A DNA stretch of 64,000 nucleotides from Halalkalicoccus sp. CG83 (GTDB taxonomy: Archaea; Halobacteriota; Halobacteria; Halobacteriales; Halalkalicoccaceae), in assembly GCF_037081715.1 (NCBI RefSeq), contig NZ_JAZDDH010000002.1, positions 496,001 through 560,000 on the forward strand, written 5' to 3'. A model generated the notes under the pieces. The model worked only from the letters and a program-made list of their open reading frames with translations, was not told where the DNA came from and made no database searches. Below, in pieces: positions 1-64,000 of the stretch. How positions within the stretch are numbered: position 1 is the stretch's first letter; each line of letters opens with the position of its first letter. The position numbers and the translations under genes were made by a program.

Positions 1-152
1 CCCGTCCCACAGCCCATCTCTACGACGGTGTCGCCGAGTTCGAGGTCGAGCGCGTCCGCGGTACGAGCGCGCACGTCGGCGACCCCCGGGATCCGCCGCG
101 AGACGGGGTCGTAGAGCCGCGCCCACCGGCTGTAGAACGCCTGGGCGCTCAT
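1..152 (-). CDS. Class I SAM-dependent methyltransferase, N-terminal fragment
   Basis: Only the first 50 or so residues are inside the window; the gene runs off the left edge. The translation opens MSAQAFYSRWARLYD and reaches an acidic strand followed by a glycine-rich VVEMGCGTG motif, which is the SAM-binding motif I of UbiE-like methyltransferases. The FYSRWARLYD opening is typical of that group. The ATG overlaps the TGA of the upstream thiR gene by four bases (ATGA), which implies translational coupling. Substrate is unknown. Confidence 0.8.
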   Translation of the reverse strand, partial: MSAQAFYSRWARLYDPVSRRIPGVADVRARTADALDLELGDTVVEMGCGT

Positions 153-1051
153 CGCAGCAGCACCCGGACGCTCTCCGCGGCGGTCTCAGCGTCCTCCGCC
201 AGTACGTAGATCACGGGCTCGATCCCGAATCCGCCGGTCTGGGCGAGCACGTCCGCCTCCGGAGTGGCCTCGAGCGCGTCGGCGATCGCCCGGTCGAGCG
301 ACTGCTCGCCCTCGAACTCGACGACCGCGTAGCCGGCGTCCTCGAACAGCGCGACCAGCGAGGGATCGTAGCGGACGTTCAACGCGGCGCACGCGTCGCT
401 GCCGTGTTCGCGGGCGGTGAGCAGCACGCTCGCGACGTGTTCCGAGACGCCGAACTCGGGGTCGCCGGGGATCGTCGCCCGCCCCTTCACGTCGAAGATC
501 CGGCCCGGCACGCCGGCGACGTCGTCGATCGTCGCCGCGTCGGGCGTACACTCGACGAGGTTCGAGCCGACGTTCGGGATCAGCCCCGCGAAGCCGCTGC
601 TGTTCTCGAGGATGCGAAGCCCCCGCCGGACCGACGAGAGCACGCGTTCGGTGGTTCTGATCGCGCTCTCGGGATCGTGAATCCGGAAGTCGCCCTCGTA
701 GGCGGCCAGTTCGGGCATCGCACGCTCGTGGAGCTCCGCGAGCAGGTCGCCACGGGTCTGTAGCTCGCGGATGAGCACCTCGGTCTCGACCAGCGCCTGC
801 ACCCGACTCATCTCGCCGTTCGCGAGTCCGTCGGCGGCGCGCTCGATCAGCTCCCGGACGCGCTCGTCCTCGATGAACGCCTCCCGCCGCGCCACCTCGC
901 CGTGGGCGTACTTCGAGACGGCGCTCTGGCTGATCCCCAACGTTTCGGCGACCTCGATCTGGGTCAGCCCCCGCTCCCGTAGCTCCTCGGCGAGCATCGA
1001 GCGGAAGGTAGGAAGGAACTCCTCGACGACGACCTCCTCGGCGAACTTCAT
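149..1051 (-). CDS. thiR: ThiR-like transcriptional regulator (HTH + ThiN domain)
   Basis: 300 aa. Residues about 10-55 form an XRE-type helix-turn-helix (ELRERGLTQIEVAETLGISQ, then SAVSKYAHGE). Residues about 130-300 match the ThiN domain, with a conserved NVGSNLVEC stretch and DVKGR. ThiN fused to an HTH is the architecture of ThiR, the archaeal regulator that senses thiamine phosphate and represses thiamine genes; the enzymatic ThiN is instead fused to ThiD. No ThiD part is present here. It lies between dcd and a methyltransferase, with a 70-base gap to dcd and a 4-base overlap with the methyltransferase. No thiamine biosynthesis gene is in the window, so any regulon is elsewhere. Confidence 0.85.
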   Translation of the reverse strand: MKFAEEVVVEEFLPTFRSMLAEELRERGLTQIEVAETLGISQSAVSKYAHGEVARREAFIEDERVRELIERAADGLANGEMSRVQALVETEVLIRELQTRGDLLAELHERAMPELAAYEGDFRIHDPESAIRTTERVLSSVRRGLRILENSSGFAGLIPNVGSNLVECTPDAATIDDVAGVPGRIFDVKGRATIPGDPEFGVSEHVASVLLTAREHGSDACAALNVRYDPSLVALFEDAGYAVVEFEGEQSLDRAIADALEATPEADVLAQTGGFGIEPVIYVLAEDAETAAESVRVLLR

Positions 1052-1121
1052 CCCCGATCGCCTCCGAACTCGGCCGAGCTCGTCGGCGAGACTCGCGCGT
1101 CCTCGCGGCGCTCCGATGCTC

Positions 1122-1709
1122 TCATTGGTCGCCCCCGAACTCGAGGTCGCCCTGGATCCGCGAGGCCTGCGGTCCCGTCTGGTCCTGGTACTTCGAGCCG
1201 CGTTCGGCGCCGTAGGGTCGGTCGGCGGCGCTCTTCATCTCGGTGAAGATCAGCTGCGAGATGCGCATCTCGGGGGTGAGGGCCACCGGCGCCGTCCCGA
1301 GGTTCGAGAGCTCGAGCGTGATCTGGCCGCGGTAGCCCGGATCGACCACGCCCGCGGTGGCGTGGACGACGATCGCGAGCCGTCCGAGCGAGGAGCGCCC
1401 CTCGACGTGGGCGAGCAGGTCGTTCGGGATCTCCACCCGTTCCTTGGTGGTGCCGAGCACGAAGTCGCCGGGATGCAGGATGAACTCCTCGCCCTCCTCG
1501 ACGACGCTCTCGGTGACGTACTCCTCGACCTCGCGCTCGCTTCCGGGATGGATACAGGGGATGTTGGTGCGCTGGAACTCGAGGAACTCCCGGCCGAGCC
1601 GGAGATCGACGCTCGCGGGCTGGATCTGGAGTGAGGGGTCGTCGAGCGGCTCGACGACCAGGTCGCCCTCCTCCAGGCGACGGACGATGTCGGCGTCGGA
1701 GAGGATCAT
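1122..1709 (-). CDS. dcd: dCTP deaminase
   Basis: 195 aa, normal family length, starting at [12 protein letters not shown]. It deaminates dCTP to dUTP in thymidylate supply; some archaeal members also hydrolyse dUTP. The conserved block around residues 110-140 reads [20 protein letters not shown] followed by [11 protein letters not shown], containing the Arg-Ser-Ser nucleotide contacts and the catalytic Glu of the GQITLEL segment. A longer frame extends upstream, but the Met at 1709 is the family start and the extension crosses the divergent pth2 promoter. Divergent from pth2, with 86 bases between starts. Confidence 0.95.
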
Positions 1710-1795
1710 GTCCGAACCAACGAGTGGGGTGGTGTAAATCTTCTCGATGGGCGCGAGTAGCCACCGCTTTACCCTCGCTCCGACTGCATCCGAAC

Positions 1796-2134
1796 ATGAA
1801 ACAGGCGATCGTCGCACGGACCGACATCGGGATGGGAAAGGGAAAGCTCGCCGCACAGGTCGCCCACGCCTCGCTGTCGGCCTACGAGGACACCGATCCG
1901 GGTGCACGCAAGGACTGGAAGGGAGGCGGCCAGAAGAAGGTCGTCCTGAAGGCCTCGGGCGAGAAGGAGATCTTCGAACTCGCCGACCGCGCGGAGCGTG
2001 AGGGCGTCCCCCACGCGGTGATCCGCGACGCGGGTCACACCCAGCTCGAATCCGGTACGGTGACCGCGCTCGCGGTCGGGCCGGCGGCGGACGACCGCGT
2101 GGATCGGGTGACGGGCCACCTCTCGCTGTACTGA
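1796..2134 (+). CDS. pth2: Peptidyl-tRNA hydrolase, Pth2 type
   Basis: 112 aa. It releases peptides from peptidyl-tRNA that drops off the ribosome. The sequence [20 protein letters not shown], then [10 protein letters not shown], is the Pth2 signature, and the C-terminal half has the expected [10 protein letters not shown] and LAVGP motifs. Family length is about 115 aa, so it is complete. An in-frame extension to 1631 exists, but it runs through the oppositely oriented dcd gene and was rejected in favour of the Met of the conserved N-terminus. Confidence 0.95.
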
Positions 2135-2187
2135 TCGTCAGGTTCGGCTATCCGACTCCCTTTAGGCGTGGACGGCCAAGAGCGTCC

Positions 2188-2844
2188 ATGAGCGAGACCA
2201 CCGACGCGGATCGAACGACCGAGGCCGACGAGGACCGACTCACGATCTACGCCGACTACGTCTGTCCGTTCTGTTACCTCGGGCGGAAGTCGCTCGAACG
2301 CTATCAGGAGACGCGCGAGGAACCCCTCGAACTCGACTGGCACCCCTTCGACCTGCGAAGCGGCAAGCGCGGCCCCAACGGGGAGATCGACCACGACGCC
2401 GACGACGGCAAGGACGAGGAGTACTACGCACAGGCGAAGGAGAACGTCCGCCGCCTGCGCGAGCGCTACGACGCCGAGATGGCCCAGGAGATCGCGACCG
2501 AGGTCGACTCGCTTCCCGCCCAGCTCGCCTCGTTTCACGTCAAGGAGGAACACCCCGAGCAGTGGCGGGCGTTCGACGAGGCGATCTACGCGGCGCTCTG
2601 GCAGGAGGGCCGGGACATCGGCGACCCCGATGTGCTCGCCGACCTCGCGGAGGAGGCCGGACTCGACGCCGAGGAGATCCGCGAGGCCACCGAGAACGAG
2701 GCGCTCGCGGAACGCATCGACCAACGCTTCGCCGAGGCCCAGCGGCGCGGCGTGACAGGCGTGCCGACATTCGCCTACGACGGGCAGGCCGCCCGCGGTG
2801 CGGTACCGCCCGAGCACCTGAAGCGGCTCGTCGAGGGCGTCTGA
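2188..2844 (+). CDS. DsbA-family thiol-disulfide oxidoreductase (FrnE-like)
   Basis: 218 aa. After a short acidic N-terminal extension the thioredoxin-like fold begins at residue 18 (LTIYADYVCPFCYLG) with a C26-P-F-C29 active site. A helical insertion follows, and near residue 190 comes the cis-proline loop GVTGVPTFAY. This layout matches the FrnE/2-hydroxychromene-2-carboxylate isomerase-like branch of DsbA proteins, which are cytoplasmic in haloarchaea; no signal peptide is present. The exact substrate is unknown. TATA-like TTTAGG lies about 27 bases before the ATG, consistent with a leaderless message. Confidence 0.88.
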   Translation: MSETTDADRTTEADEDRLTIYADYVCPFCYLGRKSLERYQETREEPLELDWHPFDLRSGKRGPNGEIDHDADDGKDEEYYAQAKENVRRLRERYDAEMAQEIATEVDSLPAQLASFHVKEEHPEQWRAFDEAIYAALWQEGRDIGDPDVLADLAEEAGLDAEEIREATENEALAERIDQRFAEAQRRGVTGVPTFAYDGQAARGAVPPEHLKRLVEGV

Positions 2845-2961
2845 ATCCGGACCCGGGTAGCGACGATTCTCGAAGGCACGAATCGACGGTCCGAATGGCA
2901 TGCGTGCGCCGCCGTCCGCGCTTCGGTCGGCTCGGCGCTCCGTCCCCTCCCGACGGTCGGT

Positions 2962-3330
2962 TTAGTTCTCCTCAGCCACGGCCGCCTTCGTCCCTCGAGT
3001 GGTGTGTTCCTCGACGAACTCGAGGAGCTCCTCGGTCCCCTGGAACCCCTCGGTGAGATGGCCCACCCGTTCGCCGTCCTCGAACAACACGAGCGCGGGA
3101 ACGCTCGTGACGTCGTACTCCTCGACCAGCGAGAGGTCGGTCACGGGGTTTATCATGACGACGGTCACGTCGGTCGCCCGCGCGACGTTGCCGAGTACGG
3201 GCTCGATCGCGTTACACCTCGCACAGCCCTTCGTGTAGAACTCCGCGAGGACCAGATCGTGTTCCTCGACCAGCGCGTCGAGCTCCGCGCCCGTCTCCGC
3301 GCGGATCGGTTTCGTGGAGGGATCGTTCAT
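2962..3330 (-). CDS. Thioredoxin-like protein
   Basis: 122 aa starting at MNDPSTKPIR. A thioredoxin fold with an atypical redox motif, C36-A-R-C39 (KGCARCN), and the cis-proline loop SVPALVLFEDGE near residue 85. Family members reduce protein disulfides; the changed dipeptide would alter redox potential. A longer frame to 3552 exists, but it overlaps the mutS promoter and lacks similarity, so the Met at 3330 was chosen. Divergent from mutS with 220 bases between them. Confidence 0.88.
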   Translation of the reverse strand: MNDPSTKPIRAETGAELDALVEEHDLVLAEFYTKGCARCNAIEPVLGNVARATDVTVVMINPVTDLSLVEEYDVTSVPALVLFEDGERVGHLTEGFQGTEELLEFVEEHTTRGTKAAVAEEN

Positions 3331-3517
3331 AGTCGGACGAAGGGGTCGAACGGGGGTAGGTCTCACGGCTGCCCTTGCTGGCTCGCCGCAGCAGACGCTC
3401 GAAGCGAGAAAGCAGCTCCTCGACGCGTTCGGCGGCCTGTTCGAGACAGAGGCCTGAGAGCGGTTCTCCCGCCACTCGTTCGGGCGGAGAACGTATCTCC
3501 GCCCGAGCGTTTCCAAG

Positions 3518-3525
3518 GGTATATC
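3518..3525 (+). promoter_or_regulatory. TATA-like element of mutS
   Basis: GGTATATC sits about 27 bases upstream of the mutS ATG at 3551. In haloarchaea this spacing places transcription start at or next to the start codon, so the message is probably leaderless; no Shine-Dalgarno-like sequence precedes the ATG. Confidence 0.5.
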
Positions 3526-3550
3526 GGCTCGCGGGCTCTGGATTACACCC

Positions 3551-6220
3551 ATGGACGCGGCGCTCGGCGCACCCCAGAAGATGCGGGAGCGCCACGAGGA
3601 CCTGACGCCGATGATGCGCCAGTACTGCGATCTCTGCGAGCGCTACGACGACGCGCTCGTGCTCTTTCAGGTGGGCGACTTCTACGAGACGTTCTGCGAG
3701 GCCGCGGAGGCCTCCGCGCGCTTACTCGAGATCACGCTGACCAAACGCGAGGACTCGACCGGCACGTACCCGATGGCCGGCATCCCGATCGACAGCGCCG
3801 AATCGTATATCGAGACGCTGCTGGATGCCGGATATCGGGTCGCGGTCGCCGACCAGATCCAGGACCCCGAGGAGGCCAGTGGCGTCGTCGACCGTGCCGT
3901 CACCCGGATCGTCACGCCGGGAACGCTCACCGAGGACGAACTGCTCGCGGGCGACGACAACAACTACGTCGCCGCGCTCGCGGTCGGATCCACGGACGAA
4001 GCCGGAGCGGGGACCGACGCATCGCTAGGCGATCGGGAGTACGGCCTCGCGCTGCTCGACGTCTCGACGGGTGATTTCGTCGCCACCGGCTCCGAGTCGG
4101 CCGAGACGATCCGCGACGAGATCAGCCGCTTCGCCCCCGCCGAGGCGATCGTCGGCCCCGACGTTCCGGAGGATTTCGAGGGGTTCGATCCCGACTGCAT
4201 GGTGACGCCGTACGACCCCTCGGCGTTCGACCCCGAGACCGCCCGCGAGCGCCTCGATTCGTACTTCGGTATCCCCGAGAAACGCCTCGCGAGCGACGCG
4301 GAAATCCGCGCCTGTGGCGCGCTGTTGGCCTACGCCGAGTACACCCGCGGCGGCGCCGAGGCCGACGACGCGGACGAGCACGGTCGCCTCGACTACCTCA
4401 ACCACCTCACCCGGTACGAGCCTCGCGAGTACATGCTGCTCGATCGGGTCGCGCTCCGGAGCCTGGAGCTGTTCGAGCGCCGGGCGGTCCATGGCGACGC
4501 AGAACACACGCTCCTGGGCGTGCTCGACGAGACGGCCTGTGCGCTCGGACGGCGGCGACTCACCGACTGGCTCCGCCGCCCGCTGCTCGATCCCGGCCGG
4601 ATCGAGGCCCGGCTGGACGCGGTCGAGGAGTGGACGACGCTCGTCGGCGCCCGCGAGGAGGTCCACGACCTCCTCTCCCGGGTGTACGACATCGAGCGGC
4701 TGATCGCGCGGATCTCCCGCGGTCGGGCGAACGCCCGCGACCTCCGCGCGCTGAAGGACACCCTCGACGTCGTCCCCGAGATCCGCGAGGCGATGGACGG
4801 CGTCGAGAGCGGCTCGCTCTCGGATCTGCGAGCGGGGCTTGACGACCTCGAGGAGGTCCGCGGGCTGATCGAGCGCGCGATCCAGGAGAGCCCGCCGATC
4901 GAGATCACCGAGGGCGACGTGATCGCGCCGGGCTACGACGAGCGCCTCGACGAGCTGCGCGAGACCGAGCGCGACGGCAAACAGTGGATCGACTCGCTCG
5001 AGGAACGCGAGCGCGAGCGGACGGGGATCGACTCGCTGAAGGTGGGCTTCAACCAGGTCCACGGCTACTACATCGAGGTGACGAACCCCAACCTGGACGG
5101 CGTCCCCGACGACTACAACCGCAGGCAGACGCTGAAGAACGCAGAGCGGTTCTACACGCCCGAGCTCAAGCGCCGCGAGGACGAGATTCTCACCGCCGAG
5201 GGCCGGGCCGACGACCTCGAGTACGAGCTGTTCGCCGAGGTCCGCGCGGAGGTCGCGGACGAGGCCGAACGGGTCCAGGCGCTCGCCGACACGCTCGCGA
5301 CGCTCGACGCGCTGGTCTCGCTCGCGGAGGTCGCCGCGAAGTACGGCTATCGCCGCCCCGACATCGCCGAGCCGGGAACGGGTATCGAGATCGAGGGCGG
5401 GCGTCACCCGGTCGTCGAGCGCACCCAGGCGTCGTTCGTCCCCAACGGGATCGATCTCCGTCCCGAGGAACGCATCGCCGTCATCACCGGTCCGAACATG
5501 TCCGGAAAGTCGACGTACATGCGCCAGGTCGCGCTGATCGCGGTCCTCGCCCAGCTGGGCAGCTTCGTCCCCGCGAGCGCGGCGCGGATCGGCGTCGTCG
5601 ATCGGGTGTTCACCCGCGTCGGCGCGAGCGACGACATCGCCGGCGGCCAGTCGACGTTCATGGTCGAGATGCGCGAGCTCGCGACCATCCTCAGGGGCGC
5701 GACCGAGAACTCGCTGGTGTTGCTCGACGAGGTCGGCCGGGGGACGAGCACCGCCGACGGGCTCGCGATCGCCCGCGCGATCACCGAGCACGTCCACGAC
5801 GAACTGGGCGCGATGACGCTGTTCGCGACCCACCACCACGAGCTCACCGAGCTCGCCGAACGCCTCGACTGTGCGTTCAACCTCCACTTCTCCGCGACGC
5901 GAACCGACGACGGCGTCACCTTTCGACACGACGTCTCGCGGGGGGCGGCCACCGCCTCCTACGGGATCGAGGTCGCACGCGCCGCGGGCGTCCCCGACGC
6001 CGTGGTCTCGCGTTCACACGCCCTCGTCGAGGATCGAGGGGAAGCGCTCGGCGACGGCGGGCAATCGGCCGACGCCGGCCCGGACCCGGTCTCCGACGAC
6101 GGTGAACGTGCCGACGCCGACGGCGAGCTCGCGGCGAAGCTCCGCGGGATCGACGTCGCCAACCTGACGCCGATCGAGGCGCTGACGACGCTCGATCGGC
6201 TCAAACGCGAGCTCGATTAG
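3551..6220 (+). CDS. mutS: DNA mismatch repair protein MutS (MutS1 type)
   Basis: 889 aa, full length for bacterial-type MutS1. The N-terminal mismatch-reading domain carries the GDFYE motif (residues 43-46), whose Phe stacks on the mismatch and whose Glu contacts it. The connector, lever and clamp domains follow. The ATPase has Walker [10 protein letters not shown] (about residue 647) and Walker [14 protein letters not shown] (about residue 720). The C-terminus keeps the [17 protein letters not shown] dimer tail. No mutL lies next to it. Its stop codon overlaps that of convergent nucS, another mismatch-processing gene. Confidence 0.97.
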
Positions 6221-6960
6221 GTCTCGGGGGCGGGCGCCAGCGAGACGAACTCCAGTCCCTTCGTCGCGAGCAGCCGTCGCGCCCGGTCGGTCACCGAGGG
6301 CGCGACCAGCACCCCGCGAATCTCGACGTCCGCGTGGAGGTCGCGTTCGAGTGCGCCGACGTAGCGGTCGAGCTGCCCGACCGCGTCGGGGCCGACCCGT
6401 CGACGCTTCAGTTCGAGCACGACCACCGCGCCATCCGCGTCCTCCCCGTAGACGTCGACCGCGCCCGCCGGCGTCTCGCGCTCGGTCGCGAGCGGCCGGA
6501 AGCCGGGTTCGATCAGCTCGGGCTCCTCCAGGATTCGCCGTTTGAGGTCGGCTTCGGTGCCCGAGACCGAGAGCTCCGCGCTCTCGCCTGCGTCGAACGT
6601 GGCGAGGTGGTCGATCCGTTCGAAACGGACGAGCAACTCCTCGTCCGGGTTCGACCGCAGGCTACGTATCTCCACGTGGCCGTCGTCGCCGCGCACCTCG
6701 TGTGTGCAGCCCGGCGGCTGCCAGTTCACCGGCTTCTGTCCCTCGGCAGTGTGAACCAGCACCGTCCCGTCGGGCTTGAGCATCAGGTGTCGGTCGCCCG
6801 ACTCGAGCGAACTCGATGCGCGGCCGTCGTACTCGACGCTACACCGGCCGAAGACCGTTACGAGTGCCCCTCGATCGATCGCGGCCTCGAGTCGCGTGCG
6901 CGCCTCCTCCGCGCTCGGTCCGGAGAGGGCGATCGGTCCGAACTCCTCGGTCGTCGTCAC
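6217..6960 (-). CDS. nucS: Endonuclease NucS/EndoMS
   Basis: 247 aa, normal length. NucS cleaves both strands at certain mismatches or acts on branched single-stranded DNA, in partnership with the sliding clamp PCNA. The N-terminal half is a beta-rich DNA-binding/dimerisation domain ([11 protein letters not shown] is conserved). The C-terminal RecB-like nuclease has the GAVDVYG Asp, then [13 protein letters not shown], giving the expected D-ExK metal-binding set, and the QLDRYV helix. Its TAA shares bases with the TAG of mutS, so the two genes abut tail to tail. Confidence 0.94.
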
Positions 6961-6997
6961 CCTCGATGGTAGTCGCCGTGGGGTGAAAAGTGCCGCC

Positions 6998-7432
6998 CTA
7001 CGGCACGATCACCTCGGTCGTTCCCTCGAACCCCCTCACTCTCTCCTCGAGATAGACGATCGCCTCGCGCTCGGCCACCAGGCCCTGCTCGATCGCGTCG
7101 CCGAGGGCCTCCTTGGTCGCGTGGACCCACCCGTGAAGGTATTCCTCGCTCAGGCCCGCCTCCGGACGGAGCGCGACGCAGGCGCCGCCGGCCGGCCGCC
7201 TGCGATCCGCGGTCGGAATCGAGAACGGGACGACGAGGTAGGTCGTCCGCGCCCCGTCCTCGACGACGACGAACTCGTGGAGAGCGAACTCGACGTGATC
7301 GAACACGGCGTCGAACGAGAGCGCGGTCGCTATCGGCTCGCCGGGATCGAGTCGGTCGGATCGGTCTCGGAGGCGAAAGACGTCGTAGGTGCCGTTCTCC
7401 CGCCTTCGGGCTAGCAGCGTTCGGTGGGCCAC
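6998..7432 (-). CDS. Conserved haloarchaeal hypothetical protein
   Basis: 144 aa, GTG start. It opens AHRTLLARRRENGTYDVFRL and contains an Asp/Glu-rich middle and a C-terminal helix predicted from EAIVYLEERV. The start resembles haloarchaeal proteins of the DUF6735 type, but I am not certain of the assignment. No motif suggests an enzyme. It lies between nucS and a flavin oxidoreductase on the same strand with 37-38 base gaps. Confidence 0.65.
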   Translation of the reverse strand: MAHRTLLARRRENGTYDVFRLRDRSDRLDPGEPIATALSFDAVFDHVEFALHEFVVVEDGARTTYLVVPFSIPTADRRRPAGGACVALRPEAGLSEEYLHGWVHATKEALGDAIEQGLVAEREAIVYLEERVRGFEGTTEVIVP

Positions 7433-7470
7433 GGGTGGCCCCGCCTGGGGCCGGCATGGGAGATAAACCT

Positions 7471-8544
7471 CTACTTCCCGCCGAATCGGCCGGGATCGAG
7501 CGGTTCCAGCAGGTCGTTACGGGTTCCCTCGACGAGCAGATCCGCGAGCAGCCGGGCGACCGCCGGCGCGAGGGTGACGCCCAGCCCGCTCATGCCCGTC
7601 GCGACGAAGTAGCTCTCCACCTCGGTCTCGCCGACCAGCGGATGGCCGTCGGGCGTGACCGTCCGGACCCCGACCCACTCCTCCGCCGTGGGCGCCCCCT
7701 CGATCGCCGGAACGGCGGACGCGAAGTCCTCCACCGCGTCGCGAAAAGCGTCGTCAACCTCCAGCGTGGCGTCGGGATCGAGGCGTTCACCCTCGCCGTA
7801 GTCGGTGGCGAAACGGCCGACGTACAGCCCCTCGGGGCGGCTTCGACAGTACGATCCGCGTTCGAACAGGGAGAACGGCTCCGGACGATCCGCGCCGGTC
7901 TCGAGCGAGAGGATCGGCCCGCGGGTGTGGCGAAGCGGGTACTCGAGATCGACCGCATGGTCGATCTCGGGCGCCCACGGCCCCGCGGCGTTCACGACGG
8001 CGTCGGCGTCGATCCGTTCGCCATCGGCGACGACGCCCTCGCCGGGGTCGACGTCGGTCACCTCGACGCCGGTCCGGATCTCGACGCCGGCGTCGCGCGC
8101 CCGTTCTGCGAACCGTGCGACCAGCTCCTCGGGCTCGAAGTACCTCTCCTCCGGCGTGTACATCCCGCCGGCGACTTCCGAGGGGGCGATCCCGAACTCG
8201 TCGAGGTCGACGGGCTCCAGATACCGCGTGTCGACTCCCTCCTCGTTCAGCCGTTCTTCAGCTTCACGGAGCTCGGCGGCGAACCCCTCGCTTTCGGCGA
8301 CGTAGAGCGAGCCGATCTCCGTCGGTGAGCCGTCGATCGAGTCGTACCCCTCGCGGGCGAACCGGCGAAGACGCTGGTCGTAGGCACTGACGGGGACCTG
8401 CTGGCGGTGGAGCATCGCCATCGATGCGGCGGTCGTTCCGCCCCCGAGCTCACCGCGTTCGAGCAGCGTCACCTCGGTCCGATCTCCCAGCGCGGCGGCG
8501 AGGCTCGTCCCGATCACGCCGCCGCCGACGATGACTACGTGCAT
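7471..8544 (-). CDS. FAD-dependent oxidoreductase, DAO (glycine/D-amino-acid oxidase) family
   Basis: 357 aa. The N-terminus MHVVIVGGGVIGTSLAAAL is a GxGxxG dinucleotide-binding fold, followed by the acidic end of beta strand 2 (LLERGELGGGTT). The C-terminal TGMSGLGVTLAPAVARLLAD is the second FAD-contact motif of DAO proteins. Substrate is probably an amine or amino acid but cannot be read from sequence. A TATA-like CTTATC lies about 26 bases upstream, divergent from truD, which has its own TTATCC box. Confidence 0.9.
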   Translation of the reverse strand: MHVVIVGGGVIGTSLAAALGDRTEVTLLERGELGGGTTAASMAMLHRQQVPVSAYDQRLRRFAREGYDSIDGSPTEIGSLYVAESEGFAAELREAEERLNEEGVDTRYLEPVDLDEFGIAPSEVAGGMYTPEERYFEPEELVARFAERARDAGVEIRTGVEVTDVDPGEGVVADGERIDADAVVNAAGPWAPEIDHAVDLEYPLRHTRGPILSLETGADRPEPFSLFERGSYCRSRPEGLYVGRFATDYGEGERLDPDATLEVDDAFRDAVEDFASAVPAIEGAPTAEEWVGVRTVTPDGHPLVGETEVESYFVATGMSGLGVTLAPAVARLLADLLVEGTRNDLLEPLDPGRFGGK

Positions 8545-8638
8545 GGTTCCCGTGCTCGCGACCGGGCGATAAGGGTTGTGTGGTCGGCCCGAACGAACGC
8601 TCCGAGGGGGTTATCCGCCCAGACCGAGGAATCGCGGT

Positions 8639-10000
8639 ATGGACGGCGACCGGCTTCCTCAAGGACACCCGATCGAGCGCGAGGTCGGCATCGCGTACTA
8701 CGTGAGCCGCGATCCGGGGATCGGCGGGCGGATCCGCGACCGGAACGCGGACTTCCGGGTGCGCGAGATCGAGGCGTTCGACGTCGAACCTGCCGACGCT
8801 GGCTCCGACGCCTACCCGCATCTGGTGATCCGCGCCACCCTCGAGGGCTGGGACACCAACGACTTCGCCTCACGGCTCTCCGACGCCATGGGGATCAGCC
8901 GCGAGCGGGTCTCGTGGGCGGGGACGAAGGACAAGCGCGCGATCACCACCCAGCTGTTCAGCGTTCGGAAGGGCGATCCGGACGAGTTGCCCGAGGTTCG
9001 CGGCGCGGAGATCGAGGTCGTCGGTCGGGCGGGTCGAGCGCTCGAGTTCGGCGATCTGGCGGGCAACGAGTTCGAGATCCGCGTCGATGGCGTCGACAGG
9101 CCGGAGCACGTCGATCCGATCACCGACCAGCTCCGCGAGTTCGGCGGCGGTTCGGTTGGAGTACCGAACTACTTCGGCCAGCAGCGATTCGGCAGCCGTC
9201 GGCCCGTCACCCACGAGGTCGGCCTCGCCGTCGCCCGCGGCGACTGGCGCGGAGCCGTACTGGCGTATCTCGGCGACCCGCGCGAGGCCGAACCCGAGGA
9301 CACCCAGGAGGCGCGGGCGTACGTCGAGCGCGAGGTACGTGACGCATCGGAGGGTGGCGAGGACTGGCGGGGCGCGCTCGAGCGATTCCCGCGCAAACTG
9401 GGCTACGAGCGCTCGATGCTCCATCGGCTGGTCGAGAACGGGGCCGAAAACGAGGCCGATTTTCGCGAGGCGCTCGAGGCCGTCCCCTCGAACCTCCAGC
9501 GGCTGTTCGTCAACGCGGCTCAGTCCTACCTGTTCAACCGGATCCTGAGCGAGCGCCTCGAGCGGGGGTTGCCGTTCGACCGCGCCGTCGCGGGCGACGT
9601 GGTCTGTTTCGGCGATGCGGACGCTCCCGAGGGGTTCGCCTGGCCCGATCCCGATCGGACCCAGCGAGTCACGGAGAATCGCGTCGAGACGATCAACCGC
9701 CACCTCGCCCGGAACAGGGCGTTCGTCACCGCGCCGCTGGTCGGTACGGAGACCGAACTCGGCGAGGGCGAACCCGGCGAGATTGAACGTGCGGTGCTCG
9801 AGGACGAGGGAATCTCCCCGTCCGATTTCGACCTACCCGGCGAGTTCGACTCCACCGGAACCCGGCGCGCGATCCTGCTCACCACCGATCTGTCGGTCGA
9901 CCGCGATCCCCTCACCTTCTCGTTCTCGTTGCCGAGCGGCTCGTACGCGACCGTCCTGCTCCGCGAGTACCTGAAGGGCGATCCTCGAGAGCTCGGCTGA
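8639..10000 (+). CDS. truD: tRNA pseudouridine(13) synthase TruD
   Basis: 453 aa, starting at [15 protein letters not shown]. TruD makes pseudouridine 13 in tRNA. The catalytic motif WAGTKDKRA holds the nucleophile Asp98, and the later [17 protein letters not shown] block is the conserved NxxQ region. The archaeal TRUD insertion domain accounts for the middle 150 residues. A longer frame starting at 8576 lacks conserved residues and would overlap the promoter (TTATCC about 26 bases before 8639). Confidence 0.95.
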
Positions 10001-10037
10001 GAGTAGCTTCATTGTCGTGTGGACCCGACTGACTGGC

Positions 10038-10364
10038 ATGTCGGAGATCTCGGGCAGGAGCATGCGGATCGGGCGGCGCGAACTGCTGGGCGCGCTCGTC
10101 GCCGCCGTACTGATAAACCTGATCGGCGCGCTCGGCGTCTTCGCCTTACAGATGGTCCTCAACGTGGCGTGGTCGCCGACGTTCTTCACGCTGCAGGCGC
10201 CGCTCGCGGCGCTCGGGATCATCCTCGCGCTGTGGGTGCTGGTCGTCGCCACCATCGTCGCCTTCGACCGCGTGGATCGGCGTGCGGCTCTCCTCCTCGT
10301 TCCGTACTTCACGTGGGTGAGCTTCGCCGCCGTCCTGAACTACTCGCTCTGGCGGCTGAACTGA
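10038..10364 (+). CDS. TspO/MBR-like membrane protein with apparent internal deletion
   Basis: 108 aa from MSEISGRSMR; a GTG at 10017 and a Met at 10062 are alternatives. From residue 35 the sequence follows TspO closely: FALQMVLNVAWSPTFF, then an aliphatic helix, AFDRVDRRAALLLVPYFTWV and the terminal NYSLWRLN. Residues 16-34 look like the first TspO helix. The usual second segment (the W-x-PPxWVF-PxW block, about 50-60 residues) is absent, without any frameshift, so four helices rather than five are expected. TspO proteins bind porphyrins and sterol-like ligands; the missing block contributes to the pocket, so function is doubtful. Confidence 0.7.
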   Translation: MSEISGRSMRIGRRELLGALVAAVLINLIGALGVFALQMVLNVAWSPTFFTLQAPLAALGIILALWVLVVATIVAFDRVDRRAALLLVPYFTWVSFAAVLNYSLWRLN

Positions 10365-10561
10365 ATGGTTCTGCACGGACTGGGCGAACTCCCCTTCTCG
10401 AGGAACTCAGCCTTGAGGTCGTGGACCTCTCTGTTCAAGAGTCCGCCATAACCCGCGATCTCCGCCATGACCGCTCTTCGAGTCGATCAGGTCGATGAAA
10501 GACGCGAACTGAAACGCTGCAGTGAAGTCCGGAATACACCCTTTAGCAACGGACCACACCG

Positions 10562-10678
10562 TCATGATAGAATCACTCGATCCAGAATATAGACTGTGAA
10601 CCCGATGCCGAGGAGAACCACGATCCCGAGGAGGAACATCTCAGGACTTCCAGACCTGTCAGCGTCATAGAGAATCAT
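10562..10678 (-). CDS. Possible single-span membrane microprotein
   Basis: 38 aa: MILYDADRSGSPEMFLLGIV continuing into a hydrophobic stretch and ending DRVILS. One transmembrane helix is predicted (about residues 15-32). The start is supported by an AT-rich CGTATTATC box 27 bases upstream on the minus strand, the haloarchaeal leaderless spacing. A longer frame reaches 10756 but has no better support. No family recognised. The stretch 10365-10561 between it and the TspO-like gene holds no gene I can support. Confidence 0.4.
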   Translation of the reverse strand: MILYDADRSGSPEMFLLGIVVLLGIGFTVYILDRVILS

Positions 10679-10883
10679 GTGACGTAGAGAGAAGCCGGCG
10701 ATAATACGTTTGTGGCTGCCAGGATCGGGTCGACTGTCTGTTCGGATACCACTCACTCTACGGACTCCAGCCGTTAACAGGGTGAAAGCAGTCGTGAGAT
10801 CTCCTCATACGGTGTCCCGAGGGGACCAGTCGAGCGATTTCCGGATACCGAACGCTTTCCGTCCGCGGGGATCGACTGGCCGC

Positions 10884-12158
10884 GTGAGCAGCCGTCTCCG
10901 CGACCCGAACGTCCGCCGCTGGCTCCTCTGGGGGACGCTTGCGGTCGTCTTTCTGCTCGTCAACGTCTATCGGCTCTCGACGGCGGTGATCACCGAGCAG
11001 CTGATGGCGGCGTTCGCCCTCAGCGGCGCGCAGTTGGGAACGCTCCACGCCGCCTTCTTCTACGTCTACGCGCTCATGCAGATCCCGACTGGCGTGCTCG
11101 CGGATCGCGTCGGACCCCGGCTGACGGCGGCCGCGGGCGCGTTCGTGATGAGTCTCGGGGGGATCTGGTTCGCGCTCGCCGGCTCCTATCCGATGGCGTT
11201 CGCCGCACGGACGCTGATCGGCCTCGGGGGGAGCGTGATCTTCGTCTCGATCCTGAAGTTCTGTGCGAACTGGTTTCGCGCCGACGAGTTCGCGACGGTG
11301 ACCGGCCTCTCGTTCGCGATTTCGGGCGTGGGGGGCGTGCTGGCGACGACGCCGCTCGCGCTCGTTGTCGGGACCGCCGGCTGGCGGACCACGATCGCGT
11401 CGCTCGGTACCGTCGGGCTCGCGTTCGCCGGTCTCACGCTCGCCCTCGTCCGTGACTCGCCCGAGCGGGCCGGTCTCCCCCCGATCGAAGGCGTTCCTGA
11501 ACGTCCGACGCCCTCGATGGCCGAGGTCCGCGAGCACGTCGCGAGGGTGCTTCGCGACCGCTGGACGTGGGTCGTCAGCCTCATGCTGTTCTGCATCACT
11601 GGATTGAACCTCACGCTGTTCGGGCTCTGGGGGATCCCCTACGTCGTCCAGACCTACGGCGTCTCGGTGGCCTACGCGTCAGTGTTCACGCTGCTGGGGA
11701 GCGTCGGCGTGATGGTCGGCCCGCCCGCGATCGGCTGGTTCTCGGATCGCATCGGTCGCCGAACCGAGCTGATGATCGCCAGCGGGACCGGTTACACCGT
11801 CGCGCTCGCGGTCATCGCCGTCGTCGGCGACCCGCCCCTGGTAGTGGTCGCGATTGCCTACTTCCTCGTCGGCTCACTGATGGGCGGGTTCGTGCTGAGC
11901 TACACGATGATGAAGGAGCGCCACCCGGCGGCGGCGAGCGGCATCGCGACCGGCACGATCAACGGTACCGCCTTCCTCGGCGCGGCGGTCCTCCCCACGG
12001 TGATGGGCTGGGCGCTCGACGCCTACTGGACCGGCGAGGTCGTCGACGGCGCACGGGTCTACACCGCGACCGGCTACCGGGTGGCGTTCGCCATCGCCAC
12101 CGCCTGCGGGCTCGTCGCCCTCGTGTGTGCGCTCTGGCTCCACCGCCGCCAGGGTTAG
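10884..12158 (+). CDS. MFS transporter
   Basis: 424 aa from a GTG (SSRLRDPNVRRWLLW). Twelve hydrophobic segments are visible, with the signature loop between helices 2 and 3 (GVLADRVGPRLT) and its repeat in the second half (GWFSDRIGRRTELM). These place it in the major facilitator superfamily. The open frame extends upstream to 10710, but that part is hydrophilic and unlike MFS N-termini, so the GTG was preferred. Substrate is unknown. Its stop overlaps that of the convergent MATE gene. Confidence 0.88.
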   Translation: MSSRLRDPNVRRWLLWGTLAVVFLLVNVYRLSTAVITEQLMAAFALSGAQLGTLHAAFFYVYALMQIPTGVLADRVGPRLTAAAGAFVMSLGGIWFALAGSYPMAFAARTLIGLGGSVIFVSILKFCANWFRADEFATVTGLSFAISGVGGVLATTPLALVVGTAGWRTTIASLGTVGLAFAGLTLALVRDSPERAGLPPIEGVPERPTPSMAEVREHVARVLRDRWTWVVSLMLFCITGLNLTLFGLWGIPYVVQTYGVSVAYASVFTLLGSVGVMVGPPAIGWFSDRIGRRTELMIASGTGYTVALAVIAVVGDPPLVVVAIAYFLVGSLMGGFVLSYTMMKERHPAAASGIATGTINGTAFLGAAVLPTVMGWALDAYWTGEVVDGARVYTATGYRVAFAIATACGLVALVCALWLHRRQG

Positions 12159-13543
12159 TCCTCGTCCCCGACGCTCCCCCGGTCGTGCATCATCTCGGCG
12201 CCTCGATCGAGCCAGTTACGCCGGTAGTAGACCGATCCGACGACGACGTTGCGCCACGCGAAGTCAGCGACGATCGCGACGTAGGCGGCGACGACGCCGT
12301 ACTCCAGTCGAATGCCGAAGACGTAGGCGGTCCCGAGCAGGAAGAGGGCGGTCCCCGTGAGCTTCGCGAGAAAGGGCGAGAGCGTCTCGCTGCCCCCGCG
12401 AAGCGAGCCGGCGATCACCACGTAGAGCGCGATGAGGAACGCCGCGACGCCGTAGGCGCGCGCGAAGCCGACCGCGTAGTCGAGCGTCGTCGGGTCGCGG
12501 GTGAAGGCGAGGACGAACCACTCCGCGCCCGCGACGAGGACGAGGCCGAGGCCGCCGACGGTGAGCACGGCGAGCGCGGCGGCCGCCCAGCCGTCGAAGT
12601 ACGCCCGCTCGGGCTCGCCGCGGCCAAGCGACTGACCGGCGAGGATGCTCGCGGCGGTGCCGTAGCCCCGCGAGAGCGGCGAGGCGAGCTGCTGTTCCAT
12701 CCGCCGGCCGATGTGGTAGGCCGCGTTCACCTCCGTACCGAACGCGAGCAACACGGCGTTGAAGGGGAACTCGGCGATCAGCTCCGTCACCCCTTCGGCG
12801 ACCCGCGGCGCGCTGATCCTCACGAGCTGTCTCGCGATCGTGAGGTCGGCTGGCCGGACGAGCGAGAGCTCGCCTCGCGGGCTCGCGACGACCGCGACGA
12901 GCGCCAGCGCCGCGAGGCTGTCCGAGACGGCGGTCGCGACCGCGATGCCGAGCACCGAGAGCTCCGGGACGGGCCCGAGTCCGAACGCGAACGAGATCGT
13001 CCCGGCGATGTTCAGTACGTTTGCGGCACCGTTGACGTACATCGGCGTTCGAGTGTCGCCCGTGCCCTGGATCGAGCGCGAGGCGATCAACAGCACGTGG
13101 TAGGCGGGCGCCGAGAGGAGGACCACCGCCAGGTAGAGCCCGCCGATCCGGACGACCTCGCGTTCTGCGCCCAGGAGCTCGATCGCGCCGTAGCTGAACA
13201 GCAGTCCGAACAGCACGAAGGGAAGGCCGACGAGGGTGCCGAGCGCGAGCGCCGTCGAGACGGCCTGGTTCCTGTTCGCGTGCGCGCCGCTGCCGGTGTC
13301 CTGGCTCGAGAGCGCGATCGCGCCGTCGCCGACGCCGAGGCCGACCCAGAGCGGGAGCCGGGCGTAGACGTCCGCGAGGCCGACCGCGGCGACGGCGGCC
13401 GGCGAGAAGAAACCCGCGACGATCACGTCGGTCGTGCGCATCAGGGTCCGCAGGACCTGCTCTGCCATCACCGGCCACGAGAGGGCGAACACGCGCCGCC
13501 AGACCGCCAGAACGCGGGCCCGGAGTCCGTCGTTCCCGTCCAC
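12155..13543 (-). CDS. MATE family efflux transporter
   Basis: 462 aa, standard MATE length with about twelve membrane segments in two related halves. Typical features are the N-terminal SWPVMAEQVLRTLMRTTDVI, the QGTGDTRTPMYVN loop ending the first half, and RGYGTAASILAGQSLGRGEP opening the second. MATE proteins export cationic drugs or metabolites using Na+ or H+. It shares stop-codon bases with the convergent MFS gene, so this locus encodes two facing exporters. Substrate unknown. Confidence 0.92.
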   Translation of the reverse strand: MDGNDGLRARVLAVWRRVFALSWPVMAEQVLRTLMRTTDVIVAGFFSPAAVAAVGLADVYARLPLWVGLGVGDGAIALSSQDTGSGAHANRNQAVSTALALGTLVGLPFVLFGLLFSYGAIELLGAEREVVRIGGLYLAVVLLSAPAYHVLLIASRSIQGTGDTRTPMYVNGAANVLNIAGTISFAFGLGPVPELSVLGIAVATAVSDSLAALALVAVVASPRGELSLVRPADLTIARQLVRISAPRVAEGVTELIAEFPFNAVLLAFGTEVNAAYHIGRRMEQQLASPLSRGYGTAASILAGQSLGRGEPERAYFDGWAAAALAVLTVGGLGLVLVAGAEWFVLAFTRDPTTLDYAVGFARAYGVAAFLIALYVVIAGSLRGGSETLSPFLAKLTGTALFLLGTAYVFGIRLEYGVVAAYVAIVADFAWRNVVVGSVYYRRNWLDRGAEMMHDRGSVGDED

Positions 13544-13662
13544 TCGCTCGAGCTACCGGGCCGACGGGTTTGAAGGTTGAGATGGCGGACGCCCGGCCCG
13601 TTGGGCGCGGCTCGATCGAACGGCACGGAACGAAGCCCCGTCGGCTCGACGAGACCGCGGGC

Positions 13663-14424
13663 CTACTCGAAGAGCTTCTCCTCGCGATCGATCTTCTCGA
13701 TCCGTGTAACGTCCTCCTCGTCCAGCTCCAGCTCACGAGCCGCGAGGTTCGCCTCTAGGTGGTCCTCGTCGCTGGCCTTCGGGATCGTCACCACGCTCTC
13801 GAGGCCCGCGAGCCACGCGAGGCTCACCGCCGCCGGCGTCGAGTCGTGCTTCTCGGCGATCTCGCGGAGTTCAGGAACGTCGAACACCGCCCCCTGGGCG
13901 AGCGGCGAGTAGGCGACCAGCACGTGGCCGGCCTCGCGGGCGTACTCGCGGAGCCCGCGCTGGCGGTAGAGGGGATGGCACTCGACCTGGTGGGCGACGA
14001 TCGGCGAGTCGAGGATCGTTCGGGCCTCCTCGAGCTGCTCGGTGGTGAAATTGCTCACGCCGACCTCCTCGATCAGGCCCTCCTCGCGGAGCGCGTCGAA
14101 CGCCGGCAGCGTCCGCTCGGGGTCGTAGGCCTCGATCGGTCGGTGGACGTAGAGCAGCTCCACCGAGTCGAGACCGAGGCGATCGAGGCTCTCCAGGGTG
14201 GTTCGCCGGACGTCCTCGGGCGCGAGGCTGTCGGCCCAGACCTTCGTCGCCACGGTGAGCTCATCGCGGTCGACGTCGGCGCGGGCGATCCCCTCGCCGA
14301 CGACGCGCTCGTTCTCGTAGATCTGGGCGGTGTCGAGGTGTCGATAGCCCAGGTCGATCGCCCGCGTGATCGTCTCGGGATCGTCGATCCCCATCGTCCC
14401 GAGGCCGATCGGTGGAAGCTCCAT
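13663..14424 (-). CDS. Aldo/keto reductase
   Basis: 253 aa. The catalytic tetrad is visible: Asp in GYRHLDTA, Tyr in QIYENERVVGEGI, Lys in VATKVW and His in LLYVHRPIEAYDP. The NADPH-binding C-terminal motif is VVTIPKAS. The protein is a short, cytoplasmic (beta/alpha)8 barrel of the AKR3/AKR5-like type. It reduces aldehydes or ketones with NADPH; the physiological substrate is not evident. Divergent from the DUF2103 gene with 78 bases between starts. Confidence 0.93.
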   Translation of the reverse strand: MELPPIGLGTMGIDDPETITRAIDLGYRHLDTAQIYENERVVGEGIARADVDRDELTVATKVWADSLAPEDVRRTTLESLDRLGLDSVELLYVHRPIEAYDPERTLPAFDALREEGLIEEVGVSNFTTEQLEEARTILDSPIVAHQVECHPLYRQRGLREYAREAGHVLVAYSPLAQGAVFDVPELREIAEKHDSTPAAVSLAWLAGLESVVTIPKASDEDHLEANLAARELELDEEDVTRIEKIDREEKLFE

Positions 14425-14502
14425 ATTCTCGAACTGGGCGCCCCGTTTGAACCGCTGTCGGAAACGGTCGGGTTTTACCTCCGGAACGGCGTACTACGAC
14501 CG

Positions 14503-15228
14503 ATGCGGTGCCGTCACTGCCACTCGGCGCTCGAGAAGCCGGGCGACTACTGTCTGGTCTGTCGCTCGGCGAACGCCGACGGCGTGGTCTGTGAGATCGC
14601 CCGCGACCGGGTCGAGCTGACGATGCTCGACGGCGAGGAGATCCTCGGGCGGACGACGATCACCACCGTCCCCGAGTCGGGCGACCCCGCCGAAGTGGTC
14701 GAGCGGCGTAACTTCGCGGGTCGGGTGGCCGACGAGATCCAGCGAAAGCGCCCCGAGGCGGTCTACGCCGCGGGCGACCGCGAGGTGCTCGCCGAGATCC
14801 GCCGCCAGCTCCACTACGATTTCTATCGCGTCGACGGCGAGGACCCCGTCGAGACGGTGATCGAGCGCCACGGCGAGCCCGCGCTCGCGGTGGTCGAGAC
14901 CCCTCCCGAGGAACGGATCGGCGGCAGCCACTCGACGCTGATCGGCGGCCGTTCCGGGATGAAGGTGATCCACCTCGTCGCGGGCCACCCTCACGTGAAG
15001 AAGGTGATCCCGGGCCCGATCGATGCCGGCGGCAGCGGCTCGCAGTCGGGGCTGCGCGCGAAGGCCACCCGCGCGGGCGAGAACGGCAACGTCCGGCTCC
15101 TCCTGCGTAACGGTTCGAGCGTTCAGGAGAACCGCGTCGTGACGACGGCCCCGGACCGGGAGACGGGCGAGCGGGTTCGGGCCGACCTCAACGGGCTGCT
15201 CGAGGAGGAGGGCTACGGCGTCGGCTGA
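14503..15228 (+). CDS. DUF2103 predicted metal-binding protein
   Basis: 241 aa starting MRCRHCHSALEKPGDYCLVC. The first 20 residues are a zinc ribbon (CxxC and CxxC), followed by a domain with conserved GGRSGMKVIHLVAGHPHVKK and the DAGGSGSQSGLRAKATR patch. This matches the archaeal DUF2103/COG4031 family, whose role is unknown. A TATA-like GTTTTAC box lies about 27 bases before the ATG, so the long upstream frame extension is not translated. Confidence 0.88.
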   Translation: MRCRHCHSALEKPGDYCLVCRSANADGVVCEIARDRVELTMLDGEEILGRTTITTVPESGDPAEVVERRNFAGRVADEIQRKRPEAVYAAGDREVLAEIRRQLHYDFYRVDGEDPVETVIERHGEPALAVVETPPEERIGGSHSTLIGGRSGMKVIHLVAGHPHVKKVIPGPIDAGGSGSQSGLRAKATRAGENGNVRLLLRNGSSVQENRVVTTAPDRETGERVRADLNGLLEEEGYGVG

Positions 15229-15364
15229 TCGAGCGAAAGCGAGTACGGTCGGACGGCACGTCGGGACCTCGCTTCGGCGTGGAAGGCTTCGAGTCGAGGC
15301 GCCGGGCGTGGCCGAGCGCTCGGCGACACCGCCCGTTATATCCGTACGAGTCCTACCGCCGGAC

Positions 15365-16117
15365 ATGCGCGAGCTCGTCTTCACGCTCGACTACGAGCCC
15401 GGGTGCAACGCGGTGGCGGACGCGCTGGCAGACCACCCCGACGCCCGGATCCGCTCCCTGTCGCTGCATGCCACCGCCGAGAGCCTCTGGCGCGTCGACC
15501 ACGCCACCGGACCGCCGGCCGCGCTCGCGGCCATCGAGCGGACCGTTCTGACCGCCGACTACTACGCCGACTGCCTCGCCGCCGAGGACTGTGCGGCCAC
15601 CCAGCGGACCGAGGTGCTCGAACACACCGACGACACGCTCGTCCTCTACTCGTACTGGGAGCGTACGCCCGCCTGTGCGTCCGTCCCCCACATCGCGCTC
15701 GACCACCTCGGCGACGGCGTGCTGTTCGAGACGCGCAACGAGGGGCGCGAGTACACGTGGCGCATCATCCACTCCGGGGCAGGGGACCTACGAGCCTTCT
15801 TCGATGCCCTCGAGGCCGCCGTCGGCGACTGTGCCCAACTGGAGGTGCGCCGGGTGACGCAGGCGCAGGCCGCGGCGTCGGCCTCAGACGCCTCCCCCGG
15901 GATCGACGGCCTGCCGCCCGAGCAACGCGAGGCGCTCAAGGCCGCCGTCGATCACGGCTACTACGAGACGCCGCGGGCGGTCGACGTGAGCGAGCTGGCC
16001 GACCGTCTCGGCGTGCCCCGCTCGACGCTCACGTACCGCCTGCGCCGAGCCGAGGCCCACGTGATGAGCCGATACGTCGGCGACGGGTCGGCGGACGAGC
16101 CGACGCCGGCGCTGTAG
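15365..16117 (+). CDS. HTH-10 (bacterio-opsin activator-like) regulator, possible metal sensor
   Basis: 250 aa. The C-terminal 55 residues (LPPEQREALKAAVDHGYYET through RRAEAHVMSRYV) are the HTH-10 domain of Bat-like haloarchaeal regulators. The N-terminal sensor region has five cysteines (14, 70, 76, 104, 156), unusual for a halophile, with DCLAAEDC and PACASVPHIALDH patches suitable for metal or thiol sensing. It lies 64 bases before a Zn/Cd-type P1B ATPase with a perfect palindrome between them. A TATA-like TTATAT lies about 27 bases before the ATG (leaderless). Metal sensing is inferred. Confidence 0.82.
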   Translation: MRELVFTLDYEPGCNAVADALADHPDARIRSLSLHATAESLWRVDHATGPPAALAAIERTVLTADYYADCLAAEDCAATQRTEVLEHTDDTLVLYSYWERTPACASVPHIALDHLGDGVLFETRNEGREYTWRIIHSGAGDLRAFFDALEAAVGDCAQLEVRRVTQAQAAASASDASPGIDGLPPEQREALKAAVDHGYYETPRAVDVSELADRLGVPRSTLTYRLRRAEAHVMSRYVGDGSADEPTPAL

Positions 16118-16128
16118 ACGGGCCGGGA

Positions 16129-16144
16129 GTTGGAACGTTCCAAC
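16129..16144. promoter_or_regulatory. Perfect 16-bp palindrome upstream of the metal ATPase (candidate operator)
   Basis: GTTGGAACGTTCCAAC is a perfect inverted repeat with no spacer, 38 bases before the ATPase ATG and just upstream of a weak CCTATCC TATA-like element. It also lies 12 bases after the stop of the HTH-10 gene. The position fits activator or repressor binding next to BRE/TATA. A GGGAG Shine-Dalgarno-like run precedes the ATG. Confidence 0.6.
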
Positions 16145-16181
16145 CGAGCCCCTATCCGCCTCACCGCCCTACGAGGGAGTA

Positions 16182-18689
16182 ATGAGCGGGAACGACGCTG
16201 CGGCGGGCCGAGTGGGCGAGGGTGGGCGGACGAGCGAGCGGTCAGTCCGCCTCGGCGTCCCGGACATGGACTGCCCCTCGTGCGCGCAGAAGGTCGATAA
16301 GAGCCTTCAGCGCGTCGATGGCGTCGTCGACGCCGTCCTCCAGCCGACCACCGGTACGGCCACGGTGACGTACGATCCGGAGCGTGCCAACGAGGCGGAC
16401 GTGGTCGCGGCCATCGAGAACGCGGGCTACGAGGTGCTAGGAGGCAGCGAACCGGAGGAGGACGACCGGTCCGGCGGCGTCGACGTCGCGCCCCCCGCCG
16501 AGGTCTGGACGAGTCCCCGCGCGATCAAGACGTGGATCGGGGCGGTGTTCGTCGTGTTCGGTCTCCTCTTCGAGTTCCTCCTCACCGCACAGAACGTCAC
16601 GGTGGCCAGCGTCCTCGGTTATCCGCTCTCGATCGGGGCCGTCCTGTTCCTCGGAGCCGTCGTCACCAGCGGGATCCCGGTCGTCCACAGCGGCTACTAC
16701 TCGGCGCGGAATCGGAGCCTCGACATCGACCTGCTGATGGGGACGGCGATCGTCGCCGCCACGGCCATCGGCTACTTCGTCGAGGCGGCGACGCTGGCCG
16801 TCCTCTTCAGCATCGCCGAGCTGATGGAGGAGTACGCGATGGACCGGGCGCGCGATTCCCTGCGCGAACTGATGGCGCTCTCCCCGGACGAGGCGACCGT
16901 CAGGCGCGACGGCGCGGAGGTGACCGTACCCACGGCGGAGATCGAAGTGGGCGAGACCGTGATCGTGCGCCCCGGCGAGAAGATCCCCCTCGACGGGACG
17001 GTCGTCGAGGGCGAGAGCAGGGCGGGATCGAAGATCCCGCGAGCGAACGGCGACAGCGAGGAGCTTCGCTCCTCGGGTCATGCGAGCGAGCGGAGCCCGC
17101 GAGCAAAAGCCGTGAGCGCGGTCGACCAGTCGCCGATCACCGGCGAGAGCGTTCCCGTCGACAAGGCCGCGGGCGACGAGGTGTACGCCGGCGCGATCAA
17201 CCAGGAGGGCTATCTCGAGGTCAGGGTCACGTCGGTGGCGTCGGACTCCACCCTCTCGCGGATCATCGAGATGGTGCAGGGAGCACAGGCGAAGAAGACC
17301 GACACCGAGCAGTTCGTCGACCGGTTCTCCGGCTACTACACGCCGATCGTGGTCGTGCTGGCGATCCTGACCGCCGCCGTTCCGCCGCTGCTCATCGCCG
17401 AGCCGATCTCGGTCGACGTAGCCGGGTACACGCTCGGCTTCGCCGCCGACTGGCAGACGTGGTTCATCCGCGGGCTTACGCTGTTGGTGATCGCCTGCCC
17501 GTGTGCGTTCGTTATCTCGACGCCCGTCTCGGTGGTGTCGGGGATCACCAGCGCCGCGAAGAACGGCGTCCTGATCAAGGGCGGCACCTACCTCGAGGCG
17601 ATGGGCGAGGTGGACGCCATCGCACTGGACAAGACCGGGACGCTCACCAAGGGCGAGCTCGCCGTCACCGACGTCGTCCCGCTCGGCGACGTCGACGAAG
17701 CCTCCCTGCTTCGCTACGGCGCCGGTCTCGAGCGACGAAGCGAGCATCCGATCGCCGCGGCGATTCTCGCCCGTGCCGAGGAGGGCGACGTCGGTCGCCT
17801 CCCCGAGCCCGACGGGTTCGAGAGCCTGACCGGGCGTGGCATCCGCGGCGAGATCGACGGAGAGACGTACTACGCGGGCAAGCCCGCCCTCTTCGAGGAG
17901 TTGGGGTTCGATCTCTCGAGGACTCGCCGAGCGACTGACGGTGGCTCCGACGCACAGCGCGGGGCGGAGGCTCGTCGGACGCAGCGGTCCGACGGCGGCA
18001 CCGTAGCCGAGAGAGCGACCGCCGCCGGTGGCGAGCGATTCGCCGACGACGCGCTCGCCGCGCTGGAGCGGGAGGGCAAGACGGTCGTCGTCGTCGGGAC
18101 GGAGACGCGGTTACTGGGCGCCATCGCGATCGCGGACGAGGTCCGCCCCGCCTCGAAGCGGGCCGTCGAACGCCTGCACGAACTGGGCGTCGAACGGGTC
18201 GTGATGCTGACCGGCGACAACGAGGGCACGGCCCACGCCATCGCCCGCGAGGTGGGCGTCGACGAGTACCGGGCGGAGCTGCTGCCCGAGGAGAAGGTCG
18301 AGGCCATCGAGTCGCTCCAGGCGGAGTACGGCGACGTGGCGATGGTCGGCGACGGCATCAACGACGCACCCGCACTCGCCACCGCGGAGGTCGGCATCGC
18401 GATGGGGGCGGCCGGCACGGACACGGCGCTAGAGACCGCCGACATCGCCCTGATGGGCGACGACATCGGACGGCTGCCGTATCTGTACGCGCTGTCGCAC
18501 GAGGCCAACAGCGTCATCCGGCAGAACATCTGGGCGAGCCTCGGCACGAAGGCGCTGCTCGCGCTCGGCGTCCCGCTCGGGTTCGTGAGCGTGGCGCTGG
18601 CGGTCATCGTCGGCGACATGGGGATGAGCCTCGGCGTGACGGGGAACGCGCTTCGCCTGGCGCGGATCACGCCGGAGCGGTTCGACTGA
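16182..18689 (+). CDS. Heavy-metal P1B-type ATPase (Zn/Cd class)
   Basis: 835 aa. An N-terminal heavy-metal domain has MDC31-PSC34. The transport helix has C439-P-C441 followed by AFVISTPVS, and the C-terminus has the [10 protein letters not shown] pattern; both fit Zn2+/Cd2+/Pb2+ exporters (ZntA/CadA) rather than Cu+ pumps. The phosphorylated Asp483 is in [11 protein letters not shown], the phosphatase motif is TGES (320-323), and the hinge is [13 protein letters not shown]. Two insertions unlike the family occur: residues 280-312 before TGES, and a low-complexity stretch at about 585-620 in the nucleotide domain. The HTH-10 gene upstream is the likely regulator. Confidence 0.93.
17019..17117 (+). 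repeat. 99-bp palindromic element inserted in frame in the ATPase
   Basis: The 33 codons from 17019 to 17117 interrupt the otherwise conserved VVEGES...[11 protein letters not shown] segment. The element contains two perfect hairpins with three-base loops: GCGGGATC-GAA-GATCCCGC and GAGGAGC-TTC-GCTCCTC. An AGC codon borders it on each side (17016-17018 and 17115-17117), which could be a target duplication. It encodes a hydrophilic Arg/Ser-rich loop. The sequence resembles intergenic palindromes near 18.85 and 57.34 kb rather than coding DNA. Confidence 0.6.
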
Positions 18690-18848
18690 CGTCACGACGG
18701 GGCAGCCGGGAACGCATGACTCGCCCCGTGGAGCGCCTCGACGACGCGAACGAACCAGCCCGGTGTCGTTCGTGCGCACTGGCCGCGACCACAGAGAACG
18801 AGCGGTCGATCCGAACGACCATCGGGAGTGAGGATCGTTTTGGTCCAG

Positions 18849-18895
18849 CTTTTGCCGAAGGAGCACGCCGAAGGCGTGCGACTGCAGCGCAAAAG
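18849..18895. repeat. Intergenic palindromic mini-element
   Basis: CTTTTGC (18849-18855) and GCAAAAG (18889-18895) are inverted outer arms enclosing a perfect 7-bp hairpin GCACGCC-GAA-GGCGTGC (18863-18879). It lies between the ATPase stop and the eL43 promoter and could terminate the ATPase message, or be a mobile palindrome related in style to the one at 17019. Confidence 0.5.
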
Positions 18896-18946
18896 GTGGG
18901 TTGGTTCAACAGGCTTATGTGCGCGCTTCGGATAGCTACGGCCACT

Positions 18947-19228
18947 ATGGCTAAGAGATCGAAGGGCGTCGGCAGCGCGGGGCGTTTCGGTGCGCGCTAC
19001 GGTAGAGTCTCTCGAAAGCGCGTCACCGAGATCGAGGCGGACATGCACGACTCGCACACCTGCCCGGAGTGTGGGACGGACGACGTCTCCCGAACGGGGA
19101 CGGGTATCTGGCAGTGCGGGAAGTGTGGCTACGAGTTCGCCGGCGGCACCTACCGCCCGCAGACCCCCGCTGGCCGGACCGTCACGCGATCGATCCGTGC
19201 GGCACTCGACGAGTCCGACGACGAATGA
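18947..19228 (+). CDS. rpl37ae: 50S ribosomal protein eL43 (L37Ae)
   Basis: 93 aa, a zinc-ribbon protein of the large ribosomal subunit. It starts [19 protein letters not shown] and has the zinc knuckle C-PEC...C-GKC ([13 protein letters not shown] and [13 protein letters not shown]). Length and order match the family. A CTTATG TATA-like box about 30 bases upstream suggests a leaderless or nearly leaderless transcript. Its TGA overlaps the ATG of rpoP (ATGA), the start of a conserved archaeal operon. Confidence 0.97.
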
Positions 19229-19359
19229 GCTACAAGTGCTCGCGGTGTAAACGTGACGTCGAACTCGACGAGTACGGCGGCGTCCGCTGTCCGTACTGCG
19301 GTCATCGCGTGCTGCTCAAGGAGCGCAGCCGCGACGTGAAGGAAGTCGGCGTGAACTGA
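19225..19359 (+). CDS. rpoP: DNA-directed RNA polymerase subunit P (Rpo12)
   Basis: 44 aa: [20 protein letters not shown], then [15 protein letters not shown]. It is the small zinc-binding Rpo12 subunit, with CxxC...CxxC coordinating zinc, and helps anchor the Rpo3-Rpo10-Rpo11 platform. It overlaps the eL43 stop by four bases and is followed 13 bases later by pcc1. This is a standard archaeal arrangement. Confidence 0.96.
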
Positions 19360-19372
19360 CGAGCGGGCCGGG

Positions 19373-19636
19373 ATGGACGCGCCCCACGACGCGATTCTCA
19401 CCTTCGAATACGACGATCAGCGCCGCGCTCGCGTCGTCGAACGCAGCCTCCGTCCGGAGGTCGAACCGCTCGCGGACGCTCGCTCGCAGGCCACGCTGGG
19501 TCACGAGAACACGACGCTCACGGTCCGGATCGAGGCCGACGACCTCGTGGCGCTTCGGGCGGCGCTCAACACGTGGTGCTCCCTCGTCGACACGGCCGAG
19601 ACGGTCGCGGACGCCGCCGAACGCGACGACGCATGA
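19373..19636 (+). CDS. pcc1: KEOPS complex subunit Pcc1
   Basis: 87 aa. Pcc1 is the dimerisation platform of KEOPS, which with Kae1, Bud32 and Cgi121 makes N6-threonylcarbamoyladenosine (t6A) in tRNA. The sequence has the family pattern of a beta strand (AILTFEYDDQRRARVVERSL), a central strand TTLTVRIEADDLVALRAALN and the C-terminal helix. Position after rpoP is the conserved archaeal location. In related genomes prefoldin beta usually follows directly; here aglB intervenes. Confidence 0.9.
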   Translation: MDAPHDAILTFEYDDQRRARVVERSLRPEVEPLADARSQATLGHENTTLTVRIEADDLVALRAALNTWCSLVDTAETVADAAERDDA

Positions 19637-19824
19637 TGTGGGACGTCGCGTCCGACGCTCGATAAGGGCTCGTCCCCCGGTCGATCCCCCCGGACTCGGC
19701 GCGAACGCTGGTCTCGACGGTGTCCGCGGGTGGAGGAGGCCCGAGCCGACCGTCCCGTTCCCGGCGTTTCGCCCGCTCACGGCCGCTCTGCACCCCCGAA
19801 CGACGGGGCGTCGATAGTGAAAGG

Positions 19825-19830
19825 TTTATC
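19825..19830 (+). promoter_or_regulatory. TATA-like element of aglB
   Basis: TTTATC lies about 27 bases upstream of the aglB ATG, consistent with its own leaderless promoter separate from the eL43-rpoP-pcc1 unit. The preceding 218-base gap after pcc1 holds no gene I can support. Confidence 0.5.
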
Positions 19831-19854
19831 CTCGTATCAGCGATTCGTACGTCA

Positions 19855-22608
19855 ATGGGCGAACGTACCGAGCGGGCCGACCGCACCCGCGGCTCGTCTC
19901 TCGTTCTCGAGGCTCTCAAGCGGTGGTATCACCTCCCTCTCCTCGCGATCGCCATGCTCTTCATGTTCTGGGTCCGCGTCCAGTCCTACGACGACTTCGT
20001 CTTCGACGACGGCGCGATCCGACTCAGGGCGGTCGACTCGTGGTACCACTGGCGAACGACGATGTACACGGTCCACAACTGGCCCGCCACGATGCCGTAC
20101 GACCCCTGGACGGCCTACCCGACGGGCACCTACGTCGGCCAGTTCGGCACGCTGTTCGATCAGATCATCGCCACCGTCGCCCTGATCGTGGGCCGGGGCG
20201 ACCCCACCCAGCAGACCGTCTTCCTGGTCGCGCTCCTCACCGTGCCCGCGCTGGGCGCGCTCGTCGTCGTCCCAACCTACTACATCGGCGCACGTCTCGG
20301 CGGACGCATCGGCGGTCTGGCGGGGGTCGTTCTGCTCGCGCTGTTCCCCGGACTGTTCCTGAACCGGACCACGACGGGCATGCTCCAGCACCACGGCGCA
20401 GAGGTGCTGTTCATGTCGATCGCGGTTCTGGCGATGATGGTCGCGCTGCGCGTCGCCGAGAGCGGGGACTCGGTCTACGAGACCATCGCGGTCCGCGACC
20501 ACGGGCGGTTCGGTCGACTGGTCCTCTACAGCGTTCTCGCGGGCCTCGCGATCACGCTCTACATCTGGGTCTGGCCCCCTGGGATCGTACTGATCGGCAT
20601 CCTCGGGTTCTTCTTCGTGATCGAGCTGAGCGTGGAGTTCGGTCGCGGCGGACGCCCCGAGAACCTCGCGTTCGTCGGGGCGGTGGCCCTCGGCGTCACC
20701 GGCGCGCTCACGCTGGCGACGATGGAGGTCACCCGGATCAGTTCCACGAACGCCGGTCCGCTCCAGCCGCTTCTGGCGTTCGTCGTCGCGCTCGGCTGTG
20801 CGTTCATGGCGTGGCTCGCGCGCGGCTGGCGGAGACGCGGCCTCGACGAGCGATACTACCCCGCCGCGATCACCGGCGTCATCTTCGTCTCGATACCGAT
20901 CGTCGCGCTCCTCCTGCCCGAGCTATGGGGGACGATCGTCCAGACCGTCTCGGGCCGACTGCTGCCGTTCGGCTACTCGACGACGGCGCTGACCGTCCAG
21001 GAGGCCCAGCCGCCCGACGCCTTCAACCGGTTCGTCTACCGCCAGTACGGCCTGGCGTTCTACACGGCCATGATCGGTCTGGCCGTGCTCGTCGCCCGCC
21101 TCGTCCGCACGGCCGACCACCGCTCCGAGCACGTCCTGATCGTCGTCTGGACGCTCTTTCTCACCTCGATGGCGTTCACGCAGATCCGTTTCCACTACTA
21201 CTACGTGGTGCCGATCGCGGTGTTGAACGCGTACCTCATCGGGTGGGCCATCGACCGAGCGGGCCGTATCGACGGCTCGCGTCTCCGCGGGATCGACGGT
21301 CATCAGGCGCTGGTGCTCCTGGTGTTGCTGACGATTCTCGTCGTCCCGCTGATGCCGCCGGTCGCGGAGACGACGGTCGTCGAGGCCGGCCAGACCACGA
21401 GTCCGAGCCGGGACGCCATGTTCTGGAAGAGCTCGAACGCGTGGCTCGAGACGAACAGCCCCGCGCCCGGCGCGTGGGGCGGCGCGGACAACGAGGACGA
21501 ACTGGCGTACTACGGCACCTACGACGTCCCCGAGGACCGCGACTTCGCGTATCCGGAGGGGAGCTACGGCGTGATGTCGTGGTGGGACTACGGCCACCTG
21601 ATCACCGTCCAGGCCGAACGCATCCCCCACACCAACCCGTTCCAGCAGAACGCCAGCTCCGCCGCCGCCTTTCTCACTGCCGACTCCGAGCAGCGGGCCG
21701 AACTCGTTCTCGAAGCGCTGCCCGCCGCCGCCGGAGGGAACCCCACCACCCTGGAAGACGGCGAACTCGCGGCGATCGCCGACGAGCGGACCGCCCAGCA
21801 GGAGGACGAGGAGATCCGCTACGTCATGATCCACGACGAGATGGCCGGCCAGAAGTTCGAGGACATCACCGCCTACACCGACGCCGAGGACGACGCCTAC
21901 TGGAGCCATCGAAAGGTCGAGGCTGAGGTCTACGAGGGTACGACGACCGAGGCCGAGACCGAGACCATCACCGCCCCGTCGCGCAACCAGGCCTACGCGG
22001 ACACCACCCTCTCGCGGCTCTACCACAACGACGCCGACGGGATGGAGCACTACCGTCTGATCCACGAGGACGACCAGGTCTCACAGTTCGCCACCGTCGC
22101 GGTCTCGTACGACAGCGGCGAGAGCTGGCAGCCCCTCTTCCTCAACGAGAAGGTGACGGCGCACGTCCGGGAGACGGTATCCGACCTCCAGGAGGATCCG
22201 GAGGCGTCGGTGGCGGTCTATGACGTCCACCAGCGCCCGAGCGTGAAGACCTACGAGCGCGTCGAGGGCGCCCGGCTGACGGGCAGCGTCGACGCCCCCG
22301 AGGGGTCGATCGTCACCGCCGAGGTCGACCTCACCACGACGCAGTACGATCGGACGTTCACGTACACCCAGACGGCACGCGTGGACGAGAACGGGGAGTT
22401 CGCGATGCGGGTGCCGTACGCCACCGAGGAGGACCGCGGCGTCGAGGAGGGCTACACCGACAGCGACGTTGCCGCAGACGGCCGCTATCGGGTCAGCGTC
22501 GAGGACGAGTCCGCAGAAGAGGACGTGTTCGGGAACCAGGACGAGTTCGTCGGGACGGCCGAGGTTCCAGAGAGCGCGATCTACGACGACGAGACCGTCG
22601 AAGTCTAA
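19855..22608 (+). CDS. aglB: Oligosaccharyltransferase AglB (archaeal STT3)
   Basis: 917 aa. AglB transfers a lipid-linked glycan to Asn of S-layer, archaellin and pilin proteins on the outside of the membrane. The N-terminal half has about 13 membrane segments; the first external loop has the metal-binding RAVDSWYHWR. The catalytic WWDYG motif is in GVMSWWDYGHLIT (about residue 575), followed by an acidic soluble domain with a beta-rich C-terminus. No other agl gene is adjacent (a sugar nucleotidyltransferase at 61.7 kb is distant). It sits, unusually, between pcc1 and prefoldin beta. Confidence 0.95.
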   Translation: MGERTERADRTRGSSLVLEALKRWYHLPLLAIAMLFMFWVRVQSYDDFVFDDGAIRLRAVDSWYHWRTTMYTVHNWPATMPYDPWTAYPTGTYVGQFGTLFDQIIATVALIVGRGDPTQQTVFLVALLTVPALGALVVVPTYYIGARLGGRIGGLAGVVLLALFPGLFLNRTTTGMLQHHGAEVLFMSIAVLAMMVALRVAESGDSVYETIAVRDHGRFGRLVLYSVLAGLAITLYIWVWPPGIVLIGILGFFFVIELSVEFGRGGRPENLAFVGAVALGVTGALTLATMEVTRISSTNAGPLQPLLAFVVALGCAFMAWLARGWRRRGLDERYYPAAITGVIFVSIPIVALLLPELWGTIVQTVSGRLLPFGYSTTALTVQEAQPPDAFNRFVYRQYGLAFYTAMIGLAVLVARLVRTADHRSEHVLIVVWTLFLTSMAFTQIRFHYYYVVPIAVLNAYLIGWAIDRAGRIDGSRLRGIDGHQALVLLVLLTILVVPLMPPVAETTVVEAGQTTSPSRDAMFWKSSNAWLETNSPAPGAWGGADNEDELAYYGTYDVPEDRDFAYPEGSYGVMSWWDYGHLITVQAERIPHTNPFQQNASSAAAFLTADSEQRAELVLEALPAAAGGNPTTLEDGELAAIADERTAQQEDEEIRYVMIHDEMAGQKFEDITAYTDAEDDAYWSHRKVEAEVYEGTTTEAETETITAPSRNQAYADTTLSRLYHNDADGMEHYRLIHEDDQVSQFATVAVSYDSGESWQPLFLNEKVTAHVRETVSDLQEDPEASVAVYDVHQRPSVKTYERVEGARLTGSVDAPEGSIVTAEVDLTTTQYDRTFTYTQTARVDENGEFAMRVPYATEEDRGVEEGYTDSDVAADGRYRVSVEDESAEEDVFGNQDEFVGTAEVPESAIYDDETVEV

Positions 22609-22740
22609 CCGCCTCATCGGTCCTGTTGGCCTCCTTCGACGTCCCGACCGTCCGCGGGATTCCCTCGGGCGTGATGGGTCCACGTATCGCTCGCCAGCCA
22701 AAGCGGGGGTTTTTCAAGTACGGATCACCTCGAACGGAGT

Positions 22741-23145
22741 ATGCAGGGTAACCTACCGCCGGAAGCACAGGAGAAGCTCGAGGAGCTCCAGGGTCTGCAG
22801 GACACCGCACAGCAGGTCGCCGTCCAGAAGAACCAGGCCGAGACCGACCTCAACGAGTCGCGCAACGCGCTCGAGACGCTCGAGGAGGTCGACGAGGACA
22901 CCACGATGTACCGCGAGGCCGGCGAACTGCTGATCGAGACCGACCACGAGACGGCCAACGAGGAGCTCGAGGAGAAGGTCGACAGCCTCGAGGTCCGCCT
23001 CGAGACGCTCAAGAAACAGGAGGAGCGCGTCCAGTCAGAGTTCGAACAGCTCCAGCAGGAGCTCCAGCAGATGCTCGGCGGCGCGGGCGGTCCCGGCGGT
23101 GCGGGCGGCCCGGGCGCCGGCCCGAGCCCCGGTCCCGGCGCGTAG
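22741..23145 (+). CDS. pfdB: Prefoldin subunit beta
   Basis: 134 aa. The first 115 residues form two long coiled-coil helices linked by a short beta region, typical of prefoldin beta ([20 protein letters not shown]; later [19 protein letters not shown]). Six subunits (two alpha, four beta) make a holdase that passes unfolded proteins to the thermosome. The C-terminal tail is a Gly-Pro-Ala stretch common in halophiles. TATA-like GGTTTTTC lies about 27 bases upstream; the next gene starts immediately after the stop. Confidence 0.95.
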
Positions 23146-23397
23146 ATGCCGGAGCCGAGCGACGAGGAGATCGTCCGGACCGCCGCCGAGGCGGCCGAAG
23201 GACTCGTCTTCTCTCGGTACGCCAAATCGGAGGTCGACGACCTCGACGTGACCGTCTCCTTCGAGGAGGGCGTGCTCGAGGTCGACGTCTACCTCGACGT
23301 CGAGAGCGAGGAGGCCGAGGAGGTAGCCGAGGACGCGGTGCTCGCTGCCGAGGCCGCCGTCGACGAGCTGTTCGAGGAGGACGGCCGATCCGAGTGA
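23146..23397 (+). CDS. DUF3194 family protein
   Basis: 83 aa, very acidic, starting directly after the prefoldin beta stop. The archaeal DUF3194 family is nearly always next to prefoldin beta, and this gene matches in size and position. Two helices flank a beta hairpin (VDDLDVTVSFEEGVLEVDVY). The role is unknown; linkage suggests an accessory to prefoldin or translation. Confidence 0.88.
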   Translation: MPEPSDEEIVRTAAEAAEGLVFSRYAKSEVDDLDVTVSFEEGVLEVDVYLDVESEEAEEVAEDAVLAAEAAVDELFEEDGRSE

Positions 23398-23426
23398 CCT
23401 ACTCCTAGAAAGCGCCTCGGCGCGCT

Positions 23427-25328
23427 TTACGTCAGAACCAACAGCAAGAGGCTCACGGCCAGGACGGCGACGGTGACCGCGACGGCGAACGCACCGCCAA
23501 GCGTCACCGCGGCGTTGGCCGTGCTGGCGAGCGACTCGGTTCGGTCGTTGCCGAACACCGTCACCGAGGTTCGTTCGGTCGCCAGCCCGGCCTCAACCGG
23601 TTCGAGATCGTCGATCGCGGCCCCGACCAGTCGGCCCACGAGCGCTTCGAGTTCGTCGTGATCGATCGCGGCCCCGACCTGGTTCGTCGCCTCGACCGTG
23701 TTGACGACGTGAGTATCGGTGGTCAGCACCTCCGCGGCGTCGACCTCATCGAGCGCCGCCACGAGCCGGTCGCGAAGTCCCGGTTCCATGTTATTACCGT
23801 CGATCAGCACGTAGGCGGTGGTGTGATCGCCGACCGCGACGACGGCGACCCGCACGCCAAGCGGGCCGATCCCCTCCTCGGTCGTCCACTCGGTGCGGTC
23901 CCAGGCGGTCCCGAGGCGGAGTCGTCCGTCGACGCCGTCGACCATTCGCTCGCCGGCCTCGGTTGCGGCCTCGATGAGGTCGAACGAGCGCGTGCTGCCG
24001 GGCGTGACGTGGCCCAGATCAGGACCGGACAGCCCGTTGTTACTGTTGTGGGCGTCCGCAACGAGCACGTCCTCGAGGCCCGCGGCCCGCGCTCGTGCCC
24101 GAGCAGTGAGCCCGACACCGTAGTCGATGTCGTCGGCGAACCCCGGCGCGAACGTCGAGACCAACAGCCCGCCGTCGCCGAAGCGCTGGCCGAGTACCGA
24201 CGCCTCGCCCGCCCGGACGCGGACGCCCGTGCTCGCGGTCGGGGCGTAGTCGATCCGGTCGTGGGCCCGTCTTGCCGCTTCGAGCAGCGAGTCCACCTCA
24301 CGCTCGGTAACGAGGTTGAAGTCGTGGCCGGCGGTCGCGTGCGGGGGGAACGCGAGCCCGTCGGTCTGCCGGGCGATCCGAGTCGGGACGTTGCCGCCGC
24401 CGATCTCGCCCATGGGCCCCGGATGGATCATCGGGAGGACGAACCGGGCTTTCTCCTCGCCGCCCGGGCGGCGAAAGGCGAGCACTGTAACGGGGACGAT
24501 CGCCTCCTCGCCGAGTCGCTCGAAGAACACCTCGAGTTCGCGAGAGCCCTCGGCGACGTGACCGATGAACCCCCGGAGGAAATCGAGTACCGAGACGCCG
24601 AAGCTTCGCCGCCACGGGCGGTCGATCGCCGCGAGAAAGAGGTGGACGCCGACGGCGTACAGCGCGCAGAGGGCGACCAGAAGCGAGAAATGTCGCGGCG
24701 CGAGCCCCGTGAGCGCCGCGGGCGCCTCCTCGGTGCGGATCAGGTACGGTCGAAGCGAGCCGTCGAAGATCGGGCCGCCGATCTCGACGTACCGGTAGGT
24801 GCCCCCGTAGACGAACAACAACGCGGCCGCGACGGCGGTCTGGATGCCCGCGGGGATCGCGGCCACGGGCAGCGACGACCGGGACACCGCCATCACCACG
24901 AGCAGGCGCATGGCGAACACGGACGCCAGCCCGACGATGAGCGCGTCGAAGATGAACGGCTGGCCGAGACCGACGAGCATCTCGAAGACGTCCGCCCACA
25001 CTAGCACGGCGACGACGAGCAGTTCCCCCACGAGCGCGAGCAGCGCCGACCGGTTCGGCGTGAACTGCCCGCCGAGAAATCGGTCGACGCCGGTCGTCGC
25101 GATCGCCGCGACGATCGTCGGCACCCAGACGTAGAAGATCCCCTGCCAGGCGTCGTGGCCGACGACTCGAAGCTCGGCGATGGGTGCGACGGCTCCCGTC
25201 GCGGAATCGAACGACGCGACGCCGACGACGGCCGCGACACACAGCGCGACCGCCAGACTGGCGTGCCATCGCGGCGCCCGAAAGACGTACCGCGAGAGGT
25301 CGGCGAGATCGCTCTGGGCTGTCGTCAT
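23427..25328 (-). CDS. DUF2070 family membrane protein
   Basis: 633 aa. The N-terminal third has several membrane helices (about residues 20-225); the middle and C-terminal part is a large soluble domain with conserved MIHPGPMGEIGGGN, HATAGHDFNLV, DYAPTASTGVRVRAG-like and LVADAHNSNNG motifs; a final helix ends the protein. This is the archaeal DUF2070 family. The conserved His, Asp and Asn clusters look like a metal or hydrolase site, but no activity is established. Confidence 0.9.
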   Translation of the reverse strand: MTTAQSDLADLSRYVFRAPRWHASLAVALCVAAVVGVASFDSATGAVAPIAELRVVGHDAWQGIFYVWVPTIVAAIATTGVDRFLGGQFTPNRSALLALVGELLVVAVLVWADVFEMLVGLGQPFIFDALIVGLASVFAMRLLVVMAVSRSSLPVAAIPAGIQTAVAAALLFVYGGTYRYVEIGGPIFDGSLRPYLIRTEEAPAALTGLAPRHFSLLVALCALYAVGVHLFLAAIDRPWRRSFGVSVLDFLRGFIGHVAEGSRELEVFFERLGEEAIVPVTVLAFRRPGGEEKARFVLPMIHPGPMGEIGGGNVPTRIARQTDGLAFPPHATAGHDFNLVTEREVDSLLEAARRAHDRIDYAPTASTGVRVRAGEASVLGQRFGDGGLLVSTFAPGFADDIDYGVGLTARARARAAGLEDVLVADAHNSNNGLSGPDLGHVTPGSTRSFDLIEAATEAGERMVDGVDGRLRLGTAWDRTEWTTEEGIGPLGVRVAVVAVGDHTTAYVLIDGNNMEPGLRDRLVAALDEVDAAEVLTTDTHVVNTVEATNQVGAAIDHDELEALVGRLVGAAIDDLEPVEAGLATERTSVTVFGNDRTESLASTANAAVTLGGAFAVAVTVAVLAVSLLLLVLT

Positions 25329-25414
25329 TCGTTCACGCCTTCGGTCGCCAGCACGAGAAACGTTCGATCGTGGCGCTTGCGATCCCGGCGACGGCCTGCC
25401 CCCGACCGGCCGGA

Positions 25415-25966
25415 TCAGTCACGACAGCGGGCGGCGAAGTTCTCGAAGACCTCCTCACCGCGCTCGGTGTGGGCCACCTCGGGATGCCACTGGACGCCGT
25501 AGAGTTCCCTGTCCACGTCGCTCATCGCCTCGACCCCACAGACCTCGCTTCTCGCGGTGCGTGCAAAGCCGTCGGGAACCTCCTTCACCTCGTCGGCGTG
25601 GCTCGCCCAGACGCGAGTCTCCGGGGCGAGCGAGCCCACGAGGGGGTCCTCCGCGTCGGTGATTTCGACGGTGACGTCGGCGTAGCCGCCGTACTCCCCG
25701 CCCGCGATCTCGCCGCCGAGTTCCGCGGCGATCACCTGCATCCCTAGACAGATCCCGAACACCGGAACGTCGAGCTCGAGGTACTCGCCGCAGTTGCCCG
25801 CCCGATCGATGTCGGGGCCGCCCGAGAGGACGAGCCCGTCGGCGTCGATCTCCTCGGGCGGGGTGTCGTTGTCGATCACCTCGGTATCGACGCCCATGTC
25901 CCGCAGCGCGCGGTGTTCGAGGTGGGTGAACTGGCCGTGGTTGTCGATCACGACGATCCGGGTCAT
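25415..25966 (-). CDS. guaAA: GMP synthase, glutamine amidotransferase subunit A
   Basis: 183 aa. In archaea GMP synthase is split; this subunit hydrolyses glutamine and passes ammonia to the PP-loop subunit to convert XMP to GMP. The catalytic triad is visible: Cys in VFGICLGMQVIAAELGG, and His and Glu in YGVQWHPEVAHTERG. The Met in MTRIVVIDNHGQFTHLEHRA is the family start; the upstream frame extension belongs to other DNA. The synthetase subunit is not in the window. Confidence 0.95.
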   Translation of the reverse strand: MTRIVVIDNHGQFTHLEHRALRDMGVDTEVIDNDTPPEEIDADGLVLSGGPDIDRAGNCGEYLELDVPVFGICLGMQVIAAELGGEIAGGEYGGYADVTVEITDAEDPLVGSLAPETRVWASHADEVKEVPDGFARTARSEVCGVEAMSDVDRELYGVQWHPEVAHTERGEEVFENFAARCRD

Positions 25967-26031
25967 TGAGTGAGGTAGCCGACGGGAGGGCAAAAACGAC
26001 GCGGAGTAGAGTCGCCTTCCCCCAGTCCGTC

Positions 26032-26547
26032 TCAGCGGTCGTAGCGTTCGGCGGCCGACTCGAACCCGGTCTCGTCGAGTTCGCGGCTGCGCCGTTCCTC
26101 CCGCTCGGCGAACGCCTCCGGATCGGGCGAGACGTCGTCGTCGATCCGTGCCCACGAACGGTGGATCCTCGCGTGACACCACCGACAGAGGTAGACCGTG
26201 ATCTCGTGGCCCGGCTCCTCGCCGTCGCCCGGATAGGAGAGGTGGTGTTCTTCGAGCAGGGGGCGCTCCCCCGAGTGGGCCATGCGGCGCTCCTCGAGGC
26301 CACAGCGCACACACTCCCGGTCGGTCGCCCGCGATCGGAAGTGCGGGCAGTCGCTCCAGTCGTTTCCCTCCTCGCCGACGAGACACGCGTAGCCGTCCTC
26401 GCGGCGCTCGCGGGCGAACTCCGGGTCGCGCTCGGCGTGCTCGAAGGCGTAGCGACACCGGCCGTCGTCGGTGAGGTGATCGCAGCGCTCGACGTGCTCG
26501 TAGGGATCGTCGACGCCGACCGGCGTGTCGTTGGGCGTCCGCTCCAT
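26032..26547 (-). CDS. Cys-rich HNH-like protein, haloarchaeal
   Basis: 171 aa from MERTPNDTPVGVDDPYEHVE. It has a Cys/His-rich start (RCDHLTDDGRCRYAFEH), a middle CVRCGLEERRMAH, then EEHHLSY and LCRWCHARIHRSWARI. The HH...CxxCH pattern resembles an HNH fold with a zinc knuckle. I believe it belongs to a haloarchaea-specific family (similar to DUF7097), not certain. Nuclease activity is possible but unproven. On the same strand as guaAA with a 65-base gap. Confidence 0.75.
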   Translation of the reverse strand: MERTPNDTPVGVDDPYEHVERCDHLTDDGRCRYAFEHAERDPEFARERREDGYACLVGEEGNDWSDCPHFRSRATDRECVRCGLEERRMAHSGERPLLEEHHLSYPGDGEEPGHEITVYLCRWCHARIHRSWARIDDDVSPDPEAFAEREERRSRELDETGFESAAERYDR

Positions 26548-26642
26548 CTCCGTTCCCGGTCTTGAACCGATCGCGCCTAAAGCGTTCCGCGCCCCGCAGG
26601 TGGCCACAAGGGCCTTATCGTGATGGAGTGAGTCCCGCTCCA

Positions 26643-26996
26643 GTGTACCTGGTCCACGATGACGCTCCGCTCGCGACCCGCGTCGAGGTCGCGGACTCGT
26701 TTCTCGCGCGGGCCCGCGGGCTGATGTTCCGGCGGTCACTGCCCGAGGGATACGCTCTCGTCTTCGAGTTCGGCCGGCCCGTGGTCCGCTCGCTGCACAT
26801 GCTGTTCGTCCCGTTCCCGATCGACGCCGTCTGGCTGGTCGACGATCGAGTGACCCGCGTCGCGCGACTCGATTCCTGGATCGGGTTCGCCCGCGGGCGG
26901 GCGGATACGATCGTCGAACTCCCCGCCGGGACGACCGCCGCCGTCGAACCCGGCGACGTCGTCCGCGTCGAAGACGCCGGTCGAACGGACGGCTGA
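26643..26996 (+). CDS. DUF192 family protein
   Basis: 117 aa from a GTG (YLVHDDAPLATRVEVADSFL). The family motif RARGLMFRRSLPEGYALVFEF, and later SLHMLFVPFPIDAVWL and ARGRADTIVELPAG, identify DUF192. A GTG at 26628 is also in frame; the one at 26643 was chosen because it lies 27 bases after a CTTATC TATA-like box and matches where family members begin. Function is unknown; no signal peptide. Confidence 0.85.
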   Translation: MYLVHDDAPLATRVEVADSFLARARGLMFRRSLPEGYALVFEFGRPVVRSLHMLFVPFPIDAVWLVDDRVTRVARLDSWIGFARGRADTIVELPAGTTAAVEPGDVVRVEDAGRTDG

Positions 26997-27054
26997 CGCA
27001 CGATCTGTCGCGATCACCAGGTTGATATAGGGGCTCACCCACCATAGGGGTACA

Positions 27055-27135
27055 ATGGAGAACGCTTCCCATTGCTCGGAGGATAGAGGAAGTCGGGGCG
27101 ACCCGGCTGGATGCGAAATTCTCCCGCGAGCATAA
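27055..27135 (+). CDS. Possible 26-aa leader peptide ahead of leuA-like gene
   Basis: ATG to TAA encodes MENASHCSEDRGSRGDPAGC plus EILPRA. A TTGATATAGG TATA-like box (27021-27030) is about 27 bases upstream, the leaderless spacing for this ATG, so the mRNA appears to begin with this small frame. Its stop lies 16 bases before the TTG of the synthase gene. No Leu, Ile or Val run is present, so classic attenuation by branched-chain aminoacyl-tRNA is not supported. It could instead set translation of the downstream gene. Confidence 0.4.
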   Translation: MENASHCSEDRGSRGDPAGCEILPRA

Positions 27136-27151
27136 CCCGGAGAGAACCCCC

Positions 27152-28681
27152 TTGAAACACGACGCTCTCTTCAGCGACGGCTTCGAACCGCCCGAGGAGG
27201 TCCGCCTCCTCGACACTACGCTCCGCGACGGCGAGCAGGCGCCCGGCATCTCGATGTCGCCCGAGCAGAAGGCCGAGATCGCCCGCACGCTCGACGCCGC
27301 GAAGGTGCCGTTCATCGAGGCCGGCAGCGCCTGCACCGGCGAGGGAGAGCGCCGCACCATCCGCCGGGTGACCGATCTGGACCTCGACGCGACGGTGACC
27401 AGTTTCGCCCGCGGCGTACGGAGCGACGTCGACCTCGCGCTCGACTGCGGCGTCGGCGGGGTCACGCTGGTCGTCCCCGCGAGCGACCGCCACATCGAGG
27501 GGAAGGTCGGCACCTCCCGCGAGGCGGTGATCGACCGGACCGCGGAGCTGGTCGAGTACGCGAAGGACCACGACCTCTGGGTCGAGGTCATCGGCGAGGA
27601 CGGCTCGCGTGCGGATCTCGACTTCCTCGAGACCCTCATGGCTGGCGCGATCGACGCGGGTGCCGACCGAATCTGTTACGCCGACACGGTCGGCCACGCC
27701 AGCCCCCACCAGGCCTACGAGGCCGTCTCGCGGCTCGCCGCGCTCGGACCGACGAGCACCCACACCCACGACGACCTCGGACTGGGGATGGCGAACGCGC
27801 TCGCGAGCGTCGCCGCCGGCGCTGACCTCGTCCACGCCACGGTCAACGGCGTCGGCGAGCGCGCGGGCAACGTCGCCCTCGAGGAGGTCGCGATCGCGCT
27901 CTCGCACTGCTACGGGATCGAGACGGTCGACACGACGATGCTCTACGACCTCGCACAGCTCGTCTCGCGGGCTACGGGCGTCGAACTGCCGCCCAACAAG
28001 GCGGTGATCGGTCAGAACGCCTTCGCCCACGAGAGCGGCATCCACACCGACGGCACGCTCAAGGACGAGCGCATGTACGAGCCCTACCCGCCCGAGCGGG
28101 TGGGCCGCGAGCGCCGGCTGGTCCTCGGCAAACACACCGGGCGAGCCGGTGCGCGGGCCGCCCTCGCCGAACACGGCGTCGAGGTGGACGACGAGGGACT
28201 CGGCGAGATCGTCGACCGCGTAAAGGAGATCGCGGACCGCGGAAAGCGCGTCACCGACGCCGACCTGCTCGCGATCGCCGAGGAGGTCCGCGGCGAGTCG
28301 CGCGACCGTCGGGTCGAACTCGTCGATCTCACCGCGGCCAGCGGCAGCGGTACGCCGACCGCGAGCGTTCGACTGACCGTCGACGGCGAGGAACGCGTCG
28401 CGAGCGGCGTCGGCAGCGGTCCCGTCGACGCCGCGGTCTCCGCGGTCAGGGAGGCGCTCGGATCGGCCGCGAACGCCCACCTCGAGTCGTACCACGTCGA
28501 CGCGATCACGGGCGGTACCGACGCGGTGGTCACCGTCGAGGTGACGATGTCTCGGGACGACGACTCGGTGACCGTCGCCCGGAGCCACGCCGACATCACC
28601 CACGCGAGCGTGACCGCGATGGTCGACGCGCTGGATCGACTCCTCGTCTCGAGCGTACGGGCACCCGTCGCCGACGACTAG
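27152..28681 (+). CDS. leuA: 2-isopropylmalate synthase / (R)-citramalate synthase family
   Basis: 509 aa from a TTG preceded by GGAGAG at Shine-Dalgarno distance; no in-frame ATG is near. The catalytic TIM barrel has LLDTTLRDGEQAPGISM, HTHDDLGLGMANAL (metal-binding His-x-His) and NGVGERAGNVALEE. The linker has AFAHESGIHTDGTLKD, and the C-terminal 130 residues form the LeuA allosteric dimer domain. The enzyme condenses acetyl-CoA with 2-oxoisovalerate (leucine route) or pyruvate (citramalate route to isoleucine). Sequence alone does not separate LeuA from CimA here. It stands without leuCD/leuB neighbours. Confidence 0.85.
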   Translation: MKHDALFSDGFEPPEEVRLLDTTLRDGEQAPGISMSPEQKAEIARTLDAAKVPFIEAGSACTGEGERRTIRRVTDLDLDATVTSFARGVRSDVDLALDCGVGGVTLVVPASDRHIEGKVGTSREAVIDRTAELVEYAKDHDLWVEVIGEDGSRADLDFLETLMAGAIDAGADRICYADTVGHASPHQAYEAVSRLAALGPTSTHTHDDLGLGMANALASVAAGADLVHATVNGVGERAGNVALEEVAIALSHCYGIETVDTTMLYDLAQLVSRATGVELPPNKAVIGQNAFAHESGIHTDGTLKDERMYEPYPPERVGRERRLVLGKHTGRAGARAALAEHGVEVDDEGLGEIVDRVKEIADRGKRVTDADLLAIAEEVRGESRDRRVELVDLTAASGSGTPTASVRLTVDGEERVASGVGSGPVDAAVSAVREALGSAANAHLESYHVDAITGGTDAVVTVEVTMSRDDDSVTVARSHADITHASVTAMVDALDRLLVSSVRAPVADD

Positions 28682-29028
28682 TCGTCCCGCCGGCAGATGA
28701 CGATCTCGCCGTCGGCGTGGATCGTCACCCAGTAGGTCTCGAGCGGGAACTGCACCGTCCCGTCGTCGCGATCCGTCCGGTGGCGGACCGGTCGGAACAG
28801 CCCGTCGAGACAGTCCGGATCGACGACGTCCGCCAGAACGAGCGAGGAGGGGCCCGTGAGGTCGGTCGCTTCCTCGATCGCCGCGATGATCGTCGTGCTG
28901 AGTGCACGTCGCCCCTCGAAGTCGTGGTAGGCCCGATGGACGTCGGACTGGGAGCCCCCTGCGGTCCCGTTTCGATCCTCTTCGGCGGTCATGGTTCGGT
29001 CCCCCTCGTTACGGGTTCCATCCGACAT
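28678..29028 (-). CDS. HalOD1 domain protein
   Basis: 116 aa. After a hydrophilic N-terminus of about 38 residues comes the HalOD1 output domain: LSTTIIAAIEEATDLTGPSS, then DVVDPDCLDGLF, and a C-terminal VQFPLETYWVTIHADGEIVI. These haloarchaeal proteins are thought to be signalling output modules, sometimes fused to receivers; here it stands alone. Its TAG overlaps the TAG of the convergent leuA-like gene (CTAG). Confidence 0.85.
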   Translation of the reverse strand: MSDGTRNEGDRTMTAEEDRNGTAGGSQSDVHRAYHDFEGRRALSTTIIAAIEEATDLTGPSSLVLADVVDPDCLDGLFRPVRHRTDRDDGTVQFPLETYWVTIHADGEIVICRRDD

Positions 29029-29261
29029 CCACCAGCCAGAGATAAATACGTTGTTGCCAACTCTGAATAATGATAGGTTCGACGATCAGAAACGGGAACG
29101 TGGCCGTAACCGGGTCGAGACGTACGAAATAGGCGCCGTCAAGATATGGATATCGTAACGAGTTTCAGACACGTGAGGCGAGCGTCGGATCCGTGCCGGT
29201 GCGTATGGTCGGGCGATGACGACGAGGGCTCGCTTCGCTCGTTGCGTTACGCCGGTAGAAA

Positions 29262-29346
29262 CGCCGAGGGAGAGATTTGAACTCTCGAGTCCGTGAGGAC
29301 AGCAGATTTCGAATCTGCCGCCTTGGCCAGGCTAGGCTACCTCGGC
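29262..29346 (-). tRNA. tRNA-Ser (CGA)
   Basis: 85 nt. Acceptor arms GCCGAGG/CCTCGGC pair perfectly (29340-29346 with 29263-29269) and the discriminator is G. The D-arm TAGCCTAGCCTGGCCAAGG, an anticodon loop TTCGAAA giving CGA flanked by a perfect stem, the long type II variable arm (TGTCCTCACGGACT) and T-loop GTTCAAATC are all present. No intron and no encoded CCA. No duplicate of its 3' end is seen nearby, so no sign of an integrated element. Confidence 0.97.
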
Positions 29347-29434
29347 TCACTTCGGCGTACTCGACGCGGTATATTAGTCGTTTCGGCTTCACTTCGTGGG
29401 GCGGTGTACCGTACGACACCCTCCCGACTTCGGG

Positions 29435-30952
29435 TCACGGTTCCTCGGCATCGGGTTCGGGAAACACCCTCCTGACGTCTAGGTGATCCGAGACCAGCCG
29501 CGCCGCCCGATCGTACGGCGTCGTCGGTGGCCGATCACCTCCGTCGGGCCGAGCGCGTTCGGCGTCCGCGAAGACCCGATCGAGAAACGCGTCCCGGGCG
29601 ATCCGGTTCTCGAAGAGCCCGTGGAGATAGGTCCCGAGCACACGATCGGTCGCCGCACCCGACTCGCCGCCCTCGAAGGGCCGCGCGACGGGTTCGAGCC
29701 CCGACGTCTCGCCCATGTGGATCTCGTAGCCGCTCACCCGTCCGTTCGCTCCGGAGAGCGGGCCGACGCTCCGGAGTTCTCGCTCGACGCGTTCGACCCG
29801 CTTCTCCTCGGAGAACCGGGTCACGACCGGCAGTAGGCCGAACCCCTCCACGACCGACTCGTCACCAGTCCCCTCGATGTCGGCGTTCGTGATCCGCTCG
29901 CCGAGCATCTGATAGCCGCCACAGAGGCCGACGATCGGCCCGTCGAACTCCCGCAGCCGATCCGCGAAGCCCGCCTCGTGGAGTTCGAGCAGGTCGTCGA
30001 CGGTGTTCTTCGTACCGGGGAGGACGACCGCGTGTGGGACGTCGGGCCCGTCGAGGAGGGTCTCGGGCGGGCCGTATACGACTCTGACGCCCGGTTCGGC
30101 CGCGAGCGGCTCGAGATCGGTGAAGTTCGAGATTCGCGAGAGGCGCGGCACCGCGATCCGAACGCGTTCGTCGTGGGCGTCCTCGCCGAGGACCGCCGTC
30201 TCGCCCGTCGCCGGGAGCGAGACGCTGTCCTCCGCGGGAAGTCCGGGGTCGTCGTACGGGAGGATCCCGAGGATGGGAACGCCGGTCCGCTCCTCGATTT
30301 CCTCGATCCCCGGCTCTAACAGTGAAGAGTCGCCGCGGAACTTGGTTATGACGGCGCCGAGAACGCGCTCGCGGACGTCCTCGGGCATCAGCTCGAGGGT
30401 ACCGTAGAGGCTCGCGAACGCCCCGCCACGCTCGATGTCACAGAGCACGAGCACGTCCGCGTTGGCGAAGCGGGCGGTCTCGACGTTCGCCAGGTCGCGC
30501 TCGTGGAGGTTGATCTCCGCGATCGACCCCGCTCCCTCCGCGATCACGACCTCGTACTCGCTGGCGAGCCGCTCGTAGGACTCGAGGGCGGCCTCGCGGG
30601 CGCGGTGCCACCCCTCCTCGTAGTACTCGTCGCTCGCGTAGTCGCCGACGGCCTCGCCGTGGACGACGAGCTGGCTCTCGCCGTCGCCGCGGGGCTTCAG
30701 GAGCACCGGGTTGAGATCCGTCGACGCCTCGATCCGTGCTGCACGAGCCTGGACGTACTGGGAGACGCCGATCTCGCCCGCTCCGACGGGATCGTCCGCG
30801 ATCGGTACCGCGCGGGCGTTGTTCGACATGTTCTGGGCCTTGAACGGCGCGACCTCCACTCCCCGGTCGGCGAGGTGGCGACAGAGTCCCGCGACGACGG
30901 TGCTCTTTCCGACGTGGCTCGCGGTCCCCGCCACGAGCAGCGTTCGGGTCAC
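29435..30952 (-). CDS. cbiP: Cobyric acid synthase CbiP (CobQ)
   Basis: 505 aa. It amidates four side chains of adenosylcobyrinate a,c-diamide using glutamine and ATP. The N-terminal dethiobiotin-synthetase-like ATPase has [20 protein letters not shown]; the C-terminal glutaminase has [16 protein letters not shown] (nucleophile Cys) and [10 protein letters not shown] (catalytic His). Full length. It follows cobA on the same strand with a 4-base gap, last in the corrinoid cluster. Confidence 0.95.
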
Positions 30953-30956
30953 GGCC

Positions 30957-31595
30957 TCAGTACTCGGTACCCTTCCGGGCGCCCTGGCCGGCGTCGATCA
31001 TGTGTCGCTCCTTTCGGACGTTCGTGATCAGGTCGGCGTGCTCGTAGAGATACTCGGGCTTCGAGTGGCCGCCCGTCAGGACGAGCTCCAGATCGGGGTC
31101 CTTCGACTCGACCAGGTCGACGACGTCCGCGGGCTCGATCAGTCCTCGATTGGCGGCGTAGAGCACCTCGTCGAGGATCAGCATGTGGTGCTCGGGCTCC
31201 TCGCAGAGTCCGCGAGTGCGCTCGAGACCGGCCCTCGCGCGGGCGGCGTGTGAGTCGTCGTCGCTTCCGTCGGAGAAGCCGTGCCAGCCGAACTCGCCGG
31301 TGGCCTCGTGGGTGAACGTCGGCAGGCGCTCGATCGCGTTGTACTCGCCGCGGACGTTCTCGACGCTCCCGGCGCCGCCCTTCATGAACTGGAGCAGGTG
31401 GACGCGATAGCCGTGGCCCGCGGCGCGAAAGCCCATCCCCAGCGCCGCGGTGGTCTTGCCCTTCCCGTCGCCCCACCAGACCTGGACGCAGCCGAACTCC
31501 TCGGGCTCGGTAGGTTCGATCGCGTGGGCGGCCGGCGTGCGGCGTTCCTGCTTCTCGCCTCGGTCGTCGTCGGAGGTAGGTGAATCGGGTGTCAT
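30957..31595 (-). CDS. cobA: Cob(I)alamin/corrinoid adenosyltransferase CobA (CobO)
   Basis: 212 aa. It attaches the adenosyl group to reduced corrinoids. The P-loop is [20 protein letters not shown], and [15 protein letters not shown] and [20 protein letters not shown] are signature blocks of the CobA/BtuR family. An Asp/Glu-rich N-terminal tail of about 35 residues precedes them. Met at 31595 was chosen; the upstream frame has no similarity. The 295 bases before it (31596-31890) contain no gene or riboswitch that I can recognise. Confidence 0.94.
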
Positions 31596-31890
31596 CGGAT
31601 CGTGAGGTGGCCGTCGGGGTGCGATGCGTTCAACGCCGGTACGTTCCCTCCCGGCTAAAGTCCCGACGGTTCGCAGTGGACGGGAGTGACGGAAGAGCAC
31701 GCTTCACGGCAGCGTTATGCTCCCGCCGAGCCGTCGGATACTCGTTAGCTCTGCGAATCGGACCTTCGGTTGCGAGAATCATCGCTCGAAGTAACGCCAC
31801 GGACGCGATGATTTCCGGGTCGTTTTCCTCCCCGGTAGGACTTCGGGGGACGGGTACTCGATGCCTCTTCGGAGGGGAGCCGAATCGCGT

Positions 31891-32154
31891 TCAGGCCGGT
31901 GCTGGCTGGGCTGCCGTTTCGCCCGCCTCCGAGAGGGTGTAGATGCGCTGTCGGGCATCCCTGAACGAGATCCGTACCTCGATCAGTCCTTCCTCCTCCA
32001 GTCGAGAGAGTGCGTATCGAGCCGTCCGAGCCACCAACAACGACTCCTCTCGGATCTCCCGCTGGGTGAGCGAGCCGTGTCGCTTCAGGGTGACGAACAC
32101 GAGCTTCGCGCTCGGGGGCAGATCCGATAGCCGATCCGTTGGAGACGCGTCCAT
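31891..32154 (-). CDS. Small winged-helix (MarR-like) regulator
   Basis: 87 aa. A winged helix fills most of the protein: LPPSAKLVFVTLKRHGSLTQ, then REIREESLLVARTARYALSR and the wing LEEEGLIEVRISFRDARQRI. It resembles short haloarchaeal MarR/TrmB-like proteins. It sits between cbiZ and cobA on the same strand, so it may control the corrinoid genes; this is inferred from position only. Confidence 0.75.
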   Translation of the reverse strand: MDASPTDRLSDLPPSAKLVFVTLKRHGSLTQREIREESLLVARTARYALSRLEEEGLIEVRISFRDARQRIYTLSEAGETAAQPAPA

Positions 32155-32311
32155 CGTGTTCCGTCATGGCCGGGCGTTCCGGGAAACCGTTTCGCGCTCG
32201 TGCGTATCGTTCTCACAACCGAGAATCGATATTCCCCTTCGAGCAAACGGGGACTGATCGGTGATCCGTTTCGGCTGCCCCGTGTGCGCGGTCGAGGAGG
32301 TCGATACGCCC

Positions 32312-33007
32312 TCACGGGACGAACACCTCCGCACGCTCGGTCGTCTCGATCCCGTACTCGGCCCCGGCGACGGAGGTCGGACGCTCCCGATCGGCGTAGC
32401 GCGACTCGAGGCTCGCGGCCACCGCCTCGCGAACGCACGCGCGTGCCGCGGCACCGACCTCGGTCGCGCTGCCGGTGAACTCGCGTCGCTCGCCGGCGGG
32501 GTCGCAGGCGACGACCACCGCGTCGGTCGTCGTGCCCGGGACCCCTACCTCGGCGAGCAGCGTCGCCGCCTTCGCCTCCGCCGCGATCGCGACGAGGTTC
32601 GCGAACGCCCCCGCCGGGAGGGCGCGCTCGGTGCCGAGAAGGACGTTCACGGTGCCCGTCTCTCCCCTCGCCTCGTCGACGCTCGCCTCGCCCGACGGCT
32701 CCATCGGCAGCGCCGCGGGGTTCGAGACGCCCGCGGTCACGACCGCCTCGACGGGACCACAGCGTGCTCCTCTGGCGTGTTCGAGGTCGACGCCCGTCAG
32801 CAGCGTCGGCCCCGCCGGCTCGAACCCGGCCACGCGGCGCCGCTCCGCTACGTACGTCTCGAGGTCCGTCCGCTCCCAGCCATCGGGCACCGAGACGTTG
32901 TAGGCGACGGGACCGTCGTGGCGGCCGCCCGACGGTCCCGTGCTCAGCCAGCGCGTTCCGGGACGACGGAGCCGCAACACGCCCTCGCGCACCCGCGTCT
33001 CAAACAT
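32312..33007 (-). CDS. cbiZ: Adenosylcobinamide amidohydrolase CbiZ
   Basis: 231 aa from MFETRVREGVLRLRRPGTRW. CbiZ cleaves the aminopropanol arm of adenosylcobinamide to yield adenosylcobyric acid, so archaea can salvage cobinamide through CbiB. Family signatures include the central AVVTAGVSNPAALP, the GTVNVLLGTERALPAGAFAN block and TTTDAVVVAC. It overlaps the cobD stop by eight bases. The presence of CbiZ with CobY and CbiB is the archaeal salvage set. Confidence 0.9.
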   Translation of the reverse strand: MFETRVREGVLRLRRPGTRWLSTGPSGGRHDGPVAYNVSVPDGWERTDLETYVAERRRVAGFEPAGPTLLTGVDLEHARGARCGPVEAVVTAGVSNPAALPMEPSGEASVDEARGETGTVNVLLGTERALPAGAFANLVAIAAEAKAATLLAEVGVPGTTTDAVVVACDPAGERREFTGSATEVGAAARACVREAVAASLESRYADRERPTSVAGAEYGIETTERAEVFVP

Positions 33008-34022
33008 CGAGAAGGACGTCGAGCAGCCGGTCGTTCTCCTCGGGGAGCCGGACCGCGACGCGCAGGTGCGAGTCGAGCCCTCGGAAACTGCGCGCGTCAC
33101 GGGCGGTTATCTCCGCCGCGCGGAGCGCGGAGAGCACCCTATCGACGCCGGGGTCGGCGACGTCGAGCAGGAGGAACGGCGCCTCGGAGGGGTGGACCTC
33201 GTAGCGCTCGGCGAGCGCCGCCGCCATTCGGTTTCGCTCGCTCGCCACCCGCTCGCGGGTCTCCTCGACGAACGACTCCTGGCGCATGCAGTGGGCGCCG
33301 ACCTCGGCGGCGGGCGTCCCCAGGTTCCAGGCGGGCCGAGCGCGCTCGAGCCGGTCGGCGAACGGGTCGGACGCGGCCAGGAAGCCGGCGCGAAGCCCCG
33401 GCAGGCCGAACAGCTTCGTCAGCGAACGCGCCACGACCGCCCCCTCGCGGCCGGCGAGCGACGGCCGGTCGGTGAAGCCGAGAAACGCCTCGTCGACCAG
33501 GAGCACGGTGTCGGTCGCCCGACACCGCTCGAGGAGGTCGAGGAGTTCGTCCGGGTCGTAGGCCGTCCCGGTCGGGTTGTTCGGGTTGCAGACGATCGCC
33601 ATCGCGTGGTCGGCCGGGTCGGCCGCGAGCACCGCGTCGTGCGGTACGCGCTCGACGCGAGCGCCCTGGAGTTCGACCTCGCGTTCGTACTCCCCGAAGC
33701 TCGGATACGGAACCAGCACGGAGTCGCCGGGCTCGACGAACGCGCCGATCGCCAGCCGGATGCCCGCGAGTCCACCCGGCGTTGGCACCACTCCTCGGGG
33801 CTCGCAGCCGACGTACTCGCCGGCGACGCTCCGGTAGGCGGCGTAGTCGTCGGCGGGATAACGCTTCGACGCCGCGAGTGCTTCCTCGTAGACCCGTGTC
33901 ACGCCCGTCGGAACCTCCGGGTTGACGTTCGCGCTGAAGTCGGTGATCGTCGGATCGGTACATCCCCCGTGTGGGACGCGCTCGACCCGCCGTGTCGCCT
34001 CCGGATCCATGGAGGGGCTCAC
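33000..34022 (-). CDS. cobD: L-threonine-O-3-phosphate decarboxylase CobD
   Basis: 340 aa, PLP-dependent, class I/II aminotransferase fold. It forms (R)-1-amino-2-propanol phosphate, the linker of cobamides. It has VPHGGCTDPTITDFSANVNP at the N-terminus, CNPNNPTG, and the PLP lysine in ARSLTKLFGLPGLRAGF. HisC is the near relative; genomic context and the HGG motif favour CobD. GTG start at 34022 overlaps the cobY stop by four bases (GTGA); a Met five codons in is an alternative. Confidence 0.88.
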   Translation of the reverse strand: MSPSMDPEATRRVERVPHGGCTDPTITDFSANVNPEVPTGVTRVYEEALAASKRYPADDYAAYRSVAGEYVGCEPRGVVPTPGGLAGIRLAIGAFVEPGDSVLVPYPSFGEYEREVELQGARVERVPHDAVLAADPADHAMAIVCNPNNPTGTAYDPDELLDLLERCRATDTVLLVDEAFLGFTDRPSLAGREGAVVARSLTKLFGLPGLRAGFLAASDPFADRLERARPAWNLGTPAAEVGAHCMRQESFVEETRERVASERNRMAAALAERYEVHPSEAPFLLLDVADPGVDRVLSALRAAEITARDARSFRGLDSHLRVAVRLPEENDRLLDVLLDV

Positions 34023-34609
34023 ACCTCCCCGAGGTTAGTATCGTTCGCTCCGAGCGACAGGAGCCGTTCGGCGACGACGGCGTCGCGGGCACGGTTGACG
34101 TTGACGGCCAGCCGGGGGTCCTCGCTCACCTCGATCCGGTCGTCGCCCCCGTCGACGACGTTGAGCCCCGTCGGCGCGAGCTCCCGTCCCTCGTGCTCGA
34201 ACGCCGTGTCGACGCTCACCCCGAGTTCGCGCTTCAGCGCCGCCGGCACACAGACGGTCGTCGATTCCCCCTCGTGTCGAGCGAGCACGGCGTCGACGGC
34301 GTCGAGTGCCAGAAGCGGCAGGTCCGCGGCGGCGGTGAGGACGGATCGGTCGACCCGATCGAGCGCGCAGTCGAGATCCGCGACGTAGCCCTCGCCGGGC
34401 GTCCCGATCGTCGAGACGCGCCCCTCGAGATGCGCGCGGGTCTCCGGCGCGTTCGGCGAGACCACCGCGTAGACGTGATCGACCGCGCTGTTGGCGAGCG
34501 CCTCCAGGACGCGATCGACCATCGCCCGCCCGTCGATCTCGACGAGCGGCTTCTCCTCCTCGAGCCCCAGGCGGGTTCCGCGCCCGCCGCACATCACGAG
34601 AGCGTCCAC
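34019..34609 (-). CDS. cobY: Adenosylcobinamide-phosphate guanylyltransferase CobY
   Basis: 196 aa. CobY is the archaeal replacement for bacterial CobU, activating adenosylcobinamide phosphate with GTP. The NTP-transferase signature is at the N-terminus (MDALVMCGGRGTRLGLEEEK), followed by metal-binding ADLPLL and the terminal region with VNVNRARD. Overlaps cobS by 16 bases upstream and cobD by four bases downstream. Confidence 0.92.
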   Translation of the reverse strand: MDALVMCGGRGTRLGLEEEKPLVEIDGRAMVDRVLEALANSAVDHVYAVVSPNAPETRAHLEGRVSTIGTPGEGYVADLDCALDRVDRSVLTAAADLPLLALDAVDAVLARHEGESTTVCVPAALKRELGVSVDTAFEHEGRELAPTGLNVVDGGDDRIEVSEDPRLAVNVNRARDAVVAERLLSLGANDTNLGEV

Positions 34610-35331
34610 GCGACCACCCCCGCGTGAAGCGCCACTACCCGAGCGAGCTCATTGGTCGCGCCCAACACGTCGCCGCTCACGCCCCCCAGTCGGCGGTTCG
34701 CCCACCGAAGCGCCAGGAGCGCGACCCCCAGCGCGCCGACGAACGCGGCCGTCGACGCGGGGACGAGAAGCAGCGCCGCCGGCAGCGAGACCGCGAGCGG
34801 GCCGAGCGCTCTCATCGATCCCCCGCCGGTCACCTGCGAACCAAGCCCCTCGTGGGCCGGCTCGCCGAGGCAGGCGACGGCGGCCATCGAACACTTCGCG
34901 CCGACCTCGCTCGCGAGGACGATCGCCGCCGCCGCCGCGAGGGGGAGCGCCGCGAGCGCGAGTCCCGCGAGCGCGAGCGCCGCGACCGTGGCGACGAGCG
35001 CGAGCACCGCCCCCACGCCCGTCGTCGTGTCCGTCATCGCCTCGCGGCGCCTCCCCGGCGAGCCGTGGACGACGGCGGCGTCGCCGAGGTCGGCGAGCCC
35101 GTCGGCGTGGTTGACACCGGTGAGGAGGTAGACCCCGGCGACGAACGCGGCCGCGACCGTGGGTTCGGGGACGGGAAGCGCGAACGCGGGCGCGAGCAGC
35201 GCTCCGACGACGTAGCCCGCGAGCGCGAACGCCTCGGGCGTACGACGAAACGCCTCCCAGGCCCGTTCGTCGTGGCCGACCGGCAGCCGCGTGAGGAACC
35301 CGAGCGCCCCTCTGAGCGCGTTCAGCGCCAC
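34594..35331 (-). CDS. cobS: Adenosylcobinamide-GDP ribazoletransferase CobS
   Basis: 245 aa from GTG (ALNALRGALGFLTRLPVG). CobS is the membrane enzyme joining AdoCbi-GDP to alpha-ribazole (phosphate). The conserved acidic loop TGVNHADGLADLGDA and the second DTTTGVGAV are visible between about six hydrophobic segments. The GTG start overlaps the cbiB stop by ten bases and removes a long non-homologous upstream frame. Confidence 0.93.
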   Translation of the reverse strand: MALNALRGALGFLTRLPVGHDERAWEAFRRTPEAFALAGYVVGALLAPAFALPVPEPTVAAAFVAGVYLLTGVNHADGLADLGDAAVVHGSPGRRREAMTDTTTGVGAVLALVATVAALALAGLALAALPLAAAAAIVLASEVGAKCSMAAVACLGEPAHEGLGSQVTGGGSMRALGPLAVSLPAALLLVPASTAAFVGALGVALLALRWANRRLGGVSGDVLGATNELARVVALHAGVVAWTLS

Positions 35332-36224
35332 GCGATCGCCCCCGCGATCAGGTAGGCGATCGCCCCCGCGACGGCGACGATTCGCACCCCGCACAGCCCG
35401 GTCTCGACGTCCGGTAGGTCGGCGCTCGGGTTCAGCGCGTAGACGCCCGGTTTCTCGAGGCGCGCGTCGAGAACGGCCGCCAGCGTCGCCATCGGCCAGC
35501 CCGAGTTGGGCGACGGTGGTTCGCTCGCCCACCGGCCGGCCGCACTCGCCGCGGCCGGCCGCCGGGCCGCGAGCGCGATCAGGAGCGCGCTCGTGCGGGC
35601 GGGAAGCCACATGACGAGGTCGTCGAGGCGCGCGCTTGCCGTCCCGTGGGGCTTCGAGGGGTAGCCGAGCATCGAGTCGAGCGTGTTCACCGCCTTGACC
35701 CACGCGGCCGCGCCCGCCCCGAGCGCGAGCGAGACGGGCGCGAGGAGGGCGAACGCGCCGAGGGGGGCGACCAGCCCGTCCGCGAGGTTCTCGGCGGCGC
35801 TCTCGACGGCGGCGCTTCGGACTTCCTCCGATGAAAGCCCGCTCGCCTCGCGGCCCGCGAGCGCCAGTAGCTCCCCGCGGGCGGCATCGAGGTGAGGGTC
35901 GCTCTCGACGATCACCTCACGGGCGACCGCCAGCAACATTCGCAGGCTCGTCGTCGAGAAGAGGGCGATCCCCGCCGCCAGCGCTCCGAGGGCGCCGTGT
36001 CTCCGCCGCGCGAGCGCGACTGCACCGCCGGCGACCGCCGCCGCACTCGCCGGGGCCACGAGCGCGACCGCCCCGCCGGCGAGGCGCGGTCGCGACCACT
36101 CCCGATCGGCCCACGCGACGGCTCGTCCGAACCAGGCGACGGGATGGACGCGTTCCGGCGGCTCGCCGACAACGAACTCGAGACCGGCCGCGAGCGCGAC
36201 CGCCGTCGTTCCGAGCGACGCCAT
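35322..36224 (-). CDS. cbiB: Adenosylcobinamide-phosphate synthase CbiB
   Basis: 300 aa integral membrane protein that attaches aminopropanol phosphate to adenosylcobyric acid. Typical motifs: GEPPERVHPVAWFGRAVAW at the N-terminus, ESAAENLADGLVAPL, the KAVNTLDSMLGYP loop and the C-terminal NSGWPMATLAAVLDARLEKP. The start overlaps the HAD gene stop by one base (TGATG in the coding direction), supporting a polycistronic order HAD-cbiB-cobS-cobY-cobD-cbiZ. Confidence 0.94.
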   Translation of the reverse strand: MASLGTTAVALAAGLEFVVGEPPERVHPVAWFGRAVAWADREWSRPRLAGGAVALVAPASAAAVAGGAVALARRRHGALGALAAGIALFSTTSLRMLLAVAREVIVESDPHLDAARGELLALAGREASGLSSEEVRSAAVESAAENLADGLVAPLGAFALLAPVSLALGAGAAAWVKAVNTLDSMLGYPSKPHGTASARLDDLVMWLPARTSALLIALAARRPAAASAAGRWASEPPSPNSGWPMATLAAVLDARLEKPGVYALNPSADLPDVETGLCGVRIVAVAGAIAYLIAGAIAWR

Positions 36225-36844
36225 CAGATCTCCTCCAGCAGCGCGGGCACCTCGGCGAGCGTCGTCCCGTCGAGGACGATCGCCCGGCCGCCGCAGGCCT
36301 CGATCCCGCCGTCGGCCTCGGGGGAGTCGCCGACGTGGACGAGTTCCTCGACCGGGCGCTCCAGCTCCGAGGCGATCGCCTTGAACGCCTTCGGATGGGG
36401 CTTTCTCCAGCCACAGCCGACGCTCGAGACGACCGCGTCGAAGTCGTCGCGCGAGAACGCCGAGCGGATCAGGGTCCGGGAGACGAGTTCGGGGACGCTA
36501 CAGTTCGAGAGCACGCCCACGGGCCCGCGTTCGCGGCCGGCCTCGACGGCCTCGACGGCCCCTTCGCGGGTGCGGACCTCGGGGTCGAACGCCGCGACGA
36601 CGGCCCGGCGTACGTCGCCGGGGACGGCCTCGACGCCCCGGGAGCGAAGCGCCGCGGCGACGTGCGCTGGAAGGGGAACCTCCGCGCCCTCGGGTGCGTC
36701 GACGTGGGGCGTCCGGTAGGCCTCGGCCCAGCCGTCGGGCACCCGCACTCCGCGAGCGTCCAACTCGTCGGCGATCGCCCGCGCGGGATCGGCGGGTTTG
36801 GGCGCCTCGACCAGCGTCCCGAACAGGTCGAACGTGACTGCCAC
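36224..36844 (-). CDS. HAD superfamily phosphatase, first gene of corrinoid operon
   Basis: 206 aa. HAD motif I is FDLFGTLV (nucleophile Asp, but the usual second Asp, DxD, is replaced: DLFGT is common in haloacid-dehalogenase-like members). Motif II is VGVLSNCS, motif III KPHPKAF and motif IV HVGDSPEADGGIEA. A helical cap lies between motifs I and II. It directly precedes cbiB with a one-base overlap, so it may provide a missing phosphatase step such as alpha-ribazole phosphate or adenosylcobalamin phosphate hydrolysis. That role is inferred from context. Confidence 0.85.
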   Translation of the reverse strand: MAVTFDLFGTLVEAPKPADPARAIADELDARGVRVPDGWAEAYRTPHVDAPEGAEVPLPAHVAAALRSRGVEAVPGDVRRAVVAAFDPEVRTREGAVEAVEAGRERGPVGVLSNCSVPELVSRTLIRSAFSRDDFDAVVSSVGCGWRKPHPKAFKAIASELERPVEELVHVGDSPEADGGIEACGGRAIVLDGTTLAEVPALLEEI

Positions 36845-36936
36845 GCCCGTGTGATCGGCGAACGCGGACTTGAATCGCTCGATCGACAGGGCCCCGTCGG
36901 GCTAACGGCTATACGAGCCCCTGTTCAACCGCGTCC

Positions 36937-37264
36937 ATGAGCGACGTCAACGTTGCGCTCGCGCTGGTCGGCGGGCTGGGCCTCGTGCTCGGTCTCGGGG
37001 CGGGGCTGTCACACCGGGGCGTGCGGGTCGTCTCCGAGTCGATGATCGCGCTCGCCGTCGGCGTGATCGCCGGGTCGCTGGGAGCGGGTCTGCTCGATCC
37101 CGCGGCCTAGGGCGATCCGATCAGGCTGGTCGAGCAGGCGGCCCGGCTGACGATCGCCCTCGCGGTCACCCGGGTCGTGCGGACGTCGCGTTCGCGCCGT
37201 GACTGCGACCGGTTCGCCGAGATCGAGATCGACGTCGATGCCCCGTTGGCGGGAGCCGAGTCGG
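36937..37264 (+). pseudogene. Remnant of a cation:proton antiporter (CPA/NhaP-like)
   Basis: The ATG at 36937, with CTATACG about 26 bases before it, opens a 57-codon frame: MSDVNVALALVGGLGLVLGL, then a second helix LAVGVIAGSLGAGLLDPAA, then TAG. Past the stop, in the same frame, homology continues (GDPIRLVEQAARLTIALAV), where intact proteins normally have a Trp before GDP, so the TAG is probably a mutated TGG. Helices then cease, and the tail CDRFAEIEIDVDAPLAG resembles a TrkA-C domain start. The rest is lost where the M24 peptidase gene ends. Confidence 0.6.
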
Positions 37265-38464
37265 TCACCGGATCACGTTCGCCTCGAGGTCTCGCGGGAA
37301 GTAGGTCAGCATCTCGATACCGTCATCGGTGATCGCGACCGTATCCGAGTGTCGATAGCCCGCCTCCTCGGTGTAGAGCCCCGGCTCGATCGTGTAGACG
37401 TGGCCCGGCTCCATGACGGCGTCCCTCTCCTCGTAGCTCGTCGCCTCCGCCTCGCAGTGGGCACCCCAGCCGCGATCGACGTACGGCGGCTCGTGGCCAC
37501 CGAGGCCGATGTTATGCCCGACGTGGTGGCGCGCGAGGTCGGCGACGCCCTGCTCCTCGAAGTACTCCCACACCGCGCGATCGACGTCCGCGATCCGAAC
37601 CCCGGGTCCAAGCGCCTCGATGGCGATCGTCTGTACCTCGCACATCAGCTCGAAGTAGTGTCGCCCGTCGTCGTCCGGTTCGCCGACGAACATCGTCCGC
37701 TCTAGCTCGGAGCGGTAGCCGTCGACGTTCGCGCTCGCGCCCGTGATCAACACGTCGCCCTCTTCCAGGTACCTGTTCGCGGTGTGGCCGTGGGGAAGCG
37801 CCGTCTGCTCGCCGCTGATGAACCCCGCGTGGACGGGCCCGTCGCCGCGCGTCCGGGGGACGTACCGGTCGCCGAGCGCGTCGAGCATCGCCCGCGAGGC
37901 CTCGAGGGAGGCGCGCTGGCTCGCGGTCGCGGGGTGGGCGCCGGGCTCGACGTACTCGGCGAGATGGCGGTGCCCGAGGTTCGCCCACTTCGCCGACTCG
38001 CGGATCAGCTCCACCTCCGCGTCGGACTTCGCCCAGCGCATCCGCGCCACCCACGACCTCGGCTCGCTCTCGAGAAACTCGGAGAGTTCGGGCCCCTCGT
38101 AGCCCATGGTGCCGGGCGCGCCGTCTGCGTCGGCGACGACCGAGTCGGCGCCCATCTCCCGCAGCATCTTCACTACCGTTTCGATCGGCTCGCCGCCGGG
38201 GTAGTCGAAGTAGCTGTGGACCCGGTCGATCCTCGAATTTCCACTCACACGTTCGACCTCGAGTCGAGGGACGGTGATCTCGCAGCGTCCGGGGGTGACC
38301 CCGAGGACGACGGGGCGTTCGGTCTGGAGGTGGGCGAACCCGATGAGGTACTCGATGCTCGTCGCATCGAACCAGACGCCGGCGTCGGCGTCGCTCTCGG
38401 CGATCCGCTCGCGGACGCTCGTGAGTCGCGCGTCGAACTCGCGTTCGGGGAGTCGCGTCGGCAT
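37265..38464 (-). CDS. M24 family metallopeptidase (Xaa-Pro peptidase-like)
   Basis: 399 aa with the creatinase N-terminal domain and the pita-bread C-terminal domain. Metal ligands are visible: GASANVDGYRSELERTM (first Asp, second Asp changed by an Asn/Glu pattern), HHVGHNIGLGGHEPPY (His), YTIEPGLYTEEAGYRHSDTV (Glu). Members cleave Xaa-Pro dipeptides or related bonds. The SANVDGYRSELER spacing is a variant of the common DxG...D motif, so peptidase activity is likely but not certain. Cytoplasmic. Confidence 0.87.
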   Translation of the reverse strand: MPTRLPEREFDARLTSVRERIAESDADAGVWFDATSIEYLIGFAHLQTERPVVLGVTPGRCEITVPRLEVERVSGNSRIDRVHSYFDYPGGEPIETVVKMLREMGADSVVADADGAPGTMGYEGPELSEFLESEPRSWVARMRWAKSDAEVELIRESAKWANLGHRHLAEYVEPGAHPATASQRASLEASRAMLDALGDRYVPRTRGDGPVHAGFISGEQTALPHGHTANRYLEEGDVLITGASANVDGYRSELERTMFVGEPDDDGRHYFELMCEVQTIAIEALGPGVRIADVDRAVWEYFEEQGVADLARHHVGHNIGLGGHEPPYVDRGWGAHCEAEATSYEERDAVMEPGHVYTIEPGLYTEEAGYRHSDTVAITDDGIEMLTYFPRDLEANVIR

Positions 38465-38618
38465 ACCGCGCGTTCGAGCACGCGTCGCTTATACCCTCGG
38501 CCGTACGTCCGTAGGAACGAAGGCGCTTAGATCGGTCTCCGTTCTACCGGTCGTCGTCGGAGTCGCCCCTCCGTCCGCCGGCCCAGCGCTTACCTACCTC
38601 TCGACCGTCGGTGCTGCC

Positions 38619-40043
38619 ATGCAGGAGTTCGACCTGCTGATCGTCGGCGGAGGATCGGGGACACAGGTGGGGTCGCTCGCGGCCGAGCGCGGGATGAGCG
38701 TCGCGGTCTGCGAGCCCGGCCCGCTCGGCGGCGCGTGCATCACGCGGGGCTGCGTACCCTCGAAGGCGCTGATTCGGCGGGCGGATGCGATCCGGCAGGC
38801 CCGCGACGCCGACCGGTTGGGGATCGACGTCGAGGTCGACGACGTGGATCTGGACGCGATTACGAGCGAGGTCCGCGAGACGGTCTACGAGAAGGCCGAA
38901 CACCAGGCGGAGAACCTGCGCGAGTCAGACGACCACACCCTCTTCGACGGACGGGCGCGGTTCGTCGACGACCGGACCGTCGAGATCGAGGGCTACGACG
39001 AGCGAGTCCGTGGCGACCGTGTAGTCGTCGCCGTCGGCGCCGAGACCACGGTGCCGCCGATCGACGGGCTCGAGGACGCTGACTACCTCACGAGCACCGA
39101 CGCGCTGTATCTCGACGAGCGGCCCGACGAGCTCGCGATCATCGGCGGCGGCTACATCGGCGCCGAACTGGGCCACTTCTACGAGACGATCGGCTCCGAA
39201 GTGACGATCGTCCAGCGCTCGGACGCGCTCGTCCCCCGCGAGGACGGCGAGGTCCGCGAGGCGGTCACGGAGTCGTTCGCCGACCGCGAGCGGTGTACGC
39301 TCCACGTCGGCCGCGAGGCGACCGCGGTCGAGGAGCGCGGCGATCGGATCGCGATGTTCGCGGAGGGCCAAGGGGAAGAGGTCGAGATCGAGGCCGACGA
39401 GCTGCTGGTCGCGGGCGGTCGGAAGCCGGCGACCGACGACCTCGGCTGCGAGGCGGCGGGGATCGCGCTCGACGACGCGGGCTTCGTCGAGGTCGACGAG
39501 ACTCTCGAGACCACCGCCGAGAACGTCTGGGCGTTCGGCGACGTCATCGAGGGACCGATGTTCAAGCACGTCGCCGACCACGAGGCACGGGTCGTCGCCG
39601 CCAACGCCGTCGCGGAGCGCGGCGAGGAGATCGAGTACGAGGGGGTCGCTCACGCCGTCTTCACCTGGCCACAGGTCGCCGCCTGCGGACGGACCGAGGA
39701 GGAACTCGAGGAGGAGGGACGGGAGTACGAGCGCGCGCGCTTCGAGTACGATTCCGCGCCGCTGGGGTTGGTCTCGAAGGAGAACGGGTTCGTGAAGGTG
39801 CTCGCCGAACCCGACGGGACGGTGCTCGGCTGCCATATCGTCGGCCCCGAGGCCGCGACGCTGATCCACGAGGTCGCGGTCGCCGGCCGCGTCGGCGAGG
39901 GCAGCGTCGATGAGATCGCCGAGGCGATCCACGTCCACCCCGCGCTCAACGAGGTCGTGCTCGGCGCGTTCGACGAACTCGCGGATCCGCCGCTCTCGAC
40001 GGCGCCCGACTGGAGCGACGTCTCGATGGAGCCGGGGGACTAA
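38619..40043 (+). CDS. FAD-dependent pyridine nucleotide-disulfide oxidoreductase
   Basis: 474 aa from MQEFDLLIVGGGSGTQVGSL. The redox motif is GGACITRGCVPSK (Cys-x4-Cys), the NAD(P)-binding fold is AIIGGGYIGAELGHFYETIG, and the C-terminal dimer domain has AIHVHPALNEVVLGA with the catalytic His. It is related to dihydrolipoyl dehydrogenase and mercuric/glutathione reductases; no lipoyl-dependent dehydrogenase genes are adjacent and no metal-binding N-terminal domain is present, so the disulfide substrate is unknown. The frame extends 115 codons upstream without similarity. Confidence 0.9.
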   Translation: MQEFDLLIVGGGSGTQVGSLAAERGMSVAVCEPGPLGGACITRGCVPSKALIRRADAIRQARDADRLGIDVEVDDVDLDAITSEVRETVYEKAEHQAENLRESDDHTLFDGRARFVDDRTVEIEGYDERVRGDRVVVAVGAETTVPPIDGLEDADYLTSTDALYLDERPDELAIIGGGYIGAELGHFYETIGSEVTIVQRSDALVPREDGEVREAVTESFADRERCTLHVGREATAVEERGDRIAMFAEGQGEEVEIEADELLVAGGRKPATDDLGCEAAGIALDDAGFVEVDETLETTAENVWAFGDVIEGPMFKHVADHEARVVAANAVAERGEEIEYEGVAHAVFTWPQVAACGRTEEELEEEGREYERARFEYDSAPLGLVSKENGFVKVLAEPDGTVLGCHIVGPEAATLIHEVAVAGRVGEGSVDEIAEAIHVHPALNEVVLGAFDELADPPLSTAPDWSDVSMEPGD

Positions 40044-40068
40044 TGACGACGCGCCCGAAGCGCCGTGC

Positions 40069-40398
40069 ATGGGCGACGAGAGCGAGACGGACGACGACGG
40101 CCTCCTGAGCCGGCTGTTGCGCGGGGGATTCCGGCCGCAGAAGACCCGGCTGCGGATCGACTGGATGACCAACTCCGACGAGCGGATCATGAAGCATCTC
40201 GCGGCCGACGGCCCGGCGACGCCTGCGACGATCGCCGCGAGCCTCGAGAAGAGCGCCGAGTACGTCGCCGATCGGTGTCGCCAGCTCGAGACGCGCGACC
40301 TGCTCGCGACCTCCGGCAACGAGTACCGCCTCGCCGAACGCGGGGAGGCGTATCTCGCGGGCGAGATCGGCGCCGAGGAGCTGAGCGACGGGGAGTGA
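40069..40398 (+). CDS. Winged-helix regulator, haloarchaeal
   Basis: 109 aa. After an acidic linker the protein has WMTNSDERIMKHLAADGPAT and SLEKSAEYVADRCRQLETRD, then a wing (LLATSGNEYRLAERGEAYLA). This resembles haloarchaeal PhiH1-repressor-like winged-helix proteins. It starts 25 bases after the disulfide reductase stop and precedes a VOC gene. No target is evident. Confidence 0.72.
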   Translation: MGDESETDDDGLLSRLLRGGFRPQKTRLRIDWMTNSDERIMKHLAADGPATPATIAASLEKSAEYVADRCRQLETRDLLATSGNEYRLAERGEAYLAGEIGAEELSDGE

Positions 40399-40442
40399 CC
40401 GATATCCGAACGCCTACGGGACTGACGACCGAACGCCCGGTC

Positions 40443-40931
40443 GTGTCGAAATCGTACCCGCGCGGCGTCGCCCACGTCGGCGTCACCGTCCCGGAGATCG
40501 AGGAGGCGATCGACTGGTACGAGTCCGTCCTGGGGTTCGACCTCCTGATGGGTCCCCAGGAAATCGAACACGGCGAGGAACACATCGGGGAGCTCTGTGC
40601 GGACGTCCTCGGGGAGTTCGAGACGGTCAGGATCGCACACCTCTCGACCGGTGACGGGTTCGCCGTCGAGTTCTTCGAGTTCCCCGCGACCGGGGAGAAC
40701 GAGGTCGATCCCACCGACTCGGGCTACTTCCACCTCTGCGTGATCGACCCCGAGATCGAGGCGCTCGCGAACGAGATCGAGGAGTCCGGCGGCGAGCACA
40801 CCTCCGAGGTCTGGGAGCTGTTCCCCGGCCAGGAGTACCGGATGACCTACTGCGAGGATCCCTGGGGCAACGTCGTCGAGATCTACACCCACCGCCACGA
40901 GCGGATCTACAGCAACCAGGGCGACTACTGA
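40443..40931 (+). CDS. VOC family (glyoxalase-like) protein
   Basis: 162 aa from a GTG (SKSYPRGVAHVGVTVPEIEE). One VOC fold with conserved metal-ligand candidates: His in RGVAHVGVTV, Glu in GFAVEFFEFP, His in GYFHLCVIDPE and Glu in DPWGNVVEIYTH. This is the layout of glyoxalase I/dioxygenase relatives with two paired beta-alpha-beta3 repeats. Substrate not known. The upstream frame crosses the wHTH gene in another phase. Confidence 0.88.
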   Translation: MSKSYPRGVAHVGVTVPEIEEAIDWYESVLGFDLLMGPQEIEHGEEHIGELCADVLGEFETVRIAHLSTGDGFAVEFFEFPATGENEVDPTDSGYFHLCVIDPEIEALANEIEESGGEHTSEVWELFPGQEYRMTYCEDPWGNVVEIYTHRHERIYSNQGDY

Positions 40932-41083
40932 GTCCGATCGACGCGGCCCGAGACTTCATTCCCTTCGTCCGCCGGTGACGACGGTTCGACGTGTCCTCCG
41001 ATGCACTCTCGGGCCTCGTGTCCGTTCGAGATCGAACGAACCCTAGGCGGGTTTTTGCCGCCGGCCACCGTACCCCACGGCCG

Positions 41084-41623
41084 ATGCTGCCACCGGTCCA
41101 CGTCGCGGTCGGCTACCTCTGTTACGCGGCGCTGGTTCGCCTGCGCGGGGCGGGCACGCCCGGCGGACGGGCGACGCTCGTGGCCGTCCTCGCGGCGGCG
41201 CTCCCGGACCTGATCGACAAACCGCTCGACTGGCTCGGCGTCGTCGCCGTCGGACGGACGGTCGGCCACTCGCTGTTGTTCGCGGTTCCGCTCGTCGCGC
41301 TCGTCCGGACCCTCACCCGTCGGGCCGACGAGCGGGAGTTCGGCATCGCGTTCGCGACGGGTTACCTCTCGCACGTCGCGACGGACGTCCCGTGGCACCT
41401 GCTCTCGCGCGAGTACCACGAACTCGGCTTCCTCCTCTGGCCGATCACGCCGATGCCCCCCTATACGGGAACGACGACGCTCGCCACCCTCGGGGGAACG
41501 GAGGTGTCGACGCTGTGGCTCGAGGCGGCGATCCTCGTCGCGGGCGTGGCGCTGTGGATCCGCGACGGCAGTCCGGGAGTCGGAAGCGATCGTGAGGAGT
41601 CCTCCTCGAATCGCCTCCGTTGA
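41084..41623 (+). CDS. Membrane-bound metal-dependent hydrolase (YdjM/DUF457-like)
   Basis: 179 aa, four to five hydrophobic segments. It has MLPPVHVAVGYLCYAALVRL, ALPDLIDKPLDWL, GRTVGHSLLFAVPLVAL and YLSHVATDVPWHLLSRE: conserved His/Asp residues at the membrane face, as in the LexA-regulated YdjM/DUF457 inner-membrane hydrolase family. A GTTTTTGCC element lies 30 bases upstream. Function is unknown beyond probable metal binding. Confidence 0.8.
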   Translation: MLPPVHVAVGYLCYAALVRLRGAGTPGGRATLVAVLAAALPDLIDKPLDWLGVVAVGRTVGHSLLFAVPLVALVRTLTRRADEREFGIAFATGYLSHVATDVPWHLLSREYHELGFLLWPITPMPPYTGTTTLATLGGTEVSTLWLEAAILVAGVALWIRDGSPGVGSDREESSSNRLR

Positions 41624-41640
41624 GTCCTGAAGTTCCGCGA

Positions 41641-41919
41641 TCAGTCGCCGTCCTCGTCGGGTCGGCGCGAGAGCCGGTCGAAGCGGCTCTGGGTGCGCTC
41701 GCGCCGTCGTCGCGTGCGTTCGGGGTCGAACTCGAGCTCCTCGATCCGGCCGTCCCGGAGCGTGAGTTCCAGCACCGCCCCCTCGCCGCAGTCGTCGGGA
41801 AGCTCCTCCTCCTCGACGTGGCGTTCGCAGACGACCTCGTCGTCGTCCTCGAGCAGGCAGACAGCCAGCCCCTCCTCGATCCGGTCGACCGTCGCGACGT
41901 AGGTGCCGTCCCCGGTCAC
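41641..41919 (-). CDS. DUF3006 family protein
   Basis: 92 aa from a GTG (TGDGTYVATVDRIEEGLAVC). A short beta-barrel-like domain followed by a basic Arg-rich tail (RTRRRRERTQSRFDRLSRR). DUF3006 proteins often accompany ComEC-like metallo-beta-lactamases, and here the GTG overlaps the stop of just such a gene by four bases (GTGA). The basic C-terminus suggests nucleic-acid or membrane contact; role unknown. Confidence 0.8.
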   Translation of the reverse strand: MTGDGTYVATVDRIEEGLAVCLLEDDDEVVCERHVEEEELPDDCGEGAVLELTLRDGRIEELEFDPERTRRRRERTQSRFDRLSRRPDEDGD

Positions 41920-43166
41920 GCGATCGCCCCCGCGGTGTGGAACGGCCCGACGGTGGACGCGGCCGCCGGCGTCGTTCGGGCTGTCTCCTCGTCCTCGTCG
42001 ACCGGCGGTTCGCCGCGGATCTCCAAGGGATCGGTCGTCGCGTCCGTCTCGGCCTCGACGCTCAGCTCCTCGCCGTCGCTTTCGACGACGGTCGTGCCGT
42101 GAACGGCCGTCCAGTAGGTCTCGATGCCGCGTTCGTCGAACGCCGTCAGCACCTCCTCGTGGGGGTGGCCGTACTGGTTCTCGTAGCCGCTCGAGACGAT
42201 CGCGTACTCCGGATCGACCCGGTCGAGGAACGCATTGGACGAGCTGGTCGAACTGCCGTGGTGGCCCGCCTGGTAGACGTCGGCCTCGAGCGCGTCGCCG
42301 TGCTCGTCGACCATGCGCTGCTCGCTCTCGCGCTCGGCGTCGCCGGTCGCGAGGAACGCCGTCTCGCCGTGGGTCACCCGCACCGAGAGGCTGTTGTCGT
42401 TGAGGTCGTCGTCCTCGCGCTCCTCGGGGGGGCTGAGCACGGTCGTCCCGCCGGCGAAGTCGATCTCGTCGCCCGACTGGCCCCTGATCAGGTCGACGTC
42501 GTGCTCCTCGACCGCGTCGAGGTAGCTCTCGTAGGTCCCGGAGGTGCTGGAGACGCCGGGGTCCCACACCTCGCCGACGCCGTCGCGTTCGGTCTCGTAG
42601 TGCTCGATCACCGCCGCGTGGCCGCCGATGTGGTCGGCGTGGGCGTGGGTCGTCACGAGGTAGTCGATCCGCTCGACTCCCTGGGACTCGAGGTAGGCGA
42701 TCACGCGATCGCCGTCGTCGCGCCAGTCGCCCGAGTCGATCAGCATCGTCTCCTCGGGGCCGATCAGGAGGGTGGCGTCGGCCTGTCCGACGTCGATCGC
42801 GTGGATCTCCAAGTCGCCCTCGGCGGTCTCGGCCTCCTCGACGGTCGTCCCCATGTCCTCGCCTCCGCTCGGTTCGTTCGGCACGCTGTTGGCGTCAGGA
42901 TCCTCCTCCGTGGATTCTCCAGAGTCGCTGGCGCCTGACGGGTCGTCGGATGACTCGTCGGCATCGGAGCTATTGTCGGTCGCACCATCGTCATCTGTAT
43001 CGCTCGAATCACTGTCGTCCGATTCGTCGGCTACGGTCGGCTCTTCGTCGCCCTCGCCGTCGGCAGCGTCAATCCCGACACCCGCACAACCGGCCACGAT
43101 GACCGCGAGTACGACCATGAGAACTAGGACGACCTGCTGCGCCGACCACCCTCCTGGAGCACCCAT
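41916..43166 (-). CDS. Secreted ComEC/Rec2-like metallo-beta-lactamase lipoprotein
   Basis: 416 aa. Signal segment QQVVLVLMVVLAVIVAGCAG has a lipobox ending in a Cys, so the protein is probably a lipid-anchored external protein. A Ser/Asp/Glu-rich linker of about 85 residues follows. The catalytic domain has THAHADHIGG, an Asp in MLIDSGDW, LATGDAE and AGHHGSSTS, the pattern of the ComEC C-terminal MBL domain, which is implicated in DNA processing during uptake. No ComEC membrane channel is present. Operon with DUF3006. TATA-like CCTATATC is about 26-30 bases upstream. Confidence 0.88.
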   Translation of the reverse strand: MGAPGGWSAQQVVLVLMVVLAVIVAGCAGVGIDAADGEGDEEPTVADESDDSDSSDTDDDGATDNSSDADESSDDPSGASDSGESTEEDPDANSVPNEPSGGEDMGTTVEEAETAEGDLEIHAIDVGQADATLLIGPEETMLIDSGDWRDDGDRVIAYLESQGVERIDYLVTTHAHADHIGGHAAVIEHYETERDGVGEVWDPGVSSTSGTYESYLDAVEEHDVDLIRGQSGDEIDFAGGTTVLSPPEEREDDDLNDNSLSVRVTHGETAFLATGDAERESEQRMVDEHGDALEADVYQAGHHGSSTSSSNAFLDRVDPEYAIVSSGYENQYGHPHEEVLTAFDERGIETYWTAVHGTTVVESDGEELSVEAETDATTDPLEIRGEPPVDEDEETARTTPAAASTVGPFHTAGAIA

Positions 43167-43459
43167 TATGACGCTCTCTCACCTCGGGAAATTGATATAG
43201 GTTTTCGATCAATTCGTGGAACATTCCATATACTAAATTATATATCTATGCTCTGTTAAGGGTAGCTTCCTAAAAGCTCATATCGAACATTGAGTCCCTT
43301 AGAGTCGCTAGGGCACTGTCAAAAGACTCTCCGGCCTAATTAAAAATTCTACTTTAAAGAATTATAAAGCACTCTATTTTGAATACACTTATTAAGATCT
43401 CAAAATATACATAAATGAGAAAGTAATATAAGACTCGAATAGCAAAACAGCTTGTATAT
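43167..43459. other. AT-rich intergenic stretch
   Basis: 293 bases between the MBL lipoprotein start and the pilin stop. Apart from the MBL promoter near 43186-43200, it is markedly AT-rich (runs such as TAATTAAAAATTCTACTTTA), unlike neighbouring genes. I see no ORF with a plausible product and no clear hairpin terminator. It looks like foreign or decayed DNA, or a variable cassette linked to the AT-rich 3' half of the pilin gene. Confidence 0.6.
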
Positions 43460-43948
43460 TTAGTTCACTTCGTAACTTGTTAGAACACTCGAGCTTCCTC
43501 CATCCGGCGATTGCCAGATAACTCTAATTTCATCTCCAGAGTGGAAAGCGTCATCAGTTCCATCCGTTTGGCCTGTATGGAATGTGATGCTTGCACCGGC
43601 AGAGACCTCTCCTTCTGCATCTGACCAATCACTTATACCTTCAGAGGGATTGTTCGTAGCCTCAAAGGTAATATTGAGAAGGTCTTCGGATAACGTATCG
43701 CCACCGCTGTGTTCCAAGGTAACAGTAATGTCTCCATCTGTCGATCCAGTTTGGCTCCAGTTATACGTTGCATTTGGTGTTGTATTACCCATATTATCTC
43801 CAAGACCCAGCACGAACGCGCCGATGACTGCCGCTAGGATCACCGTGATGGCGACCATCAGGATGACGCCGATCACGGGCGATACGCCGCGGTCCTCTCC
43901 GCCGTCGAAGAGGCCCTTCACTTTCTTTCCGAGTGTTTTCAGTTCCAT
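43460..43948 (-). CDS. Type IV pilin (PilA-like, haloarchaeal)
   Basis: 162 aa. The prepilin signal is [20 protein letters not shown] then [20 protein letters not shown]; PibD-type cleavage is expected after Gly21, leaving the hydrophobic assembly helix. The mature part has an extracellular beta domain with Asn-x-Ser/Thr sites (NTT, NAT, NWS, NIT), possible targets of AglB. The first 55 codons have host-like GC, while the remainder is AT-rich. No pilB or pilC is nearby, so assembly relies on genes elsewhere. Confidence 0.9.
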
Positions 43949-44307
43949 GGTTGGTTAGGACACGAGCGATCTGGGAGCGCGACGTTCCATCCGACAGCGC
44001 GTTCCAGCGATTACTGATCGCCGACGCCGCGTCTTTCCGCCGAACGCTCGTGCTTGCTTACTTACATATAATCTAAGATATATAATACTTACGGGGTATC
44101 TAATCAGTGAGTTTAAAACCACTAAACGTGATAAAAAACTGGTGACGGGACCCGGTTCGGTATGTTCTCTCCGTCTCGATCGAGCACGCGCTTCCGGTTC
44201 GATGGCGTCCGTCTCGCGTCCCCGCGTCGGTTCGGCCGAGCCGACCGAACACGCCTCCTTGCGAGCGCAACCTACTCGATTAAATATACGTGACGCCAGT
44301 TGACGCT
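43949..44307. other. Intergenic region with pilin promoter and AT-rich block
   Basis: 359 bases. The stretch next to the pilin ATG is normal GC; from about 44050 to 44150 it becomes AT-rich, including TATATAATACTTA and GTTTAAAAC. On the minus strand the AT block contains ATTATATATC, a possible pilin promoter with a leader of about 110 bases. At the right end TTAAATATACG (44279-44289) is the probable TATA box of the zinc-knuckle microprotein. No ORF recognised. Confidence 0.5.
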
Positions 44308-44409
44308 GTGGTACACGTCACCTGCGATGAGTGTGGATCGGAACAGCCGTTCAGTCTGCTGCGGCCGAAGTGCGAGGCGTGCGGCTCGGTGTTCATCACC
44401 GACGGCTGA
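44308..44409 (+). CDS. Zinc-knuckle microprotein
   Basis: 33 aa from GTG: VHVTCDECGSEQPFSLLRPK then CEACGSVFITDG. Two CxxC pairs separated by 16 residues form a complete zinc ribbon. A strong TATA-like TTAAATATACG is 25-27 bases upstream, exactly the leaderless spacing for this GTG. Many haloarchaeal microproteins of this type exist and some regulate biofilm or metabolism; the role of this one is unknown. Confidence 0.65.
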   Translation: MVHVTCDECGSEQPFSLLRPKCEACGSVFITDG

Positions 44410-44500
44410 ACCGCGGCGGACCCCGGTCTCTCGTTTCGGCCGCCGGTGTCACCCTCGATTCCTGACGGGCGGAGCGACGAAGGCCAAAAACTATGACAGA

Positions 44501-44520
44501 CGTCACCGTACGTGACGGTG
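44501..44520. promoter_or_regulatory. Nested inverted repeats upstream of the 84-aa gene
   Basis: CGTCAC-CGTAC-GTGACG (44501-44517) and CACCGT-ACGTG-ACGGTG (44504-44520) overlap, 20 bases before the ATG at 44540. An AAAAACTATG element at 44486-44495 is a probable TATA box, so the repeats lie near the transcription start. They could be a repressor site or a small hairpin in the leader. Confidence 0.4.
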
Positions 44521-44539
44521 CGCGAGGGATCGAGAACCC

Positions 44540-44794
44540 ATGGAATCCACCTCCGACACGCTCGAAGAGGTAAAGGCGCTGCTCGAGTCGGGATGGACGG
44601 TCGACTGGGGCGGGCGCACCGGCGCCGAATACCCGCCCAACCAGCGCATCGTGGAGTTCGAGAAGAGTCTCGACGACGAACCCTACACGCGCGTCCGGAA
44701 GCTCCACCTCCTCGAGAAGGACTACGAGGAGGTCGAGAAGCTCCGTGAGGACAACGAGGGCGACGACGCCGACGCCGCGGACGACGAGGAGTAG
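44540..44794 (+). CDS. Conserved acidic haloarchaeal small protein
   Basis: 84 aa: MESTSDTLEEVKALLESGWT, then VDWGGRTGAEYPPNQRIVEF, helix LHLLEKDYEEVEKLREDN and an Asp-Ala-Glu tail. Acidic throughout, with normal codon bias. It looks like a small soluble helical protein; no family recognised and no motif suggests an activity. Confidence 0.65.
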   Translation: MESTSDTLEEVKALLESGWTVDWGGRTGAEYPPNQRIVEFEKSLDDEPYTRVRKLHLLEKDYEEVEKLREDNEGDDADAADDEE

Positions 44795-44815
44795 GCCGGC
44801 GTCGCCCTCTTCCGA

Positions 44816-45049
44816 TCACTCCTCCTCAACCAGGTCGGGGCCGGTACCGTCGCTCGTCCGGAGGGAGCCCTCCCTGAGCGCCTCGCAGATCTCCTCTCGA
44901 CTCCACGTCTCCCATCGTCTCGCCGGACAGTTGGCGTCGACGATCGTCGTCTCGAGGCTCCCGTCCTCGTGGATGACGTCGACCGTCAGCGTCGATCCGT
45001 ACTCGTCGACGAGCTCCGTCCCGGGCGTGAGGGTGTGGTTGGCTGTCAT
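44816..45049 (-). CDS. Small hypothetical protein
   Basis: 77 aa: MTANHTLTPGTELVDEYGST, then LTVDVIHEDGSLETTIVDAN and WETWSREEICEALREGSL. The first half appears beta-rich, the second helical, acidic overall. The reading frame shows GC-rich third positions expected for this genome. Convergent with the 84-aa gene at a 21-base distance. Function unknown. Confidence 0.6.
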   Translation of the reverse strand: MTANHTLTPGTELVDEYGSTLTVDVIHEDGSLETTIVDANCPARRWETWSREEICEALREGSLRTSDGTGPDLVEEE

Positions 45050-45272
45050 GGTGCGGGTTCACGTCCACGGTCGAGGGAGCGCTCGAAGAGCCAAACCGAC
45101 GAGGGCTGCCGTGGCCAGCCGTTGAGGTGGGGGGTCCGTGGCGTTCGCGAGCGCGACGACCGTCCTCCGAGCGCTCGCCACCGCGCCGTCGTCCGCGCCA
45201 ACCGAGCGCCGGACGCCATCAGCCCTCCCGCCTCCCGAAGCGAATACGTGCTCCGGGCCGTACGGTACGGAC

Positions 45273-45413
45273 ATGTCCACCGAGAACCGGGACGCGAGAC
45301 GGAGACGACACGGGCCGGCACCCGACGAGGAGGGGCCCAGGGGCGTGTTGACCGACGGTCCGCCGGGACGCGCGGTCGCCGGTTTCGCGACCAGCGGAGG
45401 TGTCCGCGGATGA
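45273..45413 (+). CDS. Small basic ORF coupled to the next gene
   Basis: 46 aa starting MSTENRDARRRRHGPAPDEE. No family recognised. Support comes from a GAATACG TATA-like element about 27 bases upstream and from its TGA overlapping the ATG of the following gene (ATGA at 45410-45413). The basic, low-complexity sequence lowers confidence. The 223 bases before it (45050-45272) hold nothing else I can support. Confidence 0.4.
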   Translation: MSTENRDARRRRHGPAPDEEGPRGVLTDGPPGRAVAGFATSGGVRG

Positions 45414-45700
45414 GCGGTCCGATCGACGCCGGCGGCGTCGGAACCACCGGCGGGATGCCCTACGTCTCCGAGACGGTCGAGGAGACCCCCGACTCGCCGG
45501 GGGAGCTGTATCGCGTCGAGACCTACGTCGAGCACGCCGATTCCGTCATCAGGACGGTCTACTACCTCCCCGGCGGGGAGCTCCACGACTTCTTCAGGGA
45601 GTACCGGCTGACCGACGAGCGCGTGATCGACGTCAGGCCGGTCGCCCCCGAGGACGCCGAGGCCGAACTCGAGGCCCATCGACGGGAGGACGCGGAGTAG
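45410..45700 (+). CDS. Acidic small hypothetical protein
   Basis: 96 aa: MSGPIDAGGVGTTGGMPYVS, then ETVEETPDSPGELYRVETYV and EHADSVIRTVYYLPGGELHD. A mixed beta/alpha, strongly acidic protein with good codon bias. The frame extends far upstream without similarity, so the Met at the ATGA overlap was chosen. No function can be proposed. Confidence 0.6.
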   Translation: MSGPIDAGGVGTTGGMPYVSETVEETPDSPGELYRVETYVEHADSVIRTVYYLPGGELHDFFREYRLTDERVIDVRPVAPEDAEAELEAHRREDAE

Positions 45701-45868
45701 CCGGCCGGTCGGTCGAGCGCCGAGTCGCCTCCGACGGCAGTGATGCTCCCAGGAACGATGCGCCTCCTTGGGGGAAGCGATGTGTCCGGTGGCCCCTCCT
45801 ACCGACGCGTCGGTCGTCGGCTCGAAGCCGCATTGGACGGCCCGTATCATGGCTGAAGACATCGTGGC

Positions 45869-46255
45869 GATTTCGAGGAGATGTACGAGCTGTTCCCGAT
45901 GCTCGACCCGCTCCGATCGAACCGGGGGCGGAACCTGAGCGGCGGCGAGCAGCAGATGGTCTCGGTGGCCCGCGCGCTCGTCCAGCGACCCTCGTTGCTC
46001 CTGCTCGACGAGCCGACCGAGGGGCTCGCCCCGGTGATCGTCGACGACCTCCGGGAGATGCTCCACGAGGTCGTCTCCCAGGACGTGACCGTGCTGCTCT
46101 CCGAGCAGAACGTCAACTTCGCGTTCGATCTGGCGACCCGCTGCTACGTCATCGACACGGGCTCGATCGTGTTCGAGGGATCGATCGAGGCGCTCCGCGA
46201 CCGCGAGGACCTCCTCGAGCAGTACCTCGCCGTCTCCTCGGAGGACGTGGCCTAG
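45869..46255 (+). pseudogene. 3' remnant of a LivF-like ABC ATPase gene
   Basis: About 128 codons match the C-terminal half of branched-chain amino-acid transporter ATPase LivF: DFEEMYELFPMLDPLRSNRG, the signature NLSGGEQQMVSVARALVQRP, Walker B SLLLLDEPTEGLAP and the switch His region replaced by LLSEQN. Walker A and the first 110 or so residues are missing; an in-frame TGA lies at 45854. It could start at Met 45881 but cannot bind ATP without Walker A. No other liv gene is nearby, so this is a decayed leftover of a lost operon. Confidence 0.75.
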
Positions 46256-46359
46256 ATCGACCCGGCCACCGAGACCGAGGAGCGGCCCGTAGCGTCGTCG
46301 ACACCCCTGCCCGACTGGTAGGGTGTGACGCTCATCGTCCTCCCCGACGTGTCTTCTAC

Positions 46360-46455
46360 ATGAACGAAACCGTTCTCGCCGCTGGAGTCACGATCACGAC
46401 ACGACCGACGTCTCACGGAGGGCCGTTCGTCCCGCGGGAGGGTGGACGCCGATGA
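46360..46455 (+). CDS. Possible 31-aa ORF coupled to a zinc protein
   Basis: MNETVLAAGVTITTRPTSHG continues to GPFVPREGGRR and ends in TGA overlapping the ATG of the next gene (ATGA, 46452-46455). No family. The overlap is the main support; it repeats the pattern at 45410. It might be a leader cistron. Confidence 0.35.
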   Translation: MNETVLAAGVTITTRPTSHGGPFVPREGGRR

Positions 46456-46745
46456 GGGCACGCGGCCGGGCGCGTGCGGATCGCGACTCCGATGGCTTCG
46501 ACGGATCTCCCTACGCGTGTCCCGACTGCCGGCGGGATATCGATCCCGCGAGTACCACCATCGAGAGCGGCGTCGTCTACGGGGTGTGTTCCGGGTGTGG
46601 GAGGACGATCGGCTTCGCCGATCGGTCCGCGAGCGCCGAACTCGCCGAACGCTGGTCGATCGACCCGGTCGACGGAGCCTCCTCCACGCCGCTGCGCGAG
46701 GAGGTCCCGTCGGCGGAGGCAACCGTCTCCGAGGACCGCTGCTGA
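46452..46745 (+). CDS. Small zinc-ribbon protein
   Basis: 97 aa. It has ACPDCRRDIDPASTTIESGV followed by YGVCSGCGRTIGFADRSA: two CxxC knuckles 26 residues apart, forming a single zinc ribbon. An Arg-rich start and a Glu/Ser-rich tail flank it. Possibly nucleic-acid or protein-binding; no closer identity. Confidence 0.6.
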   Translation: MRARGRARADRDSDGFDGSPYACPDCRRDIDPASTTIESGVVYGVCSGCGRTIGFADRSASAELAERWSIDPVDGASSTPLREEVPSAEATVSEDRC

Positions 46746-46851
46746 GCGACGTTCTCGAGACGGCAGCCGTATCGGTCGCCGACGCGTCGGACGGGACCCC
46801 CGCGGGATCCGGTAGCAGTCTTTTTGTTCCCCTGGCGAGTCCGTTCGGCGA

Positions 46852-48612
46852 ATGACCGACCCCGAGATCGAGCGACGGTGGTGGAAGGAGGCGGTGGTCT
46901 ACCAGATCTACCCGCGATCGTTCAACGACACCGACGGCGACGGCGTCGGCGATCTGTCGGGGATCATCGAGAAGGTCGACTACCTCGCTGACCTCGGGGT
47001 CGACGTCGTCTGGCTCAACCCCGTCTACGAGTCACCCAACGCCGACAACGGCTACGACGTCTCCGACTATCGCGCGATCATGGACGAGTTCGGCACCATG
47101 GACGACTGGGAGGCGCTGCTCGAGGAGCTCCACGACCGCGACATGCGCCTCATCATGGACCTGGTGGTGAACCACACCTCCGACGAGCACGAGTGGTTCG
47201 TCCGCTCGCGGGAGGGCGACCCCGACTACGCGGCGTTCTACTGGTGGCGCGAGGGAAGGGACGCCGACGCCGTCGAGTGGGAGAGCGAGGAGGGACCCGA
47301 GGACGAGGCCCCGCCGAACGGCTGGCAGTCGATCTTCGGCGGGCCGGCGTGGGCCTACGACGACGACCGCGGGGAGTGGTATCTCCACCTCTTCGACCGG
47401 AAGCAGCCCGATCTGAACTGGCGGAACGGAGACGTCCGCGAGGCGGTCTACGAGATGATGGAGTGGTGGCTGGAGAAGGGGATCGACGGCTTCCGGCTGG
47501 ACGCCATCGCCCACCTCGCGAAGGCGGAGGGGCTGCCGACCGATCTCGGCGAGTCGATGAACGGCACGATAACGTACGCCGGCAACGCGCCCGGCGTCCA
47601 CGAGTACCTCTCCGAGATGAACGACGCCGTCCTGGATCGTGAGCTCCTGACCGTCGGCGAGGTCGGCACCGAGACGGTTCCCGACGAGGACGTCCACTCG
47701 TACCTCGACCCCGAGCGGGACGGCCTCTCGATGCTGGTTCACTTCGAACACGTTAACATCGACCGCGAGGGCTCGATCTACGAGCCCGGCGAGTGGACGC
47801 TCCCGGAGCTCAAGGCGGTGCTCGACCGGTGGGACGCGCTCACCGAGGAGGAGGGCTGGGTCGCACAGTACCTCTCGAACCACGACCAGCCCCGTCAGGT
47901 CTCCCGGTTCGGGAGCGAAGAACATCGACGCGAATCGGCGAAGCTTCTCGGGACCCTGCTCCACACGCTTCGCGGAACGCCGTTCGTCTACCAGGGCGAG
48001 GAGCTGGGGATGACGAACTACCCCTGGACGTCGCTCTCGGAGTTCGAGGACGTCGCCACCCGCAACCCGGTCGAACGGGCGATCGAACGCGGCGAGGTCG
48101 AGAGCTTCGAGGAGGTCCGCGACGCCGTCGCCGCCGAGAGCCGCGACAACGGCCGGACGCCGGTCCAGTGGACCGCCGGGGAGCACGCCGGCTTCACCGA
48201 GGGCGAGCCCTGGATCGCGGTCAACCCCGACAAGGACGACGTGAACGCCGAGGCCGCCCGTGACGACCCCGACTCCGTCTGGCACTACTACCGCGAGTTG
48301 ATCGCGCTACGCTCCGACGCTGTCGGCGACGTGCTCGTCTACGGCGAGTACGAACAGCTGACGCCCGACCACGAGTCGCTCTGGGTCTACACCCGGACGC
48401 TCGGGGACGAACGCCTGCTCGTGGCGCTCAACTTCTCCGATACCCCGACGGCCGTCGACCTCCCGACCGACGCCCTCGCCGACCTCGACGCGGCCGTCGA
48501 TCTCCTGCTCGCGAACTACGGCGTCGAGGATCCCCTGACGACGGCGTCCGAACTCGCGGACGACGCGCTCGAACCCTGGGAGGCCCGCGTCTACCACGTC
48601 GATCCGGCGTGA
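46852..48612 (+). CDS. GH13 alpha-glucosidase / oligo-1,6-glucosidase
   Basis: 586 aa. It starts ERRWWKEAVVYQIYPRSFND, the classic GH13 subfamily (oligo-1,6-glucosidase, trehalose-6-phosphate hydrolase-like) opening. Conserved regions: DLVVNHTSDEHEWF (region I), GFRLDAIAHLAK with the nucleophile Asp, TVGEVGT with the acid/base Glu and LSNHDQPR with the stabilising Asp. No signal peptide, so it is a cytoplasmic enzyme for imported or stored oligosaccharides. A TTTTTG element lies about 28 bases before the ATG. Confidence 0.93.
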   Translation: MTDPEIERRWWKEAVVYQIYPRSFNDTDGDGVGDLSGIIEKVDYLADLGVDVVWLNPVYESPNADNGYDVSDYRAIMDEFGTMDDWEALLEELHDRDMRLIMDLVVNHTSDEHEWFVRSREGDPDYAAFYWWREGRDADAVEWESEEGPEDEAPPNGWQSIFGGPAWAYDDDRGEWYLHLFDRKQPDLNWRNGDVREAVYEMMEWWLEKGIDGFRLDAIAHLAKAEGLPTDLGESMNGTITYAGNAPGVHEYLSEMNDAVLDRELLTVGEVGTETVPDEDVHSYLDPERDGLSMLVHFEHVNIDREGSIYEPGEWTLPELKAVLDRWDALTEEEGWVAQYLSNHDQPRQVSRFGSEEHRRESAKLLGTLLHTLRGTPFVYQGEELGMTNYPWTSLSEFEDVATRNPVERAIERGEVESFEEVRDAVAAESRDNGRTPVQWTAGEHAGFTEGEPWIAVNPDKDDVNAEAARDDPDSVWHYYRELIALRSDAVGDVLVYGEYEQLTPDHESLWVYTRTLGDERLLVALNFSDTPTAVDLPTDALADLDAAVDLLLANYGVEDPLTTASELADDALEPWEARVYHVDPA

Positions 48613-48855
48613 CGTCGGCCTGCTGGCTCCCCGGCCGGTCGGTCCGTTCCGATTTCGGCGGTTTCGAGGACCGACGGAACCGTCGTCGGTTCCGGTCACC
48701 GATCTCCGGCGTTCCGGGGGATCGACCTCACGCCACTGATCGACGCCCGGAGTGAGGGTTCGACTCGCTCCACGCTCGATTCGCCCTCGAAGGGACTTAC
48801 TGGTAAGGTCGTTCGCTTTTGTCGGTTTCGTGTCTATCCCATAGTAGGATCAACG

Positions 48856-49806
48856 ATGGGCCCTACTGACTCTCTCACCCGGAGCAAGGCGATTCACCGA
48901 CGGACCGGACGAACGTTCTACGCCGCGACCCGGTTTCTCCCCCAGCGCGTTCGTCATCCGACGTACGTCCTCTACGCGTTCTTCCGGTCGGTCGACGAGG
49001 TCGTCGACGACCCGAACCCCCCGTCCGCGAACGACCGTCGGAGGACTCTCGAGGAGATCCGACGAACCGCCCTCGGCGAGCGTCCGACCGACGATCCGGT
49101 CCTCGAGGCGTTCGGGGAGCTTCGAACCCGCCACGATATCCCCGATCGGGAGGTGAACGAGTTCGTCGACGCGATGGCGATGGACGTCGACACCATCCGG
49201 TACGACACGTACGGCGATCTCGAGGCGTACCTCCGGGGATCGTCGGTCGCCGTCGCGTACATGATGCTGGCGGTGATGGACTCGATCGACTCCGTCGCCC
49301 GTCCCCACGCGAGGGCGCTCGGCGAGGCGTTCCAGCTGACGAACTTCCTGCGTGACGTCCGTGAGGACGTCCAGGAGTACGATCGCGTCTATCTCCCGCG
49401 TTCGATCCGCGAGCGCCACGGCGTCACCGAGGAGGACGTTCGAAACCTCGAGTTCACCCCCGGGTTCGCCGACGCGATGCGTGACCTGCTCGGTCGGACC
49501 GAGGAGCTGTATCGCGAGGGCGTCGCGGGCATCCAGTACCTCCCCGCTGACTGTCAGTTCCCCGTGTTGCTGGCGGCGGTGCTCTACGCCGAGCACCACC
49601 GACTGATCCGCGAGCGTGGGTACGACGTGCTCTCCGACCGACCCACGCTGACGTCTCGAAGACGGGCACGGGTCGTCCTCCGGACGTGGTGGCACTGGCG
49701 CCGACGCAACGACCCGGTCGCGGCGTTCGAGGCGGCCTCCGCCGTTCCGTCGGCGGACTCGGCGCTCGATAGACCGTCGGAGACGCCGACCGTCGACCTC
49801 GCCTGA
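48856..49806 (+). CDS. crtB: Phytoene synthase CrtB
   Basis: 316 aa, squalene/phytoene synthase fold. Two Asp-rich motifs for Mg-pyrophosphate are present: SVDEVVDDP (about residue 50) and NFLRDVREDVQEYDRVYLPR (about residue 160-178). It condenses two geranylgeranyl diphosphates to phytoene, the first step to bacterioruberin and retinal carotenoids. No other carotenoid gene is next to it. The 243-base gap upstream (48613-48855) contains only a possible promoter. Confidence 0.92.
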   Translation: MGPTDSLTRSKAIHRRTGRTFYAATRFLPQRVRHPTYVLYAFFRSVDEVVDDPNPPSANDRRRTLEEIRRTALGERPTDDPVLEAFGELRTRHDIPDREVNEFVDAMAMDVDTIRYDTYGDLEAYLRGSSVAVAYMMLAVMDSIDSVARPHARALGEAFQLTNFLRDVREDVQEYDRVYLPRSIRERHGVTEEDVRNLEFTPGFADAMRDLLGRTEELYREGVAGIQYLPADCQFPVLLAAVLYAEHHRLIRERGYDVLSDRPTLTSRRRARVVLRTWWHWRRRNDPVAAFEAASAVPSADSALDRPSETPTVDLA

Positions 49807-49868
49807 TCGTTCGAGGAGGATGGTCCGGCAAACGGGCTGCGTCCCGTCGTGACGGATCCGTGAGAAAG

Positions 49869-49942
49869 TCCGCTCTCCCCGATTCGAACGGGGGACAAGC
49901 CGATCTACAGTCGGCTGCTCTACCAGGCTGAGCTAAGAGCGG
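49869..49942 (-). tRNA. tRNA-Tyr (GTA)
   Basis: 74 nt. Acceptor arms CCGCTCT/AGAGCGG pair, discriminator A; D-arm TAGCTCAGCCTGGTAGAGC, anticodon loop CTGTAGA giving GUA with the CCGA stem, and T-arm CCCCGTTCGAATCGGGG. No intron and no encoded CCA. No repeat of its 3' end was seen in the window. Confidence 0.97.
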
Positions 49943-50074
49943 TCGACGTCTACCGGTCGGGGATTTTTCGACTTAAGCGTTGCTGTTCGAGGGGCCCGTT
50001 CCCATCGTCCGTCGTTCGTCGGACGCCAGCCTAAAGGCTGATATAGCCGGGTCGGGTTAGTACGACCGTATCGG

Positions 50075-50563
50075 ATGAGCAAGATCACCTTCCGCGCCGA
50101 CGACGACCTCGTCCGACGGATCGAGGCGCTCGAGGCCTCGAAGAGCGAGGTCATGCGCGAAGCCCTCCGTGCGTATCTGGAGGACGCGTCGGCCGGCGTC
50201 GACGCCGAGACCGAGGGCTCGCTCGACGCGCTGATCACCGAACGGATCGATCGTCGCATCGACGAACGGCTCACGACCGGAGCGTCGTCGGTCGACGTCA
50301 ACGTCACGATCGAGGACGACCGAACGTCGTACGACCGTCGGTCGGCGACGGATCGAGAGCCCGAGCCGTCCGAGGCGCCGACGGACGGCCGTCACTGCAG
50401 ACAGTGCGGCGAGACCGTCGATGAGGGGCACGTCTACTGTCCCAACTGCGGCGAGAAAGCCGTAAACAGGACGTTCTGCGACTGCGGCGACGAGGTTCGC
50501 TCGGACTGGGCGTTCTGTCCGGGCTGCGGCCGTCGTACGCCCGCCGCGGACGTGCTCGAGTAG
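50075..50563 (+). CDS. cdrL: CdrL-like ribbon-helix-helix protein with zinc ribbons
   Basis: 162 aa. The N-terminus [20 protein letters not shown] then [18 protein letters not shown] is a ribbon-helix-helix domain. After an acidic linker come zinc knuckles: [20 protein letters not shown] and [18 protein letters not shown]. It lies directly upstream of cdrS and ftsZ2, as the long RHH regulator CdrL does in haloarchaea, where it controls the cdrS-ftsZ2 promoter. A TGATATAG TATA-like element is upstream. Identity is from domain and synteny. Confidence 0.85.
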
Positions 50564-50616
50564 TGTCGTACACGGGCCGGTAGTTTTAATAGTTCAGCGA
50601 GTTTCGGTAGGCCCAT

Positions 50617-50718
50617 GTAAGACAGCGTCTTACGCGCTAACCGCCGATTCGTCACGGATGGGGCGAATCGCTCGGGCGTGTAAGACACACGAGACCGGTG
50701 CGCCGGCACTCGTCTTAC
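50617..50718. promoter_or_regulatory. Four GTAAGAC half-sites in the cdrS-ftsZ2 promoter region
   Basis: Two inverted pairs: GTAAGAC-AGC-GTCTTAC (50617-50633) and GTAAGAC (50680-50686) facing GTCTTAC (50712-50718). A TTTTAATA TATA-like element at 50584-50591 would place transcription start near 50615, at the edge of the first pair. The second pair ends 15 bases before the cdrS ATG. Such repeated half-sites fit binding by a ribbon-helix-helix dimer; CdrL or CdrS is the obvious candidate. Confidence 0.65.
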
Positions 50719-50733
50719 AGGGGGAAGAACAAC

Positions 50734-50916
50734 ATGGAACGTGTGACACTGCGAATCCCGGAACAACAGATAGAAGAGGTCGAACGGATGGTCGAGACGG
50801 GGCAGTTCCCCAACCGGAGCGAGGCGATTCGCTCCGCGGTGCGGGAGATGCTCGACGAACGGGCCGCCCACCGAGACGCCCAGCAGACGCAGGAACGCCC
50901 CTGGGCGAAGGTGTAA
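50734..50916 (+). CDS. cdrS: CdrS, short ribbon-helix-helix cell-division regulator
   Basis: 60 aa: [20 protein letters not shown], then [20 protein letters not shown]. It is a bare ribbon-helix-helix protein, immediately before ftsZ2 with a two-base gap. In Haloferax and Halobacterium, CdrS in this position activates division genes and is needed for the transition from growth to division. Start chosen as the conserved Met after the operator region. Confidence 0.92.
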
Positions 50917-50918
50917 CG

Positions 50919-52070
50919 ATGCAGGACATCGTTCGCGACGCTCTCGACAACGCCGAAGAGGAACAGAAGCGAAAGAGCGAGCTCAGCGGCGCCGACGACT
51001 TCGGCGATCCCCGGATCGTCATCGTCGGCTGTGGCGGTGCGGGCAACAACACCATCAACCGGCTGTACAACATCGGCGTCGACGGCGCCGAGACGGTGGC
51101 GATCAACACCGACAAGCAGCACCTTCAGATGATCGAGGCCGATACCAAGATCCTCGTGGGCAAGTCGCTCACCAACGGCCTCGGCGCCGGTGGCGACCCC
51201 GAGATGGGCGAGCGCGCCACCGAGATGGCGACCGGCACCATCGAGGAGGTGCTCGGCGATGCCGACCTCGTGTTCGTCACCGCGGGCATGGGTGGCGGCA
51301 CCGGCACCGGCGCGGCGCCCGTCGTCTCGAAGATCGCGAAGAGCCAGGGTGCGATCGTCGTCGGGATGGTCTCGACGCCGTTTAACGTAGAGCGTGCCCG
51401 CACGGTGAAGGCCGAGGAGGGCCTCGAGAAGCTCCGCAACGAGGCCGACTCGATCATCGTGCTGGACAACAATCGTCTGCTCGATTACGTCCCGAACCTC
51501 CCGATCGGAAAGGCGTTCTCGGTGATGGACCAGATCATCGCCGAGACGGTCAAGGGGATCAGCGAGACGATCACCCAGCCCTCGTTGATCAACCTCGACT
51601 ACGCCGACATGACCGCGATCATGAACCAGGGCGGCGTCGCCGTCATGCTCGTCGGCGAGACCCAGGACAAGAACAAGACCGAGGAGGTCGTTAACGACGC
51701 GATGAACCACCCGCTGCTCGACGTCGACTACCGCGGCGCCTCCGGCGGGCTCGTCCACATCACTGGCGGCCCCGACCTTACGCTGAAGGAGGCCGAGGGG
51801 ATCGCCGACAACATCACCGAACGCCTCGAGGCGAGCGCGAACGTGATCTGGGGCGCACGCATCCAGGAGGAGTACAAGGGCAAGGTTCGCGTGATGGCGA
51901 TCATGACGGGCGTCCAGAGCGCCCAGATCCTCGGGCCCTCCACCCAGAAACAGGCCGACCGATCGCGCGCGAGCATCAACGGCGAGCCAGCCGCCCCCAG
52001 CAGCGGCCCGCAGAGCGACGGCGGCCAGGACGAACTCGAGAAGAACAACGGTCTCGACGTCATTCGCTGA
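50919..52070 (+). CDS. ftsZ2: Cell division protein FtsZ2
   Basis: 383 aa from [21 protein letters not shown] tubulin-like GTPase: nucleotide-binding [16 protein letters not shown], the signature [20 protein letters not shown] and the T7 loop [16 protein letters not shown] disordered C-terminus ends GLDVIR, a likely anchor-binding peptide. FtsZ2 is the haloarchaeal paralogue required for constriction; identity rests on synteny with cdrS. An AAGGTG Shine-Dalgarno-like run lies across the cdrS stop. Confidence 0.96.
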
Positions 52071-52095
52071 CCGCGACGCGACGGCCCTCCCTTTC

Positions 52096-53079
52096 CTACG
52101 CCTCGAGCGCCTCGAGCAGCGAGCACTTCCGACAGACCTCGCGGGTCGTAGTCGAACCGCACTCGACGCACTCCTCGAGACCGTCGGTTCGGTCGTCACC
52201 GTACTCCCGCGCGACGACTCCCGCGAGCTCCTCGTAGCCCGCCATGATCGAGTGGCGGGTGCCGGGGTGGTTCTCCTCCAACCCGTAGAGCAGGCGCTGG
52301 ATCTCGCCGCGGTAGGCCTCGTTCGAGTGGGGGCACTCGGTGATGTGGGCCGGCAGATCACGGAGATGGGCGTAGAGCGCGACCTCCTTCTCGGGGACGT
52401 CCCGGAGGGGCTTCGCGCGAGGAACGAACGCCTCGCCCTCGGTTCGCGTCTCGGTGCCGCTCTCGCGTTCGTCGAACGCCCCCAGCGAGGCGTCGAAGTG
52501 CTTCGCGATCTGGGCGAGATCCCCCTCGAGGAAGTTCATCAGCGCGGTCTGGGCCTCGTCGTCGAGGTTGTGGCCCGTCAGTAGCTTATCGGCACCCAAC
52601 TCCTCGGCGTAGCGCGAGAGGGCGTCCCGCCGGAACACGCCACAGTACGCGCAGGCGGCCATGTCCTCGGGATCGTCCTCGACGACGTCGTCCATTCGGA
52701 TCCCGAACTCCTCCTCGTAGCTGACGACCTCGTGGCGGATCCCCAGCTCCTCGGCGAGTTCGACGCAGGCCTCGAGGCTCTCGTCGCGGTAGCCCTCGAT
52801 CCCCTCGTGGATCGTCAGCCCGACGATCTCGACGCGGGGGTCCTCGGCGAACGTCTCGTGGAGCACCTGCGTGAGGACGACGCTGTCCTTGCCGCCCGAG
52901 AGGCCGATCACCCACGTCTCCGGATCGTCGGGGGTCGCGTCGTCGGGGAGCAGCGAGTCCTCGCGGACCCGCCGGCGCACCCGTCGATCGACCGACTCGA
53001 GGAAGTGACCTTCACAGAGGTAGGCCCCGGAGTACGCCGCGTGCATGACCGACTCGCGGTCGCACTTCGTACACTCCAT
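52096..53079 (-). CDS. ncsA: tRNA 2-thiolation protein NcsA (Ncs6/TtuA-like)
   Basis: 327 aa. An N-terminal zinc finger (CTKCDRESVMHAAYSGAYLC), PP-loop VIGLSGGKDSVVLTQVL, a middle MAACAYCGVFRRDALSR with catalytic Cys, TGHNLDDEAQTALMNFLEGD and a C-terminal zinc ribbon (CVECGSTTTREVCRKC). The enzyme adenylates and thiolates wobble U34 with ubiquitin-like SAMP2 as the sulfur carrier in haloarchaea. Convergent with ftsZ2, 25 bases apart. Confidence 0.93.
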   Translation of the reverse strand: MECTKCDRESVMHAAYSGAYLCEGHFLESVDRRVRRRVREDSLLPDDATPDDPETWVIGLSGGKDSVVLTQVLHETFAEDPRVEIVGLTIHEGIEGYRDESLEACVELAEELGIRHEVVSYEEEFGIRMDDVVEDDPEDMAACAYCGVFRRDALSRYAEELGADKLLTGHNLDDEAQTALMNFLEGDLAQIAKHFDASLGAFDERESGTETRTEGEAFVPRAKPLRDVPEKEVALYAHLRDLPAHITECPHSNEAYRGEIQRLLYGLEENHPGTRHSIMAGYEELAGVVAREYGDDRTDGLEECVECGSTTTREVCRKCSLLEALEA

Positions 53080-53194
53080 CGCCGACCCTTGCCCATCGGC
53101 GCGTATGACGGTTTCGCTCCTGCTATCGCTGGCCCGCGGCTTGACACCGCGAGGGTCGAAACGACGCCCATGTCACAGAACCCCCGCCGCGCTG

Positions 53195-53473
53195 ATGGAG
53201 GACGCGGTCGTCCTCGAGCCGGTCCGGTTCGCCGACGGCACGCCCTATCGAAGCGAACCCGTCTGCGAGGCCAGCGAGGACGGCGATCCGGTCGCCGAGA
53301 CCCATCTCGAGGAACGGGGTGACGACGCGTCGCCCCGGGCGGAAACCGTCAACGCACCGATCGACGCGGCGATCATCGACGGGGTCGTCGGGGGTACCGG
53401 GGTCGATCACGACGCGTTCTGGGCGATCGACCGCGTCCACGGCGGCGATCGTGTCGAACGAGCGATGGAGTAG
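53195..53473 (+). CDS. Small acidic hypothetical protein
   Basis: 92 aa: MEDAVVLEPVRFADGTPYRS, then EPVCEASEDGDPVAETHLEE and PIDAAIIDGVVGGTGVDHDA. Acidic with good codon bias. A longer frame to 53045 overlaps the ncsA start region and is less plausible. No family recognised. The 135 bases after it contain nothing I can support. Confidence 0.55.
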   Translation: MEDAVVLEPVRFADGTPYRSEPVCEASEDGDPVAETHLEERGDDASPRAETVNAPIDAAIIDGVVGGTGVDHDAFWAIDRVHGGDRVERAME

Positions 53474-53608
53474 ATCGACGGGCGCTCGTCCGCCGAGGTC
53501 GAACGCTGAGGGAGGCGGAACCGATCTGATCCGATCCCTTACTGGATCGACCGAATCGAACTACGCCGAACCGAACCCGTTTTGCTCGTCGCCCGGCTAC
53601 GGCCGCTG

Positions 53609-54271
53609 ATGGAACGCGCCGCGGCAGTCGAGCGGATCGAACGGCTCGTCGAAACCGTCGAGACCGATCCGATGCCCGTCCCGATCCGCGAGATCTGGGT
53701 CTACGGCGAGGTCTCGCTCGGCCTCGACCCGATCGAACGCCTCGACGTCTACCTCACCAAGGACCTCCTGTTCGCGGGCGGCGAGCGACCGCGAAAGGAG
53801 CCCGAGCGCGAGGAGGAGTTCCTCGCTTCCCACGGGATCGAGGGCGTCGGAAAGAGCGTCGACGCCGAATGGGCCGACGAGTTCCCCGAGCACGTCCGCG
53901 CGAACGACAACGGTCACGCCGCCCCCGAGAAGTGTCTGGCGGCCCACCTCACCGACCCCGACGAGCCGATCCACCTCGAGGTCTGCAACGCGAGCTTCGA
54001 GGACAACGTCACCCAGCGGCTGCGCGGCGCGATGGCACGGGAGGCCTACGAACAGATCCTCGACCCCCGCGGGGTCTGTCTCTGGATCGACGGACGGCGG
54101 AGCGAGGAGGCGTTCGAGAAGCTGCGATCCGGCGAACTGGTCCTCCCGACGTTGCCCGAGGCCCTCGGAATGCTCGGCATGGAGGACGACGAGGCCGCCG
54201 TCGCGGCGGAGACGCTCCGGAAACGGCGCGAGCACCAGGAGGGTGCGACCGTTCGGGGCGACGTGGTCTAA
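53609..54271 (+). CDS. Conserved haloarchaeal protein
   Basis: 220 aa from MERAAAVERIERLVETVETD. It has IREIWVYGEVSLGLDPIERL, then DVYLTKDLLFAGG, which recalls a nucleotidyltransferase-like fold (GxVS...DxY), and a helical C-terminus. I believe it belongs to a haloarchaeal DUF (similar to DUF7095) but am not sure. No catalytic set can be confirmed. Its TAA overlaps the TAG of the convergent methyltransferase (CTAA). Confidence 0.75.
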   Translation: MERAAAVERIERLVETVETDPMPVPIREIWVYGEVSLGLDPIERLDVYLTKDLLFAGGERPRKEPEREEEFLASHGIEGVGKSVDAEWADEFPEHVRANDNGHAAPEKCLAAHLTDPDEPIHLEVCNASFEDNVTQRLRGAMAREAYEQILDPRGVCLWIDGRRSEEAFEKLRSGELVLPTLPEALGMLGMEDDEAAVAAETLRKRREHQEGATVRGDVV

Positions 54272-55056
54272 ACCCGGCCGACGGTCACGTAGAACGGCAC
54301 GGTCTCGGTTCGCTCGTACTCGCCGACCTGCATCTGGTCGATCGTCTCGCGACCCATCCCGCGCCACTCGGCGCGCAGGGAATCGAACTCCTCGACAGTG
54401 AGGCTCTCGGCCAGCGTCTCGCGGTCGCTCTCGACGCCCGCGCCCGTCGCCTTTCGGCGGGCGGCCCGAAGCGCGGCCTCGTCGTACGGCGCTTCTACGC
54501 GCTTCACGTGGTCGTAACGACGGGTGCGGACGTCGGACAGTCCCGCTTTCTCGAACAGGTCTCCGACGTCGGCTCCGAGGGTGACGTCGGTCCCGACACC
54601 CTCGATGTACCGAGCGCGAACCCGGCGCTCGAGACGCGGTTCGCGATCGACCGTCGACTCGACCTCGACCTCGCCGTTGTCGGGCTCGATCGCACAGACG
54701 AGATCGGAGGAGACCCGGGCGAACTCCTCGACGGCCTCCCGGGGTTCGGGGAGGTTGATCAGCAGCGCCTGACAGACCACGAGGTCGACGGCGTCGTCCC
54801 GAAGGGGGAGCCGGGTGGCGTCGCCCGCCGCCATCGGGGCGTGCTCGTGAGCGACGGCCAGAAGGTCGAGATCGGCGTCGATCCCCACCACCTCGGCGTC
54901 GCTCTCTCGGACGAGGACGCGCGTCAGCTCGCCGCTCCCGCAGCCGACGTCGACGATCCGCTCCCGACTGGCGAGCTCGAGGTCAGCCAGTTCCGTCACG
55001 TCGTCCCACATCCCTCGGCGCGTCTCCTCGAGGTAGCCGGCGTCGAACCGGCGCAT
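54268..55056 (-). CDS. Class I SAM-dependent methyltransferase
   Basis: 262 aa. Motif I RIVDVGCGSGELTRVLV, motif II acidic VVGIDADLD, motif IV DLVVCQALLINLPEPREAV. Resembles UbiE/Coq5-type enzymes acting on small molecules. Start at Met in MRRFDAGYLEETRRGMWDDV. It follows nfo on the same strand with a three-base gap, so the two are probably cotranscribed. Substrate unknown. Confidence 0.88.
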   Translation of the reverse strand: MRRFDAGYLEETRRGMWDDVTELADLELASRERIVDVGCGSGELTRVLVRESDAEVVGIDADLDLLAVAHEHAPMAAGDATRLPLRDDAVDLVVCQALLINLPEPREAVEEFARVSSDLVCAIEPDNGEVEVESTVDREPRLERRVRARYIEGVGTDVTLGADVGDLFEKAGLSDVRTRRYDHVKRVEAPYDEAALRAARRKATGAGVESDRETLAESLTVEEFDSLRAEWRGMGRETIDQMQVGEYERTETVPFYVTVGRV

Positions 55057-55059
55057 TGA

Positions 55060-55899
55060 CTACGCGCCCGCCCGGAGCTCCCGGACGCGCTCGATGTTCC
55101 ACTCGTAGCTCCTGCCGTCCTCGGTGGGGGTCTCGAGGACGAACGGCACGTCGCGTTCGCGAAGCTCGGGGTGGTTGACGATCGCCGCCATCCCCTCCTC
55201 GCCGATCAGCCCCTCGCCGACGTGGGCGTGTTCGTCCTTGTTGGTGCCGCAGGCGTGTTTCGAGTCGTTGAGATGGATACACCGGAGGTGCTCGAGCCCC
55301 ACGACGTCGTCGAACTCGCTTACCGTCTCCTCGACGCCCCCGCTCGTCGAGAGGTCGTAGCCCGCGGCGAAGGCGTGGGCGGTGTCGACGCAGACGTCGA
55401 GCTCCTGCTCGCTCAGCTCCAGTACGCGTGCGAGGTGGTCGAACTCGCCGCCGAGCTTCGTCCCGCTCCCGGCGTCGCTCTCGATCAGGATCGTCACGTC
55501 CTCGGGGACCTCGAGTTCGTCGAGCGCGCTCGCGGCGTTCTCGAGGCCGCCGTCGACCCCCGCGCCGGTGTGGGCGCCGAGGTGGACGTTGACGAACCCG
55601 ACTCCCAACCGCTCGGCGGCGTCGAGCTCCGCCTGCATGCTCGCGATCGACTTCTCCCGCAGGTCGTCCTTGGGGGTACAGAGGTTCACCAGATACGAGG
55701 AGTGGATCACCCACGGGCCGTCGAGGCTCTCGCCCGTCTCCTCGCGGAAGCGCTCGGCCTCCTCCTCGCCGATCTCGGGATGGGCCCAGACCTGCGGCGA
55801 GGTGGTGAAGATCTGTCCGCAGTTGCCGCCGACGTCGAGCTGTCGGGTGACGGCGTTGTCGACGCCGCCGGCGATCGAGACGTGTGCTCCAACGCGCAT
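55060..55899 (-). CDS. nfo: Endonuclease IV (AP endonuclease)
   Basis: 279 aa. It incises at abasic sites in base-excision repair using three zinc ions. Signatures: [90 protein letters not shown] and [13 protein letters not shown], covering all metal-ligand motifs. Standard length. First gene of a probable operon with a methyltransferase. Confidence 0.96.
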
Positions 55900-55936
55900 G
55901 CGTACGGGAGCCTCCGGGGGAGGATAGGGGCTTCGA

Positions 55937-56092
55937 TCAGTTCCCGTCGCGGGCGACCGTGATCGTCACCGTCCCGCAGCGACACTCGTAGGCGTGCCGG
56001 ACGCCGCCGCGGGTCTCGACGGTCAGACGCCACTGCTCCTCGCCCAGACGTCGGTCACAGCCCTCGCACGCCGTGTCGAGTCGTTCGAGCAT
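55937..56092 (-). CDS. Small zinc-binding protein
   Basis: 51 aa: [20 protein letters not shown], then [20 protein letters not shown]. CxxC and CxC pairs form a probable zinc site in a short beta-hairpin protein. The longer frame to 56212 has no support. It is 37 bases upstream of nfo on the same strand. Confidence 0.6.
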
Positions 56093-56226
56093 GATATCAC
56101 CTCGGTGCCAGATCGTCCTTAAACCGAGCCAAGCGCGGAGCGGAAGTGAAAGTGACCACAACGGCCGAAACAGAGGCGCTTGGTAGCGATTTACACGGGT
56201 TTCTGACCGCAACAGTTAAACCGATC

Positions 56227-56356
56227 GTGGCGGTAGTAGGAGGTACCAGAACGCCACCGGCGTTAGGGCAGTATCGCTCGAGAAATGAGAGGGCATCCTT
56301 ATACTACCGGTCGGACCTACACGGCTGAGTCGCCGACCCGTTCCGGCGACTCAGCC
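56227..56356 (+). ncRNA. Candidate structured RNA or leader upstream of the coiled-coil gene
   Basis: Nested inverted repeats without an ORF: GTGGCG/CGCCAC (56227-56232, 56252-56257), CGGTAGTA/TACTACCG (56231-56238, 56302-56309), and a perfect 13-bp hairpin GGCTGAGTCGCCG-8-base loop-CGGCGACTCAGCC (56323-56356). A CTTATACT TATA-like element at 56298-56305 sits 20-25 bases before the hairpin, so a transcript could begin with it. The identity (sRNA, terminator or leader) is not known. The whole gap 56093-56451 contains no protein gene I can support. Confidence 0.4.
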
Positions 56357-56372
56357 ACGGGCGTCCGATCGG

Positions 56373-56384
56373 CAGTATATACTG
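56373..56384. promoter_or_regulatory. Palindromic TATA region of the coiled-coil gene
   Basis: CAGTATATACTG is a perfect 12-bp palindrome containing a TATATA core. It is 68 bases before the ATG at 56452, implying a leader of about 40 bases if used. A regulator covering this site would block TBP directly. Confidence 0.5.
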
Positions 56385-56451
56385 GGTTGGTTCCGACGAC
56401 GAGTGTACGCTGCCGGGTATCGGTGGGGGTATGGCAACGGATTAACTACGC

Positions 56452-57333
56452 ATGGTAGACGAAAGCAAGAACATCGAGGTCACGGAGCAGGACCTCGAAA
56501 GCGACTCGAAAGGACAGCTCATCAAACTCGCCGGTCAGCTTCGAGACCGACGAAACGAACTCAACCAGATGGCCTCGGAGCGTGCCTCGAAACGCGACGA
56601 CCTCAACGCCGCGACGCGCGAGAAGGTCGACGAGGCTCAGGAACACCGCGAGAAGCGCGACGAGCTCAACGAGCAGGTCCAGGAGCACAAACAGAAACGT
56701 AACGAGCTCAACGCCGAGGCCAACGAGCTGTTCGAGGAGGTCGAGGGCCGCAAGTCGGACCTCGAACTCGACGAGGGCAAGGACCTCGATCAGCTCGAGG
56801 AGGAGATCGAGCAGCTCGAGTTCAAACAACAGACCGAGGTCCTCTCGACCGAGGACGAGCGCGAGCTCATCGAGAAGATCGAGAACAAGCGCGAGGAGTA
56901 CCGCGAGCGCCAGGAGAAGCTCGAGGGCAACGACGACCTCGAGGAGCTGATCGAGGAAGCCGAGGAGGTCCGCTCGGAGGCCTCGAAACACCACCAGAAG
57001 GTGACCGAGCTCGCCGACAAGGCCCAGGAGCACCACAACCAGATGATCGAGGCCTACCGCGAGGCCGACGACATCCGTGACGACGCCGACGAGATGCACG
57101 AGGCGTTCGTCGAGGTTCAGGAGGCCGCAGACCAGCACCACGAGGACTTCGTCCGCGTCCAGAAGCGCCTGCGCGAGCTCGACAAGAAGGAGGAGCAACA
57201 GCGCAAGTCGAGTCGCGAGGCCGAGCGCGAGGAGGCCAAGGAGGAGGCCGAGGAGATCTACCAGAAGTTCAAGGAGGGCGAGACCCTCGACACCGAGGAC
57301 CTGATGAAGCTCCAGAAGACGGGGCTTCTCTAG
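56452..57333 (+). CDS. COG1340-type coiled-coil protein
   Basis: 293 aa, almost entirely charged heptad repeats rich in Glu, Lys, Arg and Gln (for example RDRRNELNQMASERASKRDD and KEEQQRKSSREAEREEAKEE). No hydrophobic membrane segment. It matches the archaeal COG1340 coiled-coil family, widespread in Euryarchaeota, with no settled function. The C-terminus ends LMKLQKTGLL, a short conserved-looking tail. It has a long, structured upstream region, which suggests regulated expression. Confidence 0.85.
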   Translation: MVDESKNIEVTEQDLESDSKGQLIKLAGQLRDRRNELNQMASERASKRDDLNAATREKVDEAQEHREKRDELNEQVQEHKQKRNELNAEANELFEEVEGRKSDLELDEGKDLDQLEEEIEQLEFKQQTEVLSTEDERELIEKIENKREEYRERQEKLEGNDDLEELIEEAEEVRSEASKHHQKVTELADKAQEHHNQMIEAYREADDIRDDADEMHEAFVEVQEAADQHHEDFVRVQKRLRELDKKEEQQRKSSREAEREEAKEEAEEIYQKFKEGETLDTEDLMKLQKTGLL

Positions 57334-57337
57334 GACC

Positions 57338-57390
57338 TTTTTACGCCTCGGGGATCGCTTGCTTCGCTCGCGACCCGCTCGGCGCAAAAA
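57338..57390. terminator. Inverted-repeat element after the coiled-coil gene
   Basis: TTTTTACGCC (57338-57347) and GGCGCAAAAA (57381-57390) are inverted with one mismatch, flanking a GC-rich CGCTTGCTTCGCTCGCG core. The T-run just after the stop codon suits archaeal termination. The style resembles the palindromic elements at 17019 and 18849. Confidence 0.45.
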
Positions 57391-57506
57391 TCTCCACCAA
57401 AAACCGGCACGGCTTCACCGCGTTGGTCCGCTACTGCGGTGGATCCAGCCTCTGAAATCTCTGCAGTGTATTCCGTTTGCTCATCGGTATCGACCCTCGT
57501 TACAAC

Positions 57507-57541
57507 TTTATAACACTTGATTGTGTGTCACACAGTGTGAC
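57507..57541 (+). promoter_or_regulatory. Promoter with palindromic operator over the start codon
   Basis: TTTATAA (57507-57513) is a TATA box 27 bases before the GTG at 57537. GTCACACAGTGTGAC (57527-57541), a palindrome with 7-bp arms and one central base, covers the expected transcription start and the start codon. Binding here would block initiation of a leaderless mRNA. Confidence 0.6.
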
Positions 57542-58247
57542 GGGATCCGATCCCTACGGTCGTGCCATCCACGATCACCAGCGCGGGAAACGGGAGCGTC
57601 CACTCCTTGAACGAAACGGTGACGAGACGCGCGAACATCCGATCGAACGGTTCTATTTCACCGGGTTTTCCGGCAGCGAATGGATCGAATCCGTCTTCGA
57701 TGGACCGTTGCTCGATATAGGTGCCGGCGCCGGTCGTCACGCACTCTACTTTCAGGAACGGTTCGAGACCGTCGCCATCGACGTCTCCGAGCGGCTCGTC
57801 AAGACGATGCGCGAACGCGGGGTTGAGGACGCCCGCTGCGTCGATATGTTCGCACTTGGGGAGACGTTCGGGCGAGATCGGTTCTGCTCGGCGTTCTCCT
57901 ACGGCACGCAGGTCGGCCTCGCCGGATCGATGGACGGGCTTCGACGGTTCCTCGCCGACCTTGCGTTCGTGACGACGCCCGAGGCAAGGACGGTTCTCGA
58001 CGCCTACGACCCGAATCACAAGGGAGCGATCGACTTGCTCGGCTACCGCGCTGACCCAACACCCGGCCTCGCCTACCGGCTCTACTGGTTCGAGTACGAC
58101 GGCGACGTGAGCGAGCCGCTGCTGTTCCGTCTGTTCAGTCCGAACCGGTTTCAGGAGGCCGCCATCGGAACGGGCTGGAGGGTGACCGAAATACGGCGGG
58201 AGCCGGAGGAGGGACATCACTACCGGGCGCTTCTAACGAAGCCCTGA
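57537..58247 (+). CDS. SAM-dependent methyltransferase
   Basis: 236 aa from a leaderless GTG (TGSDPYGRAIHDHQRGKRER). Motif I GPLLDIGAGAGRHALYFQER, motif II TVAIDVSERLVKTMRERGV, then FCSAFSYGTQVGLAGSMDGL in the motif IV region. The C-terminal part (LAYRLYWFEYDGDVSEPLLF) may hold the acceptor. Related to class I small-molecule methyltransferases. Substrate is unknown; the palindrome over its start suggests it responds to a signal. Confidence 0.85.
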   Translation: MTGSDPYGRAIHDHQRGKRERPLLERNGDETREHPIERFYFTGFSGSEWIESVFDGPLLDIGAGAGRHALYFQERFETVAIDVSERLVKTMRERGVEDARCVDMFALGETFGRDRFCSAFSYGTQVGLAGSMDGLRRFLADLAFVTTPEARTVLDAYDPNHKGAIDLLGYRADPTPGLAYRLYWFEYDGDVSEPLLFRLFSPNRFQEAAIGTGWRVTEIRREPEEGHHYRALLTKP

Positions 58248-58372
58248 TCCGAACTCGGTACCGGCGACGTTGGAGACGCTCGTTACGGCTTCGAAACGGC
58301 TCGAACGATCGGCTGCAGACGAAAGGTTAACCGCCCGAGAGCGCAAGCATCGGTTATGACTCGGAGGTTCGT

Positions 58373-59365
58373 ATGAAGGCGGCGGCGCTCGGCCGGGGGG
58401 TGATCGCGATCGTCGGCGTTCTCGTCGCGGCGGCGGCGGCGTACGTGCTGTTCATCGCAGTGCCCACGACCGGCGTCGAACTCGTCGGCGTCCTGCTCGT
58501 GATCGCGACCGCCATGGCCGGCCTGCGGATGGCGGGCGGGATCGCAGATCGCGTCTTTCCGACGTACAACATCGCCGAAGTCGCCATCGAGGGGCCGATC
58601 TCCCGGGACGGCGGTCGGCGCTTCCCGAGCGGCCCGGGAACGACGCCGACCGACGACGTCGTCGAGCAGATCGAATCCGCGAACGAGGACTCGAACGTCG
58701 GAGGACTGCTCGTCAAGCTCAACACGCCCGGCGGCGAGGTCGTCCCCAGCGACGACATCCGGCGCGCTGTCGTCGAGTTCGACGGGCCCGCGCTGGCCTA
58801 CACCACCGACGTCTGCGGCAGCGGCGGCTACTGGATCGCGAGCGGCTGCGACGAGCTGTTCGCCCGCGAGGCGAGCCTGGTCGGGTCGATCGGCGTCATC
58901 GGTTCGCGGGTCAACGCCGCGGAGCTCGCCGATCGCGTCGGACTCGAGTACGAACGGTTCGCCGCCGGCGCGTACAAGGACGCGGGCGTGCCGCTGCGCG
59001 AGATGGAGGACGACGAACGCGTCTACCTCCAGGGGCTGATCGACGACTTCTACGGCCAGTTCGTCGAGCGTGTTGCCGAGGGGCGCGAGTTGAGCGAGGA
59101 GGAGGTCCGGGCAACCGAGGCCCGGGTCTACCTCGGCGAGGAGGCGTTGGAGTTGGGGCTGGTCGACGCGATCGGCACCCGCGAGGACGCCGAACAGCGG
59201 CTCGCGGAGCTACTCGAGATCGAGCCGGCCGTTCGGGAGTTCGAGCCGGATCGCGGGATGCTGGATCGAGTCGGCGGAGCGAGCCGGGCGGTGGCCTACG
59301 CCTTCGGCGCCGGAGTCGCGAGCGTCTTCGGCGACGCCGACCGCGAGATCGAGATCCGGTTGTAG
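58373..59365 (+). CDS. sppA: Signal peptide peptidase SppA (S49 family)
   Basis: 330 aa. Two N-terminal hydrophobic segments (residues 10-30 and 35-55) anchor it, then the S49 domain: VAIEGPIS, LVKLNTPGGEV, the nucleophile Ser in CGSGGYWIASG, GSIGVIGSR and the general base Lys in AAGAYKDAGVPLREM. Archaeal SppA degrades leftover signal peptides in the membrane. Followed 43 bases later by a DUF373 gene on the same strand. Confidence 0.92.
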   Translation: MKAAALGRGVIAIVGVLVAAAAAYVLFIAVPTTGVELVGVLLVIATAMAGLRMAGGIADRVFPTYNIAEVAIEGPISRDGGRRFPSGPGTTPTDDVVEQIESANEDSNVGGLLVKLNTPGGEVVPSDDIRRAVVEFDGPALAYTTDVCGSGGYWIASGCDELFAREASLVGSIGVIGSRVNAAELADRVGLEYERFAAGAYKDAGVPLREMEDDERVYLQGLIDDFYGQFVERVAEGRELSEEEVRATEARVYLGEEALELGLVDAIGTREDAEQRLAELLEIEPAVREFEPDRGMLDRVGGASRAVAYAFGAGVASVFGDADREIEIRL

Positions 59366-59408
59366 GGCTGGTGGGTTTTTATCCCACCGTCGACTGTGTC
59401 CACGTATC

Positions 59409-60548
59409 GTGAGTACGCTGGTGGTGTGCCTGGATCGCTCGGGCGACGTCGTCCGGGCGGCCGGCGTCTCTCCGCCGGTCGTCGGCTGGGAAGCCGTCCG
59501 TTCGCTGGTGTTGGACGTGGGTCTGGCGGATCCGGAGGACTCGAACGTCAACTGCCTGCTCGAGGCACTGCGGGTCACCCGCGAGCTGCGCGACGGCGAC
59601 GAGGAGGTGACGGTCGCGGTGCTCGCGGGCGACGGCGACGCCGTCGGTGCCGGACGGGCGATCGCTACCCAGGTCGAGGCGCTTCGCGCCGACGTCGGGG
59701 CCGACGCCGCGGTCATCGTCCTCGACTCCTCGGAGGACGAACGGCTCGTCCCCGTGATCGAGAGTCGCCTGCCGGTCGACTCGGTCGACAGGGTCGTCGT
59801 CAGACAGGCCCGCGACATCGAGTCGACGTACTACCTGCTGAAACAGTTCCTCGCCGACGAAGAGCTCAGACAGACGACGCTGGTCCCCGTCGGCGTCGCG
59901 CTGCTGGTCTTCCCGGTGCTCCTCGCGTACATGACCCCGGTGGTCGCCGTCGCATCGATCGCCGCCGTGGTCGGGCTGTTCCTCCTGTATAAGGGCCTCG
60001 GGATCGACCGCTATGTCGCCTCCATGCCCGCCGGGGTCCGCGACGCGCTCTACTCCGGACAGGTGTCGGTCGTCACCTACGTCGTCGCCGCGGGTCTCAC
60101 GCTGATCGGCGTCTTCGCCGGCCTGCTCGGCGTCTCGAACCTCCCGAGCCACGAGGGTGTGTTCGTCCCCGCGATGCGGTTCGCGTTCGACAGCGTACCC
60201 TGGCTCGCGATGGCGGCGCTCGCAGCGAGCACCGGCCGACTGCTCGACGAGACGATCCGTGACGAGCCGGTGGCCGGTTCGTCGTTCAACCTGCCGTTCG
60301 GCGTGATCGCGCTCGGCATCGTCGTCCGCGGGTTCTCGGCGTACTTCCTCCAGCGAAGCGACGTCATCGCGCCGACGACGATCCCGCCGCTCGACGTCGG
60401 CGTGCTCTCCGTCGAGGGGTTCGTCCTCTCGCCGATCCAGCGTCTCGCCGTCTTCGTCGTCGCCGGCGTCGTCGTGAGCCTCGTGGGCGTCCGCGCCGCC
60501 ACCTATCTCGGCGGGCCGCCGCCCTCGGAGCCGGAGGCGACCGACTGA
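59409..60548 (+). CDS. DUF373 family membrane protein
   Basis: 379 aa from a GTG (STLVVCLDRSGDVVRAAGVS). A soluble N-terminal domain of about 160 residues with conserved VLAGDGDAVGAGRAIATQVE and ARDIESTYYLLKQFLADEE, followed by about seven hydrophobic segments. This is the archaeal DUF373 family, often near membrane-protein or translocation genes; function unknown. Adjacent to sppA. Confidence 0.9.
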   Translation: MSTLVVCLDRSGDVVRAAGVSPPVVGWEAVRSLVLDVGLADPEDSNVNCLLEALRVTRELRDGDEEVTVAVLAGDGDAVGAGRAIATQVEALRADVGADAAVIVLDSSEDERLVPVIESRLPVDSVDRVVVRQARDIESTYYLLKQFLADEELRQTTLVPVGVALLVFPVLLAYMTPVVAVASIAAVVGLFLLYKGLGIDRYVASMPAGVRDALYSGQVSVVTYVVAAGLTLIGVFAGLLGVSNLPSHEGVFVPAMRFAFDSVPWLAMAALAASTGRLLDETIRDEPVAGSSFNLPFGVIALGIVVRGFSAYFLQRSDVIAPTTIPPLDVGVLSVEGFVLSPIQRLAVFVVAGVVVSLVGVRAATYLGGPPPSEPEATD

Positions 60549-60845
60549 TCACGGCGAACGCGACGGCCGGTCGTAGGGGCCGCCGAGTTCCGAGATGCAG
60601 TTCCAACAGTAGGTGTAGCCCGGCTCGTTCTCGGCGCGACAGATCCCGCAGACGACCGCCGACGAGTTCGAGCCGTCTCCCCGATTCGTCTCGGCGGGGA
60701 CCGACGACGAGACGCGCGGGTTCGGGGTCGAGGACGCCGTCGGACCGTCGCCGTTCCCGCTTCGGGACCGGAGGAGGTAGCTCACCACCAGGTAGAGGAG
60801 GGTGTAGCCGATCAGGAGGCCGGCGAGTAGCTCGACCGAGACCAT
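60549..60845 (-). CDS. Membrane-anchored zinc-ribbon protein
   Basis: 98 aa. An N-terminal transmembrane helix (VELLAGLLIGYTLLYLVVSY), a Ser/Pro-rich linker and a C-terminal zinc ribbon (VVCGICRAENEPGYTYCWNC). The stop abuts the DUF373 stop tail to tail with no gap. Probably an anchored zinc ribbon facing the cytoplasm; function unknown. Confidence 0.78.
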   Translation of the reverse strand: MVSVELLAGLLIGYTLLYLVVSYLLRSRSGNGDGPTASSTPNPRVSSSVPAETNRGDGSNSSAVVCGICRAENEPGYTYCWNCISELGGPYDRPSRSP

Positions 60846-60950
60846 GGCTCTCTATCGTGTGGTACGGTATCATGGAATATGGGCTTTCGGGCGGTCGGCC
60901 GTGGCGGACGATCCACAGCGGCTTTACTCGCGGCTCGCCACCCTCCGTCC

Positions 60951-61664
60951 ATGAACGACGGCGGCGCGTGGATCGCGCTCTTCTCCGGCGGCAAGGACTC
61001 CTCGTGGGCGCTGTATCGCGCGCTCGAACGCGGTCTCCCGGTCGAGCGACTCGTCACCGTCCATCCCACCGAGGACTCCTACATGTACCACGTCCCCGCG
61101 ACCGACCTCGCGGCGCTCGCCGCCGAGAGCATCGGTATCCCGCTGCTCGAGGTCGAGTCGGGCGTCGACGCGAGCGACGTGAGCGACGCCGGTCGCCAGG
61201 GCGACGCGGAACTCGAACCGCTCGAGGCGGCGCTTCACGAACTCGACGAGGAGATCGGCGTCGCCGGGATCATCGCCGGGGCGGTCGAGAGCGAGTACCA
61301 GACGAGCCGGATCGAGGCGATGGCCGACCGGCTGGGCGCGGAGTCGTTCACTCCGCTCTGGCAGCGCGATCCCCGCGAGCTGGCCGAGGCCATGTTCGAG
61401 GCTGGCTTCGAGATCCGCATCGTCCGGGTGGCGGCGGGCGGGCTCGACGAGTCGTGGCTCGGACGCCGGTTCGACCGCGAGGCGCTCTCGGAGCTCGAAG
61501 GACTCAACGAGCGCTACGGGGTCCACGTCCTCGGAGAGGGCGGCGAGTTCGAGACGCTCGTGACCGACGGTCCGCACATGAATCGCCCCATCGAACTCGA
61601 GTACGATGTCGAGTGGGACGGCAGCCGTGGGACGCTGCGGATCACCGACGCGTGGCTCGGTTAG
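60951..61664 (+). CDS. dph6: Diphthine-ammonia ligase Dph6
   Basis: 237 aa from MNDGGAWIALFSGGKDSSWA. The PP-loop SGGKDS is at the start; further signatures are TEDSYMYHVPATDL, GIIAGAVESEYQTSRIE, TPLWQRDPRELAEAMFEAGF and the C-terminal HVLGEGGEFETLVTDGPHM. Dph6 amidates diphthine on elongation factor aEF2, the last step of diphthamide synthesis. The frame upstream to 60879 is not conserved. Confidence 0.94.
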   Translation: MNDGGAWIALFSGGKDSSWALYRALERGLPVERLVTVHPTEDSYMYHVPATDLAALAAESIGIPLLEVESGVDASDVSDAGRQGDAELEPLEAALHELDEEIGVAGIIAGAVESEYQTSRIEAMADRLGAESFTPLWQRDPRELAEAMFEAGFEIRIVRVAAGGLDESWLGRRFDREALSELEGLNERYGVHVLGEGGEFETLVTDGPHMNRPIELEYDVEWDGSRGTLRITDAWLG

Positions 61665-61673
61665 TCGTGGGCG

Positions 61674-62645
61674 TTAACCGCCGTTGCCGTCGATCTTCGT
61701 GTGCGCGCCGAGCAACGCGCCCGAGAGGTCGATCTCCTCGATCTCGGTCCCCTCGTCGATGATCGTCCGCCTGAGCTCGCAGTTCCTGACGGTAACGTCG
61801 GGGAAGATCACCGACCGATCGACGGTCGTCCCCTCCAGACGAGCGCCCGCCATCACCTGGACGTTCTCGCCGATCTCGCACTCCTCGAGCGTGGCCTCGG
61901 AATGGACGTGGTTGTCGCCGTTGAGGTGCCACGCGACCGCGTCGAGGTAGCTCTCCGGCGTACCGATGTCGAACCACGCCTCGTCGAAGGTGAACGCGTG
62001 GACGGGCTCGCGATCGACGAGCCACTGGATGAACCAGCCCGGTTCGTCCGGGTTGTTCTCGCCCGCGAGATACTCCGAGAGCCGGTCGAGTGAATCGGCG
62101 GTGAAGCCGTAGCAGGCGATCGAGACGAGCGTGCTCTTCGGGTCGTCGGGCTTCTCCTCGAAGTCAACGACACGCTCGCCCTCGAGCTCGACCAGGCCGT
62201 AGGAGCTCGCTCGTTCGAGCGAGCCGACGTCGTAGGCCGCCAGCACCGGCGTCTCTTTCTGCTCGAAGAAGTCGATGTACTCGCTGATGTCGAAACTGAT
62301 CAGGTTGTCGCCAGCGATGACGATCGTGTCCTGGGTGACGTCCTCCCGGTCGACGAGCTGGGCGAGCGCGCCGACGACGCCGAACTTCTCGTCCTCCTCG
62401 CTGGTGTCCTCGACGCTGACCTGTGGCTTCTCGAACCGGCTCTCCTCGATGTGGTCGTCGAAGGCATCGGCGAACCGTTCGTTGGTGCTGACGTACACCG
62501 TCTCGATTCGGTCGTCGGCCTCGAGCTCCTCGAAGATGTGGTCGATCACCGTGCTCTCCCCGATGGGAAGGAACATCTTCGGACGGTGCTTCGTGATCGG
62601 CCACAACCGGGTCGCATACCCCCCTGCCAACACCACGGCGTTCAT
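61674..62645 (-). CDS. Sugar-phosphate nucleotidyltransferase
   Basis: 323 aa. The NTP-transferase signature MNAVVLAGGYATRLWPITKH with RPKMFLPIGE, then VIAGDNLISFDISEYIDFF and FDEAWFDIGTPESYLDAVAW. The C-terminal 70 residues form left-handed beta-helix-like repeats (ATLEECEIGENVQVMAGARL). It activates hexose-1-phosphate (probably glucose or related) as NDP-sugar; AglF-like role in surface glycans is possible. Divergent from the HTH/zinc gene with about 100 bases between. Confidence 0.92.
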   Translation of the reverse strand: MNAVVLAGGYATRLWPITKHRPKMFLPIGESTVIDHIFEELEADDRIETVYVSTNERFADAFDDHIEESRFEKPQVSVEDTSEEDEKFGVVGALAQLVDREDVTQDTIVIAGDNLISFDISEYIDFFEQKETPVLAAYDVGSLERASSYGLVELEGERVVDFEEKPDDPKSTLVSIACYGFTADSLDRLSEYLAGENNPDEPGWFIQWLVDREPVHAFTFDEAWFDIGTPESYLDAVAWHLNGDNHVHSEATLEECEIGENVQVMAGARLEGTTVDRSVIFPDVTVRNCELRRTIIDEGTEIEEIDLSGALLGAHTKIDGNGG

Positions 62646-62747
62646 GTGCCGTCATTCACCTCCCTCGGATAAGCCCCTTTTCATTGACATAGAAAGACCG
62701 ACACGACTGCGACGGAGGTTTCCGTGATCGGCGCGTCGTCCCGATCG

Positions 62748-63038
62748 ATGCGCGAGGACGACGGGACCACCCGCGAACGCATCGCGGACCGACTCCGGGA
62801 CGAACCTGCGACGCCGAGCGCGATCGCGAGCGAGTTCGCGATCACCGCCGGAAGCGCGATCTCGCACGTCGAGCACGTCTCCCGGTCGATCGACGGCACC
62901 GACGAAACGCTCCTGGTCGCCCCGCCCGAGTGTCACGACTGCGGGTTCAGCGACTTCGACGATCCGCTCAACCTGCCCTCGCGGTGTCCCTCGTGTAAGA
63001 GCGAGTCGATCTCCGAACCCGCCTTTACGATCGAGTGA
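62748..63038 (+). CDS. HTH and zinc-ribbon transcriptional regulator (COG3357-like)
   Basis: 96 aa from MREDDGTTRERIADRLRDEP. An N-terminal winged helix (ATPSAIASEFAITAGSAISH, then VEHVSRSI) is followed by a rubredoxin-like zinc ribbon (CHDCGFSDFDDPLNLPSRCP SCK region). This matches archaeal COG3357 regulators. A GTG at 62724, preceded by GGAGG, is an alternative start adding eight residues. No target known. Confidence 0.85.
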   Translation: MREDDGTTRERIADRLRDEPATPSAIASEFAITAGSAISHVEHVSRSIDGTDETLLVAPPECHDCGFSDFDDPLNLPSRCPSCKSESISEPAFTIE

Positions 63039-63104
63039 TTCCGCCTTCCCGGCGCCGGCACACGTCCGGAGAAGGCTGATGGTCACGAGAGGTCTCCAAC
63101 GTGT

Positions 63105-64000
63105 ATGGACGAGTTCGACTTCCTAGTGATCGGTTCGGGATCCGGACTGGACGTGGCGAACGTGGCCGCGAACCAGGGGCAGTCGGTCGCCGTCGTAGAG
63201 AAAGGGGCGCTCGGCGGGACCTGCCTCAATCGCGGCTGCATCCCCTCGAAGATGCTGCTCTACCACGCGGAGGTACTCGAGACGATCGAGCGTGCCGAGG
63301 AGTTCGGCATCGACGCGTCGGTCTCGAACGTCGAGTTCGGCGACATCGTTCGCGGGGTCAACGAGGACGTCTCGGGCAACTCCGAGTCGATCCGTAGCGG
63401 GCTGCGTTCCTCCTCGAGCCACGAGCTCTTCGAGGGCGAGGCTCGCTTCATCGACGAACGAACCGTCGAGATCTCGGGCGGCGAGGACGACGGCAGCCGG
63501 CTCCGGGCGGAGACGGTACTCGTCGCGTCGGGCACCCGCCCGGCGATCCCGCCCATCGACGGCATCGAGGAGATCGACTACCTGACCAGCACCGAGGCAC
63601 TCCAGCTCGAGGAGCCGCCCGACCACCTCGTCATCGTGGGTGGGGGGTACATCGCCGCCGAGATCGGACAGTTCTTCGGCACGTTCGGGAGCGACGTGAC
63701 GATCGTCGGCCGACGTTCGAACCTGCTCCCGGACGCGGACGAGGAGGTCGCTGCGGCGTTCACCGAGCGGTACGCCGATCGGTTCGACGTCTATACCGGT
63801 TACGAGGCCATCGCGGCCTCGTCGTCCGACGGAGAGGTGACCGTGGAGGCCCGGCCGTATTCCGAAGCCCCGGCGGTCAGGAACGGTGGGACCGCGGAGT
63901 CGGAGCCCGAGGATGCCAACCCGATCAGCGTCACCGGCGACGCGCTGCTGGTCGCGGCGGGACGCGTCCCCAACACCGACACGCTGAACGTCGAGGCCGC
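63105..64000 (+). CDS. Dihydrolipoyl dehydrogenase-like flavoprotein, N-terminal part
   Basis: About 298 residues are in the window; the gene continues beyond the right edge. It opens MDEFDFLVIGSGSGLDVANV and has the redox-active GGTCLNRGCIPSK (Cys-x4-Cys) and the NAD-binding VIVGGGYIAAEIGQFFGTFG. A hydrophilic insertion (SEAPAVRNGGTAESEPEDAN) sits before the second FAD motif TGDALLVAAGRVPNTD. Related to dihydrolipoyl dehydrogenase and mycothione reductase; substrate not determinable. It is a second, distinct copy of the type seen at 38.6 kb. Confidence 0.88.
   Translation, partial: MDEFDFLVIGSGSGLDVANVAANQGQSVAVVEKGALGGTCLNRGCIPSKMLLYHAEVLETIERAEEFGIDASVSNVEFGDIVRGVNEDVSGNSESIRSGLRSSSSHELFEGEARFIDERTVEISGGEDDGSRLRAETVLVASGTRPAIPPIDGIEEIDYLTSTEALQLEEPPDHLVIVGGGYIAAEIGQFFGTFGSDVTIVGRRSNLLPDADEEVAAAFTERYADRFDVYTGYEAIAASSSDGEVTVEARPYSEAPAVRNGGTAESEPEDANPISVTGDALLVAAGRVPNTDTLNVEA

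Follow-up and report, generated by a model that had tools for sequence, protein, structure and literature searches.

Does the hairpin-rich block that sits in frame in a Halalkalicoccus metal pump belong to the pump, or is it a copy of something that moves from gene to gene?

A palindromic insertion in a heavy-metal ATPase

The host gene, located in the window (here the whole analyzed stretch of 64,000 nucleotides from Halalkalicoccus sp. CG83), encodes a P1B-type heavy-metal-translocating ATPase of 835 aa (16182..18689, + strand), as judged from its ORF and from matches to the HMA, E1-E2 ATPase and hydrolase domains (Pfam PF00403, PF00122 and PF00702), with NCBIfam TIGR01525 above cut-off. Within this gene, a preliminary description of the DNA had placed a 99-bp, 33-codon in-frame block with two perfect hairpins and three-base loops, all of which holds: the bounds are exactly 17019..17117 (+), the ORF remains open, and the two hairpins, at 17022-17040 and 17057-17075, have 8 bp each. 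In the translated ORF (16182-18689, +), the residues EGES directly precede the block, and EGES-AVDQS is contiguous in every haloarchaeal homologue aligned across the site, as well as in the paralogue from the same genome. Since the aligned homologues and this paralogue lack the 33 codons, the insertion is specific to this ATPase copy, and the concern raised earlier that close relatives might all share the loop falls away.

Structurally, the insertion is a composite, long form of a repeat: a 54-nt core of 18 codons (17055..17108, +), which recurs elsewhere, is accompanied by a 5′ hairpin and an outer stem found in long forms only. The core was assigned from the unit limits described below and from a match to the covariance model R1 at 17054-17108 (65.5 bits, E 7.6e-12); in the family at large, these 54 nt encode 18 residues close to SAERSSADHSSGQSPRED and form two hairpins with 3-nt loops. 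In the ATPase copy, H1 (17057..17075, +) is CGAGGAGC-TTC-GCTCCTCG, with a perfect 8-bp stem and covariation over 83 distinct copies, and H2 (17082..17104, +; GCGAGCGAGC-GGA-GCCCGCGAGC), a third hairpin absent from the preliminary description, is recognized from covariation and the R1 match and is slightly imperfect, with a CGAG/CGAG (tandem G.A) internal loop, a GGA loop and one A.C mismatch. Upstream lies the 5′ hairpin H0 (17022..17040, +; GCGGGATC-GAA-GATCCCGC), again with a perfect 8-bp stem, and H1 and H2 are enclosed by the outer stem, whose 5′ arm AACGGC (17046..17051, +) pairs with the 3′ arm GCCGTG (17109..17114, +) save at the outermost position, the one outer-stem mismatch of this copy; both arms are supported by the fold and by covariation in other copies. 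Folded as RNA, the region gave z -2.84 on the + strand (2/200 shuffles as stable) and z -2.90 on the − strand (1/200 shuffles as stable).

Copies within the genome and across Halobacteriales

The R1 model, which represents the two hairpins and was built from 23 aligned copies from the host and related genomes, matched the host genome at 19 places with E ≤ 1. The top 12 copies, the ATPase one included, are all inside long ORFs, all in the sense orientation and all in one reading frame; the other hosts, named by inference from sequence, are inositol monophosphatase, PheT, a cupin, a geranylgeranyl-reductase-like protein, TrpG, a GCS2-type ligase, the PolD large subunit, UvrC, an MBL-fold protein, SerB and Cdc48. 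At all 11 aligned sites besides the ATPase, congener orthologues are without the insert, with an uninterrupted frame on either side of the site. Because several of these hosts are normally essential, this distribution suggests that the proteins carrying inserts still work. Copies in this genome were found by search only, and a BLAST-type search gave three partial copies besides the ATPase one, all intragenic. Many in-frame copies thus occur in the same genome and across Halobacteriales, which settles the earlier doubt as to whether any others exist, and the likeness to intergenic palindromes that had been drawn does not persist, the relatives of the element being almost all inside genes.

Taxonomically, R1 matches were found in 224/293 Halobacteriales genomes at E up to 1e-5, covering 68/87 genera, with up to at least 19 copies per genome (the best 19 candidates per genome having been scored), and none outside Halobacteriales in a phylum-wide sample that did not include M. 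jannaschii. With the hairpin-2 pattern alone, 59 genomes yielded 64 matches, versus 9 for the reversed control, and an exact-pattern scan of genome contigs gave at least 4 matches, all in Halobacteria, a lower bound given the strict pattern. Annotated hosts include CobN of Natronococcus occultus, a mismatch-repair protein of Halorussus aquaticus, and MerA of Halorussus, Salinirubellus, Salinigranum and Natrinema; in 4/4 plasmid records checked (CobN, two MerA and the mismatch-repair gene), the AGC codon of the element is in phase with the annotated CDS. Rfam held no family above threshold for the element, and the phage and viral collections gave no match and no sign of viral carriage. Two related species share a near-identical 118-bp unit, placed in two unrelated genes, and without movement such sharing is difficult to account for.

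Some copies are extended or recur at the same site. The loci L217 and L221, in unrelated genes of two related species, contain a unit lengthened on its 3′ side by a part that encodes DEASGGSEDEQSESSGG, and DEASGGSS tails resembling this extension are also present in L097, L200 and L224. Two different families (L231 of genome G208 and L102 of the host genome) have the element at an identical site in SerB, SerB of the host's congeners (L172-L174) is without it, and MerA and MenB show recurrence like that of SerB. Such same-site recurrence reflects either gene transfer or a preferred site.

Unit limits and insertion sites

The unit of 54 nt, or 18 codons, was delimited by information content at 70 sites located in non-homologous genes: a steep rise occurs at GAT|AGCG, and just past CGAGAAGAC the signal is back at background level. 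No target motif extends beyond the unit over the 70 sites, and no consistent target-site duplication was found at these independent sites at any offset, the level being near that of shuffled sequence. The preliminary description had read AGC on both sides of the ATPase block as a small target duplication: the flanking letters are there (in fact GAGC), and the duplication is not borne out by the 70 independent copies. As a general feature, target-site duplication was therefore rejected, AGC or GAGC at the block edges not being diagnostic. In related species, the empty CrtI site reads FFKDGD and the filled one has 18 residues more, and the empty MenB site reads GDEERASEQ and the filled one is 17 residues longer. 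Insert lengths differ by whole codons as stems lengthen or shorten, and the long forms add the 5′ hairpin together with a covarying outer stem (GACGGC/GCCGTC, GGCGGC/GCCGCC, GGCGGT/ACCGCC).

Reading frame and coding status

For frame calling, a classifier of codon usage was trained on the ORFs of the ATPase and run on the two flanks of each of 89 distinct copies. The sense strand with element frame 1 was the best combined frame in 83/89, and the same strand and frame were called on each flank separately in 70 of the 89. Among the exceptions, some are at gene ends and L116 is seemingly frameshifted; two or three copies look non-coding (L080, L204 and perhaps L086). Frame 1 contains no stop in any of the 89 copies and frame 0 is stop-bearing in 52/89; the peptides of the remaining frames, mostly open, are basic, lower in hydrophilicity or rich in Cys. 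Frame 1 is also the sole acidic frame, with a net charge of -0.9 on average and disorder-promoting residues making up 95%, such that it would be the frame most likely tolerated in proteins adapted to high salt. Frame and annotation together lead us to infer that the insert is translated.

Conservation of stems rather than peptide

Evolutionarily, the hairpins are what is kept. In the set of 83 distinct copies, pairing holds in 99.1% of stem cells, double-changed stem cells number 128 against 42 expected from shuffles, 0/500 shuffles reach the observed covariation score, and slid controls collapse. Most covarying pairs fall at the first two positions of codons, and amino acids are thereby altered together: A-A stands at residues 2 and 7 in 44/89 copies and E-S in 40/89, residues 3 and 6 are E-S, A-A or G-P, and residues 10 and 17 are S-E/D or A-A. 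Because these amino-acid pairs covary as base pairing demands, it is the hairpins and not the peptide that are conserved, a pattern of a folding nucleic acid rather than of a selected protein.

Same-site pairs gave 10 double and 0 single stem changes, in copies that had been chosen for intact stems, and for this reason we also compared six MenB orthologues taken by protein search, and so without such choice. Here, one compensated pair is the sole change in the upper stem pairs, while loop bases are variable at 5/6 and flanking third positions at 83/153; the MenB copy L244 has lost the outermost part of H2, and the variable position 51 lies just outside the H2 hairpin. Stem preservation of this kind can come from selection or from template-switch correction of near-palindromes, both being able to produce the pattern.

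Origin and maintenance of the element

Overall, we consider it very probable, on comparison of sequences, that the ATPase block is one of the copies of a palindromic element of haloarchaea that codes for protein and is mobile but non-autonomous. Insertion is clean, in genes, in one orientation and one frame, the interrupted ORFs are open, and base pairing is kept while loops and amino acids drift; the loop-free homologues and the many in-frame copies support the original suggestion of an in-frame palindromic element of the Rickettsia kind, now in haloarchaea. Mechanistically, copies would multiply via a trans-acting activity on single-stranded hairpin DNA or RNA, and survivors would mostly be insertions whose 54 nt preserves the frame, the acidic, hydrophilic and stop-free frame adding a disordered surface loop with which the host protein could still work. 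After insertion, the stems may stay perfect through selection on the folded strand or through the template-switch correction mentioned above. From tolerated in-frame insertion and stem upkeep, we posit that the element is mainly selfish and that the ATPase loop would be a tolerated passenger, apart from the mechanism of the pump.

Two findings count against this explanation. The non-coding share of such genomes is roughly a tenth or more, so random insertion followed by a frame filter alone would predict far more intergenic copies than the ~3/89 non-coding ones seen, and either some further bias must act or intergenic copies must be quickly lost. Likewise, same-site recurrence in SerB, MenB and MerA is unexpected for a purely random inserter unless genes were transferred. 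It is conceivable, though we lean clearly against it, that insertion itself is biased to translated DNA, on one strand and in one frame, with hairpins actively maintained in place, for example by way of an mRNA- or transcription-linked single-strand intermediate; if true, these would be the first mobile coding hairpins spread through an entire order whose mechanism is specific to the sense strand.

Other accounts were weighed against that of a mobile coding element. A structure in RNA or DNA with a mainly regulatory role, favored by positive host selection and spread because of its use inside genes (e.g., in mRNA processing, pausing or stability), seems unlikely: stems preserved while loops vary in place, a defined sense-strand fold as suggested by the tandem G.A CGAG/CGAG and by outer-stem covariation, and the very few intergenic copies would all suit it, but the host genes are functionally unrelated, congeners are without copies, and no Rfam family exceeds threshold. 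We give decidedly less credence to the idea that a Y1 (HUH) transposase moves the element as a REP or as a degenerate IS200/IS605 (PATE-type) end. Such enzymes act on single-stranded hairpins with small loops, so the hairpins of the element are of the kind that they take as substrate. Y1_Tnp is present in 186/293 genomes, and transposase-free palindromic elements are known from Haloquadratum (PMC3119063). However, Y1_Tnp (PF01797) has 0 matches in the host genome (97% complete) and none in G001, G002, G005, G014 (16 element copies), G025 or G032, and the copies are almost all intragenic as opposed to the extragenic REPs; because the host and several element-rich genomes are without Y1, mobilization of the REP/RAYT or IS200 type is improbable as a general mechanism. 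Separately, at L112 an element copy lies at the C-terminus of an apparent IS605-type TnpB gene.

That the segment is removed or skipped at the RNA level, as an archaeal bulge-helix-bulge intron or by ribosomal bypass as with yeast mitochondrial byp elements, is highly improbable. Stable hairpins within conserved coding regions fit such an account, and bypass elements exist elsewhere (PMC6649704), but the stop-free frame 1 (0/89, versus 52/89 for frame 0), the single fixed frame and the preservation of the reading frame by the insertions analyzed count against it, since a skipped segment would need neither an open nor a fixed frame. Of still smaller probability is a functional ATPase loop (e.g., for metal sensing or actuator-domain regulation) that the gene gained and that is palindrome-rich merely by base composition. 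Its position just before the TGES of the actuator domain and the open ORF are in its favor, yet no aligned homologue carries the segment, the same sequence family is found in PheT, PolD, Cdc48, UvrC and others, and residues 279-326 are predicted to be disordered (pLDDT <50) in an AlphaFold model of moderate quality (mean pLDDT 65.9), for which loop placement is thus weak evidence. As a complete account, the functional loop is refuted by the copies in unrelated genes.

Other palindromes in the window and wider implications

The same ATPase gene has a second in-frame insertion of 54 bp, or 18 codons (17946..17999, +), which contains a hairpin CGTCGGAC-N6-GTCCGACG, is a gap in most homologues and has a fold z of -2.42. 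Similar TCGTCGGACnnnTCCGACGG-like stretches are present in a few loci, and this insertion probably represents a second family of coding palindrome. Yet other in-frame inserts are found elsewhere in the gene in the ATPase homologues L013 and L017 (VSSEAGGSSDSSDGG and SGASETPRADGEVVDG), and these, together with 17946-17999, hint at further coding-palindrome families. At about 18845-18915, 3′ of the ATPase gene, is an intergenic palindrome with CTTTTGC...GCAAAAGGTGG arms, unlike the coding element. Elsewhere, the window contains a leuA-Halobacteria RNA (RF03001, above threshold; 27072-27124) and tRNA genes at 29262-29346 (−) and 49869-49942 (−).

In-frame coding palindromes had previously been regarded as an oddity of Rickettsiales, with a single report from archaea. 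A family that spans an order of free-living and partly genetically tractable archaea would open to testing the questions of how such elements move, why they keep to a single frame and whether proteins put them to use or just tolerate them. Many haloarchaeal proteins, unrelated and often essential, gain the same type of 18-amino-acid stretch from the hairpin element; for annotation, many haloarchaea-specific protein insertions may be mobile DNA. It is also a case of amino-acid covariation arising from nucleic-acid base pairing instead of protein contacts.

Comparison with known systems

The open-licence literature yielded no earlier haloarchaeal description of this element. Haloquadratum has PATEs, MITEs and SMRs, small transposase-free mobile elements with palindromes (PMC3119063). 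The PATEs are linked to IS605-type ends, the MITEs and SMRs bear terminal inverted repeats, and the passages on these elements present none of them as coding and in frame. The consistent target-site duplication of the MITE type is absent from the element (70 independent sites), and, as regards terminal inverted repeats related to a transposon, an outer stem is present in long forms only. Like REP/RAYT, the element consists of imperfect palindromes in many copies with single-strand folding; unlike these extragenic, Y1-tied repeats, it is intragenic and its host genome is without Y1. The PARCEL repeats are tandem amphipathic palindromic coding repeats, whereas the element occurs as single insertions with a different peptide, and the PARCEL paper reports none in archaea. 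Coding palindromic repeats of Methanocaldococcus jannaschii (Suyama et al. 2005) and Wolbachia (Ogata et al. 2005), both cited in PMC2996958, are likewise palindromes in protein genes, and those of M. jannaschii are, as cited there, one archaeal precedent for coding palindromes.

The closest parallel in behavior is with the Rickettsia palindromic elements (RPEs), short palindromes that sit in frame in unrelated genes, are translated in a conserved frame and are tolerated by the host proteins (PMC10969869, PMC2229807). Like RPEs, the haloarchaeal palindrome is found in frame in unrelated ORFs and has one frame and a consensus peptide within the family (83/89 copies in frame 1). Its core of 54 nt and long form of 99 bp differ from the 105-150 bp of RPEs, its sequence and fold are probably distinct from theirs, and only ~3/89 copies are non-coding, whereas about half of the R. 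conorii copies are intergenic. Furthermore, RPE palindromes are reported to decay (PMC6649704), whereas the haloarchaeal stems stay perfect. Thus, the mode of action is like that of RPEs, and what differs is the length, probably the sequence, the near-absence from intergenic DNA and the preservation of the stems.

Follow-up and report, generated by a model that had tools for sequence, protein, structure and literature searches.

A class-wide heptamer array before haloarchaeal cdrS-ftsZ2 that may combine an RHH operator with a structured leader RNA

Four copies of the heptamer GTAAGAC, A and C on the forward strand and B and D on the reverse strand, precede cdrS-ftsZ2 in Halalkalicoccus sp. CG83. 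The best reading of this array, and one that we consider somewhat likelier to be right than wrong, is a ribbon-helix-helix (RHH) operator, bound by CdrL and probably by CdrS, superimposed on a regulatory leader RNA. Conservation of the array, its single copy, the position of a further half-site (U), covariation of the flanks in B:C and A:D, and retention in genomes without CdrL were computed directly. The stretch of DNA analyzed (the window) comprises 64,000 nucleotides and contains the following features.

50075..50563, plus strand: cdrL, 162 amino acids, RHH domain and double zinc ribbon (open reading frame; Pfam RHH_1 4.6e-05, DZR 9.6e-08)
50565..50571, minus strand: half-site U, GTCGTAC, which reads GTACGAC on the minus strand; it precedes A by 52 bases and lies 5' of the TATA-like box
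50584..50591, plus strand: TATA-like box TTTTAATA, from sequence
50617..50623, plus strand: heptamer A, GTAAGAC, left half of the A/B palindrome in DNA, located at the predicted start of transcription; predicted 5' arm of RNA helix P1
50627..50633, minus strand: heptamer B, GTCTTAC on the plus strand; 5' arm of predicted RNA helix P2
50634..50679, plus strand: B-to-C stretch, whose ends would lengthen B:C and whose middle would fold as the P2 cap (fold energy and flank covariation)
50680..50686, plus strand: heptamer C, GTAAGAC; predicted 3' arm of P2
50687..50711, plus strand: P3, a predicted hairpin enclosed by C and D, core CCGG TGCG CCGG (folding)
50712..50718, minus strand: heptamer D, GTCTTAC on the plus strand; predicted 3' arm of P1, directly 5' of a purine-rich, ribosome-site-like stretch
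50719..50724, plus strand: AGGGGG, putatively Shine-Dalgarno-like, 10 to 15 bases 5' of the ATG
50734..50916, plus strand: cdrS, 60-amino-acid RHH protein, ATG at 50734 (open reading frame; RHH_1 6.5e-09)
50919..52070, plus strand: ftsZ2, third in the row after cdrL and cdrS (open reading frame)

The four GTAAGAC half-sites that a preliminary description had claimed between the TATA box and the cdrS ATG are all exact, at the positions listed, and that placement is correct. The 64-kb window holds four GTAAGAC copies, all in this array. This is an ordinary number, as shuffled windows hold 3.11 on average, but the clustering is not ordinary: a Poisson estimate gives about 1.6e-6 for at least four copies inside some 102-base stretch of the window. 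A and B are 10 bp apart, center to center, and the promoter thus carries repeated short half-sites about one helical turn apart, as in RHH arrays. The genome itself (3.64 Mb) contains exactly one GTAAGACNNNGTCTTAC, and GTAAGAC-N3-GTCTTAC is unique in it. The second FtsZ paralogue, ftsZ1, is encoded elsewhere in this genome.

Next, 391 genomes of the class were searched with GTAAGAC-N2-5-GTCTTAC, using the reversed pattern as a control. The A/B pair was found in 376 of them and the control pattern in 2. The pair occurs once per genome, except in two genomes with two pairs apiece (G239 and G363), and such a single copy fits a regulator with one target. The cdrS gene was found in 387/391 genomes; G229, G348, and G362 have neither the A/B pair nor a cdrS match at E 1e-8, which may reflect assembly gaps. 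In a phylum sample, 63 of 65 class members carry the pair. Outside the class it did not exceed the control in that sample (4/279 versus 20/279), and such matches were rejected as chance. We also fetched the cdrS loci, retaining 168 genomes in 11 families (f1 to f11). A CdrL match adjoins cdrS in 160 of these 168 loci. The A/B pair is exact, with spacers of 2 to 6, in 160/168 promoters; the remaining eight have one altered arm, with B as GTCATAC or GTATGAC in six. Among the 160 promoters, C is exact in 101 and D in 144, and GGGG(G)AA after D is conserved in the family alignments. The same array occurs in named records that include Haloferax, Halobacterium, Halorubrum, and Natrinema. The comparison of cdrS promoters across haloarchaea, proposed in the preliminary description as a check on which loss of the heptamers would tell against it, therefore came out in favor of the array. 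The proposed genome search for further regulon members returned one A/B pair per genome, apart from the two exceptions above, and a regulon of GTAAGAC pairs was rejected. At one locus, G332:C1:2982714-2982891 (L073, L076), the cdrS match is split over two frames, as from a frameshift or a sequencing error.

The preliminary description had overlooked this near-universal conservation, the RNA complementarity of A:D and B:C with its flank covariation, and half-site U. An exact GTCTTAC stands at the U offset in 73/160 promoters and a site with at most one mismatch in 100/160; control offsets gave 0 exact sites and 1 within one mismatch, of 800. U mostly lies 51 to 53 bases 5' of A (62 in a few promoters), upstream of the TATA-like box, which itself starts 32 to 33 bases before A in 151/160 promoters. 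Among the one-mismatch U sites, 22 of 27 have their mismatch at the central base alone, the pattern anticipated for a protein reading GTA-N-GAC; the commonest variant is GTCATAC (GTATGAC on the other strand). In families f2 and f4, U is poor or missing. Since U lies upstream of the TATA-like box, it should be outside the predicted transcript, and recognition on DNA would still be needed to account for it.

In Hbt. salinarum, the only reproducible CdrL ChIP-seq site is the region upstream of cdrS-ftsZ2, at region resolution, and CdrL has been stated to be present in all sequenced Halobacteria (PMC7439475). Nevertheless, whole-genome searches, including one with a profile of 13 CdrL proteins, did not find CdrL in 10 class genomes (G001, G007, G002, G026, G311, G093, G138, G183, G136, and G260). 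Their best profile matches were 2e-5 to 0.02, as against 1e-66 or better in four positive controls. The corresponding loci are L113, L094, L058, L062, L103, L057, L114, and L110, plus those of G007 and G311. In our sample, CdrL matches outside the class cover the zinc-ribbon part only. The A/B pair is kept exactly in all 10 genomes, where the array consequently occurs without CdrL, and CdrL as the sole keeper of the array was rejected. Something else therefore maintains it: RNA structure, another binder, or both. Of the CdrL-less leaders folded, 7/8 retain A:D and still pair B with the region of C, and the leader of G001 folds locally instead. The promoters of G001 and G007 are near-identical, and comparing them was uninformative about drift in the absence of CdrL. 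Exact C is found in 100/152 promoters with CdrL and in 1/8 without it, but family f3 is widely without exact C, and we do not claim a link between exact C and CdrL. The absence of CdrL from 10 genomes corrects the view of this protein as class-universal and as the whole key to the promoter.

Because the array survives the loss of CdrL, CdrS itself is probably a binder, and it is the obvious candidate. The pattern GTCNGAC-N4-GTCNGAC, at 11 to 12 of 12 positions, precedes ftsZ1 in 15/15 promoters examined (L318-L332), 62 to 68 bases before the ATG in 14 and with the best match at -122 in one; 5/318 background stretches score as high. In the CG83 genome this site reads GTCGGACGCGCGTCGGAC, and, judged from sequence, it is likely a CdrS-type site. 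The GTANGAC array shares its 7-4-7 geometry and differs by one base per half-site, so the array does not fit the ftsZ1-type pattern. At dacZ, another CdrS ChIP target, the match is ambiguous (11/25 promoters within 3 mismatches). The CdrS strand MERVTLRI aligns with MQRVTITL of NikR, and the reading-strand residues are R3/T5/R7 in CdrS and K3/T5/R7 in CdrL. ChIP in Hfx. volcanii, with plasmid-borne FLAG-CdrS, gave 18 sites, none of them listed at the cdrS promoter (PMC8406309). Around base 2001 of L376, L379, and L373, sites of the same kind precede a ParA-like ATPase gene and a bactofilin-like gene, both in G041, and in Haloferax G078 a similar protein is encoded close to such a site; these gene names come from reading the sequences. 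As for the earlier claim of a CdrL or CdrS operator, a conserved RHH-type site is very likely, given the CdrL ChIP signal and the single-copy A/B pair, whereas CdrL alone and a match to the CdrS type were not supported.

To evaluate the leader RNA, bases after B were compared with those before C, and bases after A with those before D, with partners permuted within families. Flanks were used because the heptamers themselves hardly vary. Covariation and folds were compared in 94 distinct leaders with exact A to D, degenerate C or D being excluded; this selection favors paired heptamers, not paired flanks. In these 94 leaders, which are related and among which within-family permutation leaves some kinship, pairing of the B:C flanks was above all 2000 permutations, that of the A:D flanks gave P 0.004 (contiguous extension), and that of the local C:D flanks gave 0.99. 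When redundancy was reduced to leave 87, 64, or 46 sequences (the last at <72% identity), B:C was reached by 0/5000 permutations each time and A:D had P 0.003 to 0.008 (14 to 42 of 5000 permutations). Local C:D had P 0.92 to 0.99, and shifted registers were weak or null (0.03 to 0.93). A separate tool applied to the 37 leaders of family f4 counted 22 double-changed cells versus 10.6 in shuffles (0/500), and 1 versus 0.6 for the local-hairpin alternative. These results indicate base pairs backed by covariation in the leader. The two inverted pairs of the preliminary description do not correspond to the conserved RNA pairing, which joins B to C and A to D and not C to D, and the local hairpins A:B and C:D were rejected as the conserved structure.

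In the minimum-energy fold of the window leader, A pairs with D and B with C. The nested fold beats the local one in 83/94 leaders, with a median gain of 4.5 kcal/mol at parameters for 1 M NaCl and 37 C, which are not those of the haloarchaeal cytosol; 11/94 favor the local fold. Across 144 promoters compared with shuffles, the mean fold z was -1.82 for the B-to-C stretch, versus +0.11 for cdrL coding controls, and -1.28 inside C-D, versus -0.06. Folding of the sense strand is more favorable than that of its complement, by a mean of -2.48 kcal/mol versus -0.55 in the coding control. Within the B-C loop, the compensatory signal is weak (30/59 double changes keep pairing, versus 39% in the control). 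The invariant heptamers drive the RNAalifold consensus, which gives local hairpins in f4 and A:D plus B:C in f5. A search of Rfam 15 with E values up to 1 gave no family match for the leader. Overall, the leader resembles a three-way junction that directly adjoins the ribosome site. A post-transcriptional layer has independent support in Hbt. salinarum, where mRNA and ribosome occupancy disagree for cdrS and ftsZ2 (PMC8303175). In Hfx. volcanii, a figure shows the cdrS 5' UTR, and the monocistronic cdrS RNA is reported at ~250 nt (PMC8406309), which is shorter than leader plus cdrS (~300) and calls for caution in assigning the full leader to the transcript.

Several rival explanations deserve weighing against this dual reading. 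One is that transcription of cdrS-ftsZ2 is set purely by CdrL, bound as RHH dimers to two inverted pairs, with the RNA pairing as a by-product. It is favored by the CdrL ChIP signal solely upstream of these genes (PMC7439475), the single copy of the array, and the restriction of both the array and the CdrL RHH domain to the class in our sample. Nonetheless, we judge it unlikely, since A/B is kept in the 10 genomes without CdrL and the B:C and A:D flank covariation is unexpected of an operator. That covariation is equally unexplained if the array is an operator for CdrS autoregulation, a GTANGAC variant of the GTCNGAC pairs of ftsZ1 with CdrL as an accessory. The presence of CdrS in 387/391 genomes, the equal 7-4-7 geometry in 15/15 ftsZ1 promoters, and the reading-strand residues R3/T5/R7, next to K3/T5/R7 in CdrL, speak for such autoregulation. 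With the cdrS promoter absent from the 18 ChIP sites as given in PMC8406309, and with the ambiguous dacZ match (11/25), it appears improbable.

Conversely, the heptamers might go unread on DNA, with a three-way junction, possibly switching between A:D/B:C and A:B/C:D, controlling translation or stability. The covariation, the folds, and the better folding of the forward strand than of its complement favor this, and mutual complementarity of the four heptamers would by itself freeze their sequence. We still hold it to be quite unlikely, because U, with its equal sequence and fixed offset, stands upstream of the TATA-like box outside the predicted transcript, and CdrL ChIP marks the region (PMC7439475). 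U is also unexplained if the heptamers are a signal for RNA processing or stability instead of a regulator-binding site. In Hbt. salinarum, conserved processing inside ftsZ2 close to its 5' end and a ribosome occupancy uncoupled from mRNA (PMC8303175) would agree with such a signal, but the conserved processing site reported there is in ftsZ2 and not in the cdrS leader, and this explanation seems highly improbable.

In the favored combination of operator and leader RNA, leader transcription, protein binding, repression, and translational control are inferred steps. At the DNA level, the RHH half-sites around the cdrS-ftsZ2 core promoter would comprise U, A, and B, and perhaps also C and D. With U immediately 5' of the promoter elements and A/B covering the predicted start of transcription, bound dimers of CdrL (by ChIP in one species), and probably of CdrS itself, would hinder initiation. 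In the RNA, the leader of ~117 bases would fold into the three-way junction of A:D (P1), hairpin-capped B:C (P2), and a third hairpin between C and D. P1 would stop one or a few bases short of the ribosome-site-like GGGGA, and closure of the leader should reduce CdrS translation and, through coupling, FtsZ2 translation. The identities A=C and B=D would let the leader refold into two local hairpins (~4.5 kcal/mol less stable, median) in a switch-like manner. Pairing of A:D and B:C alone does not need these identities; they are needed only if one protein reads all the heptamers or if the RNA switches its pairing. A more speculative extension, which we regard as rather unlikely, is a bistable leader that adopts A:D/B:C or A:B/C:D according to the RHH regulators reading the DNA, with CdrL binding the leader RNA too. 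If true, FtsZ2 synthesis would be gated at two levels by one sequence code. The array is the likely control element of cdrS-ftsZ2, common to essentially the whole class. It bears on how archaea set the levels of division tubulins and introduces an RNA layer that was not expected and whose specific base pairs can be swapped. Haloferax volcanii and Halobacterium salinarum are genetically tractable models in which the element can be tested directly.

Related systems share single aspects of this arrangement. The CdrL region of Hbt. salinarum is the same promoter and holds the single CdrL site that was reproducible there, yet the main text of that report words no motif or palindrome, unlike the heptamer array described here, and the array persists in genomes without CdrL, unlike its picture of CdrL in all Halobacteria (PMC7439475). 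The CdrS sites of Hfx. volcanii, such as that of ftsZ1, likewise consist of two heptads with a 4-base spacer, are symmetric, and serve an RHH protein of the same locus (PMC8406309). The ftsZ1 half-site GTCNGAC is a symmetric heptad, whereas GTANGAC of the cdrS array is asymmetric, and the CdrS sites lie mostly 41 to 110 nt upstream of the start (PMC8406309), whereas A/B is at the predicted transcription start. The E. coli NikR operator, GTATGA-N16-TCATAC, has a near-identical half-site (GTATGA; PMC7055735) bound by an RHH protein with a similar reading strand, and differs in spacing, in nickel sensing, and in having no RNA element. Within the literature searched, a coverage outside which most subscription papers and all preprints fall, neither the array nor the leader structure is described. 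Ribosome-site-sequestering mRNA leaders, as a general kind, likewise have a conserved structure ending beside a ribosome-site-like stretch; the cdrS leader differs from them in having no Rfam 15 match and in that its arms double as candidate DNA half-sites. Operators and regulatory leaders are each already known in kind, and what would be new here is the superposition of an RHH operator and a regulatory leader.
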